Positions 1-64,000 of a stretch of DNA of 64,000 bases are shown here, in pieces. Both the position numbers and the translations under genes were made by a program. The stretch comes from Macrosoma leucophasiata. Its lineage: Eukaryota > Arthropoda > Insecta > Lepidoptera > Hedylidae. The stretch is from NCBI GenBank assembly GCA_036365455.1, contig JAWQUS010000030.1, positions 16,016,001 to 16,080,000 of the forward strand, read 5' to 3'. Every line of letters starts with the position of its first letter. Within the stretch, counting starts at the first letter, position 1. Below the pieces are notes generated by a model. The model worked only from the letters and a program-made list of their open reading frames with translations, did not search any database and had not been told where the DNA came from.

Positions 1-535
1 CCGTGTATTCAAAATGGCGCCAAGTTTTCGTTTTTATGGCATTGATAGCTACAGTAAATCGACCTATTTCATGTGTAGTTCCCGTTAAAAACTTGTTCTT
101 GCGTATTCTTCAACAACAAATAAATAATTGTCGTGTTTACTTAGTGCAATAAGTAATTTAAATTAAATCTGTGATACTCCATTGTAACCATAAGTTTTAA
201 AAGATTTGTCTAGTGTCAAATAATAATAAAATTATGTAGTAAAGTAAAAAGTAACGATTCATAAAACCGGTATCGTACAACACTAATACTAGAAAGCTGG
301 TATCATTATTTTGGAAATTGACATTTGCATGTGTCAATTTAGTCCATGGCCAAAAAAAACAGACTGTAGTGCAGTTTTGATGACAGTTGAAATAAAACTA
401 TGTAGGCATCGCTTAGATTTACAGGAATACAAAACAAACAAGAATTATGAAAAACAAGATACGAGTTTGTTTTTGTCATATTTTTCGCAATAACACATAC
501 GAGTGAATTAGATCTAAAAGAAAAAAAATGAGTTT
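1..535. other. AT-rich intergenic DNA, no gene seen
   Basis: I see no conserved coding stretch. A 60-codon open frame at 311-493 begins at a TTG and has no recognisable motif, so it is taken as chance. Confidence 0.5.
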
Positions 536-645
536 AGGCAGGAATCGAACTGCGACCTCAGGATAACCAGTCCAGCCGCTTTACCGCTAACCCCACATCT
601 GAGCGTCGAATTTCTCTTCCCCTTTTTGATTTAACCGATTTGTGA
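536..645 (-). repeat. tRNA-like dispersed repeat N, copy 1
   Basis: On the minus strand it has a tRNA-type B-box region (TTCGATTCCTGCC) and an upstream CGGCTGGACT stretch, followed outside the tRNA-like core by a tail also seen near 31805-31860. It lacks a convincing full cloverleaf, so it is probably a tRNA-derived repeat rather than a functional tRNA. Confidence 0.5.
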
Positions 646-715
646 GCGACATCTATTGACAACTAACTAATAACTATAGACTTACCCCCTCCTACCCCCT
701 ACTCCCCCTACTAAC

Positions 716-868
716 TAACCCCCTTATTCATAAACGTATATTAGATACGTTTAGCTATAGAATGCTTTGTCTTTGTCAGTTGCATTGACAAATGTGCAGG
801 ATAGAAAAAGACAAAGGAGAGATTAGCAACACTTTAGCTAAAATACGTTTATGAATTTAGGGGGTTAG
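716..868. mobile_element. MITE family I, copy 1
   Basis: About 150 bp bounded by inverted ends reading TAACCCCCTTATTCATAAAC on the left and the near-perfect complement on the right. The centre carries a TTTGTC...GACAAA core. Two more copies lie at 36990-37124 and 56284-56428. It is non-coding. The C-rich stretch just before it (683-715) looks like simple sequence. Confidence 0.75.
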
Positions 869-1389
869 TTTTTCCTTATCCACCATGCTATCATCGTATG
901 AGTGAGTACCTACTGTAGCATGCTTCCCACAAAAATATAAAAAGATGGCAAAGAATTCCCTTGTAAATATAGTATAGATTTATTTTGCGTTTAACGCACA
1001 TTAATTTAGGTGCTAACTGATAAATAGGCAAGTGCCATTGTAAGGAAGTAAATTCGAACTGATTTTCTTCTAGTACCGGTTTTGCTAGATAGTAATCTCA
1101 GAAGATGAGAGATATTATTTGTTAGTAATTGTTAGTTGTTAATTTTTAGTCTTTATTAAACCAGTCACATTATATTTACTATACATCTCTATTTTGTGGT
1201 AGATGCTTAATTATAATAAGCATATATTTAAGATATTGTTGTCACATTAATTGCCTATAGGTAAATCAATATCGTCATTAAAAACTAAATTCTTGACAAT
1301 GACTTGAAACAAAATGTGTATTGTATATTCGTAAGAAATATGGTATATTTTTATAGGATTCGCTTTCGCATTGATATTTAAAGGTGATT
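869..1389. other. AT-rich intergenic DNA, nothing recognised
   Basis: No open frame, RNA gene or repeat shared with the rest of the window was seen. Confidence 0.5.
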
Positions 1390-1543
1390 GACGGCCAATT
1401 ACTCAAAGGTCACTTAGATTAATAAATATACTTAATAGGACTTAAAAATCTTTTGTCTCTATAAAACACGTGCAAACGATGAAGACAGCTCATATTTAAG
1501 GATTGCTTAAAATTAAGTGACATTTCAGTATTCGGCCGATAGT
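1390..1543. mobile_element. MITE family H, copy 1
   Basis: The left end reads GGCCAATTACTCAAAGGTCA and the right end is its approximate inverse (TGACATTTCAGTATTCGGCC). The same layout recurs at 58476-58607, including the shared internal words TCTATAAAAC and TGCAAACGA. Confidence 0.65.
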
Positions 1544-3560
1544 TAATTTTTTATAAAAATTTGTAAGTGTTCTTTTTTTTCTAATCAATGATACATCCAA
1601 AATGGCGTCATTTAATAAATATTAATTTTATAAAAATTTATTTAACGGAAAATGAAATATAAGCCTACATGTATTGTATTGTACTGCTTTTGAATGGCGG
1701 AGAAAATAAAAATTGTTAATCGACTGTTGTATTGTTAATTGGTGTTTAAATATATAAAATAAGTACACTCTTTGATGTTATTGTTTGAAATGTTGTTCCA
1801 AAGCATTTATTATTAAGTACCTATCTACTTACGTGTAAGTTTAGTCTCTCTCTTAACATAAACTTTAACTTAAGAGTTTAAAGTGGGCTTAAAATGGTTT
1901 GAATTCGTTTCAAGTGATAAAACTACTAATGGATTAAATGCAATTTAAATTTAATATCTAGAAATGTGATTATAGAAATTACTGATTTCTTAAATCATGT
2001 TTTTGACAAAAATATGAATATATCTACTTAAAAATATTTTGGAAATGTCGATATAATACTTTTTTTTAAGATATGAAATAAAATAAGTTTTCTCTGTTAG
2101 GGACAGTGAAAAACTTATTTTATTATCTACTTGTTGTACTCAACTCAAACTAATTGTTTTACGAAATATATTTATGATATATATTTTCTTAAAAAAGTAC
2201 CTATTATCTAATGAATATTAAAATGTATAATCTAATTAGCCAGTAAGTAGGATTTCGACAACATTTCCGATTCTCATATCACAAATTTAATTGTATTTTA
2301 ATTATATTTTTGTCTCTTGAAAAGTGACCAAGCAATTTTTAGTCACAGCATGTCTGTACCCACTTTAAGTCAATTTTATTGTTCTATGACTGTTAGTGTG
2401 GTTATGAATTTAATGATAATAACATATTATCTGGCTTGTGGAACATTTATATGTATAAAATAATATAAAAGTACTCTGTAAAATAACATTTATTTGTTGT
2501 GTACAATTTCTGATCCAAAAGGAAACGCTTATTTACTTAATTACGTGTTACTCACAAGTTTTCAAAACGGGAAACGGAACTGTTAAAATGTTTCCTTTCC
2601 TACACTTTTTATGTCATTTGTGTGAGTAAATTTATGTCATTTACCAATTGGGAATTGTAAAAATCTATATCCCATTACTTAGGGGTTATTTACAAATGTA
2701 AGAGCTCAAAGTAGGTAATGTTGACATGACAATGTACTCGTATAAATAGCTCTTCCCATTTAAAAAACTTTTATTTTGTTTAACATATTCTACGACTGCC
2801 TAAGTATTATTGAAAATAAAAAATGAAAATATTTATATTTTTTTATTGAAAACCTAAATTATTGTCTAGGACAGACGTCCTAGATAATAATTTAGGTCTC
2901 GTCAAACCACTTGCTTTAATATAAAAAAGCGATTTGTCCGAAATTAAAACCTACACATATTTTTACACAAACACGGAAGGTGTGGAACATTCACGATTAA
3001 TGGCTTTACACTACCTACTACGTACAGTTTACATTTAATGGTAGTATTATAGGATGTTTTAATTTTAGATGGGATTGCTTTCTGCAGTCAACTATAAAAT
3101 TGCCTTTATCATAATATATTCGATCATTTTATGAAATGCGACCATTTCATGATGTGATCAGTATAGTTTTTCTCTTTTGAATATTAGATACTCCTCACGC
3201 GCAGTTTCCATAACTTCCTATTTTTATAGCTTGACGTGGCAATGGACAGTAACTTTTTCATTAAATGCGACCATTTCATGAAATGCTCGAACATTTCATG
3301 ATGTGGGCAATTTAACGATACGGCTACGACATACACATCACATAGGTAAGGTACATACCTAACCCGTAATGTCACTGTTCAAACCTGTAATGTTTATTCA
3401 GGTGTAGGTTCAGGTTTTTCAACCTCATGATACAACTGTCTGCAGTCTATTTGTATTCGGATACCGGAAGAGTTTGTGTATTTTTTTTTTATGAATCATT
3501 TTAACATGAATTGAAGAATTGTGACACATCAGTAGGTACTGTTGCAGGACAGTGGAAGTA
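1544..3560. other. AT-rich intergenic DNA with a hairpin and a small duplicated motif
   Basis: No gene is visible. Apart from the hairpin annotated separately, a short motif containing GCGACCATTTCATGA occurs twice, near 3138-3160 and 3268-3310. Short minus-strand frames at 3184-3661 show no conserved motif. Confidence 0.45.
2852..2897. repeat. 21-bp perfect-type hairpin
   Basis: Left arm 2852-2872 and right arm 2877-2897 are inverted complements with one mismatch, separated by AGAC. It is not followed by a T run placed like a terminator, so it may be a short palindromic element. Confidence 0.7.
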
Positions 3561-3930
3561 GAAGCGCGCACGACCCCTCGGCTAGAGTAGATAGTAAGCG
3601 ATCTACTCGGTAAAGCGATAGGGCCGCAGTCAGCAGTGTGATGGGTCACCGCTAGTAGCAAATTAAAATGTGCGTTTCCGTGCTTGGGAGGGCACGTTAA
3701 GCCGTCGGTCCCGGTTGCTATCGATAGGTACTATCTATCAATAAGGTTATCCTTGTCAGAGGACTTATGGGCGGTTTGGAAACATTCGACAGCGGGTTGG
3801 CCACTAACCCGTATCTCCACCAACCTGCATTGGAGCAGCGTGGTGGAGTAAGCTCCAGGCTTCCTCACAAAAGGGGAGAGACTCGTGCCAAGCAGTGGGA
3901 CGTCTCAAGGGTTGCCATTATTATTATTAT
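3561..3930 (+). mobile_element. SINE-like family D, copy 1
   Basis: It starts GAAGCGCGCACGACCCC and ends in (ATT)n. Both ends are shared with copies at 15657-16035 and 53065-53440, which have clear target-site duplications. No protein is encoded; open frames here are incidental. I found no clear duplication around this copy. Confidence 0.7.
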
Positions 3931-4655
3931 ACCCCACGTGTTACCTCGACTATTGCTTTAGTAGTTTGGGAATTCCAATGATCGCGAAACATTAAAGTGA
4001 CTTTTTAACCTTGATTATTAGAACTTATGGCCTTTCCAAAGAAATTTAGGTATAACAAAGAATTTTTTCATTGTTGAGTAAGGAATTAACACGATTCATG
4101 ATTGGGCGAAGGGCATTGAACTGTTGCGTTCTGGCATTCAACGAATCCATCATGTTGTTTGCTTTAATTGTAGAAAAATATATTATATTCCGTTGGGTCA
4201 GAGTGCAGTTTGCACTGTATTGTACTTTTTTAACCCTCCGCTTACCCTCGCCTGGCATAATCTGCGTGGAACTAATCACTCTTGGTTTTTACTACTGTTT
4301 GTACGATATGAGATTCGATTTGAAATGTCGTGTATTTTGCGGAGTTATTCTTTTTTGTAGAATATTGAACACTGTGAAACGTCGATTTTATGGTCTTCGA
4401 TTTGGTAGTAGGTATGGTGGGTAGTTTGAAATACTGGTAGCCTGAGATACATACTAAATAAATACTAAGGTAATTGCTAGTCATTTTCCAAATTGTAGCT
4501 TGATGTCTAATACTTCTAATAATTAGTAAATTCTTCTCATGAATTGTGTTTTTAATTTATTTACAGACATATTAGCGTCAATTCTTTGTATTAAAAGTCA
4601 ATATTAAAATCTTATGTCTTAGTTTTTATACCATCTGTAGCAACGTAGGAATGTT
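3931..4655. other. Intergenic DNA, no gene recognised
   Basis: A 117-codon open frame at 4071-4424 (+) and overlapping frames on both strands occur here. None shows a family motif or splice context I can recognise, so I leave them as unassigned. Confidence 0.4.
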
Positions 4656-4661
4656 ATAATA

Positions 4662-5292
4662 CCTCCGCGTCCTCCGTCTCCGGCCCCCGACACCGCGCGA
4701 GCTCCCCTACCTGGTCCTATGCGCCCGACTAACGGTTCATCGGCGCAGCTCGCGTCCGATCCAATGCAGAACACCAGTCGGTCGACGTTCCGCTATGCGT
4801 GCCGCTGACTGCTATCTCCGTTGATGACGGGAGATTGTATGACACCAGCAATAAAAATGACGATGAATGGCACACTGTAAAATCTAAAACAATGCAACGG
4901 CGTAATCGTCATCGCGCCGTTATTACTGGCAAAGTAACACTGATAGCGACTTACAAACCGTTGAACGAGTGCGAAAAATTCACGGTTGTTTTTTCAAGCC
5001 CGAAACAACAGCGGAGTCATTAATAACGTACATGACGAAAAATAATCCCGGCGGCGCTTACCATACAGACAAATTAAAACTCACGCACAACTATTATTCA
5101 TCCTTTGCAATCACCGTACCTCGCAGCCAGTTCGAGTTTTTTATGTCGGCTGAGAATTGGCCCCCGGGTACTGAGATCAGCGAGTGGTTTCGACGCAGCG
5201 GCGGACCCGCGAAAGGCGCGTCCACCCAGTTGGAGTGTCGCAGACGCGGCGGTAGGCACTTCGCTCACCAGCCCGGCAACCCCGGTGCCTAG
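4662..5292 (+). pseudogene. LINE ORF1 remnant (gag-like, nucleic-acid-binding)
   Basis: The frame beginning Pro-rich at 4662 runs into a TGA near 4808. It continues in another frame from 4799 (motif DEWHTVKSK) and again from about 4969 (motif KPETTAESLITYM, later SSFAITVP and ENWPPG). This order resembles the C-terminal half of ORF1 proteins of Jockey-type elements, where a degenerate RNA-binding fold is followed by a 'xWPxG' tail. At least two frameshifts separate the three pieces. The N-terminal part, including any PHD or CCHC finger, is missing, which is consistent with 5' truncation. Confidence 0.65.
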
Positions 5293-5389
5293 CCAGCCGA
5301 CATCACAGCTCACCGTACCGGCGGTGCACAGAGTGCACACCACGTCACCTCCGCGTACGCATCAAGTATCACGCTCCCGAGCCGTGTGT

Positions 5390-8300
5390 AACAAAAACCA
5401 ACTAACAGTTTGCCATCTGAATATTGGAAGCCTAGGAAATAAGACAAAACACTTAGAAGTGCTATTGACGAAAGAGTTACTGTGTGACATATTAATATTG
5501 ACAGAACATTGGCTAAAAAGTCACGAAATAATATCAGTAACTCTGAATAATTTTAATATGTTATCTAATTATTGTAGGGAAAACATTGCGCATGGTGGAA
5601 GTTGCTATGTTCGAACTGGGATCAAAGCAATCAATAGGCAAGATTACTGTGACCTTTCTAAGGAGCAGATTTTTGACGTGTGCGCCGTGCAGCTCGTTAT
5701 ACACAATATCCTAGTTGTATGTATTTACCACTCCAACCTGACAGATAACGGTGAGTTTTTAAAATTATTCGAAAACCTTTTAATAAAAATCTGTAATGAG
5801 GGCTCCCGTGCTGTTATAATGGGCGATATTAATATCGATTTATTAAAAGATACAAGACATAAAAAAGTATTGTTAGATTTTTTATTTCGTCATAATTTTA
5901 TACAACAGATGAAATCCGCAACCCGCTGCGACGGGGAGAGCGCTACGTTACTTGACCATGTGTACACGAACTTCCCAGAGGAGTGGGCCGTGAGCGTCAG
6001 CGGAGTCGGGACGTATCTCAGCGACCACGACGCACAGCGCCTCGTTGTCTCGCGTTACATCACACTATTTCCACAGCACATTAAGAAACGTTGCATGTCA
6101 GCTGCAAATAAACGTAATTTCCTAAACGCTCTCGAATCGGTCGATTGGGGTTGGGTAACGGAACGATCGGGGAACGATAGTAAAGCACTCGCCGACGCTA
6201 TCATATCCAGAATAGTTCATAACTTCAACATCCAATTCCCAATTAGGTATCAACCGTTTATTGCTCATCAAAAAACATGGGTCGACGACGACGTGCGTAA
6301 TTGAAAAAATCTTATATTTAATATCTTACAAATAAAACGCGTTTTCCCGGGTAACTGCGAACTCAATAATCTAGGAGAATTGTATTCCCTAAAATACGAC
6401 TCTTTAATGAAACTCAAACGAACACAGTTCTATACCGAACTCATCCGCAACCACCCGAATAAGATGAAGTGTATGTGGAATGTAGTTAATGTTGAACTCG
6501 GGCGGAAAAACTGTGAAAGACTTGACTACACCGATTTGGTGCGCGACCCAAGCGGAGTACCTTTCAGCTTAAAGTAGCGGCTAGTGATAGCGATGAATGT
6601 CGAGTTCACAACCGCCGCTCTTAGGAGCCCCAACGGCTGACGTCAATCGTGCGTGCTTCACCCTCGCCGCGGACCAAGTTGCGTCCGATGTCTCCATGCG
6701 TCTAAAACTGTTCTCTGCTGACGAGGTAATAACGATAGTTGATAAATATATAGCTTCGAAAAATAGCACGGACTTGTATGATATTTCAACAAACCTAGTG
6801 AAGTTGATAGCGAAAGCGCTTGTGAATGTCATAGCCCACCTTTTCAATACATGCATACGGGAGGGTGTATATCCGACACCTCTGAAAAGAGTTAAAATAT
6901 CTCCCCTCTATAAGGGAAAAGGTGACAAAACTAATATGAAATCGTACCGGCCGATAGCATTGGTCCCCGCTCTCAGCAAAATTTTCGAAGTAGGTCTAAA
7001 TAAAAGGTTATTGACATTCATCTGCGAACGCAATATTATATCTGACAGGCAATACGCGTATAGGGCCGGGCGCGCCACTACAGATTTAGTGCGGGAGGTG
7101 GTGTGGAGTGTGCTGAGCGCGCGAGAGTCTGGCTTCTGCGTGGCAATGCTGTGCTGCGACCTCTCGCGTGCTTTCGACAACGCTGACCACTATCTCATTG
7201 GTAGCAAATTAAGTATTTACGGGATTCGCGGCCCAGCTCTTTCTTTGTTGACTTCCTTTATGTCAGAATGGACCCAGACTGTAATTGGCGATAAAGGACG
7301 TATAAGATCTTCGGAAGTGGAAAATCACATGGGAGTTCCACAGGTCTCATGCATTTCAAACACGTTGTTCAGTCTTCTTTTAAATGATTTACCGGAAACC
7401 ATGGACAATGCAGAGATCTACATGTACGCAGACGACGTGGTGGCTATCGTCTCCGCGCTCACAGACCGTGAGTTAGAAGAAAATTTAAATTCAGTCTTTC
7501 AGAAGCTCGAGCAATGGTTCCGATCAAACGGGCTAGCACTAAACAGAGATAAAACCTGCGTTATACCTTTTAGATTGAATAGTCATTCACCACCACATTA
7601 TAACGTCATCGCTGGGGATACCGCACTACAAGTTGTGAAATGCACTAAACTGCTCGGTATCTATATCGATAGCGGCCTCACTTGGGACACGCACATCAAC
7701 GAACTGTGCTCAAAGTTAAGCCGCACATGTTTCGCGCTGCGCCGCCTGGCCTGCACCACGGCTCGCAACGTGGTAAAACAATGTTACTACGCAACGGTCC
7801 ACAGCACCCTCACCTACGGTGTGGAGTTGTGGGCACGAGCTGCAGACATTGATAGAGTGTTTTCCATGCAAAAACGAGCGATCCGCGCTATAGCAGGGGC
7901 ACGCGAGGGCGAGTCATGCAGAGACCTATTCAGAGAGCTTAACATCATGCCACTCCCGTGCGAGCTAATTTTTCAAATGGCTATGTTTACCCACGAAAAC
8001 ATTGAAAAGTTTGAGTTACGTGGTATCAATTCATCATTACTCATGCTCCGCAGTAATAAGCTTGCTCATCTACTGGCTACGCCGGATCATAAGCCTCGCA
8101 AATCGGAGAGGTCCGTGTACATAATGGGCCCTTCAGTGTATAACAAGCTGCCGGATGCAATAAAGAACGGTGCAAACTCCACCATACTTTCAAAAATAGA
8201 TTACGTAGGTGGCTTTAGGCTGGAGCGCCCTCTGCGCTTTAGGCTGGAGCTCCCTCTGCGCTCGCCGATTGCCCGGTGAAGTAGACTAGTGCCGTCTCGA

Positions 8301-8418
8301 GACAGGCCGCCTACACAAAGCCCGACCTAAAAAAAAAAAAAAAAAAAAATACGTCGGTGGCTTATCCAATCCAATTTTTGAATCGCAAATGCCAATGTCT
8401 AATGAAGCTTATCTGTAA
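5390..8418 (+). pseudogene. LINE ORF2 pseudogene: endonuclease + reverse transcriptase
   Basis: Endonuclease motifs appear in order: LNIGSL near the start, LTEHWL (catalytic Glu), VIMGDINIDLL, LLDHVYTNF and LSDHD, ending by 6304. An in-frame TGA at 6302-6304 breaks the frame, but the same frame stays open through 6577. A frameshift at about 6577-6600 then leads into the RT frame. The RT shows KISPLYKGKGD, SYRPIAL, DLSRAFD (motif A) and YADD at 7425-7436. Motif B reads GVPQVS where active elements have GVPQGS, a likely inactivating change. The original C-terminus resumes after the insertion at 8216-8349 and ends at TAA 8416-8418. All three lesions together mark an old copy. Confidence 0.88.
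8216..8349 (+). mobile_element. Poly-A insertion inside the LINE ORF2, with 14-bp target duplication
   Basis: The 134-bp insert ends in 21 A residues (8329-8349). It is flanked by TACGTAGGTGGCTT (8202-8215) and TACGTCGGTGGCTT (8350-8363), 13 of 14 identical. Removing it restores the reading frame. The insert begins with a 24-bp tandem duplication (8214-8237 and 8238-8261). It shares its 3' end with the sequence at 35445-35545, so it is a 5'-truncated retroelement tail or SINE. Confidence 0.85.
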
Positions 8419-8633
8419 TCTGATTCTGCAATAATTTAATATTTGTTTTTTTTTAACAAATCAAATCAACAATAATAATAATTAATAGTTTCCATGTATT
8501 TAATAAGTGATATAATAATAGTGTAATAATATTTTAATTTTAATTGTATGTAGACCTAAATGTGTGCACATAATTTTTTCTGACTTGTAACTTAATTATG
8601 TTATGAATAAAGAATCTTAATCTGAATCTGAAT

Positions 8634-8900
8634 GTCAATTTGATTTCATCATCTTAGCCAAAGACGTCAACAGCTGGACAAAAGCCTCTCGCTTAGAGGG
8701 GGATATGCCATATTCGCCACGCTTGGCATGTGGATTGGCGATCGTAGTGGCGCAGGACGTTGCTGTCCTTGTATCTAGCCTTTTCGCATTTACTACCGCC
8801 CTATTAAAATGGTATGGTAGGTATGACCGCCATTGTTCGATTGACTGACTGAACTAGCGTAAGAATGCTCTTCCACTAAAAGAGAAATCTACCGCTAGTG
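8634..8900. other. Unassigned repeat-like stretch
   Basis: It contains a fragment around AACAGCTGGACAAAAGCCTC that resembles a common moth repeat motif and is echoed weakly at 51455-51475. There is no gene. Confidence 0.35.
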
Positions 8901-9168
8901 GGCGGTGGAGGAGCTCGAGGGCATAGGCACCACCGCATTACCTAATCTATCTGACGCCAAATCGTAGTGTTCAGCACTATCGTGTTATGGTTAGGTGGTA
9001 ATATATGTGGCGTAATAATTATCACAGAGACATAACTTAGATCTCATGAATGGCAATACATCTGCATTTTGACCTCGGGTTTTTGTGTAGATATCTATAG
9101 GCTGAAGTCATCACTTAACACCCATGTGAGCTGCATGCTGTTGGTCACCTTCGTTAGATAAAAAAAAT
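8901..9168 (+). mobile_element. SINE-like family A, diverged copy
   Basis: It follows the family A order (GGAGCTCG...GCACCACCGCATTACCTAAT...TTCAGCACTATCGTGTT...ATAAAAAAA) with many substitutions, indicating an old insertion. 9169-9507 beyond it holds nothing I recognise. Confidence 0.7.
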
Positions 9169-9507
9169 CGATAGCGCTGTAGTACTCTACCATTTGGTGC
9201 CAGATAAAACATGTCGATGATAATTTGTTACCCTCAACTCTAAATACTCATTCTAATCAGCATAATTCATGTCCACATACACATCTTAGACGTATGGTAA
9301 TTATCCAGTAAACAAAATTTGAATGTATAATGTAAGTGTCTATTGCCGCTCACCCCTCTAATGAAAATAGTCGGCGCGTAAAGGGTAACTCACCGCGAAC
9401 AAATACGGGTTGGCACTTGCGGATATTCACAATATGTATCCTGTCTCTTTTCATAAGATAATGAGGGAAAGGGATGACGCCCACGCAACCATTGACTCGT
9501 GTTCGTA

Positions 9508-9788
9508 CCATAAAGCAACACTGGAGGGGAGTAGCCATATGCAGGCTTTCCCCTCTGTCAAAGTACAAGCCCAAATGGGCCTATACCTGTCGCCTAGATG
9601 TTTAAATGTGTGCGTGAAATTGTTTCTGTATTTTGTTAAAGTCAAGGTGTGAGTTTCGTAGTAATAGACGATTTTTGTAGTGTGCGTGTGTGTCGCACGC
9701 ATTTCCCCTCGCAAAAAATGACAGACTGTTTTGCATCGGTAATACACGCTTTGGCTACTCTCCTCCGGTGGGCCGCGTTGTTCTATGG
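9508..9788 (+). mobile_element. MITE family L, copy 1 (6-bp target duplication)
   Basis: It begins CCATAAAGCAACAC and ends with the inverse GTTGTTCTATGG. The flanks are TTCGTA (9502-9507) and TTTGTA (9789-9794). The interior is shared with 30477-30830 and 40986-41275. It is non-coding; open frames across it are incidental. Confidence 0.8.
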
Positions 9789-9904
9789 TTTGTATAATGT
9801 GGACAGTTTCTGTATAATTTCAGAGGTGATTTATGTTTAACTACACTACTAAACGAACAAATTAGACATTTTTTAATGGATAATGCTTAGTCCATTCACC
9901 TTTT

Positions 9905-10227
9905 CTTTTTTTTATGTAAAGTGAGGAAATTACAGGGCCGTACATTACCACCTGACCGGAACACGATAGTGCTGAACACTACCATTTAGCGGTAAGTATA
10001 TAAGGTAATGCGGTGGTGCCTACGCCCGCGAGCTCCGTCACTGGAGCTCTATCACCAGTCTGAAAGTTCAGTCGCTGTCATTCATTACCTTGCATCATAA
10101 ACTACCATCTAATCGCTAATAGTGTTCAATACGCTAGTATTGAACACTATCATTTGGCTGCAGATAGATTAGGTAGGTAATGTCTACGCCTACGCCCTCG
10201 AGCTTTGACTGGTAGTCTACCACCAGT
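9905..10227 (-). mobile_element. SINE-like family A, two degraded copies
   Basis: 9905-10058 is a minus-strand copy with its middle deleted, joining the poly-T start directly to the GGAAATTACAGGGCC half. 10083-10227 is a second, more diverged minus-strand half copy ending CTACCACCAGT. Confidence 0.7.
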
Positions 10228-10289
10228 GAACACTTACTTTCGCTTCCTCGTTTTTATTCACGTTATAAAAAAACATTGAATAGTTGGTC

Positions 10290-10575
10290 TTTTTTTTTAT
10301 GTAATGGAAGTGGCAAACAAGCATGCAATTCACATTGATGTTAAGTGATGACTGAAGCCTATAGACACCCACATGAAGACCAAGGCCAAAATGCAGATGC
10401 GTTACCACTCCTGAGGCCTAAGGTGTTATGCCTCTGTGCCGGAAATTACAGGGCCGTACATTACCACCTGACCGGAACATGATAGTGCTGAACACTACCA
10501 TTTAGCGGCAAGTAAATTAGGTAATGCGGTGGTGCCTACGCCCGCGAGCTCCGTCACAGGAGCTCTACCACCAGT
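10290..10575 (-). mobile_element. SINE-like family A, full-length copy
   Basis: Full copy on the minus strand, from its poly-T (10290) to CTACCACCAGT (10575). Family members share both ends, but I found no clear target-site duplication here. Confidence 0.8.
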
Positions 10576-11822
10576 AAAACCACCAAAAAAAAGTTTTGAG
10601 CTGAAGTTTGATCATACAGGGGTGAAGGTCATTGTTTAATATGAACAGCCTTTGGGATTATATCAAAACTACTTACAATGCTATACGTACTTAATACATT
10701 TAGCAGTGCAGGTTCTCACGAACAGACATGTATGAAACAATTGTCATCCAACACCACGTCTGACAAGATACAGAAATTAGGATGTTAAGCAAGTCATCTT
10801 GTAGCTAATAGCGATGTATCGAAAAAGTTTCGAATTATTAAAATCGGAAATGAAAATCTTTATTTCAGCCTTAGCCAAATGAATATGTACCCTTTTCAAC
10901 CCTCGTCCCCATTCACATTCACCACCCACTGTTGATTTTAATCCAAAAAGTCATTCACAACTAAGACAGCTCGAGGCATCTTCATAAAATGAAAAACATA
11001 ATGGTCACTCATCTGAAGAGCTGCGATCGCGGCCACATTGAGAGGTCACGACTTGTTCCACTTCTCAACGATGATTGAAAAAAGTAGGAAGAAAACTAAG
11101 CCGTAGACCCGTTTACATAATAATGGCCACTATTTTGTTCCTAGAGATAGTTCCTAGAGTAGCGAGATGTTGTCGCCTTCCTCATTAGTGTAGTTATCAT
11201 ACTCAAAAACACATTTTTTCAAATCCAGAGCACGTTAAAAAATAAGAAACATAATTAGTATAGATTTAACCCAGAAACTCGTAATAAGGACTAAGGGATT
11301 TTATTTATGTTTTTTAATTGTTCCATTCAAAACAAATGCGAAATAAACTTACTTATGAGATTTATAAGAGATATCTCGTAGGTACATACTCGTAATCCAG
11401 AAAGCTATGACTGCAATCAATCAGATACCTGGACTTTTGGAAGACACAAACACAAGTCAGGTCCTAAAATGAAAAATGTAATGGTCACTCATCTGAAGAG
11501 CTGCGGTCGCGGTCACGTTGAGAGGTTACGACTTGATCCACTTACTTTCGCTTTCTAGGTGTTATTCAGAATATTAAAATGTCATTGAATCGTTGGCATT
11601 CATGTTTCAGAAGCCAAATTTTTCCGTCACGTTTATAATCTTGATAACTGAAGGTCTTTTGAAATAAAATGCTGTTATCTATTCTATTCATAAAAATACA
11701 ACACTACTACAAACTACACCAATCTATCTACACATAATGTAATTTTAAATTTCATATTTTATAAACTATCTTCAAATCATGCTGTGTTTTGTCCAATATG
11801 AATAGAAAAATCTACGTATTAC
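10576..11822. other. Intergenic DNA with a duplicated 80-bp block
   Basis: A block starting AAAATGAAAAACATAATGG at about 10986-11065 recurs at about 11467-11545, with the shared words TCATCTGAAGAGCTGCG and GAGAGGT-ACGACTTG. No gene was seen in the stretch. Confidence 0.5.
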
Positions 11823-12006
11823 CACACCGCGGACACTCCGCCAAAGTTCCATACAAACGCTTAATTTGGTTTCTATCCATCAGTGACGTGTATTTACACG
11901 CGCACCTGTGTGCGTAGCACGTACAAAGAAGGGGTTGTGTATGTGTGCAAATCGGGCGGGACGTCGAAGTGTCCATTCTATACGTAGTATTATTACATAT
12001 TCTCTG
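11823..12006 (-). mobile_element. Family K element, copy 1 (7-bp target duplication)
   Basis: The minus-strand element runs from CAGAGAATATG to CCGCGGTGTG. Perfect 7-bp repeats GTATTAC flank it at 11816-11822 and 12007-12013. Its ends are not inverted repeats of each other. Other copies are at 21290-21528, 53951-54154 (truncated) and 56574-56794. Confidence 0.8.
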
Positions 12007-12135
12007 GTATTACTATTATATCCTACATATTATATATCCTTTTGCTTTGTTAAGTAATTTTAGGTCACCGGCTAGGATTGTAGTCATCAAGGTTAATCTA
12101 ACGACCTCAATCACGACTGAACTATTGTGTTACGT

Positions 12136-12780
12136 TGAGCCAAAATTTAATATTAATTGTGCTCATTTTCTGATTCATCGTTACAGTTGTCGCTTTTGCG
12201 GCTTTAGGTACCCCCTTTGTTGTCGTTTCGGACCGCCTAGGTAATCAGAATATCGTTACGACTGCGTTTTATTTGCCTGAGCCAATATTTAATAGGTACC
12301 CATTAACTATGCCCATTTTCTGATTCATAGTTACAATCGTCGCTTTTGCGTCTCAACCACCTTTGTTATGTAATATCCTTAGGTAATCAGAATATGTATC
12401 GTTATGACTGGGTCATATTTGCGTGAGCCAATATTTAATAGGTTACGGGGTAAGCGGTATTTGGCGATTCACATTCTCTGTGTAAAGCGTCAGATATCCC
12501 GGCCCTGACGCACCTCCCACGGTTCTCCTACATTCATCATTCTCCTCATGCCTACGTGCACGCCGATTCCTAAGAATTTTGAGCCCACCCATTTGGTAGG
12601 CCAGTCTCGGTTTTTCTGGGCCTCTGCAACCATCCATATTCGTGTTTTTAGTCATTCGCTCATTCGACATTCTTTCTAAATACCCAAACCATTTAATTAT
12701 TTGTCTATGCCCATTTTCTGATTCATAGTTACTTTCATCACTTCTCCGGCTTTGCTATATTCTTTACGTAGGCGGTACGA
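12136..12780. repeat. Diverged tandem repeat, period about 148 bp
   Basis: Units start near 12136 and 12279, with a third partial unit near 12700. They share the words CCCATTTTCTGATTCAT, GTTAC, GTCGCTTTTGCG, TAGGTAATCAGAATAT and GAGCCAATATTTAATAGG. The third unit is separated by a spacer containing a minus-strand relic of repeat E. No coding function is apparent. Confidence 0.65.
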
Positions 12781-13327
12781 CGAGTTGAGTGGATTGAGTT
12801 AGGTGATCGAGTCGGAGATCATGATCATTATTTCAGCCAAACGATAACTGGATAAAACCTTCTCAAAAAATTGAAACAGTGAATGGCCCTCGGCCGCCAT
12901 CATCCAGGTATTGCCAGTGACCTTCAACAAGTCGTCAGTGCGGCTTGTACTTGCCCACGCTTCGCTTTCAAGCCCTTGATTGTACTATTAGATTGTAGTA
13001 TTAGAGTGTAGCTTGCGAAACCCTTAGAATACATCAAACTATCAGAAGCAAGAGAACTCCGGCCTCAGGGGTGGTGTGGTGACACGACACATCTTCATTT
13101 TGACATCTAGTTTTTGGAAGGATATCTATTGGTCCCAGTCGCCCTCATACATACATTTGTGCTAAATGCTGGATTGTCATATTAATTATGATATTTTTTT
13201 CTTTATATTAAAAATGAATCCATATTTCTTTTGGTCAAGGCACCACGCGGACCAGTTTTTAATTTTTTTTGAAGTATTTGTTTTTTTTCTGCCGTGATCC
13301 GATAATGTAAAATAAATATTTTTACAT

Positions 13328-13549
13328 TTTATGTAATGTAGGTGGCAAACAAGCATGCAGTTTACATTGATATAAAGTGATGCAGCCTATAGACACCCAC
13401 ACAAAGACCAGAGGTCAAAATGCAGATGCGTTGTCACCCCTGAGACCTTAGTTATTATGTCTCTTTGATATTTATTACGAGGCTATACATTACCATCTAA
13501 CCGGAACACGATGGTGCTGAACACTACTATTTGGCGGCAGATAAAAAAC
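13328..13549 (-). mobile_element. SINE-like family A, truncated copy
   Basis: It begins with the family tail and ends at about the GGCGGCAGATAA position, so the family head is missing. A weaker plus-strand relic of the same family is at 13058-13140. Confidence 0.65.
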
Positions 13550-14423
13550 CAGGTCAATACAGATCAATCGAGTCACTGAAGATGAATCAAAAGCGCCATT
13601 GGTATGTCACGTGTTTAAAACATGGGTCAACAGTGGCAGTGTCGCAGTGCGTAGTAGTGAGGCTTCAGTTAAACTTATTACGATGCGACCTCGCCCGGCC
13701 ACGGGCATTCGCGTGACACCTTGATTTTGTCTTCGGATTCACTTATCTTTTACGTCTATAAATAAAAGTAAAAGCAATGGGTCATCTATCAATAAATATT
13801 GAAAACTGCTAGACGTGCAAACATGAAATTTGGCAGAGAAGTAGTTCATAGGTAAACTAAAGGTTTTAGTTTAGTCCGGAGTCAAGATTCTTCGGAATCG
13901 TTGTGTATGTGGCTCCATTAAAAGAGACTATAAGCGTTTATTGCACCCAATTCGCTAAATCCTCGTGTTCAGGATTAATTCTGTTTGACGTTAATGTGTG
14001 TTAGCTAAGATAACATCTTTGTATGTTAGGGTTTTGGTACGTAAGAAAGCTTTTATCACTACCAAATTACATATTTTTAAAAAATACATTTATTTTTAAA
14101 AGTATGTAAGTACATTGTATATATAATTAAACTTATGTTCATAAAATTAACACTTATCTTGTTTCTAAACAAACATGTTCAGTGTTCATTTTGTATACAG
14201 CACTTTAAAAAAGCTATGAGATTTATGTTATTTGCCATGGCATTTTGTAACAATATATTTTTGACTAAAACATCACTATAACTACCTACTTTTATTTTTA
14301 TTGCATTGAAATAACGTTCAGGTAATATCACAACACACGAAAATATTATAAAAATCTTGCATCCCATCCTTCCATAAGTCTGTTTTTAAATGAAAAAAAA
14401 AGTAGGTGCTATATTTAAAAATT
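13550..14423. other. Intergenic DNA, nothing firmly recognised
   Basis: There are small open frames on both strands without motifs. 13790-13880 has the 'cgtgcaaacatgaaatttgg' style of a generic insect dispersed repeat. Confidence 0.35.
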
Positions 14424-14594
14424 AATTCTAGATCTCAACTTATACGAATAACGTTAGTTGGCATTGGCAGCAAAACAACGCCTGTAGAAATTTTGCTACA
14501 AACACATTATGAAATCATAGTTGCGGCAAGACTTCTGCAGGCACTACAATTCGACGTAGTGAGTGGCAAGAATATTATTGAGTCGCTTCAATAA
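14424..14594 (+). CDS. Possible terminal exon of unknown protein
   Basis: An open stretch with coding-like codon use follows a plausible acceptor (TTAATTCTAG, 14414-14423). It includes GIGSKTTPVEILL, VAARLLQAL and GKNIIESLQ, and ends at TAA 14592-14594, which overlaps an AATAAA signal. The frame is also open upstream from 14406. I do not recognise the family. It could be the last exon of a transposon or host gene whose other exons I cannot find, or chance. No matching upstream exon was identified. Confidence 0.25.
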   Translation, partial: NSRSQLIRITLVGIGSKTTPVEILLQTHYEIIVAARLLQALQFDVVSGKNIIESLQ

Positions 14595-14863
14595 AACTGA
14601 TTTTTTGTTGAATAACTGAGTTTTAAAGACTATCCCATAGTCTACCTATATTTTTTTAAATACCTTCTTGTAATCAATTGGAAGTTTTGATTATCTATTA
14701 TAATGTTAAGTTTATTGCTACAAGAATAGTTCTTAAATTTACTTTTGAATTAATTATGTATTCGTGTAATGAAGATTTACTTTTATTAAACAAATTATTT
14801 AAATATCTATATTTAGCTTTAGTACTGTTCTTTAAATGCAATAATTTCGGCGTAACATTCATA

Positions 14864-14935
14864 TCCCGTATGGTCTAGTGGCTAGGATACCTGGCTTTCA
14901 CCCAGGAGGCTCGGGTTCGATTCCCGGTACGGGAA
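14864..14935 (+). tRNA. tRNA-Glu (anticodon TTC)
   Basis: A 72-bp cloverleaf: acceptor TCCCGTA pairs with TACGGGA, D arm GGTCTAGTGGCTAGGATACC, anticodon stem CCTGG/CCAGG around the loop CTTTCAC with TTC, and T arm with GGTTCGATTCC. A-box and B-box promoters are intact, and a TTTT terminator follows within 10 bases. It carries no repeat tail and matches the usual animal tRNA-Glu layout, so it is probably functional. Confidence 0.96.
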
Positions 14936-15656
14936 ACTTTTATTTGGGTATAAAACTTAATAAAGTAGTTTTTTTTATATTAAATTGATTTTTGCTTTTA
15001 ATTTTAAAATTTTGTTTTTATCAAATTCTATACGTATATAGTCACGCACAAAAAAAAAAAATTTAAGCAATTTCTTTTGGATTTCTTAACCAACCAAATG
15101 TGTTTGAAAAATAAAAGTTTTAAACGTAATTTATAGGTCTTTGAGATTATTGGTAAACAGATCGGTGCAGTCACCCCTGTTTACACCTCCTTGGCAGGTA
15201 GATGAACGTAAATACGTAGGCAATATACCATAGACCTGTTTTATATGTTTTTTTAACTTTTAGTTTCATACCCATTTGATTGGTTAACAAATGGGTGGAA
15301 CGTGTTAAAAAAATATTTTTTTCGTAAATAATGATAGCTAAGAACAATTATTGATAGATAATACATGCTAGACGTGTTTGTTTATGTACGAAATTTGATA
15401 AAAAAAAAATTATATTCGGTAAACAGATGGGTGAAGGCCGACCTAGGTTCGGCTTCCTACCATCATATTTGTAAACAGGCGCTGAATTGCTGATGGTAGG
15501 TTGGGTCTGGTATTTTCTATTTTGTTATATGTGTGTGCACTAGATGTTTACGTTTTCATTACTTAAACTTGGCTTCAAGCTTGTTTTCTCTCAAGAGTTA
15601 GCTAGGTCTCTGCATCTGGTGCCTGTCAAAATATGGCTGTTACTATTTTTAATATA
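14936..15656. other. AT-rich intergenic DNA
   Basis: Apart from the tRNA terminator T run I recognise nothing. The words CAAATGGGTG and AACAGATGGGTGAAGG hint at a degraded repeat. Confidence 0.4.
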
Positions 15657-16035
15657 ATAATAATAATTGCAACCCATTATACGTCCCACTGCTGGGCACG
15701 AGTCTCTCCCCGTTTTTAGGTGGAGGCCTGGAGCTTACTCCACCACGCTGCTCCAATGCGGATTGGTGGAGATACGGGTTAGTGGCCAACCCGCTATCGG
15801 ATGTTTTTCAAACCGTATGGCCGTGACCGTAACCGGCTATAAGGCCTTCGACAAGGTTTACCGACTGCTATATATCGATAGCAACAAGGACCGACGGCTT
15901 AACGTGTCCTCTGAAGCACGGAAACGCGCATTTTAATTTACCACTAGCGGTCAGCCATCACACACCCGACCACACCCGTAATGCTTAAGCGATCTCGCTT
16001 ACGATCTACACCAGCCGCGGGGTCATGCGCGGTTT
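15657..16035 (-). mobile_element. SINE-like family D, copy 2, 13-bp target duplication
   Basis: On the minus strand it runs from the GC-rich head (near CGCGCATGACCCCGCGGC) to an (ATT)n tail. Perfect direct repeats TATTTTTAATATA flank it at 15644-15656 and 16036-16048. This is strong evidence that the roughly 375-bp unit moves as a retroposon. Confidence 0.85.
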
Positions 16036-16319
16036 TATTTTTAATATATTTTTGAGAAATCGTTCTAGGTTTAACGCTACAGCGGCATCCTAGAATATTA
16101 TAATTACATAATAATTTATCAATTTAAAAAAAACGATGTCCTTGACGATATTATCTGAACTACTGAACTCGACCCCTTTTTGAACAACATTGTTTGCGAC
16201 TTTCTTGGCTGTTTTGTTTTTTTCGACAGAACATTCATACCACAATTCGTAATAAAGAACTTTGTTCATAAAAACGAAGCCAACCTTCTAACTCAACCTC
16301 ACAAAAATCAAGAAATTAT

Positions 16320-16615
16320 GTACAGTATCCAACAAAAATATTGCATATTGAACTCAGGAACGAGACTTCGGCTTATTTCGGGTTAGAAGAGCGTTATCTC
16401 TTTCGCACCTGATTTAAATGACATTTGTTGAACATTTTGATTAAGATTTGACCAATACCGGACTATTAATATTATATTTAAAACGCTAATAAATAAATAA
16501 ATAAATTAATGCTTACGTAGGCAGTGTGCAGTAGAGATAACGTTCTACGAAGTCGGAACTAGCTGATTGTCTCTTTTGTAGGCTCGATATGCAATATTTA
16601 TTATAAGGTACTGTA
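16320..16615. mobile_element. MITE family J, copy 1, carrying a tiny insertion
   Basis: The ends are GTACAGTATCCAACA and the inverse near 16600-16615. Internal landmarks CGGCTTATTTCGGGT, GAGCGTTATCTCTTTCGCACC and GCTTACGTAGGCAGTG are shared with four other copies (27254, 54157, 55456, 59248). A 34-bp A/T insert (16471-16504) interrupts it, flanked by ATTAAT. Confidence 0.8.
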
Positions 16616-16659
16616 ACTACTTGCAATGCCTGAAGTTAAGCGTATTTCATATTAAATAC

Positions 16660-16900
16660 ATATATAAAATCAATTGCTGTTCGTTAGTCTCGCTCGCTTG
16701 GCTTATTTTGGTTTTGAATGATTTTTGGAAGTCCAGGGAAGGATTGAAAGGTCAGAAAATATGAAGAAATTGAAGGGAAATAGTAAAAAGCACAATTTTA
16801 TTTTCTCATACAAATAGTCTGTATCTATCAAAACCTTTGATACATTATTTTATTCTGAGGCAATACGAAGTTTGCCGGGTCATAATATACGATGCCGAGA
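16660..16900 (-). repeat. Dispersed repeat F, minus copy
   Basis: The reverse complement matches 22660-22915: a start like GACCCGGCAAACTTCGTATTG, the middle GGACTTCCAAAAATCATTCA, and the end CTAACGAACAGCAATTGATTT. It is probably a LINE 3' region or non-autonomous derivative; no coding capacity remains. Confidence 0.6.
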
Positions 16901-17314
16901 AAATTTGTGTATCCACCAACCTTTTAGGAAAAAGAAAGTGTATCGTCATCATATACGGTATTGTCACTGCTAAGGGACAAAGAATCGTTTATTCCTGAAG
17001 CTAACGGTTTCTTGTCTCGAAGTGGATATTTATAGTGCTCTCTCATGATATCATTGTTTACTGGCGAAATACTAAGATATTGTTCAAAACTCTAAAGAAA
17101 AAATAATGTAATGGTTAAGATCTAAGTGTATCTGCATGTAATGTAATATCGTTTGTATTTTAACTATAGCCCTTTTTAATTTTCTAATAATAGTTTCGCC
17201 TGTTTCCTAATTCTCCTTTTCTAATTATTAAATGTTAAAAAATGTTCAATGTTGGACTTGAGGAATATTTTAATTTTACTCTTAAAAGGATGAATGTAAA
17301 TGCAGCAGGGGTGG

Positions 17315-17393
17315 TGTGTCAGGACCGGGATATTTGGCGCTTCACACTCTCTGCCTACCCCGTGAGAAACTTGGCGTGCAGATAAATACATAC
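17315..17393 (+). repeat. Short (ATAC)n-tailed repeat E, copy 1
   Basis: It reads CCGGGATATTTGGCGC, CTCTCTGCCTACCCCGTGAG, then ACTTGGCGTG and an ATACATAC tail. Related copies are at 25927-26012, 32322-32392 and, inverted, 46541-46619. Confidence 0.6.
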
Positions 17394-17524
17394 TCTTAAA
17401 ATATTACAAACGTGAAAGTAACTCTCTATATGACGCTTTCACGGCCACATATTGATATTACTCAAACTCAAATTCAAAAATGTATTTAATTAATTGGAAA
17501 TAATTTAATTGAATTTCCTTGTGA

Positions 17525-17735
17525 TGACGACCCACCCGGTTAGTCCAGCGGTGTGAGACGACCGTTTAATTCGAAGGGTAGCAGGTTCAATCCCCGCACC
17601 GGGACAAATATTTGTATGGCCTACAGATATTTGTTTCGGGTCTGGGTGTTTGTGTATGTGTTGTGTGTGTACAACGGCACCCACGACACAGGTTTATACC
17701 TACTGTGGGGCTGTGAGTGTAAGCGTATTTTATTT
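17525..17735 (+). mobile_element. tRNA-headed SINE family B, copy 1
   Basis: The head has A-box-like GTTAGTCCAGCGG and B-box GGTTCAATCCCCGC, then a body with AAATATTTGTATGGCCTACA and CGGCACCCACGACACAGG, ending at GTAAGCGTATTTTATTTT. Other copies are at 19582-19748 and 23543-23740 (minus). A Pol III promoter is implied by the box sequences. Confidence 0.8.
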
Positions 17736-18389
17736 TATTTATTTTTATATGTCAAATTACAAATATAAAATTAAAGCGAATAACAACTGATACATTGATG
17801 AATAGGTCAGAGTAAACAAAAATAAAATAAATAATGGTCCAAAAATAACTGAATAATTAAAATAGGCATCAACAGAAATTAAATGTTAATGTATATGGTC
17901 CAAGCAAGAAAATCGTTCACCACCAACCTTTTAAGAAACAAGGACGTAAATCGTCATCATATACTGTATTGTCACTGCTAATAGTACTGCCTTCGAGACA
18001 AAGAATCATTTATCCCTGAAGCTAAAGGTTTATTGTCTCGAAGTGGATATTTATAGTGCTCTCTCAGGATATCATTGTTTAGTGGCAAAATACTTAGTTA
18101 TTGTTCAATACTCTAAAGAAAAAAATGATGTGATGGTTAAGATCTAAGTATATCCGCATGTCATGATATCGTTTGTATTTTAACTATAGTCCTTTTTAAT
18201 TTTCATCACAGCTAATGCTACTGTCTTCGAGACAAAGAATCATTTATCCCTGAAGCTAAAGGTTTGTTGTTTCGAAGTGGATATTTAAAGTGTTCTCTCA
18301 GGATATCATTGTTTACTGGCGAAATACATAATTATTGTTCAATACTCTAACGATTTTAATACTCTGGCGTGAAGATACATACATACTCT

Positions 18390-18900
18390 AACGAAATTTA
18401 TATAATAATAGTTAGTAATAGTTATAAGTTTATATTATAGGTAACATTGTTAATAATAATTGTAAATAGTAAATAAAATAAATACGTTGTTATATATAAT
18501 ATATTATTATTAATATTTTATGTTATATTATTATTAATATGTCTCTCGTCAGCACGGGGTCCAATTTGAACCCCGGACCTTTGTCAGGCTTGCGCGGGGA
18601 CATGGGGAGTCCAACACGTAGAGGCCCTTTCGAGAATTTTGATCTACTTTGTAATGGGTTATATTCTTATTAAGATTATTAATATAAATATTATTATTAA
18701 TATAATAACATTATATTATTATTAATATTATTAATATAAATAATAATATAATGTTATGAATTATATGTGTAATATATATTTATGGTATATATATGGTACT
18801 TATAACGTTTAAAAATAGAATATATAATAATAGTGTAATAGGATTAAATAAATATTATTATAATAAGTGTTTAACATACATATACCAAACTATACAAAAT
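18390..18900. repeat. (ATT)n/AT-rich simple sequence
   Basis: Imperfect ATTATTAATAT repeats lie on both sides of an M fragment at 18541-18665. No gene. Confidence 0.7.
18541..18665 (+). mobile_element. Element M, 5' fragment
   Basis: It starts GTCTCTCGTCAGCACGGGG and matches the first 125 bp of the copy at 61286. It sits within ATT-rich simple repeats, like that copy. Confidence 0.65.
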
Positions 18901-19581
18901 ATACAGCTACAGACCTATCCAACGATAAATAACTTTTTGAGAAAAAATTGCAATACGGGTAATTAATCTAAACAAAAATCTGCAACGTTTTATTGCATTA
19001 CTTTCTCCGCATAGCTAATGTGTATATTCGTGCCAAATTACAGCTTTCTGGTACTAAGAGTCTCCGAGTATGGGTGAAGACAGACGGATGGAAGTACATA
19101 GGGCCATGGCGTAACTAAGTTCTAATTCCTTGTAGGCTAGAATCCTAAAAAACATTCATACAGTTGGGACATTGAAGCTCTTCCCTTTGAAGTCAGTTAC
19201 AAAAAAATAGAAACTTTAGAAGTATTAAAATAAATCAAAATTTTCAGGTACTCGTAAACAACAAAGTGATAGAAATCAATAAGATATTTCTCACGTAGTG
19301 CCTTTTGATAACGCCTACGCGCTCGCCTTCAGGGCGTCGTAGACCTCGTAGCGATTGTAGCGTCGTAGCATGGTGCTACGAATAATTTATCATAATTTTA
19401 ATCTCCTGCTGAACATCCTGATCGTTCCATTATTATAATTATTTCGTTTCTGTATTTAGCTCAATTTTAATAGGATGATGATAAATGCAATGATTCTATG
19501 GACTGAAGATGTAATAATGTATTATTCTTCTTAGTATACTTTTACTCAGATAAATATTTCATTTTTATTAAAAAAAAACTT

Positions 19582-19748
19582 GACGACCCGGTTAATCCAG
19601 CGGTGTGAGATGATAGTTTGATTCGAAGGGTCGCGGGTTCGATCCCCGTACCGGGGCAAATATTTGTATGGCCTACAGATATTTGTTACGGGTTTGGGTG
19701 TTTGTGTACGTGTTGTATGTGTACAACGGCACCCACGACACAGGTTTT
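19582..19748 (+). mobile_element. SINE family B, copy 2, joined to a minisatellite
   Basis: The tRNA-like head and body match copy 1 until GACACAGGTTTTT, where the normal 3' end is replaced by the 15-bp minisatellite at 19752. Confidence 0.8.
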
Positions 19749-19751
19749 TCA

Positions 19752-20548
19752 CACGAGACGCTGGGCGTCGGGACGTTGGGCGTCGGGACGTTGGGTGACG
19801 AGACGCTGGGCGTCGGGACGTTCGGTGACGGGACGCTGGGCGTCGGGACGTTTGGCGTCGAGACGCTGGGCGTCGGGACGCTGGGCGTCGGGACGCTGGG
19901 CGTCGGGACGCTGGGCGTCGGGACGCTGGGCGTCGGGACGCTGGGCGTCGGGACGTTGGGCGTCGGGACGTTGGGTGACGGGACGCTGGGCGTCGGGACG
20001 CTGGGCGTCGGGACGCTGGGCGTTGGGACGCTGGGCGTCGGGACGCTACGCTGGGCGTCGGGACGCTGGGCGTCGGGACGCTGGGCGTCGGGACGTTGGG
20101 CGTCGGGACGTTGGGTGACGGGACGCTGGGCGTCGGGACGCTGGGCGTCGGGACGCTGGGCGTCGGGACGCTGGGCGTCGGGACGCTGGGCGTCGGGACG
20201 CTGGGCGTCGGGACGCTGGGCGTCGGGACGCTTGGCGTCGGGACGCTGGGCGTCGGGACGCTGGGCGTCGGGACGCTGGGCGTCGGGACTCTGGGCGTCG
20301 GGGCGCTGGGCGTCGGGGCGTTGGGTGTCGGGGCGCTGGGCGTCGGGACACTGAGCGTCGGGACGCTGGGCGTCGGGACGCTGGGCGTCGGGACCCTGGG
20401 CGTCGGGACGCTGGGCGTCGGGACGCTGGGCGTCGGGACGCTGGGCGTCGGGACGCTGGGCGTCGGGACGCTGGGCGTCGGGACGCTGGGCGTCGGGACG
20501 CTGGGCGTCGGGACGCTGGGCGTCGATACGCTAGGCGTCGGGTTTTCG
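19752..20548. repeat. G-rich minisatellite, 15-bp unit CTGGGCGTCGGGACG
   Basis: About 50 units in tandem with scattered single-base variants and one partial slip near 20046. The unit has three CpGs and two GGG runs in an otherwise AT-rich region. Because the period is a multiple of three and no frame contains a stop, all six frames stay open, giving long but meaningless repeats such as LGVGT, WASGR and VPTPS. Not treated as a gene. Confidence 0.95.
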
Positions 20549-21204
20549 GGTTGCCTCCAAAACTTCATTGTTAATGTTCTGGTAAAGTAGCCATCGCTTT
20601 TCTGGAATAACTGTGACTCTGACTGATGGACTGGTAAATTGATTGACTGACTGACTTTTACGTTGCTTAATACGAATACGAAATATAGTTTTACTTGACA
20701 CTAGCAATATTAAACAAGCGATGCCATTCATTAAAAAAACAATAATAATCCTATTCCACTTCAAGTCATTAATGCCACTAACAGTACTGAAAAAAAAAAC
20801 TAATTATATTGAATATTATTATGCATTATTTTGCTTATATCGATTGCAGTTTTGCCTTCACTAACCAGGTCATCGTTAGGAGAACTTCGAACGTGTTAGA
20901 ATTTTGGTCAACAACCTATTTCACCTTAAATTTACTAGACAAGTACATTCACCTGTGAGGTTCGGTGTAGCGTTATGATGTATGTATTGTGCAAAATATA
21001 TAAATAGTAGTCGGTGGCTGACCTTTTGAAGCCATGTCGATGACAAATATAGCGAGGGGTCGCTGGCATTACATGTTTAATATTTTAATAGGGATCTTGT
21101 GACAGCGAACAAATATTTGTGATAAATTGATGAGATAGATCAACGATGTTTACAGATTATATTAATGTTTTAGGTTTACGCGATCTACACTCATTGACAA
21201 AAAC
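20549..21204. other. Intergenic DNA, nothing recognised
   Basis: No coding or repeat feature shared with the rest of the window was seen. Confidence 0.4.
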
Positions 21205-21830
21205 TAATTTTACGGATTTATCTCGCGTATATTAAACTAAGACTCCAGTCTGCCTGGGACTACCAAAAGCGACCAAAAGGGACCAGAAACCAGAGAATAT
21301 GTAATAATACTAAGTATAGAATGGACACTTCGACGTCAGTCCCGATTTCCCGCCTCGCCCAACCTCCTCCTCTCTTATGGGCGACGTTTAGTATTCTCTA
21401 CGTGCTACGCACACAGGTGCACGTGTAAATACATATCACTGATTGATGTATAGTATGATAGTATGACAGTGTAATAGACACCGAATTAAGCGTTTGTATG
21501 GAGTTTTGGCGGAGTGTCCGCGGTGTGCCGAAACGCCGGATTCATTTTAAAAATATTTTTAGTTAAAACAGTTTTATATCAATGATGTCTACAGAGTGAA
21601 AAGTTGTTGTCTTAATAGCAGTAAAAGTATTGTGAAACTCATTTTTTAATGTTCTTTTCAACTCAGTATTTCGTTACATTAAATGGGACTAAAATAAAAC
21701 TAGTTTTCGGGTTTGTCTTGCGTATATTATACTACAATGATTGTTTAAATCAACCCGACGTTTCGGTCGCTTTTCAGTTTCCGTGGTGTCGTGCAGACTG
21801 AAGATGAAGATCGATCAAAATGATGTAAAC
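21205..21830. mobile_element. Penelope-type terminal-repeat remnants in opposite orientations
   Basis: 21205-21289 reads, reversed, as TTTTGGTAGTCCCAGGCAG followed by a CTCGCGTATATTAAAC-like stretch. 21690-21830 contains CCCGACGTTTCGGTCGC and GTCGTGCAGACTGAAGATG. These phrases resemble the non-coding terminal repeats of insect Penelope-like elements, as in the one at 62.6-63.8 kb. A family K insertion (21290-21528) lies between them. Inference from motif style only. Confidence 0.45.
21290..21528 (+). mobile_element. Family K element, copy 2
   Basis: It runs from CCAGAGAATATG to CCGCGGTGTG. The flanks CAGAAAC (before) and CCGAAAC (after) match in six of seven bases, consistent with the 7-bp duplication at other copies. 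Confidence 0.7.
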
Positions 21831-22128
21831 AGCTGAACCTGTGATAAATAATAACCACCAGAAAAAGAACAGTACAGTTTAAAATAGCTTTCATTTGCCG
21901 AAAATACACTTTCAGAATTTACCAGATAGTTAGCAAATTGCGGCAGTAAATCAACTCTGAACGGACGTTCAGACGTTCACGGTTCTTATTGTGCAGTCAC
22001 GTACATAAACGCTTAGCAAAAAGTTTGAGGTTGTATTCAGGATAATATTACGAAATACATATATATTTTTTAAGTTCATGTTCTACCGATAAACTGCTTC
22101 ATTTTAATAATTAAGGACTTTGATAGCT

Positions 22129-22287
22129 TTAAGCCTGGGTTGCACAAAGATATTTGTTAAAACTACAGATATTGTAATATTTCACATCCTGCTCTAACTT
22201 AGAGAAATCTGTAAAAAGGTATATAAGGATGTGAAATGTTACAATAACTTTAACATTAACAAATATTTTGGTGCAATCCAGGCTAAA
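22129..22287. mobile_element. MITE family G, intact copy
   Basis: A nearly palindromic element of about 159 bp. The left end TTTAAGCCTGGGTTGCAC is mirrored at the right (GTGCAATCCAGGCTAAA), and ATATTTGTTAA and ACATCC words are mirrored further in. Copies or pieces are at 31304-31338, 36853-36925 and 57046-57517. Confidence 0.8.
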
Positions 22288-23264
22288 TCTCATATCATGT
22301 ATTGTGTAAGTATGTACTCAATATTATTTTAAAACCACTGTATAGTTAAAATTATTTTAATGTGATAGTAGTAGGTTTTGAAACATTAATTTTGAAAAAT
22401 ATTTTTTGAATGTAGTTTCATCGCAACTAAAATAAAAATATTATTTCTTTTTGAGGCAAACTATTCCATGCTGTTTGAATTACATAAATATAATAAACCA
22501 AAACATTCTCTGGCTAAGCCCAGAACACGCTTATTATTTTATTAGGTAATTCAAACAGTCCATTTATTTGTAAAACAACAAACAAACTTGAGAAATATTT
22601 ACAGATACGGGGTTTTGAATAACTTTTAACATTTTTCATGACTTATTTATGATATACTAGCTGACTCGGCAAACTTCGTATTGCCTGAGATTGAAATAAT
22701 GCGTCAAAGGTTTGATAGATACGAACTATTTGTATGGGAAAATGAAATTGTGGTTTTTACTGTTTCCCTTTAATTTCTTCATATTTTCTTACCTTTTAAA
22801 CCTTCCCTGGACTTCCAAAAATCATTCAAAACCAAAATTAGCCAAATCGGTTCAGCCGTTCTCGAGTTTTAGCGAGACTAACGAACAGCAATTGATTTAT
22901 ATATATTATATATAGATTATTCCACTTGAATTTGATTTTTACACGTACCTGCATGGAATAAAATTATATTTTAATTAATGTCATATCATCTTGTATCCTT
23001 TATCTCTGATCCTATAAAGGTCCTTGAATATTTTAAGACCTGCTTTACTTAGATTTTGAACACAACATTAACCTTAAACTCGTTTAAAAAATTGGTGAAA
23101 TCTAAACTTTGAAGGGACACCATTACGATTCAGAATGAATAGCTATCATTATTTCTATTATTTGGTCGATAGTAACAAATGACTCTACTGTACACCAACT
23201 TTTGTCATAATTTTGTGGGGTAACAGGGGTAAATAAAGTAGTTTCGTAAACCTTTCTTTCGAAA
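22288..23264. other. AT-rich DNA containing a copy of repeat F (22660-22915, +)
   Basis: 22660-22915 reads TAGCTGACTCGGCAAACTTC to CTAACGAACAGCAATTGATT and is the plus-strand match of 16660-16900. The rest shows no gene or other repeat. Confidence 0.55.
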
Positions 23265-23541
23265 TACGTACTTGCCTATATTTTGATTCAGAGTGTGAGA
23301 TTTTATCACATGTTGAGCGTAACTAATGAGTAGGCTTTAATTTGCCTACTCATTCATATTAATCACAAAACATATGAACCCCTCACCTAATTGTCGTCGT
23401 CACTTTATTAGTTACGCTCAACATGTGATAAAATCTCACACTCTGAATCAAAATATAGGCAAATACGTATAATAAAGTGACGACGACAATTAGGTGAGGG
23501 GTTCATATGTTTTGTGATTAATATGAATGAGTAGGCAAATT
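23265..23541. repeat. Interleaved inverted repeats A-B-A'-B'
   Basis: Arm A (23265-23325, 61 bp) is the reverse complement of A' (23409-23469) with one mismatch. Arm B (23339-23410, 72 bp) is the reverse complement of B' (23470-23541). The arms alternate instead of nesting, so the two hairpins are mutually exclusive. A short hairpin ATGAGTAGGC/GCCTACTCAT joins A to B. B' ends exactly where SINE B copy 3 begins. Confidence 0.9.
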
Positions 23542-23542
23542 A

Positions 23543-23740
23543 AATACGCTTACACTCACAGCCCCACAATAGGTATAAACCTGTGCCGTAGGTGCCGTTA
23601 TATACAAACAACATACACAAACACCCAGACCCGAAACAAATATCTGTAGACCATACAAATATTTGTCCCGGTGCGAGGATCGAACCCGCGATCCTCGAAT
23701 CCAACGGTCAACTCACACCGCTGGACCAACAGGGTCGTCG
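23543..23740 (-). mobile_element. SINE family B, copy 3
   Basis: A minus-strand copy with the full 3' end (GTAAGCGTATTT) and a tRNA-like head ending CGACGACCC. The B box reads GGTTCGATCCTCGC. It best defines the family's full length of about 198 bp. Confidence 0.82.
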
Positions 23741-24871
23741 AAAAATGGCTAAATTGAAGTAAAAAAAATCATGATAATTAATTCCTATAATTGTTTAAGG
23801 AACTCGGTGTTTCTATTACACTAACAGAAGAGTTAGCCGGCTGAGTTTTTTTACCTTCTTTTCAAACGAACGTGCTGTCTTTGGTAATATAATTTAATTA
23901 TTTATTTTCTTATCTCGGTCATCTTCTTCTCCAATTTCATCACTTACTCGTATACCTACGTCATTACAAACACCAATTACACGTCATGTTATTGAAAAGA
24001 CATCCTATTTAGATGTCCGGTCGGAACCTGTATAAAAATTAAGCTAATTTTATACAACATTAACATTAATTAACACATGTTTTTTGTTTATAAAATGTTT
24101 CTCAGTCCCTTTGTATAATTTAATGAAAATGTAAGCAGCTCACAGCGAATTCCTTTTAGCAAAACATGTCATACGTAGAAGGGGTTAAAGTATTCCAATA
24201 GGAAAACAATTGGGTTTTTGAAAAAAAAAATTTTTTGCGACTAATGGAAAGATCATGTATAAGTTTTATATCAAAACTGTTTTTTAATTATTTTTTTTTG
24301 CAATAATTCAAAAGTTATATCAAAATAAAAATAAGTTTTTGAATCCAGTACCGACACGCCGATAGCTCCCGAACAAACCCGAGTGCATGTGACGTCATAA
24401 TGTTAGTTTTCACTCATAGCAGTAGATACAGAGACAATACGTACAGTGTTTTTTGTAAAGGGGAAAAGAGACATTCTACTGATATACTTTTACATTAGTT
24501 TATTACATTTAGTTTTATCTTAGTGATATTCTTGACTTTACATATATTTTTTATCTTGTTTGACATGTATATCAATTGTTATTCGCTTTAATTTATTTTG
24601 TTTGTTTTTGACGTGTCATGAGGTGCCTGTCACCCCAAATGAATAAATGAGTTTCTGATTTTGTTTTGATCTATTTAATTCTGTTGATATTGTTATAAAA
24701 ACACAAATTTATATTGAAAATAGCGAATCTTAAAAGTTATCGTTTTTGTTTTGTACCAATAAGTACGAATACTACAAAAACAACTCCTGGTAAAATGTTT
24801 TTAAATGTTCCCCGAAATAAATGGTTTCAAGCAGTGCACCGTGATAATCCAAAAACAAAATCGTTTTTTTT
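23741..24871. other. AT-rich intergenic DNA
   Basis: No repeat of the window's main families and no gene recognised. It could contain further decayed exons of the pseudogene that follows, but I cannot identify any. Confidence 0.4.
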
Positions 24872-25221
24872 TTACTTTTCATAATTAATTAAAGTAACTG
24901 AATAAGCTTTGCTTCGACGTTCTGGACAAACCCGTCCTTTCAGGACAACAAATACTATTTTTACGACAAAGTTGAACCTATAGTACCTACCTACAGCTTT
25001 GTCGCCGTAACTCTCACGCGATGCTCTACTAAATATTTATAATGAAAAATAAATATTTTAATATTTCTATTTATATTATTATTTTTTAACAGGCTTACCT
25101 TGGCACCTCGAACTTCAACAGAATTGAACCGTACATAATTTGTCAAGAAAATGGTTATCATAAATATATCAACATCAGGAATATTATCAGACTTTGCCTT
25201 TATAAATTCTTTGTTACACAT
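24872..25221 (-). pseudogene. N-terminal pseudogene of a YqaJ-recombinase-type insect protein
   Basis: From the ATG at 25221 a 41-codon exon (with KSDNIP, FMI and RFNSVEVRGAK) ends at AAG|GTAAGC (25098). A 70-bp AT-rich intron could end at TTTAG (25029). Below it, 25023 down to 24872 encodes ASRESYGDKAVG, then, after small indels, VQLCRKNSIC in another frame, then LKGRVCPE and SKAYSVTL, ending at TAA. From memory, this motif order (K-SDNIP, RESYGD-AVGYVQ, C-VK, PEH, SK-Y-VT) opens a family of insect and other arthropod proteins that later carry a SWIM-like cysteine cluster and a YqaJ exonuclease domain. The exon junction is out of phase and the VQ segment is shifted, so this is a broken copy. 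The remaining domains are absent. Confidence 0.6.
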
Positions 25222-26201
25222 AGCTACACGGAATCAACTAACAAATTTTTAGCAATTAATTTTCGTTATTGTCAAGTCACATGTAGGTAATTGCCGTAAA
25301 CGCTGTACTATTCTTGAACAGCTATAACATTATGACGTCACAATTAGGGGTGACCAATCGTGGCGCGTTCATAGTCACGTCATTTTTATTTCAATTTTAT
25401 CAACTTTTAATTGCGTATAATTGATTGAAAAAAAATTTTCTTCCATTTTTTCGCATGACACATCAATATAATTAATAACGAAGTTTTAAAAAACATAAAA
25501 AAAGTCAATACGTTTTTTATTTTCAAAATCCCAATTGGAGGTGCGTTCCACAATGTTTGGGCGTGTGAGCGATGAGTGTTTGTTCGCAATCTCACCGATG
25601 GTTGTTGACAAAATTAAAACATGGGTATGCGTGTAGCTAAAATGAGCGTTTGAATTGAACTTCCCTGTGTTATGTATTACATTTTTATTTATATGATATC
25701 TACGGAGAAAATAAGCGTGCAGTTTACATTGACTGTAAGTAAAACTGCAGCCTTCAGCCAACTCGTAAAACAAACGAGTATGTTATTAAGAAATGTTTGG
25801 CACTTTAATTCTGATAGGGCCCGATCCAGGGATTGAACCTAGGACCCTAGCGAAGCAGAATTAGCCTGGTAACACTAGACTAACACAGACAGTAAACTAT
25901 TCAAGTAACCTACTTTACCCTTTTTTGTCAGAACCGATATGTCTGGCGCTCCACACTCTCTGCGTACCCCGTTAGACCTGGCGTGAAGATACGAGTACAT
26001 ACATACATACTTTTCCCACTACAATTTGCAAACGGTCCCTTGAATTTAACCAATAGTGAAACTGTAGCCTTATAAACTGAGAAATTCAATATATTTTATC
26101 AGCATTTGATTGTTTAAGCTTTAATGCTACTTTCCGAACAATATCCAACTGGATTTATAAAACAGTAAGTGAAATCATATTGAAAATAAATATCAAATTA
26201 A
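25222..26201. other. Intergenic DNA with one E repeat (25927-26012, +)
   Basis: 25927-26012 reads GAACCGATATGTCTGGCGC to an ATACATACATAC tail, family E. A decayed A-type fragment may lie at 25690-25760 (CAGTTTACATTGA). No gene recognised. Confidence 0.5.
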
Positions 26202-26512
26202 CTGCCTCGGTAGCCTAGTGGTAGCAGGCCACTACTACTACGCTGAGGTCCTGGGTTCGATTCCCGGGTAAGGGGTTATCATAGATAATGGTGAAAAAGC
26301 CTTTATCTCTGGTTCTATTGGGATTTTTCCATTTTCTGGAAATTTCCCAGTACCTCAAAGTTTGGTAATGTGCCCGGAGATGTCAACAGGCTCGCCACCT
26401 GTTACATGGGCCAAAACGTAACTGGCGAATCGTGGGTGTTTGCATGTATGCTTGAATGCATGCATTTACCTCTGCCTACCCCTTCGGGGATTACAGGCGT
26501 GAAGTTACGTTT
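26202..26512 (+). mobile_element. tRNA-headed SINE family C, copy 1
   Basis: The head has an A box (TAGCCTAGTGGTAGC) and a B box (GGTTCGATTCCCGGG). The body has CATTTTCTGGAAATTTCCCAG and CGCCACCTGTTACATGGGCC, and it ends CCCCTTCGGGGATTACAGGC, a strong hairpin. Other copies are at 27896-28204 (minus) and 60381-60692. Confidence 0.85.
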
Positions 26513-27000
26513 AAGTATCAAAGTTGTCTGCATATAACAGTTCCATGCTGGCATTTGAAATTAATGACTTTTCTTCTTGGAAATGTCTCTGCATTAGGGA
26601 AGTATAAAGTTATGACTAGTGTCCACCCGAAACTGGTTTTAGGAACCGAAACCGGAACCAAATTTCGACACCGGTTTCAGTTTCGGCCGAAACTTAAATC
26701 GAAAGAGAAAAGTTCTTACTAGGATCAGGTTTTGAGGGAAAAATAAAGAAACGTATTTTTATAAGATGGATTTCAAGGAGAGGTTTGTCTGTGCACTCGT
26801 TTTTACAAATATACAAAAATAAATATTAAAGAGTAAAAAGTAAAAAGTTTGTGCACTATGACAATAATGATAGTACAGTTGTGAAAAATACCTACCTAAA
26901 CAAACATTATGTCATTCGTTCATGTCGATGTTTGATAAGATAGGTATAGCATTAGCAAAAGAGATGAAAATATTATCTTAATAAGGTTTTAACTTGATTT
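26513..27000. other. Unassigned DNA with a GGTTTCGG-rich palindromic patch
   Basis: 26617-26700 contains repeated CCGAAACC/GGTTTCGG words. A related patch in inverse orientation lies at 28440-28507, hinting at the two ends of one old element with later insertions between. I could not find matching target duplications. Confidence 0.3.
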
Positions 27001-27149
27001 TACACAGAGGCATTACACCTCAGGCCTCATAAGTGGAAAGGCATCTGCCTTTTGACCTTGTTCTTTGTGTTCTATAGGCTGCAGTCATCACTTAACATCA
27101 ATGTGAACTGTATGCTTGTTTGCCACTTCCATTACATAAAAAAAATCTA
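27001..27149 (+). mobile_element. SINE-like family A, 3' half
   Basis: It begins at the ACAGAGGCATTACACC position and runs to ATTACATAAAAAAAA. Confidence 0.75.
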
Positions 27150-27253
27150 TATTTATTTATTAATTTTTTTTTTTATGATGAGTGATAAAACTTATCAAAT
27201 TCAAAATAAATCACACTAAAACTCGCAGTCACAATAAACAAAACGAACTGCAA

Positions 27254-27789
27254 GGACAGTATCAAACAAGAAATAATGCACTTCGACCTTAGGAGACTTC
27301 GGCTTATTTCGGGTCTGAAGAGCGTTATCCTTTTCGCACCTTACCTATGTGACGTTTATCGAACATTTTCATCTATTTTTGACCGATACAGGACTATCAG
27401 GGCTTACGTAGGCAGTGTGGAGTAGAGATAACGCTCTAAGATACTAGCCGACTATCTCCTTTGTTTACTGGTGGTAGAGCTCCAGTGACGGAGCTCGCGG
27501 GCGTAGGCACCACCGCATTACCTAATATACTTGCCGCTAAATGGTAGTGTGCAGCACTATCGTGTTCTGGTTAGGTGGTAATGTACGGCCCTGTAATTTC
27601 CGGCGCAGAGGCATAACACCTAATGCCTCAGGAGTGGCAGCGCATTTGCATTTTGACCTCTTTGTCATTGTGTGGGTGTCTATAGGCTGCAGTCATCACT
27701 TAACATCAATGTGAACTGCACGCTTGTTTGCCACTTTTACTATATAAAAAAAAAGCTCGATGTACTATATTTCTTGCTGGGTACTGTAC
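27254..27789. mobile_element. MITE family J, copy 2, split by a SINE
   Basis: The left part runs 27254-27466 and the right part resumes at 27755 (AGCTCGATGTACTATATTTC) and ends GTACTGTAC at 27789. The interruption is the family A copy at 27467-27754. Confidence 0.8.
27467..27754 (+). mobile_element. SINE-like family A inside MITE J
   Basis: A full copy from ACTGGTGGTAGAGCTCC to a nine-A tail. The MITE sequence continues on both sides, so it is younger than the MITE. Confidence 0.85.
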
Positions 27790-27895
27790 TAGCCAGTTAC
27801 ATGAATAGGCACGTGGACGCGTCATAATATCTTCGTCGCCGATTGGATGGAATTCAGTGCAGTTTCGGTAGGTTTGCCGCCGAAAGCGAAATTTA

Positions 27896-28204
27896 ACGTA
27901 ACTTCACGCCTGTAATCCCCGAAGGGGTAGGCAGAGGTAAATGCATGCATTCAAGCATACATGCAAACACCCACGACTCGCCGGTTTCGTTTTGGCCCAT
28001 GTAACAGGTGGCGAACCTGTTGCCATCTCCGGGCACATTACCAAACTCCGAGGTACTGGGAAATTTTCAGAAAATGGAAAAATCCCAATAGAACTAGAGA
28101 TAAAGGATTTTAAACCGTTATCTCTGATAGTCCCCGACCCGGGAATCGAACCCAGGACCTCCAGCGTAGTAGTAGTGGCCTGCTGCCACTACGGTACTGA
28201 GCAA
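27896..28204 (-). mobile_element. SINE family C, copy 2
   Basis: A full minus-strand copy, from the CCCCGAAGGGG hairpin end to the tRNA-like head with GGTTCGATTCCCGGG. Confidence 0.85.
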
Positions 28205-28904
28205 AAATTTATTTAATTACATGGAAATAATAGAATTTGCTTGTGATAGGTCAAATTACAAAAAATTAAAGCAAATAACAACTGATACGTTGATTAATAT
28301 GTCAAAGTGAACAAAAATAAAATAAACATTGGTCCAAAAATTCTTATTAATAAAATAGGTATCAGAATGTTCTATAATAATATTCTCTTTCACAAACGGC
28401 AAGATAAGACTAAACAAAAGCATAGAATATAGAATAGAAATAGAAACGAAACAGTTTTTCGCCGAAACTAGACCGAAGCCGAAACCGAACTTTTGGTCGA
28501 ACACTAGTCGAAAATAATGCTTGCAAGGGCTAAAATCTGATAACTATAAAATTGTGACGTAATTTTGATAGCTTCATCACCACCGCTATCTTCGAATAAG
28601 TAGCTGCTAATACTATATTACGAACTTAAAGGGTAAAACATGGATGAGCCTGTCCCATACTTTAAGAGCAGATTACGTTTTAGCAAAAGGGTTTCGGGCG
28701 CCAAGGGGACGCAGTAGCTATAAAAGGGATGATTTTAGCGATCTAAAATGGTAGGGTGCCGAGGTATTGTTTAACGTAAATGTTATATTTAGTTATTTAC
28801 ACAGGAGTATTATGTCATTTTCTGGGACTAATATGAACATTGTGACGTCACTTCTGTTCATACCCGTCTTCGGTATATGAAAGAAAGACAAAAATAACAA
28901 TAGT
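28205..28904. other. Intergenic DNA, nothing recognised
   Basis: AT-rich apart from the CCGAAACC patch at 28440-28507 and a GC-richer stretch at 28690-28760 that includes TATAAAA. No gene was supported. Confidence 0.4.
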
Positions 28905-29242
28905 ATGCCTGCACTAAAGTAGGATTCGATAATGTGAGATGTTGAATATAGGCAGGTGCCGGATCTCACTCCATAGGCCCAACCAGCTAGTCCCCCCAAT
29001 TCACCCACATAGCCCAAAGTTTGGTGAATCACTTATAATTACAATAGTCCCATACGTTCTGCGGGGTCTGTCTGTGTCTGTATTAACTATTGATGCAATC
29101 AGAGAGAGGTCCCGCCGAATATAACCCATTACAAAGTAGATCAAAATTCTCGAAAGGGCCTCTACGTGTTGGGCCCCCCATGTCCCCGCGCAAGCCTGAT
29201 AAAGGTCCGGGATTCAAATTGGACCCCGTGCTGACGAGAGTC
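28905..29242 (-). mobile_element. Element M, minus copy
   Basis: The reverse complement starts at CTCTCGTCAGCACGGGG and continues through CCTTTCGAGAATTTTGATC and AACTTTGGGCTATGTGGG to CCTACTTTAG. It lacks the 40-bp insertion present in the copy at 61286, so it is the uninterrupted reference for that site. Confidence 0.75.
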
Positions 29243-29249
29243 ATAAATA

Positions 29250-29538
29250 TTTTTTTTTTTATGTAATGGATGTGGCAAACAAGCATGCAGTTCACATTGG
29301 TTTTAAGTGATGACTGCAACCTATATACACTTACACAAAGACCAAGGTCAAAATGCAGATGCGTTACCACTCCTAAGGCCTAAGGTGTTATGCCTCTGTG
29401 CCGGAAATTACAGGGCCGTACATTACCACCTGACCGCATCACGATAGTGCTGAACTCTACCATTTATCGGCAAGTATATTAGGTAATGCGGTGGTGCCTA
29501 CGCCCACGAGCTCCGTCACTGGAGCTCTTACAACCAGT
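29250..29538 (-). mobile_element. SINE-like family A, full copy next to M
   Basis: Minus strand, from poly-T to CTTACAACCAGT. It directly abuts the start of element M. Confidence 0.82.
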
Positions 29539-29685
29539 AATTGATTACTCATGCCATCATTAATGATATCCGAGATAAATGAATGTGAATGATGATTCTG
29601 TTATTGACTTGCATGCAAAGATTGATCCGGAGGTAGTAGGACTAGAAGGCTAAACCTGTATTGGAAACTCTTATTAAAGTAACTA

Positions 29686-30209
29686 CTGGAGGTAGAGCTC
29701 CAGTGCCGGAGCTCGCAGTCGTATTACTTAATCTGCTTGCATCTATATTGCCCTGTAATTGCCAGTACAGAGGTGTAACAACCTAGACATGTGGTGTGAC
29801 AACGCATGAACTCTGTCTTTAGCCTTTTTTAATGGTGGTAGAGTTCCAGTGACGGAGCTCGCGGGCGTAGGCACCACCGCATTACCTAATATACTTGCCG
29901 CTAAATGGTAGTGTTCAGCACTATCGTGTTCCGGTCAGGTGGTAATGTACGGCCCTGTAATTTCAGGCACAGAGGCATATCACCTAATGCCTCAGGAGTG
30001 GCAGCGCATCTGCATTTTGAACTCTGGTCATTGTGTGGGTGTCTATAGGCTGCAGTCATAACTTAACATCAATGTGAACTGCATGCTTGGTTACCACTTT
30101 TATTACATATAAATAAAAAGCCTTTCAACAACTACTTACTAGGTATTAACTACTTACTTACCATCAATGTAAACTGTATGATTGTTTTCCACTTCATCAC
30201 ATAAAAAAA
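29686..30209 (+). mobile_element. Old SINE-like family A copy, split by a younger A copy
   Basis: The diverged 5' half lies at 29686-29830. Its 3' half resumes at 30119 and includes TACCATCAATGTAAACTGTATGATTG ending in ATAAAAAAAG. The younger A copy sits between them. Confidence 0.78.
29831..30118 (+). mobile_element. Younger SINE-like family A copy nested in an older one
   Basis: It has near-consensus sequence. AGCCTTT occurs just before (29821-29827) and just after it (30119-30125), a candidate target duplication. Confidence 0.8.
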
Positions 30210-30476
30210 GTAAACTTTCTCTTTGCTAGACTACAAGAAATTTATTACATAACAAAATAGGCCTGTTGATAGAAGAAAGAAACCGTTATAAATAAGTATT
30301 TCAAAGGCATGTTTCTCATTTCGAGTAGTAGTAATTTAAAAACAGAAGTGTGTTTTCGTTCTAAACAAACCTAAAAACTACCCTCTTGTTTCAAATTTTG
30401 CAAATCACAATGTCTCGTCGCTGTAGTGCTGCTATTATGGAGCTGTATTAGGTCGGTGTAGAATAGTGCGTATAGA

Positions 30477-30830
30477 CCATACGGCAACACGGGCCATCCG
30501 CCGCGGCGGACCGGAGGGGAGGAGCCATAGCGTTTAATACCGATGCAAAACAGTCTGTTAATTTTTGCGGGGGAATTTTTTTTGTGTGACACACACACAC
30601 ACATCAAAAATCGTCTAATACTACTGTGAAACTCACACCTTGACTTTAACAAAATACATAAATAATATGTCAGACACACATTTAAACATCTCGGCGACAG
30701 GCATAGAATCACTTGTGCTTGTACTTTGACAGCATTGATATGGAAATATCAATGTTTGACAAAGGAGAAAGCCTGCATATGGCTACTCTCCTCCGGTCCG
30801 CCGCGGTCGGTGGCCCGTGTTGCTCTATGG
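30477..30830 (-). mobile_element. MITE family L, copy 2 (6-bp target duplication)
   Basis: The ends are CCATACGGCAACACGGGCC and GGCCCGTGTTGCTCTATGG, with long inverted repeats. Perfect TATAGA repeats flank it at 30471-30476 and 30831-30836. The interior is inverted relative to the other two copies and contains (AC)n. Confidence 0.9.
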
Positions 30831-31199
30831 TATAGACAAAGATATTGGTCCGTCTGCGGTATGGGAGAGACGATAAAGCCGTCTGTAGTTCACTATATAC
30901 TTAATGTTGGACGAAACCGCGTGGTTTTACACGCTACTTTAAGACGTCTTTTTGTGAGGATAAGTAATTTTACTTGCAGTCTATTATTACAGTATCATCA
31001 TACTTTCACATCAATGTGAAAGTATGGCTAAGTATTGCTCAAACACGCTAAAGCGGTTGCACGGATTTCGATGAAATTTTGCACAAAGGTAGAGTCCAGA
31101 GTACAAGAGTCCTTAAAATGCGAAACAAAAAATAAAATACTTCGTTAACAATTTACTTAAAATTAAAACTCGGTTCTATCGATTTTTATAACTCTATCA
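30831..31199. other. Intergenic DNA, nothing recognised
   Basis: 31020-31110 has the style of a generic repeat (GCACGGATTTCGATGAAATTTTGC). Confidence 0.35.
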
Positions 31200-31338
31200 A
31201 GAATTGCGTGCTTGGTGGAGTAAGCTCCCTAAGGCCTCCCCATAAAAAGGGGAGAGACTCGTGCCCAGCAGTGGGACGTATAATGGGTTTCCATTATTAT
31301 TATTAACTTTAACAAATATCTTGGTGCAACCCAGGCTT
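31200..31338 (+). repeat. Family D 3' end joined to a MITE G end
   Basis: 31200-31303 is the D 3' end (GGTGGAGTAAGCTCC to (ATT)n). 31304-31338 is the right end of MITE G (AACAAATATCTTGGTGCAACC). Both are truncated. Confidence 0.65.
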
Positions 31339-31513
31339 AATAATGCAATGTTGTCCGCGCCTTCGAGCTTTGAAACCAGAAAAAAATATACCTACCGTTG
31401 AATAATATGAGTAGGTACGTCAAGGTTCCATTGGTGGTTATCGTTCCTTCCAGATGGTATTGAATGGCACTACAAAACTCGACTTCTGATCTCAAAATAA
31501 ATTATAAAGCCGT

Positions 31514-31630
31514 TAATAATGGCAACCCTTGATACGTCCCACTGCTGGGCACGAGTCTCTCCCCTTCTTGGGAGGAGACCTATTCCACCACTCAGCTCCA
31601 ATGCGGGTTGGTGGCGATAATAAGGGTTAG
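31514..31630 (-). repeat. Family D 3' fragment, minus
   Basis: It matches the last 115 bp of family D (CCCACTGCTGGGCACGAGTC) on the opposite strand from the fragment at 31200. Confidence 0.65.
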
Positions 31631-31732
31631 TGGCATAAAGCTGTTAATTTATTTATATACTTCTTTATTATTATAAGTAGGTATGTATACCCGTCTGGAT
31701 ATAAAAGTAAAACTTGAAAGAAAAATTTGAAG

Positions 31733-31889
31733 TTGGGCAGGAATCGAACCTGCGACTCCAGGATAAACAGTCCAGCCGCTTTAGCACTAAGCTACCGTAG
31801 TCCACATCCGAGAGTCGAGTTCCTGTCCCTTTTCGATTTAACCGAGCCTGAAACCGATTCGACATTGGTTAGGTTCGATTCCTGCCCAA
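31733..31889 (-). repeat. tRNA-like repeat N, copy 2, with inverted terminal B boxes
   Basis: The minus-strand tRNA-like core contains GGTTCGATTCCTGCCCAA (31733-31750, reversed). Exactly the same 18 bases occur on the plus strand at 31872-31889, making a perfect inverted repeat around the element. The A-box region (GGTAGCTTAGTG) lies near 31790. Confidence 0.65.
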
Positions 31890-31911
31890 AGTCTAATATT
31901 TTTTCTATTTT

Positions 31912-32210
31912 TAGGGTTCCGTAGTAAGCAAGGAATCACCCTCTACCAACTAAACGGTTGTTGATAGAAATTCAAACTTTACGGCATTAGTAGCTAGCTA
32001 CATATAACGAAATTAAAAGGAAAACTGTGATAGTTTACTTAAGTTGTCTTTAGAAGTTTGCGAGTAATAGTCGACCAAATATATTTGACTCGAAATTTTT
32101 GAACAACTCCATAGAAAAAAAATTTTTTTTTTTCGTTACATTAATCAAACCTAAAAATTACGGAACCCTACACTGCGCGTGGCCCGACACGCACTTGACC
32201 GGTTTTTTTT
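31912..32210 (-). mobile_element. Element O, minus copy
   Basis: The reverse complement starts ACCGGTCAAGTGCGTGTCGG, contains AGGGTTCCGTA twice in opposite senses, and matches 51617-52030 at both ends. It appears non-coding. Confidence 0.6.
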
Positions 32211-32321
32211 TATTTTCTCAACAAACTCGCATGTGTTATTGCGAAAAATAAAAAAAAAATACTTACTCGCTTGGTATATTAAAATCTTACTAAGGATACG
32301 GCATTGTTAGGTACATCAATA

Positions 32322-32392
32322 CCAGGATATCTGGTGCTCCACGCTCTCTGCCTTCTCCGTAAGGGACTTGGCGTGTAGATACATACATACAT
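32322..32392 (+). repeat. Short (ATAC)n-tailed repeat E
   Basis: It contains GGATATCTGGTGCTCCACGC, TCCGTAAGGGACTTGGCGTG and an ATACATACATAC tail. Confidence 0.6.
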
Positions 32393-32754
32393 TAATAATT
32401 ATTAAAAAAAAATACGTTTTCCTGTACGATGAATATATAAATATATAATTGTGAACAAAATTAACTATATATGTACTACTAAAAACAATATGAAACGACT
32501 TCAGAACGCATGTTAGACGAATCTGATAAGTAGCAAAGTACCTAAGCTTTTAAAGCTCTCCATAGCGGAAGCTCTAAAATAGGGAGGGAATACCGCTATT
32601 CTTAATGAAATTTGTATTCAGGTCAACACGGTGCGAATCTGGGTTGATTTTTTGAATGGGGATAACTAGAGTGACGGGACTTCTGGGGCATAATAATAAA
32701 TTCGATGATCAGCAAAATATAGGCGAGTGCCGTAGCATTATTATATAACACCTG

Positions 32755-33069
32755 GTCCGGACCTCGATCAGTGACGGTTGCATCGTCTCGTTTTAATCGA
32801 GTGTGTCATAATTGAAATCGTCTATTCGTGATTTAGGAGGAGGGTTTGTTTACCGGGGTGAGGGGAGCGGTGTGGTGTGGCAGGCGGCGGGCGGTGGCGG
32901 TCAGCTGGGTGCGCGCGCCGCGGTCGATAGGGCCGCGGCGGCGACAGCGGAGACGGCGGCGGTGCGCGCAAGCGCGGCCTTATCGACGCCGCCGCACACG
33001 GGCCGCCGCCGCCGCGAGCCGCACACGCGATGCATGCGGGAACTTAGCGGAACCACGCGCGCGGGCCTC
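32755..33069 (+). promoter_or_regulatory. Putative promoter and GC-rich 5' leader of the CDK5 activator
   Basis: Base composition switches abruptly from AT-rich to very GC- and CpG-rich. An initiator-like TCAGT lies at 32768-32772. The frame is open upstream of the chosen ATG (from an in-frame ATG at 32812), but that extension is low-complexity Gly/Ala/Arg and matches nothing in p35 proteins, so I treat it as leader. The promoter position is inference. Confidence 0.3.
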
Positions 33070-33741
33070 ATGGGCACCGTGCTGAGCTTCAGCCCGCGCG
33101 AGCGGCGCCCGCCCGCAGCCGCCCCGCCGCCTGATAGAGCCGCGCTCGCTTACTCCTACGAGCGCCTCAACAACGCAAAGAATCGAGAGAACCGCGAAGC
33201 GCCCCGGGACGAGCGCCGCGCCACCCTCGACGATGCCGCCAAAATCATATCCGAGAAGACCGCTCTCGAGAAGAACCTCAAAAAGCACTCGCTGTTCATC
33301 AATGCGCTGTCGTGGAAGAGGTTCTCGACAGCGAACAACAACAAAAAGAAGCTAGAATGCAAGAGCAAGAGCGTTGCGACGTTCCGGGCGCCACTGACGG
33401 ATAACGCTCCGTTGGACAGGAACAAGAATGTGAGCGTTGGAGGTGCGATATACGCGCGGGCGCCGGTGGCGCCGCTGCCGCCGCCGCCGGCTGAGCTGAC
33501 ACGGAGCAACGCACTGAACAACAATGTGTGCTACGCGGAGAAGCTGCCGACGTCGGCGGTGGGTGCGGTGGGTACGGGCGCGCCGCGTAAGACGGTGATC
33601 CAGGCGTCCACATCGGAGCTGCTCAAGTGCCTGGGCATGTTCCTGCATGCGCGCTGCCACCGTCTACGGGACTTCCAGGCGGGCGACGCGGTCATGTGGC
33701 TGCGGACGGTCGACCGGTCGCTGCTGCTGCAAGGCTGGCAG
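33070..33741 (+). CDS. Cdk5alpha: CDK5 activator 1 (p35), first coding exon
   Basis: p35 binds and activates CDK5 in post-mitotic neurons and is tethered to membranes by N-myristoylation. The exon encodes 224 residues. MGTVLS at 1-6 offers Gly2 for myristoylation and matches the family start; the ATG has G at +4. A basic stretch [14 protein letters not shown] (71-84) matches the family's KRHS...PWKR. A low-complexity linker follows, with VATF at 102-105 at the position of the vertebrate calpain site. The conserved domain begins [16 protein letters not shown] (174-189) and continues to [11 protein letters not shown] (214-224). The exon ends at CAG|GTAAAC in phase 0, within the activation domain, so at least one more exon is required. 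None was recognised downstream in the window. The reading frame is intact and CpG-rich. Confidence 0.93.
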
Positions 33742-33747
33742 GTAAAC
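33742..33747 (+). other. 5' splice donor of the Cdk5alpha exon
   Basis: CAG|GTAAAC. The open frame runs only to a TAG at 33787-33789, and the 15 codons after GWQ do not resemble p35, so the splice is preferred over read-through. Confidence 0.8.
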
Positions 33748-35440
33748 ACCAACCGCTCTGTTTGCGCATCTTTGTCTATATACTTGTAGACGGTTAGGGT
33801 CAGTGCGCAACCTATTTTCCTCGATTAATCAACGTGTTGGATTACGTCATTCGTTCATGTGTCTATGTACTTATTATTATGTTTATCCTCTATGGCATTA
33901 GTATTGTTTAGATTCGCTACTAATTATGCGACGTCATCCGTTGATGCAGGAAACCAAGAAATTAAACTTTGCTTAGTATTTCTGGAATTTGTGTCCCACA
34001 GTGTAGCACTGTAGATGTTAGTTGATTTATACATTTTAACGTCCTTATATAAAGTGATTTATTTTCAATTAAAATTATTAATTTTCTTTTGATATTGCAA
34101 AATGAGATGTAAGTAGCTGAATTTACTGACCTAATTATCATCTCTGCATACATGAAAATGATTTTTTGATGTTTATTAATGTTTGTAATTTGTTATGTTA
34201 TTAACTTTTATCGATCGAAAAAACTTTTCCTAGTGCCCAAAGGCCGAAATTCGTTCGCAATACATGATATATACGCAATACGCAATATACCTAATCCTGT
34301 ATTCTATTACAAATATTTGTCTCTCCTTTGTTTTGTGAAACCATTTCACCACAGGCTGGTACACAGATATTTTGATATTAACAATAAGAACATAGTTTCA
34401 TTTAACGTAAGTCATTTGTTTATAATTCTTTATTGATTTGCCTCAATCAATAAACTTATAATTTCAGAACGGAAAATCGAAATTGATTTGCCTTAATCAA
34501 TGAACATAAACAATCAAAAATTAAAATCAAGTGTATGATCGTTAATTTCGTCTTTCGCCCTATACATAATTCCATTCGAATAATTTCATAGATTAAAAAT
34601 TTTATGCTTTTAAACCACAGTAAGTGACAACCGAATTACATTATAATTATCATACAGGATTTAGTTATCTATACAGAATTGTCTGTAAAGGCTTCACATA
34701 AGCCCGCCCTGTATCAAGAGGATGATAATGAGCTTACGAGTAGCTATAAATTATCTAGTCTGTGGTTACCGTTCAATAATATAGTGAAATACAGTTATGG
34801 CTTCCGTTGATATGTACACCCAGGGACCGAAATCAATCCAATATAGCTTCTATTACTATTGAATTAGGTGCCCGTGTGATCAAGCGACCAGTTTCTTGAT
34901 AGTACCTATTAAACACGCAGCCTGTTTGATTGTGTGCGCGAAATACCTGCGCACCCAACCGAACGTAGCTGCACACTACTGTTCTTCTTATTATGTAAAT
35001 ATTGTCACGCACACACCTATACCTATAGGATCTGGGATCTGCCTGTTGTTAAATTGACAGATTGTGTGAAAAAAACGACTGCACTCAATTTCTCGATTAA
35101 AAATACAAAAAATGTGCCGTGAAAACTCTTTTTCTTGTAGAGATAGAAATTTTCATAGATTTATATATAGTCCTCAAGGAAACTTCGGGTGTTTATAAGA
35201 CTACAAATCACTAAAACCATAGTATTTTTCTTCAATGCTGACAGAATAATCCCTGAAGTTCTGTCCAGACATCTATCCCAAGTTTTCAGACATTCCGGCT
35301 GTCGCCAACTGTCGAATGGAGTAGAGCGAAAGTTGCACCGCCTATTTTTTTATATCGCATATGTCTCATATGTCCCTCCACAACGCCCTAAGCCAAGGCA
35401 CGGATCCCCATGGGTCACCCTTAGGCAGTTGCGCTAACTT
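33748..35440 (+). other. Putative intron sequence, nothing else recognised
   Basis: AT-rich with no repeats of the window's main families up to about 35250. 35255-35440 is GC-richer and may be the upstream part of the retroelement fragment that follows. No exon encoding the rest of p35 was seen. Confidence 0.4.
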
Positions 35441-35444
35441 TTTC

Positions 35445-35545
35445 GCCTAGGTTGGAGCGCCTTCTGCGCTCGCCGATTGCCCGTTGAAGTAGACTAGTCC
35501 CGTCTCGTAGATATACCGCCTACATACGTCCGACTTAAAAAAAAC
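35445..35545 (+). mobile_element. Retroelement 3' end related to the 8216-8349 insertion
   Basis: It shares GGAGCGCC-TCTGCGCTCGC, GAAGTAGACTAGT and CCGTCTCG with 8216-8349 and ends in eight A residues. The sequence upstream is longer here, so it may show more of the source element. Confidence 0.75.
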
Positions 35546-35712
35546 AAGGTTCTTCACCCTATAATCCTCCGATTCGGTACACGTGTATACATATGACCAT
35601 GATAGGTCACACTTTCTAGGGGTCGTAAGTGCAATGGACGATCAAGGTCTCTAATCTGGGCGGACATTTCGCTATACTACGGGTCCTACTTCATTAAGAC
35701 ATCATGGTTTTT

Positions 35713-36004
35713 ACTGGTGGTAGAGTTCCAGTGACGGAGCTCGCGGGCGTAGGCACCACCGCATTACCTAATATACTTGCCGCTAAATGGTAGTGTTCAG
35801 CACTATCGTGTTCCGGTCAGGTGGTAATGTACGGCCCTGTTATTTCAGGCACAGAGGCATATCACCTAATGCCTCAGGAGTGGCAGCGCATCTGCATTTT
35901 GACCTCTGGTCATTGTGTGGGTGTCTATAGGCTGCAGTCATCACTTAACATCAATGTGAACTGCAAGCTTGATTGCCACTTTTATTACATAAAAAAAAAA
36001 AAAA
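35713..36004 (+). mobile_element. SINE-like family A, full copy
   Basis: From ACTGGTGGTAGAGTTCCAG to a 14-A tail. It is one of the closest to consensus. Confidence 0.83.
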
Positions 36005-36022
36005 TGGTGGCACGACCAGTCG

Positions 36023-36197
36023 CGCCTCGGTGGTGTCTAGAGCTACAAAGCGAAAAACACAAAAACAAACACTAGGAATTATCCTAGTGTTTGTTTTAGT
36101 TTGTTTTGTTTTGTTTCAGCCAATACAAACACTAGGTTAGTTCCTAGTGTGTGTCTTGGTGTTTTTCGCTTTGTAGCTCTAGACACCATCGAGGCAC
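36023..36197. repeat. Nested inverted repeat (foldback)
   Basis: Left arm 36023-36079 and right arm 36138-36197 are inverted, sharing GTGTCTAGAGCTACAAAGCG. Two shorter palindromes built on AACACTAGG/CCTAGTGTT lie inside. It immediately follows the SINE A tail. Confidence 0.75.
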
Positions 36198-36852
36198 GAA
36201 TGTTGAAGCGTCAAAGGTCACAGCTCACTAGAGCCACTCAAGACCCGACCAGCACCGCCTTGTTTTACGGCGTCCTCTCTTTGTCGACGGGTGGTCCACG
36301 GGTGAACGACGTGATGTTACTTGTGAACGTAGAGTGTGAGCGTGTTGAGTTACAAACACAGTCAAGGCAAGGCAAGCAAGTGGTCACCGAGTGGTCCACT
36401 CGCCATCCGCCCGTAGACCGCGCGCTTCTCGCGCGTTGGTGTCGATACGGAGTTGATGTCGCAGCTCCATGCAATTTCTTATAAAGAATACTAACTGCTC
36501 GAGGCGGTCGGACGCTGGTCGGATCCCGTGTGGCTCTAGTCAGCTATGACCTTTAGGGTTCTTTTGCGATACGTATGATTCGAGTGGGAGGGTGGGACAT
36601 CCTTGGTAGCCCAACTATTTCCAGAGTGAGTGAAATGAAATAAGTGAATTGATACAAAGCACACACGTAATGGATGCTCCACCAGCGTGAGATTTGGTCG
36701 TCTGCAATAATTTGGTTGCGCCACCAAGTTGATACCAGTTGAGATATCTAAATACAACTTTTCAAACCAATTTCTTTTTTGGTGTGAACGGTGGCGACAC
36801 CACGAAATAGGGCCCTAAGAATGATGTACCGCAACGCTATTATTTATTTCTT
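36198..36852. other. Unassigned GC-richer stretch with an open frame
   Basis: A plus-strand frame is open to TAA at 36482-36484 and includes ARMLKRQRSQL and LARWCRYGVDVAAP. It has no family motif I recognise, and its start lies inside the foldback. It could be the coding residue of the element that carries the foldback. Confidence 0.25.
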
Positions 36853-37380
36853 CAAGATATTTGTAAAAGTTAAAGTAATTGTAACATTTCACATCCTGCT
36901 CTAACTTAAAGAAATCTGTTAAAGTTAGATAAGGATAAGGATGGAAAATCTGTGAGTTATCATTGTATCCAAGTGAATCATAAACACTCACCCCCTTATT
37001 CATAAACGTACATTAGATACGTTTTAGTTAAAGAATGCTTTGTCCTTGTCAGTTGCATTGTCAAAAGTGCAGGATAGAAAAAGACAAAGGTGAAATTAGA
37101 AACACTTTAGCTAAAATGTGTTAGCGTGTGCTATTTATGATAAATATGAATGACCTACTGCCTTACTTTCTAGGAAAGGTAATTATTGGATAAAACTGTA
37201 ACTCCATACGAGCGAATCGATTATATTAATTTAATTCATGTCTCATAATAGACCGAGATTTGTCAGTGAATCGATTCAGCAGTCACAATGTGCTATTTAT
37301 AATAAACATGGGTGACCTATTATTACCTTGCTCACAGGGAAAGGTAATTATTAAATAAAAATGTATCTCCATACGTGAGT
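36853..37380. repeat. MITE G half, MITE I copy 2 and a local duplication
   Basis: 36853-36925 is the left half of MITE G. 36990-37124 is MITE I (CCCCCTTATTCATAAACG start, right end lost). 37130-37215 and 37288-37380 are diverged repeats sharing TGTGCTATTTAT, GGAAAGGTAATTATT and CTCCATACG. Confidence 0.65.
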
Positions 37381-37954
37381 ACAGAAGTGCGTTCAACTGG
37401 ACTTATGAATTAATAGCGGCCTATTCCGGAAATCTCGGTGTGATTAAGCGATCAGTTCCGCTCCTTGATTACGTTCTCTAACAATTTCTAGTTGAATTAC
37501 CTTTTATAATTAAAAGGATATAGAGCTTTGTTTATTAATTTTGATAAATTAATATTATTGTTTACTTCATATGCTGGTTTAGTGTAAGTTTTTCTGGTAT
37601 GGTGACCTTTAATATTAAAATAGGAAAAATATGTATTATGTTCCATATCCCCTTAACGTTATCTATTTTTTTATTCTTATTTTCCAACGATTCATTCTAT
37701 GCCATGGAGCCTGCTCAGGTCGTGGGTTTTATGTTATATAGCTGACCGCCCCGGCTTCGCGCAAGCGCAATGTTGCCTTCCTGAGATTAGCGCGTTCAAA
37801 CAAACAAACAAACTCTTCAGCTTTATCATATTAGTATAGGTAAAAGGTAAACAAATATACAATATACATTTAAGTTGTTATATAGACATTTATTGCCACT
37901 GAGGTCATAAATCACCACCAAATTGGAATACGGTAGTGTTAAATACTTGTTTCA
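37381..37954. other. AT-rich DNA with a repeat F relic
   Basis: 37737-37825 has the TAGCTGACCGCCCCGGCTTC phrase and ends in AAACAAACAAAC. No gene. Confidence 0.4.
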
Positions 37955-38100
37955 TATTATTTCGCATTAACACAGGAAAGATTTGACAAATCGGGCAGGA
38001 CTTCAGTAGCTCAATTGGAAGAGCGGCTGGACTAGATTCCCAGTAGGCCGCGAGTTCGAGTCTCGCCTGAAGTCAAATTTTTCTTTCCATTTTTCTTTAA
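37955..38100 (+). repeat. tRNA-like repeat T, copy 1
   Basis: The core 37999-38074 has an ACTTCAG/CTGAAGT acceptor pairing, D arm GCTCAATTGGAAGAGC and T arm GCGAGTTCGAGTCTCGC. The anticodon stem is imperfect and no normal anticodon can be assigned. The flanks are shared with copies at 41.6, 50.07 and 50.38 kb, so the mobile unit is longer than the tRNA-like core. Confidence 0.65.
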
Positions 38101-39751
38101 AAATAAAATAGTGTTAAATACTATTTATATTTAACTATGGCGTGCATTGCGTACAGTTTAACACATCACACCACCTTATTTAAGAATAAACTGAAATACT
38201 CTTGTAACTTATAAGGTGTTTAAATTTTGAAAATTATAAATTTAATTAATAACAACAAATATACTTTAATTAACTAATAACATATAATAAGACAGTTAAA
38301 ATCGAGTGTCTGTACATTAAATATTTTTCGAAAAAGTTGGTAGGGGGCAATTAAAGAAAAGTAACAGAAATAAAAAAACAATTTTTGGAATTTTTGTCTG
38401 TCTGTCTGTCTTTCTCTCTGGTATGTTATAACTTCGAAACTACTCAACGGATTTGAAATCGGTTTTTACTGGTAGATTACTTAAATTAGGAGCGTTGTCA
38501 AAACTTGTTTCGTCAAAATCGGTTATAGGAAAAAGAAGTTATGGTCAATTGAAAATTTACTTCAAGCACTGCTTTGTACAAGCATTGATATTAAGAGACA
38601 GGTTTAATATACTTGCCGCTAAATGGTAGTTTTCAGCTCTATCGTGTTTCAGTCAGGTGGTCATGTACGGCCCTGTAATCTCCGACACAGATGCATAACA
38701 CCTTAGGCCTCAGGAGTGGCAACGCATCTGCATTTAGGCCATTATGTGGGTGTCTATAGGTGGCAGTCATCACTTAACATCAATGTGAACTGCATGCTTG
38801 TTTGCCACTTTCAGAACACAAAAAAAATTAAAAGGTATATTAGGGTAATCCCCCGTTATGAGGAGGCTTTGGACCACCTGTGGACATTTTTCGCCTGATA
38901 TGATTATGATGATGACATTAAGGTCATGCAGTGACGCTCAAGTTTTCGAGCTCCTTCACGAAAACCTCACCCGTGAGAATTATTTCATACCTCATTCTGA
39001 CTGTTGTTATGGCTGTCACATGCGTCATACTCGTGAACGGGTGCTGTTGGTGGGGACTGGTCTGTTCTGGTTTGCAGGAGCTACATTTCATTTAGTAGAC
39101 AGCAGTTTATTTGCATCTATGCTATGGACGTTCACATTATTTGATTTTTCACGATAATCTGTACTAGATTTAAGCTCTCATTTAAAAGAGCTCTTACTGA
39201 GTTTGTTGGGTAGCCGAGTTCTTCTCAGTAGTGACTGCACTTGGAACTCTGCTAAGTGAATAACATTGATCTTGACGAATAAGTTTTTCTTTTTCTTCAT
39301 TTATCATCATTGAAGGAATAGAAAAATTTTGTGATTATTATGTTTTAACTAACTTGTTTAAATTCTAATTTTTAATTTACTATTAATATATGATTTTTAC
39401 TATATGTAATGGTTATTTACTCTAGGTATTTTATGATTTCTTGACGTTTTGAAAGTATCTGTAAAGATCTATTCGAAATAAAAACATTTTCTATTCTATT
39501 CTATTCCTTACGAACTCTTCGATGTAAAGTTCCTGTCTTACGCTATAACAGTCATGGATAGTGGTGGATTTCTCATACACTTTTGATCCGAACCGCAAAG
39601 TCGGTCATTTAACGACCCATATCAAACGATCTGTTTATGTTAGCATAAACCGTTGTCGCTTTGGGTCTCCTTCATAATTTGATAGTTCTTCCAAATGCAG
39701 GGATAATAAGGCTAAGTGTAAGGCAAATATTTTATTATTTCGTTGATATAG
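38101..39751. other. Intergenic DNA with a truncated SINE A (38603-38829, +)
   Basis: 38603-38829 is a 5'-truncated family A copy ending ACACAAAAAAAATT. A 100-codon frame at 38858-39157 lacks recognisable motifs. Nothing else supported. Confidence 0.5.
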
Positions 39752-40174
39752 CTTTGACTAGCTTTTGCCCGTGACTTCGTCCGCGTGAACTTTTTTCTTT
39801 TAATAAAGAAATAGATTATTTTTTAACACATACAATACATTACTAAGTACTTAAATAAATAATAATAAAAAAAAATCAGAGAAGACAACACAACGGTATG
39901 ATGCATGTGTGAGACCAAACAAATGGTACCCATCTCAGCTGATTGCTGTAGTTGGCACTACAGCGCTGGTGTTCTGATGGGAGCGTAAGTGAAGTTTGCG
40001 AACTACAAGCCGTCCAATTACACAAAACTTCCATGCATACTAATGTTATATAAAAGTAGTTTTCGCGTGAAAGTGTAAGAAACAAACTAACAAACTTACA
40101 CTAAAATTAACCAAATCGGCATAGCCGTTCTCGAGTTTTAGCTAGACTAACGAACAGTAATTGATTTTTATATA
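39752..40174 (+). repeat. Dispersed repeat F, plus copy
   Basis: It begins TAGCTTTTGCCCGTGACTTC and ends ATAGCCGTTCTCGAGTTTTA and CTAACGAACAGTAATTG. A foldback MITE follows immediately. Confidence 0.55.
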
Positions 40175-40562
40175 TACTGGGTGACTTTTTTTACCGTCTT
40201 GAAAAAAATAGGGCGTGATAAGCAAATGAAATAAAAGCCTATGGCATAGTTTTTTATATTATTTTTTTATATTTTCTAACTTCATCTGAAATTAAAATTT
40301 CATTAAACATTTCTATTCATTATTCTATTACCTACAAAACTTGCAAAAACAGGATCGTGTCAAGTTGCCGGCGTTTGTTTGTTGAAATTCAGTGTTCTAA
40401 AATTAAAAATAGAATAATGAATAGAAATGTTTAATGAAATTTTAATTTCAGATGAAGTTAGAAAATATAAAAAAATAATATAAATAACTATGCTATAGGC
40501 TTTTATTTCATTTGCTTATCACGCCCTTTTTTTTTCAAGACGGTAAAAAAAGTCATCCAGTA
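40175..40562. mobile_element. Foldback MITE (family P), arms about 155 bp
   Basis: The left arm begins TACTGGGTGACTTTTTTTAC and the right arm ends with its inverse GTCATCCAGTA. The arms (about 40175-40333 and 40405-40562) are nearly perfect complements around a loop of about 70 bp with GTGTCAAGTTGCCGGCG. TA/TATA flanks suggest a TA-type target, as in Tc1/mariner derivatives (inference). Confidence 0.85.
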
Positions 40563-40985
40563 TATAAGATACGCGAGATAAATCCGTAAATATAGTTTTA
40601 TTTCAATGAATATTATTATTCATATTTTTGTGTACTGAACGCTGTCATTTTGTGCCAGATATTCATATTACGCCCTCGACTTCTTTTCATTAGTAAATAT
40701 TCTAAGTTATATAAGTAAGTATAATAAATACAAAATGTACTTATATACATACTATTATCATAAATTATAATATTTTATACGATTTTCTTGAAAAAATAGC
40801 CTGAAACTTTCCTTACAAGGCTGCATATTGAGGGCATATTAGCATGAGAGAAAAACATGTATATTTACGCGATTGCTACAAATATGTCAGGGACAAAATG
40901 AAGACAAGCTGTCCATTGTATTCTAGAGTTCCAGCCATACAGACTAAACGACAGCATATATGGGCAGTTTACTGTTCGGCGGAAA
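40563..40985. other. AT-rich DNA, possible Penelope-repeat relic at its start
   Basis: 40563-40610 (GATACGCGAGATAAATCCGT) is the inverse of 21208-21240. No gene. Confidence 0.35.
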
Positions 40986-41275
40986 CCATAGAGCAAAACC
41001 GGAGGGGAGTAGTCATATGAAGGCTTTCCCCTCTGTCAAAGTACAAGCCCAAATGGGCTTATACCTGTCGCCTAGATGTTTAAATGTGTGCGTGAAATTG
41101 TTTCTGTATTTTGTTAAAGTCAAGGTGTGAGTTTCGTAGTAATAGAGTTTTTGGTAGTGTGCGTGGTGTGTCACACGCATTTCCCCACGCAAAAACTGAC
41201 AGACTGTTTTGCATCGGTAATAAACGCTATGGCTACTCCAGTCCGCCGCGGCCGGTGGCCCGTGTTGCTCTATGG
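40986..41275 (+). mobile_element. MITE family L, copy 3 (6-bp target duplication)
   Basis: CCATAGAGC...GCTCTATGG ends, flanked by perfect CGGAAA repeats at 40980-40985 and 41276-41281. The left end is internally deleted compared with copy 2. Confidence 0.9.
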
Positions 41276-41616
41276 CGGAAATTAATGGGTTGTAAACATT
41301 GAAATATAAATTATAGTATAAGATTCATATTTATGTAGTTGCAAACTAATAACATGACAAGGGAAACAGTTGGAATTCAGGTAGACAAAATGTTTTTTCA
41401 CATTAAATAGATTTCTTTCGTAAGTAAGCAATTGATTTCAGTAAAAAATGGTCTGATGCAACAAAATAAAATGACATCCGTTGAGCGACATAATGACTAT
41501 AATAAGGTATTCATCATTTTTTATGTTGCAAATGTAACAAAAATTCAAGAAACATAGCAGTAAGTACTTTTGTAACATCATCCTGAGAGGTATTAAAATG
41601 GAAGATAAAAAAATAT
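41276..41616. other. AT-rich DNA, nothing recognised
   Basis: No gene or shared repeat seen. Confidence 0.45.
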
Positions 41617-41845
41617 TATTTTATTTTTAAAGAAAAATGGAAAGAAAAATTTGACTTCAGGCGAGACTCGAACTCGCGACCTACTGGGAATCTAGTCCAG
41701 CCGCTCTTCCAATTGAGCTACTGAAGCCGATTTGTCAAATCTTTCCAAAAAAAAAAATTGACTTTTTCTTTCCATTTTTCTTTAAAAATAAAATATATTT
41801 CACAAGCATGTGTTAATGCGAAATAATATAAAAAAAAACAAAAAA
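41617..41845 (-). repeat. tRNA-like repeat T, copy 2, core inverted within its own flanks
   Basis: The minus-strand tRNA-like core (41653-41728) is bordered on both sides by the same flank (TTTCTTTCCATTTTTCTTT), in opposite orientations at 41620-41655 and 41763-41800. The usual downstream tail (GTGTTAATGCGAAATAATAT) follows on the plus strand. The core has therefore flipped relative to its 3' flank. Confidence 0.7.
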
Positions 41846-41963
41846 ATATTAGTCACGTCAAATTTCTTACATACAGTTAGTTTAAGTACAAAAACTTTAG
41901 ATTTCTATAAGGATACGAAGTTACAAGTAAAATATGTGAATTTTATAATTTTTTATTTTTAAC

Positions 41964-42068
41964 TAGCTGACCCGGCAAACTTCGTATTGCCTCACAATTA
42001 AGTAATGTGTCAAAGGTTCGATACATACATATTTTCATACCTATATATTCAAAATCAAAATTTGCCTA
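41964..42068 (+). repeat. Repeat F 5' fragment abutting the satellite
   Basis: It reads CTAGCTGACCCGGCAAACTTC and then dissolves into the ATCGAT satellite. Confidence 0.5.
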
Positions 42069-45000
42069 ATATCGATTTTAATATCAATTATAATATCGAT
42101 TTTAATATATAATATCGATTAAAATATCGATTTTAAAATCGATTTTGATGTATTATATCGATTTAAATATCGATTTTCTCAAATATCGATTACTTAAAAT
42201 ATCGATTTTAATATCGATTATCTAAAATATCGATTTAAAAATATCGATTTAAAAATCGATTTTGATATATTATATCGATTTAAATATCGATTATCTCAAA
42301 TATCGATTATATAAATATCGATTATTTAAAATATCGATTTTAATATCGATTATCTCAAATATCGATTACTTAAAATATCGATTTTAATATCGATTATAAT
42401 ACTATAGATTTTAATGTATAATATGGATTATCTCAAATATCAATAATTTAAAATATCAATTTTAATATCGATTTTCTCAAATATCGATTTTTTTAAAATA
42501 TCGATTTTAATATCGATTATCTCAAATATCGATTAAAATATCGATTATCTCAAATATCGATTATTTAAAATATCGATTATCTCAAATATCGATTATTTAA
42601 AATATCGATTTTAGGATCGATTTTCTCAAATATCGATTATTTTAAATATCGATTTTAATATCGATTATCTCAAATATCGATTATTTAAAATATCGATTAT
42701 AATACTATCGAATTTAATGTATAATATCGATTATCTCAAATATCGATTTTTTAAAATATCGATTTTAATATCGATTATTTAAAATATCGATTTCAATATC
42801 AATTATACAATCGATTTAAATGAATAATTTCGATTATTTCAAAGATCTACTACTATCGATACTATCGATTGTTAAAAATAGCGATTATTTCAAATATCGA
42901 TTACTTAAAATATCGATCACTTAAAATATTGATTATAATATCGATTATTTCAAATATCGAATATTTCATATATCGATTATCTCAAATATCGATTAAAATA
43001 TCAATTTTAACATCTATTATTTAAAAAATCGATCAAAATATCGATGTTAATATCGATTTTAATGAATAATATCGATGACCTCAAATATTGATTACTTAAA
43101 ATGTCAATTAAAATATCGATTTTAATATAAAATATCGATTTAAATATCGATTTTCTCAAATATCGATTTCTTAAAATATCGATTTTAATATCGATTATAA
43201 TACTATCGATTTTAATGTATAATATCGATTATCTCAAATATCGATTTTTTAAAATATCGATTTTAATATTGATTTTCTCAAATATCGATTACTTAAAATA
43301 ATAGATTTTTTAAATAATAGATATTAAAATTGATATTTTAATCGATATTTGAGATAATCGATATATGAAATATTCGATATTTGAAAAAATCGATATAATT
43401 TAATTAAAATCGATAGTATAATCGAGATAATCGATATTAAAATCGATATTTAAAATAATCGATATTTGAGATAATCGATACTTAAATCGATATTATATAT
43501 TAAAATCGATATTTTAAATAATCGATATTTAAGGTAATCGATATATAAATCGATATTATATATTAAAATCGATATTTTAAATAATCGATATTAAAATCGA
43601 TATTTTAAATAATCGATATTTGAGATAATCGATATTTAAATCGATATTTTATATTAAAATCGATATTTTAATTGACATTTTAAATAATCAATATTTGAGG
43701 TAATCTATATTCTTCATTAAAATCGATATTATGATCGATATTTTGATCGATTTTTTAAATAATAGATTAATATCTATTATTTAAAAAATCGAATATGATA
43801 TTTTAATCGATATTTGAGATAATCGATATATGAAATATTCGATATTTGAAATAATCGATATTATAATCAATATTTTAAATGATCGATATTTTAAATAATC
43901 GATATTTGAAATAATCGCTATTTTTAACAATCAATAGTATCGAGAGTAGTAGATCTTTGAAATAATCGAAATTATTCATTAAAATCGATAGTATAATCGA
44001 TATTGAAATCGATATTTTAAATAATCGATATTAAAATCGATATTTTAAATAATCGATATTTGAGATAACCAATATTTAAATCGATATTTTATATTAAAAT
44101 CGATATTTTAATTGACATTTTAAGTAATCAATATTTGAGGTCATCGATATTATTCATTAAAATCGATATTAACATCGATATTTTGATCGATTTTTTAAAT
44201 AATAGATGTTAAAATTGATATTTTAATCGATATTTGAGATAATCGATATATGAAATATTCGATATTTGAAATAATCGATATTATAATCAATATTTTAAGT
44301 GATCGATATTTTAAGTAATCGATATTTGAAATAATCGCTATTTTTAACAATCGATAGTATCGATAGTAGTAGATCTTTGAAATAATCGAAATTATTCATT
44401 TAAATCGATAGTATAATCGATATTGAAATCGATATTTTAAATAATCGATATTAAAATCGATATTTTAAATAATCGATATTAAAATCGATATTTTAAATAA
44501 TCGATATTTGAGATAATCGATATTATACATTAAAATCGATAGTATTATAATCGATATTTAAAATAATCGATATTTGAGAAAATCGATACTAAAATCGATA
44601 TTTTAAATAATCAATATTTGAGGTCATCGATATTATTCATTAAAATCGATATTAACATCGATATTTTGATCGATTTTTTAAATAATAGATGTTAAAATTG
44701 ATATTTTAATCGATATTTGAGATAATCGATATATGAAATATTCGATATTTGAAATAATCAATATTATAATCAATATTTTAAATGATCGATATTTTAAATA
44801 ATCGATATTTGAAATAATCGCTATTTTTAACAATCGATAGTATCGATAGTAGTAGATCTTTGAAATAATCGAAATTATTCATTTAAATCGATAGTATAAT
44901 CGATATTGAAATCGATATTTTAAATAATCGATATTAAAATCGATATTTTAAATAATCGATATTTGAGATAATCGATATTTAAATCGATATAATATATCAA

Positions 45001-46177
45001 AATCGTTTTTAAAATCGATATTTTAATCGATATTTGAAATAATCGATATAATAATCAATATTTTAAATAATCGATATTTGAGATAATCGATATTAAAATC
45101 GATATTTAAAATAATCAATATTTGAGAAAATCGATACTAAAATCGATATTTTAAATAATCGATATTTGAGATAATCGATATTAAAATCGATATTTTAAAT
45201 AAACAATATTTGAGAAAATCGATATTTTAAATAATCGATATTTGAGATGATCGATATTTTATATTAAAATCGATATTTTAATTGACATTTTAAATAATCA
45301 ATATTTGAGGTCATCGATATTATTCATTAAAATCGATATTTACATCGATATTTTGATCGATTTTTTAAATAATAGATGTTAAAATTGATATTTTAATCGA
45401 TATTTGAGATAATCGATATATGAAATATTCGATATTTGAAATAATCGATATTATAATCAATATTTTAAATGATCGATATTTTAAATAATCGATATTTGAA
45501 ATAATCGCTATTTTTAACAATCGATAGTATCGATAGTAGTAGATCTTTGAAATAATCTAAATTATTCATTTAAATCGATAGTATAATCGATATTGAAATC
45601 GATATTTTAAATAATCGATATTAAAATCGATATTTTAAATAATCGATATTTGAGATAATCGATATTTAAATCGATATAATATATCAAAATCGATTTTAAA
45701 ATCGATATTTAAAACGATATTTGAAATAATCGATATTTGAGAATATGATTATTTAAATCGATATAATATATCAAAATCGATTTTAAAATCGATATTTTAA
45801 TCGATATTTGAAATAATCGATATTAAAATCGATATTTAAAAAAAATCGATATTTGAAAAAATCGATATTTAAATCGATATAATATATCAAAATCGATTTT
45901 AAAATCGATATTTTAATCGATATTATATATTAAAATCGATATTTTGATCGATTTTTTAAATAATAGATATTAAAATTGTTATTTTAATCGATATTTGAGA
46001 TAATCGATCTTTAAATCGATATCATATATCAAAATCGATATTTTAATCGATATTTGCGATAATCGATATTAAAATCGGTATTTAAAAAAAATCGATATTT
46101 GAGAAGATTGATACTAAAATCGATATTTTAAATAATCGATATTTGAGATAATCGATATTAAAATTTTAATCGATAAT
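42069..46177. repeat. ATCGAT satellite with inverted arms and higher-order repeats
   Basis: About 4.1 kb made almost wholly of 16-20 bp words containing ATCGAT, such as ATTTAAAATATCGATT and ATCTCAAATATCGATT. Up to about 43310 the words read in one orientation; after it they read as the reverse complement. 42945-43140 is almost exactly the inverse of 44096-44290. A landmark block (AGTAGTAGATCTTTGAAATA) occurs inverted at about 42841-42885 and direct at about 43946, 44366, 44850 and 45536, so the right arm holds four higher-order units of 420 to 690 bp. No coding capacity. Confidence 0.95.
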
Positions 46178-46540
46178 AAACATAAGTAAAAAGTACTTAT
46201 TTCATATCTTATATCTTGATTATAAATGGAAATATAAATCACATAATATCAGTGATCAGTGAATTCATGGGCAAAAATCACGTGTGATAAATAGTAATTT
46301 TCTTCATTACAAACTTTATAAAACGAAAGATGAATATAGCAAAATCAGATGATAGTGAAAAATTATGACAATGAAGTGACAACCAAAAATCCCATAATAT
46401 AAATTTTACAAGTTGCACTAAATGAATACTCCAAACTAAAGAAAATAGACGTGTATATGAAAAGTAGAATGGAATGATGTTTACAAGGGCGACGCCCAAA
46501 GATACGGCCCTCCTAGCAACCAGACGTTCTCCGATTTCGT

Positions 46541-46619
46541 ATGTATGTACTTATGTATCTTCACGCCAAGTCCCTTACGAGGTGAGCGGACAGTGTGGAG
46601 CGCCAGATATCCCGGTATC
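46541..46619 (-). repeat. Repeat E, minus copy in the retroelement leader
   Basis: It reads, reversed, GGGATATCTGGCGCTCCACA then GTAAGGGACTTGGCGTGAAG and an ATAC-like tail. Either it inserted into the leader or the true element starts downstream of it. Confidence 0.6.
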
Positions 46620-46774
46620 GATTTCGTGTTTACCAATTTCGTGTACTTTTGTGCAATACCATTGTGACCATTGTGACAGCCTCTTCTATAGTGTGTTTAT
46701 TCTTTTAATCTTTCGTTTTTAGAGTGTACATATTGTGTAAGTTATTTTAGTTCACATTTTTCTAGTTTAGTTTT

Positions 46775-49648
46775 ATGCCGGGTGGCGGTGGTGCGGTCGC
46801 GGGTGGTTCATCCGTACTTGTACCTAATCGAGTGACTTGCTCTCTCTGTTCTCAGGCGCGTTATTTTCAAAATGAACGTGGCTTGAAAATTCATTATGGC
46901 AGGGTGCACAAGGGACATATTATTAATGAATTACCACATGACGGAAACGGCGCTAACCTTCCTGACCCCAATAATAACAAAAGTCTATCAGAGACTTTGT
47001 CTCATTTAAAGAAAACAGTTCCAGTACTGAAAAGGGTGCCTCGCGGTGCTAGGACAACCGCAGCACAGGCCTTGTCCAAGTGTCTCCATGCCGTAAGCAC
47101 ACAAAATTCTTTTAGCGCCTGGGAACAGCTGCTTACTTTCCCTTACAGAGTTTTACATTTCGATAAAATTTTAGCTGCCAAAAAATCTATAACATCTTTA
47201 ATAAAACAAAATTGTACGTCCTTGATACCCATTCCTGACTCAAAATTATTTTGTAAACAAAATAGACATGTTACATACGTAGAATCAAAATTAAGGGACG
47301 GTGACATTAAAGGAGCGGCACGAGTGCTTTTTAGTACCGATACAATCGCTCCTGAATCCCCAAGCACCCTTGCTGCTCTAGAGAGCAAGCACCCAAGCCC
47401 TGCGGATGGCCTTATTTTCCCTGAACCTCCTGAACCCAGTGAATCACTATCTGTGACTGCCAACCAGGTGGCCACGGCGGTGAGCTCTTTCCGCAGCGGT
47501 TCTGCCGGCGGCCTCGATGCCTTGTCGCCGCAACACCTGAAAGACCTGCTGAGCCCTGGCGCCGGGGTGGCTGGTGAGTCGCTGCTGAGAGAGCTCACGG
47601 CTGTGATCAATTTGATGCTGGGCGGCGGTGTGAATGATGCTGTCATTGAAGCATTATACGGTGCCAACCTTTGTGCTCTAATTAAGCGCGATGGCGGCAT
47701 CCGTCCCATTGCCGTTGGCACCACATACAGACGTACGGCAGCCAAAATTTGTTGCCAATTCTACACGGACACCTTATCAAAAAAATTTCAACCTTACCAA
47801 TTGGGCTTCGGCTCAAAGGGAGGTTGTGAGGCTGCCGTACATGCCCTCTCTAGTTACCTAGACAGTGGGGAAGGTGAGGTCATCCTGAAGGTGGATCTGA
47901 AAAACGCATTCAACGCCGTTAACAGAGATGTCCTGCTGGCTGAGGCTAAGAAAGAAACCCCCAAAATTTTTAGTTTTCTTTGGCAGTGTTATAGACACCA
48001 TTCTAAATTAATGTACAAGGACCATTGTTTACTTTCAGCTGTCGGCTGCCAGCAGGGTGATCCTCTTGGGCCAGTCATTTTCAGCCTAGCTATTCACCCC
48101 ATCATTCGACAATTAAATTCCAAATTTAACGTTTGGTATTTAGACGACGGGACCCTAGGAGGCAGCGTAGATTCAGTCCTGGCAGACTTCACTTTCTTGA
48201 AGGAAAAATTCAACTCAATTGGCCTAGATTTAAATACAGAAAAATGTGAAATATATTTCCCAGAACGGACGGACAGACTAACATCTCTCTCAAAATTTTC
48301 CGAAATTGCCCCTAATATTAAAGTTATGGAAAAAAACTCCTTGCGCCTCCTGGGCTCCCCAATTTTTGACGATTCTTTTCCTTCCTTCGTAGAAGAAAAG
48401 ATCCAAAATTATTTTGAAATTTCAAAGAAACTGTCCGAAATTAATGTTCATTCTGCTTATACGCTGTTTCGATACTGTTCTTTCGGCCCTAAATTTATAT
48501 ACTATCTCCGATGTTCCCCTTTATGGAAACATACGGAACTACTAATAAAGATTGACTCAATCATCAGAACAACGATGACGACCATTTTCAACACGACTCT
48601 GGACGACCGCGCGTGGGATCAGGCCACTCTTCCCATCCGACTGGGTGGCCTAGGCGTCCGCAAAATTTCTAGTATAAGTCTACCGGCGTTCTTGTCCTCG
48701 GTCCACGGCACTAATAATTTAACTAGGAAAATTTTATCAACCACACTGGTGAATTTTGAAGTGCCGTGCTTGACCGACGCCTTGAGCGCCTGGAAAACGA
48801 CTTGCCCAAATATGGACCTGCCGGGTAACCTCTCTTCACAGCGACAGTGGGACGCACCGCTCTGCAGCTTGGTACGGAAAAATCTTATAGATACGTCAAC
48901 CAACGCTGCGAAGCGAGCCCGTCTTCGCGCGCTTGGAGAGTGGGAATCCGGTCTCTGGTTACAGGCTTTGCCATCACCCAGCATCGGGACAATGATGGAT
49001 GACATCACCTTCCGGCTCGCTACTTGCCTCCGCCTAGGCACATCTTGCTGCGCTCCGCATCGCTGCCCCTGTGGTGAAGCTGTCGACCGCCTGGGGCACC
49101 ATGGTCTCTCCTGTGGTAGAAGTGCCGGCAGATTCACCAGGCACGCCCAATTAAATGACATTCTGCGCCGAGCCCTTTCCACCGCCGGCGTGCCAGCCAT
49201 ATTAGAACCCAACGGACTGGCACGTGACGATGGAAGGAGACCGGACGGTATGTCATTGATGCCCTGGAAGATGGGTAGGCCTTTGGTGTGGGACGCAACT
49301 TGCGTTGACACCTTAGCGCCATCCCATCTTCCAAGCACGGCGGGCTCCGCTGGCACTGCTGCTGCAACTGCGGAGACCCTGAAACAGCGCAAATATAGTA
49401 CCCTTCCAGAGGACTATATATTTGTGCCTTTCGGGGTCGAAACTCTTGGTCCATGGGGCCCCAGTGCTCGGCTCTTATTCAAAGAGATCGCGAAACGGCT
49501 GGTCGACACTTCCCGTGACCAGAGGGCTGGCCAATTTTTAGGTCAAAGAATCAGCATTGCCATCCAACGAGGTAATGCTGCCAGCCTTCTGGGTACCATA
49601 ACACAGGAAGGCAGTGATGCGGAATTTTTAGATGTATGTTGTTTTTAG
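46775..49648 (+). CDS. Retroelement polyprotein: C2H2 finger, reverse transcriptase, restriction-like endonuclease
   Basis: 957 codons with no stop or frameshift. A C2H2 finger lies near the N-terminus (C22, C25, H40, H45; CX2CX14HX4H), likely for target DNA binding. RT motifs: VDLKNAFN (Asp374, motif A), QQGDPLGP (426-433, motif B), YLDDG (455-459, motif C), GLDLNTEKC (483-491), LLGSP (525-529). A CPCG...HH...C knuckle (764-780) and a GRFTRH segment follow, then RRPDG (822-825) and VWDAT (Asp840), the PD-(10-20)-D layout of restriction-like endonucleases in R2-type elements. That architecture supports target-primed retrotransposition. The YLDDG box is unlike the F/YADD of R2; it resembles uncharacterised RT proteins common in cnidarian and arthropod genomes, so I do not assign R2. 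Start ATG chosen because it precedes the finger. All key residues appear intact. Confidence 0.88.
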   Translation: MPGGGGAVAGGSSVLVPNRVTCSLCSQARYFQNERGLKIHYGRVHKGHIINELPHDGNGANLPDPNNNKSLSETLSHLKKTVPVLKRVPRGARTTAAQALSKCLHAVSTQNSFSAWEQLLTFPYRVLHFDKILAAKKSITSLIKQNCTSLIPIPDSKLFCKQNRHVTYVESKLRDGDIKGAARVLFSTDTIAPESPSTLAALESKHPSPADGLIFPEPPEPSESLSVTANQVATAVSSFRSGSAGGLDALSPQHLKDLLSPGAGVAGESLLRELTAVINLMLGGGVNDAVIEALYGANLCALIKRDGGIRPIAVGTTYRRTAAKICCQFYTDTLSKKFQPYQLGFGSKGGCEAAVHALSSYLDSGEGEVILKVDLKNAFNAVNRDVLLAEAKKETPKIFSFLWQCYRHHSKLMYKDHCLLSAVGCQQGDPLGPVIFSLAIHPIIRQLNSKFNVWYLDDGTLGGSVDSVLADFTFLKEKFNSIGLDLNTEKCEIYFPERTDRLTSLSKFSEIAPNIKVMEKNSLRLLGSPIFDDSFPSFVEEKIQNYFEISKKLSEINVHSAYTLFRYCSFGPKFIYYLRCSPLWKHTELLIKIDSIIRTTMTTIFNTTLDDRAWDQATLPIRLGGLGVRKISSISLPAFLSSVHGTNNLTRKILSTTLVNFEVPCLTDALSAWKTTCPNMDLPGNLSSQRQWDAPLCSLVRKNLIDTSTNAAKRARLRALGEWESGLWLQALPSPSIGTMMDDITFRLATCLRLGTSCCAPHRCPCGEAVDRLGHHGLSCGRSAGRFTRHAQLNDILRRALSTAGVPAILEPNGLARDDGRRPDGMSLMPWKMGRPLVWDATCVDTLAPSHLPSTAGSAGTAAATAETLKQRKYSTLPEDYIFVPFGVETLGPWGPSARLLFKEIAKRLVDTSRDQRAGQFLGQRISIAIQRGNAASLLGTITQEGSDAEFLDVCCF

Positions 49649-49779
49649 TTTAGTTTTAATTTTTTATTATGTAAATATTATTTAGGCATATGATAATTTA
49701 ACTTAATTTATGTACTTAGTATCTAGAAATTTATTTCAATAAAATCGATATTATAATTACAAAACATATCTTATATCTT

Positions 49780-50039
49780 ATATATTATATATCCTTGAAT
49801 ATTTGTGTTTTTACATATCATTATTAACTGTATCAGATAATAAAATTAATGAACGAAAGATTTTCTTGAAAAATGTATTTTCAATGGAAAAGTTATTTCT
49901 TGCTTAGCTTCGAAGTAGTTCCAAGTCAGCTTCTGTAACAAGTACTTCCTTTTCCCATAACTTTGTACTCGGGCAACTAGTACAGCTTATTTAGTAAGTA
50001 GAATGCGTTCCTCCATGAAGTTTGCAGAATTTCATGGAG
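49780..50039. other. AT-rich DNA, nothing recognised
   Basis: A short inverted pair (GAATGCGTTCCTCCATGAA / its inverse) at about 50002-50050 abuts the next repeat. Confidence 0.45.
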
Positions 50040-50220
50040 GAACGCATTCGACAAATCGGGCAGGGCTTCAGTAGCTCAATTGGAAGAGCGGCTGGACTAG
50101 ATTCCCAGTAGGTCGCGAGTTCGAGCCTCGCCTGAAGTCAAATTTTTCTTTCCATTTTTCTTTAAAAATAAAATATATTTCACAAGCATGTGTTAATGCG
50201 AAATAATATAAAAAACAATT
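50040..50220 (+). repeat. tRNA-like repeat T, copy 3
   Basis: Core 50064-50139 (GGCTTCAGTAGCTCAATTGG to GCCTGAAGTC), then the conserved tail ending GCGAAATAATATAAAAAACA. Confidence 0.7.
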
Positions 50221-50339
50221 ATTAAGGGTAAAAGCGACTTCTTTACGATATTCAATAAACTGAAAAGTCTATTATATCGGTTGCCTAACTAGCATAGTTG
50301 GTAATAGATGGCGCTGCTGCTACCATAAAGCATTGCAAT

Positions 50340-50530
50340 AGATGTGAAGGAAAGATTTGACAAATCGGGCAGGGCTTCAGTAGCTCAATTGGAAGAGCGG
50401 CTGGACTAGATTCCCAGTAGGTCGCGAGTTCGAGCCTCGCCTGAAGTCAAATTTTTCTTTCCATTTTTCTTTAAAAATAAAATATATTTCACAAGCATGT
50501 GTTAATGCGAAATAATATAAAAAACAATAT
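50340..50530 (+). repeat. tRNA-like repeat T, copy 4
   Basis: Core 50373-50448, nearly identical to copy 3 (309 bp upstream) over the core and about 80 bp of tail. The leader GATTTGACAAATCGGGCAGG is shared with copy 1. Confidence 0.7.
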
Positions 50531-51039
50531 TAGATAATATTTTATGTGTAAAAAACCGAATTTGTTTGTAAATAAAGCAAATCAAAATCTCATTTCAAAA
50601 CAGATTCAACTAGACATTTTTGAACGACAATTTTATAATACAACTAGCTGTGCCTGCAACTTTGTTTGCGTGGAATAGTGGCTTTGGGACATTAGGCAGC
50701 GCTTTTGGATATACATTTTGGTTAATTTTGGATCATAAACACTTTTGGGTAGCTAAAAAAACCTATTTTGCAGTAATGCTTCTCTGTACACGATATTGGA
50801 CGTATGACCATCGGGGATAAAAGCACACAGGCTGCTAGGATTGCGAAAAATTGCTAATTATGTGTTTAAACGCGCATCCATCCTATGCTGAACCGTATTT
50901 TCGAAAATGCCATTTTATACTTCTATGCATAATATTTTTTTATAGAAAATTATTATAAACTTTTGTAAATTTTCAGTCAATTTTTAAACATAAAAGATAG
51001 ATCTATGCATGAAAAATTGAATATTAACGTTGTGCATTT
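50531..51039. other. AT-rich DNA with a repeat F-like start at 50641
   Basis: CTAGCTGTGCCTGCAACTTT at 50643 is the F/RTE-like opening phrase; the rest is unassigned. Confidence 0.4.
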
Positions 51040-51430
51040 TTACCCACTAATGCCACCACCACCACCGCCACCACTACAATCGTCACCAACGCCATCAACG
51101 CCATCACCATCACCAAACACCTACGCCACCAATGCCACCACTGATACAAACGCCACCAAAACCACCACTACCACCACAACCAATGTCACCAACGCCCCCA
51201 AAACTACCTACAACACCACCAACATCACCAACGCCACCAATGCCTCCACCGCCAGTAAAACAACCGCCAGCACCATTAACGCCACCAACACCACCACTAG
51301 AGTCACCAACAACACCTATGCCACCAACGACATCAACGCCACCACTTTCATCACCACCACTACAAACACCACCAATGCCACCAACACCACTAACGTCACC
51401 ACCACCACCACCATCGCCATCATCGTAGTC
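51040..51430. repeat. CCACCAACG-type imperfect minisatellite
   Basis: Imperfect trinucleotide-based repeat, C-rich on the plus strand (CCACCA, ACGCCA, ATGCC words). It leaves three frames open for 98 to 161 codons of Thr/Asn-, Pro/Thr- or Gly-rich sequence. Low complexity and absence of flanking exon signals argue against a gene. Confidence 0.75.
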
Positions 51431-51616
51431 ACATCCGAAAGACGTCCATCCGTCTCCGCTGGACAAAGCCTTTCCCGAAGATGCTCCTAAAAGTGTTGTG
51501 CGTCATAAGGAAAGAATACGCCATAATTGCCACTCTTGGCATGCTGAATAGTGATCAAAGCGGAGATTGTTTTATGCCGGGAAGCTGCTATGCGGTATGC
51601 TTAATGTTACTAACAG
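51431..51616. other. Unassigned
   Basis: It holds a GGACAAAGCC phrase similar to 8660-8690. No gene. Confidence 0.3.
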
Positions 51617-52030
51617 AGAAAAACCGGCCAAGTGCGAGTCGAACTCGTGCACGAAGGGTTCCGTATAAAAAATGCCATAAAAATTTCGTTTGTTGGAAGG
51701 TATTATACAACATAAGACCTAAAAATTCTGTGAAAATTTTAAGTGTATACTTGATACCGTTATTGGTATCGAGCAAAAAATATACGAAAAAAAACACGTT
51801 TATTGTATGCCCCCTTGGACCCCTTAATATTTTCATTTTCTTATTTTTAGTATTCAATTTTGTTGCTATAGCGGTAACAGAAATACATAATTTGTGAAAA
51901 TAATAGCTTTCTAGCTATCACTGTTTATGAGTTACAGCCTGGGGACAGACAGACGGATGGACGGACAGACAGGCAGACAGCGGAGGATGAGTAATAGGGT
52001 CCGTTTTTACCTTTTAGCTACGGAACCCTA
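51617..52030 (+). mobile_element. Element O, plus copy
   Basis: It runs from ACCGGCCAAGTGCGAGTCG to TAGCTACGGAACCCTA and contains a GACAGACAGACGGATGG simple repeat. It matches 31912-32210 at both ends, with a different interior length. Confidence 0.65.
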
Positions 52031-53064
52031 AAAAAGATCGATTCAGAATAGTTTTAAAATATTCTTTAGGATTCTTTAAATTGTCGTAACTTTTTTATTT
52101 CTGAACCGATTGACATGAAATAAACAGTAAATGTTAAGTGAGACTTACCACAATATATTAGTTAAAACTAAAAATCGGATAAGCCATTTTTGATATTAGC
52201 GTGCACAAACACACAGACAAACATACATTTTTCCGGAATAAAAAGTACCCAGTGTTGTGCGCCAAAAGTTAAAGTATAAATATACCAAGTTTCATCGTAA
52301 TCGGACTTGTAGATTTTGTGTGATGCTTGAACAAACAGACAGACAGACAGAAAGACAGACAGACAGACAAAAAATTTTCTAATCACATATTTGTGTTCGG
52401 TATCGATCTAGTAACATTCCCTGGTATTTATTTTTTCAATATTTTCAATGTACAGAATTTGAACTTCTACAGTTTTATTATAAGTATAGATTTAACAAAA
52501 ATAAACTATACGAAAATACATAAAATAAATTGAAATTTTTTAAACTGAAATAAATGACTGCAAATATCATGTGGGATATCATCTGGGCTGGAATTGATGA
52601 AACAACGTCTGCATTGTATTTCGTATCCGCTTTATTAATTCTCTACTTTGTTGGTATTGCAACAATGCGATAAAATAAATCTGTCTGTAAAACTCTGTCA
52701 CGACATATAATAATACAAGCTGTTGCCCGCGGCTTCGCCCACCTGGATGTCATTTTTTAAATAACTAAGTAGCCTATGTTCTTTCTCAAAGTGAGCTCTA
52801 TCTCTGTACCGAATTTCATTAAAATCGGTTCAGTCCTTTGGACGTGAAAAGGAAAGGTAACAGACAGACATACAGACAGAGTTACTTTCGCATTTATAAT
52901 ATTAGTAGGGATAGGGATTTGTTGAGGATTGTTTATGGCCGAATAGTAGAGCCCGATAACATATTAAGAATGACGTCATTGTTTCTTTCTTAAATAATCT
53001 AAAAATACAACTTTTTGTTTGTTGTATATCTTTTAGTTAGAAATATCTTATCCTGAGTAATAAT
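52031..53064. other. Intergenic DNA with (ACAG)n and repeat F
   Basis: 52333-52372 is (ACAG)n. 52725-52915 is an F-like repeat (AGCTGTTGCCCGCGGCTTCG ... ACAGACAGACATACAGACAG ... TTATAATATTAGTAGGGAT), a widespread lepidopteran repeat style. No gene. Confidence 0.5.
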
Positions 53065-53440
53065 AATACATAATAATAATAATGGCAACACATTATACAT
53101 CTTACTGCTGGGCACGAGTCTCTCCCCTTTTTAGGGGGAGGCCTGGAGCTTACTCCACCACGCTGCTCCAATGCGGATTGGTGGAGATACGGGTTAGTGG
53201 CCAACCCGCTGTCGAATGTTTTCAAACCGCACATAAGGCCTCCGACAAGGTTAAATGACTGCTATCTATCGATAGCAACCGGGACCGATGGCTTAACGTG
53301 CTCTCCGAAGCACGGAAACGCGCATTTTAATTTGCCACTAGCGGTACCCATCACACACTCGACCGCGCCCGTAATGCTTAACCGAGTAGATCGCTTACGA
53401 TGCTTACGATCTACTCTAGCCGCGGGGCCATGCGCGCTTC
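53065..53440 (-). mobile_element. SINE-like family D, copy 3, 15-bp target duplication
   Basis: Full minus-strand unit from GAAGCGCGCATGGCC to (ATT)n. Perfect ATCCTGAGTAATAAT repeats flank it at 53050-53064 and 53441-53455. Confidence 0.88.
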
Positions 53441-53732
53441 ATCCTGAGTAATAATCAACATTTTTATAAACTGAGTTTTTGAATGCTACGGGCCAAAGAT
53501 ATTATCTATCGTTGCACTAAGTATATATAATATACTAATGTAAGTAGGTACATTTTGCAATAAATATATTGATTGATTGATTGATAAGTTTTTTCGATTT
53601 TTGTTACTGAGGGTGCGATGTAATGTTTATATGTATAAATTATAAATTATGTCTTACAATATCGTGTGCAAACAATATATTTACTTATTTTTGTGTTTAA
53701 TAACTAATTGTTAATGATGATAGATCCGAAAT

Positions 53733-53930
53733 TGGTGGTAGAGCTTCAGAAACAGAACTCGAGAGTATAGGCGTCTCCGTATCACCTCAGCTATTTGCTG
53801 CATAATGGGTGTGCAGGACTATCGTGTTCCGGTCAGATGGAATTTACAGCCCCGTAATTTCTGTAACAGAGGCACAACACTTTGTATCTCAGGAATAGCA
53901 AAGCATCTTTATTGAATTCTCTGGTTTTTA
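53733..53930 (+). mobile_element. SINE-like family A, old diverged copy
   Basis: It has GGTGGTAGAGCTTCAG, GACTATCGTGTTCCGGTCAG and CCCGTAATTTCTG, with heavy divergence. The 3' end is cut near the K element that follows. 53456-53732 holds nothing recognised. Confidence 0.6.
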
Positions 53931-53950
53931 TCAATATTATTTTACGCTAC

Positions 53951-54154
53951 ACCAGAGAATATGTTATAATACTACGTATAGAATGGACACTTCGACGTCC
54001 CGCCCGATTTGCCCGCATCACTCAACCCCTTCCCCTCTTATGGGCGACGGTTGGTATTTTGTACGTGCTACGCACACAGGTGCGCGTGTAAATTCACGTC
54101 ACTGATTGATATCTGTGTAATAGAAACCAAATTAAGCGTTTGTATGGAATTTTT
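53951..54154 (+). mobile_element. Family K element, copy 3, right end lost
   Basis: It starts CCAGAGAATATGTTATAAT and runs to TTTGTATGGAATTTTTG, where MITE J begins and the CCGCGGTGTG end is missing. Confidence 0.7.
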
Positions 54155-54156
54155 GT

Positions 54157-54375
54157 GTACAGTGCTCATCAAAATATATTGCACATCGAGCCTATGAAAG
54201 TGACAATCGGTTAGTTTCGTTTTCATAGAGAACTTTTCTGCACACTGCCTGCGTAAGCATTGATAGTCCGCTATTGGTCAAAACTTGATCAAAATGGTCG
54301 ATAAACGTCACGTAGGTATTGTGCGAAAGAGATAACGCTCTACAGACCCGAAATAAGACGAAATCCCCTTCCTAC
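54157..54375. mobile_element. MITE family J, copy 3, right end lost
   Basis: It starts GTACAGTGCTCATCA and ends in the middle of the right terminal region. Confidence 0.7.
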
Positions 54376-55455
54376 TATCGATCTATACAAATAAATAAAA
54401 TTGGAGTGTCTGTTTGTATTATAAAAATAACCGCTTTTTACTAAATGCATATGTATGTTTACACGGTACATATACCAAAACAACATTTTTTTGAATTCTT
54501 GTCTGTCTGTCTGTTTGGCGGGGCTAATCTTGGGAACGGCTGGACCGATTTTGACGGGACTTTCACTGGCAGATAGCTGATGTAATAAGGAGTAACTAAG
54601 GCTACTTTTATTCTAGCTGCGCCCACGACTTTATCCGGGTAGATACTGAACAATCATAAATTCTCACGCGGGTGAAGTCGCAGGCACAGCTAGTGCTGAG
54701 CTAGTGTAGATATTTCTTGTAAGATACTGTACATTAATTTTCAATCTGATAGTTGTTACATACATTCATCACCTTAAAAATACAAACTTGTGTCTGATAG
54801 TCGCCACATTCATTACCTTATTATCTATTCTATATCTATTCTTATATATATTGATCATGATGATATTATTATGATGCCAAAACACACAACATTCGTTTTA
54901 TTGACTTTTGATAAAGATCTATGAAATTAGGCTAGCTATGAAAGATTGGCTACGTCGCGTAGCATTGTAATACGAAATCGTAGACATGTACATTATTATT
55001 ACGTGTAGCCACATAAAGAACATTATATTTCTTCGAAAAGTCGTAAATAAATAATGTTGGTTCTAATATCATTAATATTGTTGTATCTATGATCTCTCGT
55101 CATGACTTTGTATCGTATAATTACCACCCTATCATCATTTAACAATTGGTATTCCATTGAATAGTACCTAATAACATAAATTAAACAGAGAAAAAACATA
55201 TACAAATCAAATATGTTTTAACACTATTATTATTATTTTAGTCGAAAAGGGTCCATGGTTGGACAAATTTAACGTTATATTCCAATCAATTAACACAAAA
55301 CTTCAAATAATACACACAAACCTTCCTCATGAATTTCTCTATATATTCGTGAAAATCGCTTGAAAATCTGTGTTGAGTAGTCTTTTAGTTTATCACGAAC
55401 AGACAGACAGATAGACGCGACGGCGGACTTTATTTCATAATACGTACATTAAAGA
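54376..55455. other. AT-rich DNA with generic repeat phrases
   Basis: 54380-54700 has CTGTCTGTCTGTTTGGCGGG, CTGGACCGATTTTGACGGGA and an inverted F-like end (GAAGTCGCAGGCACAGCTAG). 54700-55455 shows no gene. Confidence 0.4.
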
Positions 55456-56004
55456 GTACAGTATCCAATAAGAAATAATGCACATCGACCTCAGGAAGAG
55501 ACGTCGGCCTTTTTCGGATCTGTAGAGCGTTATCTCTTTCGTACCTTACCTACTTGACGTTTGTCGACCATTGTGATCAAGTTTTGATCAATACCGGACT
55601 ACGGATGCTTACGTAGTGTGCAGCAGAGATAACGCTCTATAAAACCGAAACTAGACGATTGTCACTTTCATAGGCTCGATGTGCCTTTTTTTAATGTAAT
55701 TGTAGTTGTAAACAAGCGCACAGTTCACATTGATGTTAAGTGATGACTGCAGCCTATACACACCCACACAAAGAGCAAGGTCAAAATGCAGATGCGTTAC
55801 CACTTCTGAGACTTAAGGTGTTATGCCTCTGTGCCGGAAACTACACGGCCGTACATTACCACCTGACCGGAACACGATAGTGCTGAACACTACCATTTAG
55901 CGGCAAATATATTAGGTAATGCGGTGGTGCCTACGCCCGCTAGCTCCGTCACTGGAGCTCTACCACCAGTTAAAGTAGCATTATTTCTTGATGAGCACTG
56001 TACG
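55456..56004. mobile_element. MITE family J, copy 4, split by a SINE
   Basis: The left part runs from GTACAGTATCCAATAAG to GGCTCGATGTGC. The right part resumes at about 55971 and ends GAGCACTGTAC. Family A lies between. Confidence 0.82.
55685..55970 (-). mobile_element. SINE-like family A inside MITE J
   Basis: Full minus-strand copy, from poly-T to CTCTACCACCAGT. It is independent of the insertion at 27467, because it is in the opposite orientation relative to the MITE and at a slightly different point. Confidence 0.85.
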
Positions 56005-56283
56005 TTTTATTTCACCTGGATCAGTCAGTTCACTTTTTAATTTGATGAGCGAGGCTCACTAAATCAATTAATAGTGTCTGGCAGAACCCTAGCGATCGAT
56101 CCTTCGCAACTTATTTTTGAAGAATTCGTTATGAGTTTTCAGTTCATCAAAAGAGTAGGACGAGGTATGACGCAATTTATTTTGATATTCCCGAACATAA
56201 ATGTTGTTCAAAAATCGGATTAAAAAGAATGTGGTTTAGTCAGTTGTTGGTTCGATTTCAGCAAAATATTTGTTAAATTTATA
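56005..56283. other. AT-rich DNA, nothing recognised
   Basis: No gene or shared repeat. Confidence 0.4.
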
Positions 56284-56428
56284 CCCCCTTCATATACGTA
56301 TTTTAGCTGAAGTGTTGCTAATATCTCCTTTGTCTTTTTCTATCCTGCACATTTGACAATGCAACTGTCAAAGACAAAGATTCTATACCTAAAACGTATC
56401 TAATGTAAGTTTATGGATAAGGGGGTTA
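56284..56428. mobile_element. MITE family I, copy 3
   Basis: It starts CCCCCTTCATATACGTATTT and ends TAAGGGGGTTAG. It is in inverse orientation to copy 1 internally (CCTTTGTCTTTTTCTATCC). Confidence 0.7.
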
Positions 56429-56497
56429 GTCTTTGTAAAATGTAGCATCCTTCCTTAACCTTAACAAATTTGTTGAAGTTAATTTTAAATAGAGTAC

Positions 56498-56990
56498 GGG
56501 TGGTAGAGTTCCTGTGTAGGAGCTCGAGGGCGTATTCACCACCGCATTACCTAATTTTGTTCTGCACTATCGTTAGAGAATATGTAATAATACTACGTAT
56601 AGAATGGACACTTCGACGTCCCGCCCGATTTCCCCGTATCACCCAACTTCCTCCTCTGTTATGGGCGACGGTTGGTATTTTCTACGTGCTACGCACACAG
56701 GTGCACGTATAAATACACGTCACTGATTGATGTATGTGTAATAGAGACCAAATTAAGCGTTTGTATGGAATTTTGGCGGAGTGTCCGCGGTGTGCTATCG
56801 TGTTCCGGTTAGATGGTAATGTATGGCCCCGTAATAACTTATCACAGAGACATAACACCTTAGGCCTCAGGAGTGGTAACGCATCTGAATTTTGACCTCT
56901 GGTCTGTGTGGGTGTCTATAGGTTGCAGTCATCACTTAACATCAATGTGAACTGCATGCTTGTTTACCACTTCCATTACATAAAAAAAAA
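56498..56990 (+). mobile_element. SINE-like family A split by a K element
   Basis: The 5' part 56498-56573 ends GCACTATCGT; the 3' part resumes at 56795 with CTATCGTGTTCCGGTTAG and runs to ACATAAAAAAAAA. Confidence 0.85.
56574..56794 (+). mobile_element. Family K element, copy 4, inside SINE A (7-bp duplication)
   Basis: 221 bp from TAGAGAATATG to CCGCGGTGTG. CTATCGT occurs immediately before (56567-56573) and after (56795-56801). The uninterrupted SINE A consensus has CTATCGT once, proving the duplication. Confidence 0.92.
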
Positions 56991-57045
56991 TTGAATATAT
57001 TGGTTCAACCAAACCTTAATAAATAAATCAGCTCTACAACCGCAT

Positions 57046-57517
57046 TAAACCTGGCTTGCACCAAGATATTTGTTAAAGTTAAAGTTATTGTAACATTTCA
57101 CATCCTTCTCTTACTTTGAGAGATTTCTTTAAGTTTTTTTTTGTGTAAACGAAGTGGCAAACAAGCATGCAGTTCACATTGATGTTCAGTGATAACTGCA
57201 GCCTATAGACACCCACACAAAGATCAAGGTCAAGATGCAGATGCATTACCACTCCTGAGGCCTAAGGCATATTATTTCATATTCTCTGCCTAAGGTGTTA
57301 TGCCTCTGTGCCGGAAATTACAGGGCCGTACATTACTACCTGACCGGAACACGATAGTGCTGAACATTACCATTTAGCGGCAAGTATATTAGGTCATGTA
57401 GTGGTGGCTACGCCCGCAAGCTCCGTCACTGGAGCTCTACCACCAGTAGAAGTTAGAGAAGGATGTGAAATGTTGCAATAAATAACCTTAACAAATGTCG
57501 TGGTGAAACCCAGGGTA
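57046..57517. mobile_element. MITE family G, split by a SINE
   Basis: The left part runs from AACCTGGCTTGCACC to AGATTTCTTTAAG; the right part runs from AAGTTAGAGAAGGATGTG to GTGAAACCCAGGGT. Compared with the intact copy at 22129, only the SINE is extra. Confidence 0.82.
57134..57447 (-). mobile_element. SINE-like family A inside MITE G
   Basis: Full minus-strand copy with a small internal duplication near 57255-57300 (CTAAGGCATATT / CTAAGGTGTTAT). Confidence 0.83.
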
Positions 57518-58475
57518 AGAAACTAACTGCGAGTCAACATGTATCACAGACATAAATCCTCAAGTTACCAAACCACTCAATGTGATAGTGCAATTTTTCA
57601 CCGCAACCGTGCCACAGGGCGGCAGATTAGAAGCGGTTCATTCAATATGGATAGGGAACGTACGGACAGATCGATAACACTAGTCTACCTTATTTGAGGG
57701 TGTGTAGAACGAGATGGTGATACCCACGCATTTTGCATTGCTTACACTACATATTGGGTGTTTTTTAGTCTTGTTGCGATTCATTCAAAACATATGGATT
57801 AATGTAAATGAGTTTGTTGGATCGTTTTTTTAACGGATGTGTATACTTAGCTGTTGTCTGTGCATTTTAGTATTAAAAGCGCAAAGGTACTAATAAATCC
57901 CTTCTTACATAATTTAATTCAAAACACGCTCAAAGCTCTTAGTAACTTTCCGTTTATTACAGCTACAGTGATACAATTCTACATAATTATGATCCAACAC
58001 CATTAAGTCTCAAATGTATTCAGTAACTTTATTAGTGGCGATGAATAAATTACACTGAATGTGCCTGAACAAACTCGATTATATTGTTACTAACATTGTT
58101 CTAATCCCCGGGGTTGCTAGATTTTACAGATTATCCTAAAATAAATTGGTTGAACCCACGTTTACGGTAATAAGACAGACGAAGCGGATGTTTGAAATAC
58201 ACTTTTCGTGGCATGTTCATATTTGATTGATTTATATTATGTCTGTTCTAAATTTCAACTTAATCGGTTTAATACTTTCGGAAGAAATAGGCAGTGACAG
58301 TCTGAGAGATAGACACACGAGTGATCTTATAAGTTTATTTTTGACCTATTTAGTTACGAAACCCTAACCCAGTGAGATATTCGTTAAAAGCGCCAAAGTA
58401 ACAGGTAAACCCAGTCTTACTTATTTTAACACGGCAAAAGCTATTTGTAACTCTCCGTTTATTACAGCCAGATGG

Positions 58476-58607
58476 CCGATTACTGAAACGTCACTTAAAT
58501 CTAAGTGAGACTTAAAAGTCTTTCGTGTCTATAAAACTCTTGCAAACGACAGAGATAGCTAGTTATTTGAGGCCTGCTTAAAATTAAGTGACATTTGAGT
58601 ATTCGGC
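58476..58607. mobile_element. MITE family H, copy 2
   Basis: It begins GGCCGATTACTGAAACGTCA and ends TGACATTTGAGTATTCGGCC, the better-preserved inverted ends of the family. Confidence 0.7.
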
Positions 58608-59247
58608 CAAAAGAGACACAATGCTACTCTACTAGCAAAACTCATATACCACTGAGTGAAGTTGGCTGCGTAAACTTTGCGCCAGTCTCTCAGTAGCTCG
58701 CGACGACCACAGACAAGAAAGAAAGCGAGTTTCAAATGGCTTGACAAAAGCTAGACTTCTAAGACTACTGTCACATATTCCTCCTCACGTATTCTTTCTA
58801 TATCATAAAAATCCACCAACACAAATATAAAAAGGTGAGCCAAGTTCAATACAAAAATTATGCTTGGCAGTGGGCTTTGCCGCAAAAAGAATGGAGATCA
58901 AATGAGTGCCATGTTCTATGCAAAATCCAAATATGTATTTATAGGAACAAAATAACAATATGAACAAGTTTAAACTCTATTTCATTGCTTTCAGAATTTT
59001 TTCTCCGCTTATACACAATTACCGAGCTGGATTCCAAATTTCATATTTCTTGGACATTTGGAAGTATGTTAGGTTCTTGATCTATAAATCAGTCAGTCAG
59101 TGGAATATTGACAATTATTGCACCGTCATATCTTTACAACCGTTGGGATTTTATAAGTCCTTATAGATATAAATAAACACACGTAGTTTCAAATATTTAC
59201 TTTAAGCAGGTTTTGAACTATGGAGGCATCAAAAGTGGCACCAAGTG

Positions 59248-59505
59248 GTACAGTACTCAACAATTTATATTGCACATCGAGCCTGCGACAGCGACGAACG
59301 GCTCGTTTCGACTTCGTAGAGCGATATCTCTGTTGTATACTGCCTACGTAAACACTGACAGTCCGGTATTGGTCAAAACTTGATCAAAATGGTCGGCAAA
59401 CGTCAAATAGGTACCGTGCGAAAGAGGTAACGCTCTACAGACCCGAAATAAGCCGAAGTCTCCTTCCTAGGCTCGATGTGCAATATTTATTGTTGAGCAC
59501 TGTAC
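59248..59505. mobile_element. MITE family J, copy 5, complete
   Basis: 258 bp with long inverted ends (GTACAGTACTCAACAATTTA left; the inverse ending TTGAGCACTGTAC right). It is the cleanest uninterrupted copy for reconstructing the family. Confidence 0.88.
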
Positions 59506-59860
59506 GTGTAATATTACATTTGGCGCTGGCCAGCCAGTTCCTTTGCTTGAACTTGGTTTTGACACGCTGCCACGAGTCTAGATCACCTTCTTTGTAGACT
59601 TGTAACTAACTAATGGACGCATTTAAGTTTTGTGCGTACTATACATAATTATGATCCAATACCATTAGGCGTCAAATGTGTTCAGTACCTTTATTAGTAG
59701 CGATGAATAAATTATACGGAACGTGTCTAAACAAACTTGATAATATTGTAACTAACATTGTTCTAATCCCCGAGGTTGCCAGATTTCACAAATTAACCTG
59801 AAATAATTGGGTTTAACCGACGCGACGTTAGCGGTAATATGATAGACGAAGCGGAGTTCG

Positions 59861-60380
59861 CAGTCTTAGGACTATGTGGATGTAGAAATTTTCGAAAAGT
59901 ATATGTTGTATGATCAGGAGAGTAGTGGAGGATACGGTAGGGGTCATGATCCTCTCGCCACAATTAGTCATAGTTCACATCCATGCAAAAACGTTATTTA
60001 TTTACTGGTTTAACTCCAGTGACTGAGTTCGACGGAGAAGGCATTAGCATTTGCATTAAATGGTAGTGTCAATCAGAACAAGCGCGTTTTATGTAAACAT
60101 CTAAAATAAATCAATTAGGGCGGCCACACAAAACTGCGATGCGATGCGATGCGACGCCGCATCGCAGGCGATGTATTCGTGCGAGCTCGCAGATATTTGC
60201 GATGCGATACGAATTCGCAGAAAGTTATGTGTGGGAGCTCTTAAAGCGAATAACAATGAACACACACGGTCCACTAACAGTTTTGTTGTAATTATGTACA
60301 ATATAGATAAATTTGATCTATGAGTGGGCAGCGTTTATTTAATTGAATATGTATAACATATTTATAATAATATATTTTAA
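59861..60380. other. Intergenic DNA with an old SINE A piece and a GATGC repeat
   Basis: 60008-60080 is a family A 5' relic. 60116-60245 has GCGATGCGATGCGATGC repeats bounded by GGCCACACAAAAC and the inverse-like ATGTGTGGGAGC, a possible MITE. Confidence 0.45.
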
Positions 60381-60692
60381 CTGTCTCAGTAGCGTAGTGG
60401 TAGCAGGCCACTTCTACTACGCTGTGGGTCCTGGGTTCGATTCCCGGGTCGGGGACTATCAGAGATAACGGTTTAAAATCCTCTATCTCTGGTTCTATTG
60501 AGATTTTTCCATTTTCTGGAAGTTTCCCAGTACCTCGGAGTTTGGTAATGTACCCGGAGATGGCAACAGTGTCGCCACCTGTTACATGGGCCAAAACGTA
60601 ACCGGCGAGTCGTGGGTGTTTGCATGTATGCTTGAATGCATGCATTTACCTCTGCCTACCCCTTCGGGGATTACGGGCGTGAAGTTACGTAT
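60381..60692 (+). mobile_element. SINE family C, copy 3
   Basis: Full plus-strand copy with both promoter boxes and the CCCCTTCGGGG hairpin end. Confidence 0.85.
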
Positions 60693-61035
60693 TACATATT
60701 TTTTTTTATTAGCGTTTTTAAACATTTTGATATTCTGTGACGACACCCCATCCAATCCCAGTTTTGAGTTTCATTCATGTTATAAAGTTTCGCAATCAAA
60801 TAAAATAAAATAAACCGTTTCTAAAAATAGATATTTAATATCGTTTCTTCCAATATACGCAATGCGATAAAAATCGAAGATAGCTGTATTCGTGAATTTT
60901 ATAGTGAACCCAAATAATGGAGGTAAATGAGTGAATATTATGGATCTTTTTTGTGTAAGAACCGCCTTATTAGTGTATTACTGTTTTGTATCACAGTATA
61001 CAGCGCAGTGAACTAGGTGGTATTTTTTTATGTAA
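60693..61035. other. AT-rich DNA, nothing recognised
   Basis: No gene or shared repeat. Confidence 0.45.
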
Positions 61036-61285
61036 CGTTAGGCTAAAGCGGCTAAACGGTTCGATATGAGCACGGTCGGGTGTGTGATGGGTGACCGCTG
61101 GTGGCAAATTGAAATACGCGTTTCCGTGCTTTGGAGGGCAGGGCCCGTCGGCTGCGGTTGCTATCGAAAGATAGTAGTCGTTAAATCTTGTCGGAGGTTT
61201 TATGGACGGTTTGAAAACATCCAACAACGGGTTGGCCACTAACCCCTATCTCCACCAACCATATGAAGGGTTGCCGTTATTATTA
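61036..61285 (+). mobile_element. SINE-like family D, internally deleted copy
   Basis: The head to CTATCTCCACCAACC is present, then sequence is missing up to GGGTTGCCGTTATTATTAT. Element M starts directly at the ATT tail. Confidence 0.7.
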
Positions 61286-62090
61286 TGTCTCTCGTCAGCG
61301 GGGGGTCCAATTTGAACCCCGGACCTTTGTCAGGCTTGCGCGGGGTCATGGGGGTCCAACACGTAGAGGCCCTTTCGAGAATTTTGATCTACTTTGTAAT
61401 GGGTTTTATTCGGCGAGACCTATCTCTGGTTGCATCAATAGTTAATACAGACACAGACAAACCCCGCAGAATATAATGGGACTATTGTAATGATAAGTGA
61501 TTCGCCAAACTAATGTATGGAAATAAAGATTTTAATTTATTTATTTATTTAAACTTTGGGCTATGTGGGTGAACTGGGGGGACTAGCTGGCTGGGCCTAT
61601 GGAGTGAGATCCGGCACCTGCCTATATTCAACATCTCACATTATCGAATCCTACTTTAGGCAGGTGGTGACTCGCCTCTACTTGGTGGGCCCCCCAAACA
61701 GCCAACCCGATGGTCGACGGGGGGCAACACTGTTGAGAGAGGCTGGGGGTGTCGAGAGGTGTGGCCCCGGTTTCACCATCATGAGCGAGTAATCTCGAGC
61801 TCGGAGCGGGCATCCCCGCTATTATGCCTTTAGACACTTCCACACCACACCTCTTGCAGAAATTATGACAACAGCCTATTATCTACATTTCTGCAAATGC
61901 CATACCTCTAGCGCCCCACTCTGACCGGCCAATGAAGGCAAGCCGGAGGTGAGAGACCTGATGCTCTGTCCGGCCGTACCTCTGTGTGGCGGACGAGGCG
62001 GAGCCCAGTTCTCTCGGAGAAACTCGAGATGATGGTAGGGGGTGGTGTCGCTACTCACCAACAGCTCGCCACAAGCTGCTCTGCCCCCTT
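61286..62090 (+). mobile_element. Element M, longest copy, bounded by ATT repeats
   Basis: It runs from TGTCTCTCGTCAGCGGGG to CTGCTCTGCCCCC and is followed by (TTA)n. The GC-rich interior resembles a 3' untranslated region of a non-LTR element (stops in all frames; short frames only). A 40-bp insertion splits it at 61511-61550. Confidence 0.75.
61511..61550 (+). mobile_element. 40-bp retroelement tail inserted in M
   Basis: TAATGTATGGAAATAAAG then (ATTT)n, flanked by AAAC (61507-61510 and 61551-61554). The uninterrupted site is seen in the M copy at 28905-29242 (CCAAACTTTGGG). Confidence 0.8.
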
Positions 62091-62618
62091 ATTATTATTA
62101 TTATATACCTAATAATCTCACTTAAATAAAAGTATAATAATAAATATTCTCTTATTGGCTTCTAATTTTCAGCAGGGAGGCTGAAAATTAAGATCAAACC
62201 AGCAATCTTATAATCATTTTCAGCGGATTCAGAAAAAAACGTGTATGAACACTAGACACATGATTTATTCACCAAATACCGTTGTAACCAAACCGATTCC
62301 CTTAGGAAAGACTTGTTTACTGGGACTGTATCAAAACAAAATAGATACATAACTTCCAGGACATTACTCTCAAGGTTTATGCTCAGTTTCCCCCAAGGTT
62401 TTCTACATCATCAAAAACAAACATGATTGCTATAACTTATGATATTTCTTTTCGTGTACTGTTCTAATGACTATACTAGCTGTTGCCCGCGGCTCCGCCC
62501 GCGTGTAGGTCACTTTTCGCGTAACCTGTGGAGACTAATCAACTCGTTAGGTCATGTAATACATTTTTCTTCCTATGCTTTGTAATACTTCTTAAGATTT
62601 TTGTAAAACCTTGTTTGT
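62091..62618. other. AT-rich DNA with an F-like phrase at 62478
   Basis: CTAGCTGTTGCCCGCGGCTC is the F/RTE-like opening. No gene. Confidence 0.45.
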
Positions 62619-63848
62619 TTCACTAATTTTACGAACCGGGTCGTGATGCGATATAGATATTGGGTAAAAACACTTTTTACCTTCATTCCGACGTTTCGAC
62701 TCGGTTGCACAAGCCGTGGTCGCGGACAGACTGTTGTAACAGCAAAATGTCAAATTGCGGGTGGCTTGATGTTCTTCTACCTACAAGTTGCGTGATTATT
62801 GTGGAGGCCGGCACACAACGCTCACTGTATCCGACGATAGGTCCGATGTTACATCGCGCGATCCTAAATTGTTTATGACCGGTGTCCAGGTCGGAGACAA
62901 TTTATATCCATCTTCACGATTGAAATTGTTTTTGTACTTATATATTTCAATCGCCGCTCGTATTATCCTGGGATAATAATAACGTTTAGTGGAGAGGACT
63001 CTTGGATTGTAAAGATTGATCCAATGATTAGTCACCGAGGTTAAAAGGTGTTCCGCGATCGCCGATTTTTGCATCTGTCGGTTTTTTAGGGCTGCGATGT
63101 GTTCTTTGATCCTTTCCTGGACGCTGCGTTTTGTCTGTCCAATGTACACCTTACCACAACTGCACTGTACTTTATACACCCCTGGATTCTGATACGTAAT
63201 CACGTCTTTCGGGCTGCGTAGATGTGTAGCTAATTTGGATAACGAAGTGTAGACAGTCTTAATCGAGTTCTTTCTCAACACCGTGCCTATTTTGTCTGTT
63301 ACCCCTTTCACATATGGTAAGAAAGCTAATTGTCGACTAACATCTGGACGCTTTTCCGTATTCGATTTTCGCAGCTGTCTTGGTGGCTTATATCCATTGC
63401 GTACAAGTACCTTCTTTACGTGTGATAGCTCAGATTCAATATGGTCAGAATCGCATAGGTTATAAGCTCTGTTCTCTAAGGAGGCTACCACAGAGTACAG
63501 GTGACGAGGGTGATGGTGGGATGACGCGTGCAGGTACCTATCAGTGTGTGTGGGTTTCCTGTAAACAGTGTGTACCAAGGAACGGTCTGTCTTCACCATC
63601 ACTTTGACATCCAGAAACATCGGACCTATCGTCGGATACAGTGAGCGTTGTGTGCCGGCCTCCACAATAATCACGCAACTTGTAGGTAGAAGAACATCAA
63701 GCCACCCGCAATTTGACATTTTGCTGTTACAACAGTCTGTCCGCGACCACGGCTTGTGCAACCGAGTCGAAACGTCGGAATAAAGGTAAAAAGTGTTTTT
63801 ACCCAATATCTATATCGCGTCACGACCCGGTTCGTAAAATTAGTGAAA
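62619..63848 (-). mobile_element. 5'-truncated Penelope-like element with inverted terminal repeats
   Basis: Arms 62619-62850 and 63616-63848 are about 232-bp inverted copies of the same non-coding repeat (CCGACGTTTCGACTCGG, CGCGGACAGACTGTTG). Penelope-like elements usually carry terminal repeats and often leave truncated copies with an inverted extra repeat, which this matches. The unique part between the arms encodes the C-terminal region of the protein on the minus strand. Confidence 0.88.
62866..63612 (-). pseudogene. Penelope-like element: RT C-terminus + GIY-YIG endonuclease
   Basis: The minus-strand frame is open right across both inverted arms. The genuine part begins FLDVKVMV (the RT end, with [12 protein letters not shown] and [11 protein letters not shown]) and continues to [20 protein letters not shown], the GIY-YIG-type core (here VYK...VYIGQT) with QERIKEH downstream, and ends near TPVINN. 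The catalytic RT motifs A to C are missing, so the copy cannot be autonomous. The residues predicted outside 62866-63612 come from the terminal repeats and are not original protein. No frameshift is seen in this segment, suggesting fairly recent arrival. Confidence 0.85.
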
Positions 63849-64000
63849 TGAGTGTTAAACGCGAGTGTTTTAAAAGTTATATTGCAAACCTTGTTTGGAG
63901 AGGACAATAAATGTTTACATTATTTTTGATTTATTATTATTATTAAATCATCCCATGGCATCCCACAGGAACTTTTTTTCGGTATAAAAATTCCTATCCT

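Follow-up and report, generated by a model that had tools for sequence, protein, structure and literature searches.

The locus

The 64-kb window (the whole stretch of DNA analysed, 64,000 nucleotides) carries, of a Cdk5 activator gene (a conserved nerve-cell gene), the portion coding for the N-terminus and, downstream of it, a 4.11-kb array of ATCGAT words, together with copies of several kinds of dispersed repeat (Table 1). The gene is represented by an open reading frame at 32812-33789, which matches the Pfam CDK5_activator family with an E value of 1.2e-44. The best of the 120 relatives listed for this frame are lepidopteran, from Pararge aegeria and Euphydryas editha, each with 91% identity and covering 77% and 75% of it, respectively. 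In tblastn comparisons, six lepidopteran proteins align to the first exon with 83-91% identity. Five of the alignments start at 33034 (Pararge at 32995) and four end at 33741, directly after the residues GWQ (Pararge at 33744, Euphydryas at 33762). Four of the six relatives continue past GWQ for about 126 residues. When the part of the protein past GWQ, taken from eight lepidopteran relatives (125-130 residues), was compared with the window, nothing convincing was found among the 12 best matches (best E value, 1.2), and the 18-residue end of a beetle protein gave an unconvincing match (E value, 0.83). Because a GT donor follows GWQ and the conserved remainder of the protein is absent from the window, the array most likely lies within an intron of at least 30 kb, 8.3 kb past the exon, on the sense strand; a break in the gene or a misassembly at this place would invalidate the placement. 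Such a position would make transcription of the array likely. The gene models of Pararge aegeria (P0001) and Euphydryas editha (P0002) lack the conserved C-terminal part after GWQ, and the latter appears to run into the intron past 33741; an intron of this length may mislead gene annotation.

The array (42068-46177; 4,110 bp; 18.2% GC) holds 207 of the 226 ATCGAT words in the window, a density of roughly one in 20 bp. The dominant distances between words are 12, 16 and 19 bp, the first two being the commonest, in keeping with an earlier note on this DNA that had described such a word every 16-20 bp. Autocorrelation revealed lags of 420, 483 and 687 bp besides a repeat of 44 bp, and TRF reported periods of 12, 16, 28, 44 and 420 bp, among others. 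The array contains no closed reading frame of 120 or more amino acids, and it consists, as satellites do, of non-coding head-to-tail tandem repeats. No second ATCGAT array occurs elsewhere in the window. Most of the CG dinucleotides in the array (207 of 230) fall within ATCGAT, and the observed/expected CpG ratio is 6.9, compared with 1.1 in the rest of the window. Words altered at the CG comprise 15 ATCAAT and 10 ATTGAT, against 12 with other substitutions, the pattern that CpG deamination would give, although copies have these changes in common by descent.

An array phrase and a 16-16-12 spaced pattern had no match in viral contigs, and the phrase had none in a genome contig collection of viral and prokaryotic DNA; both collections are uninformative on insects. 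A literature search for an ATCGAT satellite in Lepidoptera returned no publication on that combination. Searched as text, the array words gave no satellite DNA paper by title among the matches listed; one match, by title, concerns microsatellite markers in a silkmoth (PMC4625160). A single assembly underlies the array, its uniqueness and its likely transcription.

At its left edge the array adjoins a short interspersed element copy with an internal deletion, which is 86.6% identical over 67 bp to a copy at 22656 and 88.9% identical over 63 columns to a copy at 16882(-). The second piece of the element (42047-42070, 24 bases with 3 mismatches) scored 33, compared with a maximum of 29 in 500 shuffles. 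Between the element tail and the array start there is a weak likeness, with a score reached by 3% of 1,000 shuffles, which is only suggestive of the tail as a seed of the array. The right flank of the array does not match the element above shuffles (score of 24 against a shuffle maximum of 33). The head of the element had no match in viral contigs, which are uninformative on insects, and retrieved one unrelated title from the literature.

Other repeats in the window are of several kinds. The four tRNA-Ser(AGA)-like genes, two of which reach the cut-off of the Rfam tRNA model, are 94-98% similar, and the similarity extends past the tRNA into the flanks; they may represent a repeat that arose from a tRNA or else a tRNA family that has dispersed. 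Reverse-transcriptase reading frames at 46766-49648, which starts 589 bp right of the array, and at 5078-8279 are probably non-LTR; an Exo_endo_phos match at 5078-6304 lies slightly under the Pfam cut-off. A further frame, 62796-63809(-), has relatives that carry reverse transcriptase and PF26215 domains, with a GIY-YIG domain in 2 of the 120 listed, and belongs to a family that we take to be Penelope-like; its 54%-identity match labelled Escherichia coli (P0169) is probably contamination. A GC-rich tandem array at 19757-20542 consists of 52 copies (91% match) of a 15-bp unit, GACGCTGGGCGTCGG, each with a small inverted repeat (GACGC...GCGTC).

Table 1. Coordinates of the gene, array, landmark and repeat features in the window
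Feature	Position	Strand	Basis or remark
First coding exon of Cdk5 activator (p35-like) gene, 236 residues	33034-33741	+	Pfam, tblastn; donor CAG/GTAAAC
Putative intron of Cdk5 activator gene, 30,259 bp or more, running past window end	33742-64000	+	Protein remainder absent
tRNA-Ser(AGA)-like genes, 77 bases	37999-38075, 41652-41728(-), 50064-50140, 50373-50449		ARAGORN
Short interspersed element copy, internally deleted, starts ACTAGCTGACCCGGC	41962-42070	+	Adjoins left edge of array
Left arm of array, words TATCGATT, 1.23 kb	42068-43300	-	Word orientation, alignment
Landmark L, inverted, 340 bp	42750-43089	-	Landmark alignment
338-bp arm, reverse complement of 44072-44409	42810-43147	-	Alignment; longest helix of predicted fold
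Flip junction; right arm starts within truncated landmark copy	43270-43340		Sequence, alignment
Right arm of array, words AATCGATA, 2.88 kb	43301-46177	+	Word orientation, alignment
Landmark R0, truncated at flip	43304-43396	+	91/93 identical to R2
Landmark R1, 360 bp, 20-bp insertion at 43768-43787	43690-44049	+	Landmark alignment
Partner of 338-bp arm	44072-44409	+	Alignment, predicted fold
Landmark R2, closest to L (2 differences/340)	44130-44469	+	Landmark alignment
Landmark R3	44613-44952	+	Landmark alignment
Landmark R4	45300-45639	+	Landmark alignment
Second truncated landmark copy	45940-46010	+	68/71 identical to R2

The array changes orientation once

Flanking bases give most of the ATCGAT words a direction. 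All 57 words of the form TATCGATT lie left of about 43300, and all 117 of the form AATCGATA lie right of it; the remaining 33 of the 207 are flanked by different bases and were left without a direction. With none of the 174 oriented words out of place, the array contains a single flip at about 43300, close to the 43310 previously proposed. A local palindrome was rejected as the cause of the flip, the best short one there having 16-bp arms and a 47-bp loop. A balanced inversion was also considered by turning the left arm back, which did not convincingly restore the missing half of landmark R0, the copy cut by the flip. Because the ATCGATATT ends are generic, a simple balanced inversion could not be demonstrated in this way.

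When the left arm is inverted and aligned locally to the right arm, 42068-43300 and 43887-45194 pair collinearly over about 1.2 kb; this best alignment has 1,108 identical positions, 93 mismatches and 139 gap positions. Within it lies the longest exact inverted match, of 338 bp; the longest direct match inside the right arm is 165 bp. When words were shuffled within the arms, the longest inverted match stayed below 100 bp in 199 of 200 shuffles and reached at least 100 bp, where the shuffle grid ended, in 1 of 200. The observation made in the earlier note is confirmed, in sharper form. Its description of a giant inverted repeat needs correcting in that the arms are unequal in length and the best-matching inverted block is centred near 43610 rather than on the flip. 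The note had further given 42945-43140 as almost exactly the inverse of 44096-44290. An exact inverse does exist, at 44079-44274, 16-17 bp away from the proposed partner; global alignment of the two intervals originally paired gave 179 identities, 0 mismatches and 33 gap positions.

In the two longest ungapped blocks between the arms, there are 0 differences in the 338 bases and 18 in the other 246, a contrast for which a Fisher test is biased, as the 338-bp run was picked as the longest. The difference-free 338 bases could fit a gene-conversion tract or a more recently spread landmark. Further along the right arm, the 100-bp segment 44501-44600 agrees with the left arm in 96 positions, compared with at most 67 elsewhere in the right arm (both ungapped).

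A recently spread or homogenised landmark family

The array contains a 340-bp landmark, present as four full direct copies, one inverted copy and two truncated direct copies. Anchor positions reproduce the arrangement given in the earlier note, one inverted and four direct occurrences spaced 420, 483 and 687 bp apart. The pairwise differences are 2 for L-R2, 3 for R2-R3, 3 for R3-R4, 4 for R2-R4, 5 for R3-L and 6 for R4-L, and R1 stands apart with 14-17 differences from the other full copies (95.0-95.9% identity). Two alignment columns are parsimony-informative, and both unite L with R2, which on its own is weak evidence. Judged from these columns together with the 338 identical bases and the 44501-44600 stretch, the inverted landmark L is the nearest relative of R2.

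The earlier note had taken the near-identity of the arms, within an otherwise diverged satellite, as a sign of recent homogenisation or inverted duplication. This is only partly borne out: L and R2 are 99.4% identical, but the direct copies R2, R3 and R4 are also near-identical to one another (98.8-99.1%). As L and R2-R4 are 98.2-99.4% alike in either direction, the near-identity of the arms is mostly that of the landmark family, and because R2-R4 are so alike in direct orientation too, the family as a whole has spread recently or been homogenised. The spacers between landmarks are diverged and vary in length. A date of about 1 million generations for the L-R2 split, obtained from 2 differences in 340 bp at a substitution rate of 2.9e-9, is not relied on, as it ignores gene conversion.

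The 20-bp insertion in R1 has its exact reverse complement at 43307 and at 45953, in both truncated landmark copies, indicating that small-scale inverted switches also occurred. The insertion creates a small perfect palindrome of 21 bp (43747-43792), which did not rise above a control of 10 word shuffles; such shuffles retain the long words that contain the palindrome.

Predicted folding of array RNA

Folding of the array with ViennaRNA gave -1818.5 kcal/mol for the + strand and -1804.6 for the - strand. In the predicted + strand fold, 1,161 pairs join the two arms, the left arm forms none with itself and the longer right arm forms 575; the longest helix is 338 bp. With the left arm turned round, the energy was -1042.5 kcal/mol and the longest helix 21. 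Two word shuffles that kept the flip gave -1465.5 and -1498.7 kcal/mol, with helices of 35 and 58, and two base shuffles of the array gave -668.2 and -654.5 kcal/mol. These controls suggest that the word flip as such provides most of the pairing and that the landmark adds the long perfect stem. Unspliced RNA of the gene could fold at the array into a very long double-stranded hairpin, and the kilobase-scale hairpin suggested earlier as a possibility gains support from both the alignment and the controlled fold. The earlier note had also proposed the hairpin as a possible source of siRNA or piRNA; it was made without the putative intronic sense position, which would make transcription likely.

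Origin of the array and alternative readings

On balance, the array is probably a young, locally grown, AT-rich complex satellite in the Cdk5 activator intron that was inverted once and is carried passively in the pre-mRNA. Growth would have proceeded by slippage and repeated duplication of the 340-bp landmark, producing irregular higher-order blocks of 420-687 bp; block duplication would account for the high likeness of L and R2-R4, the lower likeness of R1 and the diverged, length-variable spacers. The left 1.2 kb would have come to lie inverted once, through recombination of copies in opposite orientation or through template switching on a folded-back strand; for the large flip, inversion, inverted duplication and a template switch are all candidate routes. 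The pre-mRNA would carry the hairpin wherever the gene is expressed, and splicing would remove it, mostly without consequence.

The same predicted hairpin could have a function. We regard as improbable an intronic hairpin-RNA locus at which Dicer-2 cuts the pre-mRNA duplex into siRNAs of about 21 nt directed against satellite-like RNAs or the host gene. The perfect stem and the arm-to-arm pairs are predicted on the sense strand of the gene, and in Drosophila Dcr-2 turns the inverted repeats known as hpRNAs into siRNAs of 21-22 nt (PMC10317233), yet the intron may be spliced out before export. There is likewise an outside chance that the array is a double-stranded RNA switch, with the Cdk5 activator pre-mRNA hairpin edited by ADAR or diced, tuning the gene or supplying siRNAs; if true, the macro-dyad satellite would then occur beyond Tribolium and away from centromeres. 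A role at the DNA level is also doubtful, namely that the array serves as a boundary or sink through binding of a factor resembling DREF or Cut to its clustered ATCGAT or CGATA words. The motif WATCGATW, which we take to be a degenerate form of the DREF site, is fitted by 184 of the 207 words, and Cut-type factors are presumably candidate binders of ATCGAT and CGATA words; the confinement of 207 of 230 CG dinucleotides to ATCGAT points the same way, although a core this preserved can also stem from recent amplification. Clusters of CGATA are bound by BEAF in Drosophila, where the DREF site is TATCGATA (PMC2605929). The perfect TATCGATA is found only four times in the array, the same number as in the rest of the window. 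To our knowledge, moreover, BEAF is restricted to flies, which counts against such a platform.

Tandem arrays are often misassembled, and the flip might be an assembly join or a fold-back read artefact. This is very unlikely: a fold-back read yields a near-perfect palindrome centred on the flip, whereas the best block here lies about 310 bp off, the outer parts of the arms differ by many substitutions and indels, the short palindrome at the flip is the modest one described above, and, at 4.1 kb, the array would fit within usual long reads if the assembly was built from such reads. Most improbable of all is a transposon of the fold-back type whose terminal inverted repeats are filled with satellite. 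The arms are opposed at both ends and the left edge adjoins a transposable-element copy, but a target-site duplication is unconvincing (near the edges there are only AT-rich matches, 4-8 bases long, of which the longer lie inside the array), and a second copy is absent from the window.

Comparison with known systems

The passively carried satellite that we favour belongs to Lepidoptera, an order with holocentric chromosomes. Lepidopteran satellites frequently form small euchromatic clusters (PMC8042265). Lepidopteran microsatellites have been linked to RTE ends by Tay et al. 2010 (PMC2887409), and the array likewise lies beside a transposable-element copy in a lepidopteran genome. In the RTE families, however, the repeats that follow the RTE stop codon are mostly of di- to pentanucleotide units (PMC2887409), whereas the repeat here is a complex satellite and its neighbour is a short element that is at most a candidate RTE. 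The TCAST families of Tribolium castaneum provide a precedent for satellite DNA within introns, as euchromatic repeats (PMC5844308). They occur preferentially as single dispersed repeats, and the passages considered describe no inverted macro-structure (PMC5844308), in contrast to the inverted array.

Drosophila hpRNAs share with the array an inverted repeat with a perfect duplex, here a predicted 338-bp helix (PMC10317233). The array differs in its apparent intronic position and in being built of satellite words; membership of the hpRNA class, for which it is at most a candidate, requires Dicer-2-dependent siRNAs of 21-22 nt (PMC10317233).

The closest likeness in architecture is to TmSat1 and TmSat2 of Tribolium madens, in which subarrays switch orientation, mostly two per array, with the potential for kilobase-scale hairpins (PMC13081366). 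As in those macro-dyads, the array consists of two opposed subarrays, here with no oriented word misplaced, and the degenerate subunit at TmSat1 inversion sites (PMC13081366) has a counterpart in R0, which is truncated at the flip. According to the 2026 T. madens paper, macro-dyad symmetries are documented only in Tribolium (PMC13081366). There, thousands of arrays lie in a multi-megabase, probably (peri)centromeric setting, which this one 4.1-kb, apparently intronic array does not share; the repeated element is about 110 bp long with conserved inversion sites, compared with words 12-19 bp apart in this one array (PMC13081366). Subarrays there tend genome-wide towards equal length (PMC13081366); those of the single array here measure 1.23 and 2.88 kb. 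Because setting, size and monomer differ, the array resembles the Tribolium macro-dyad satellites without being one of them. It would bring the macro-dyad architecture down to 4 kb, in a lepidopteran and apparently within an intron. As it can be spanned by single long reads and its transcription is expected, the hairpin and small-RNA output of satellite dyads becomes testable at one locus.
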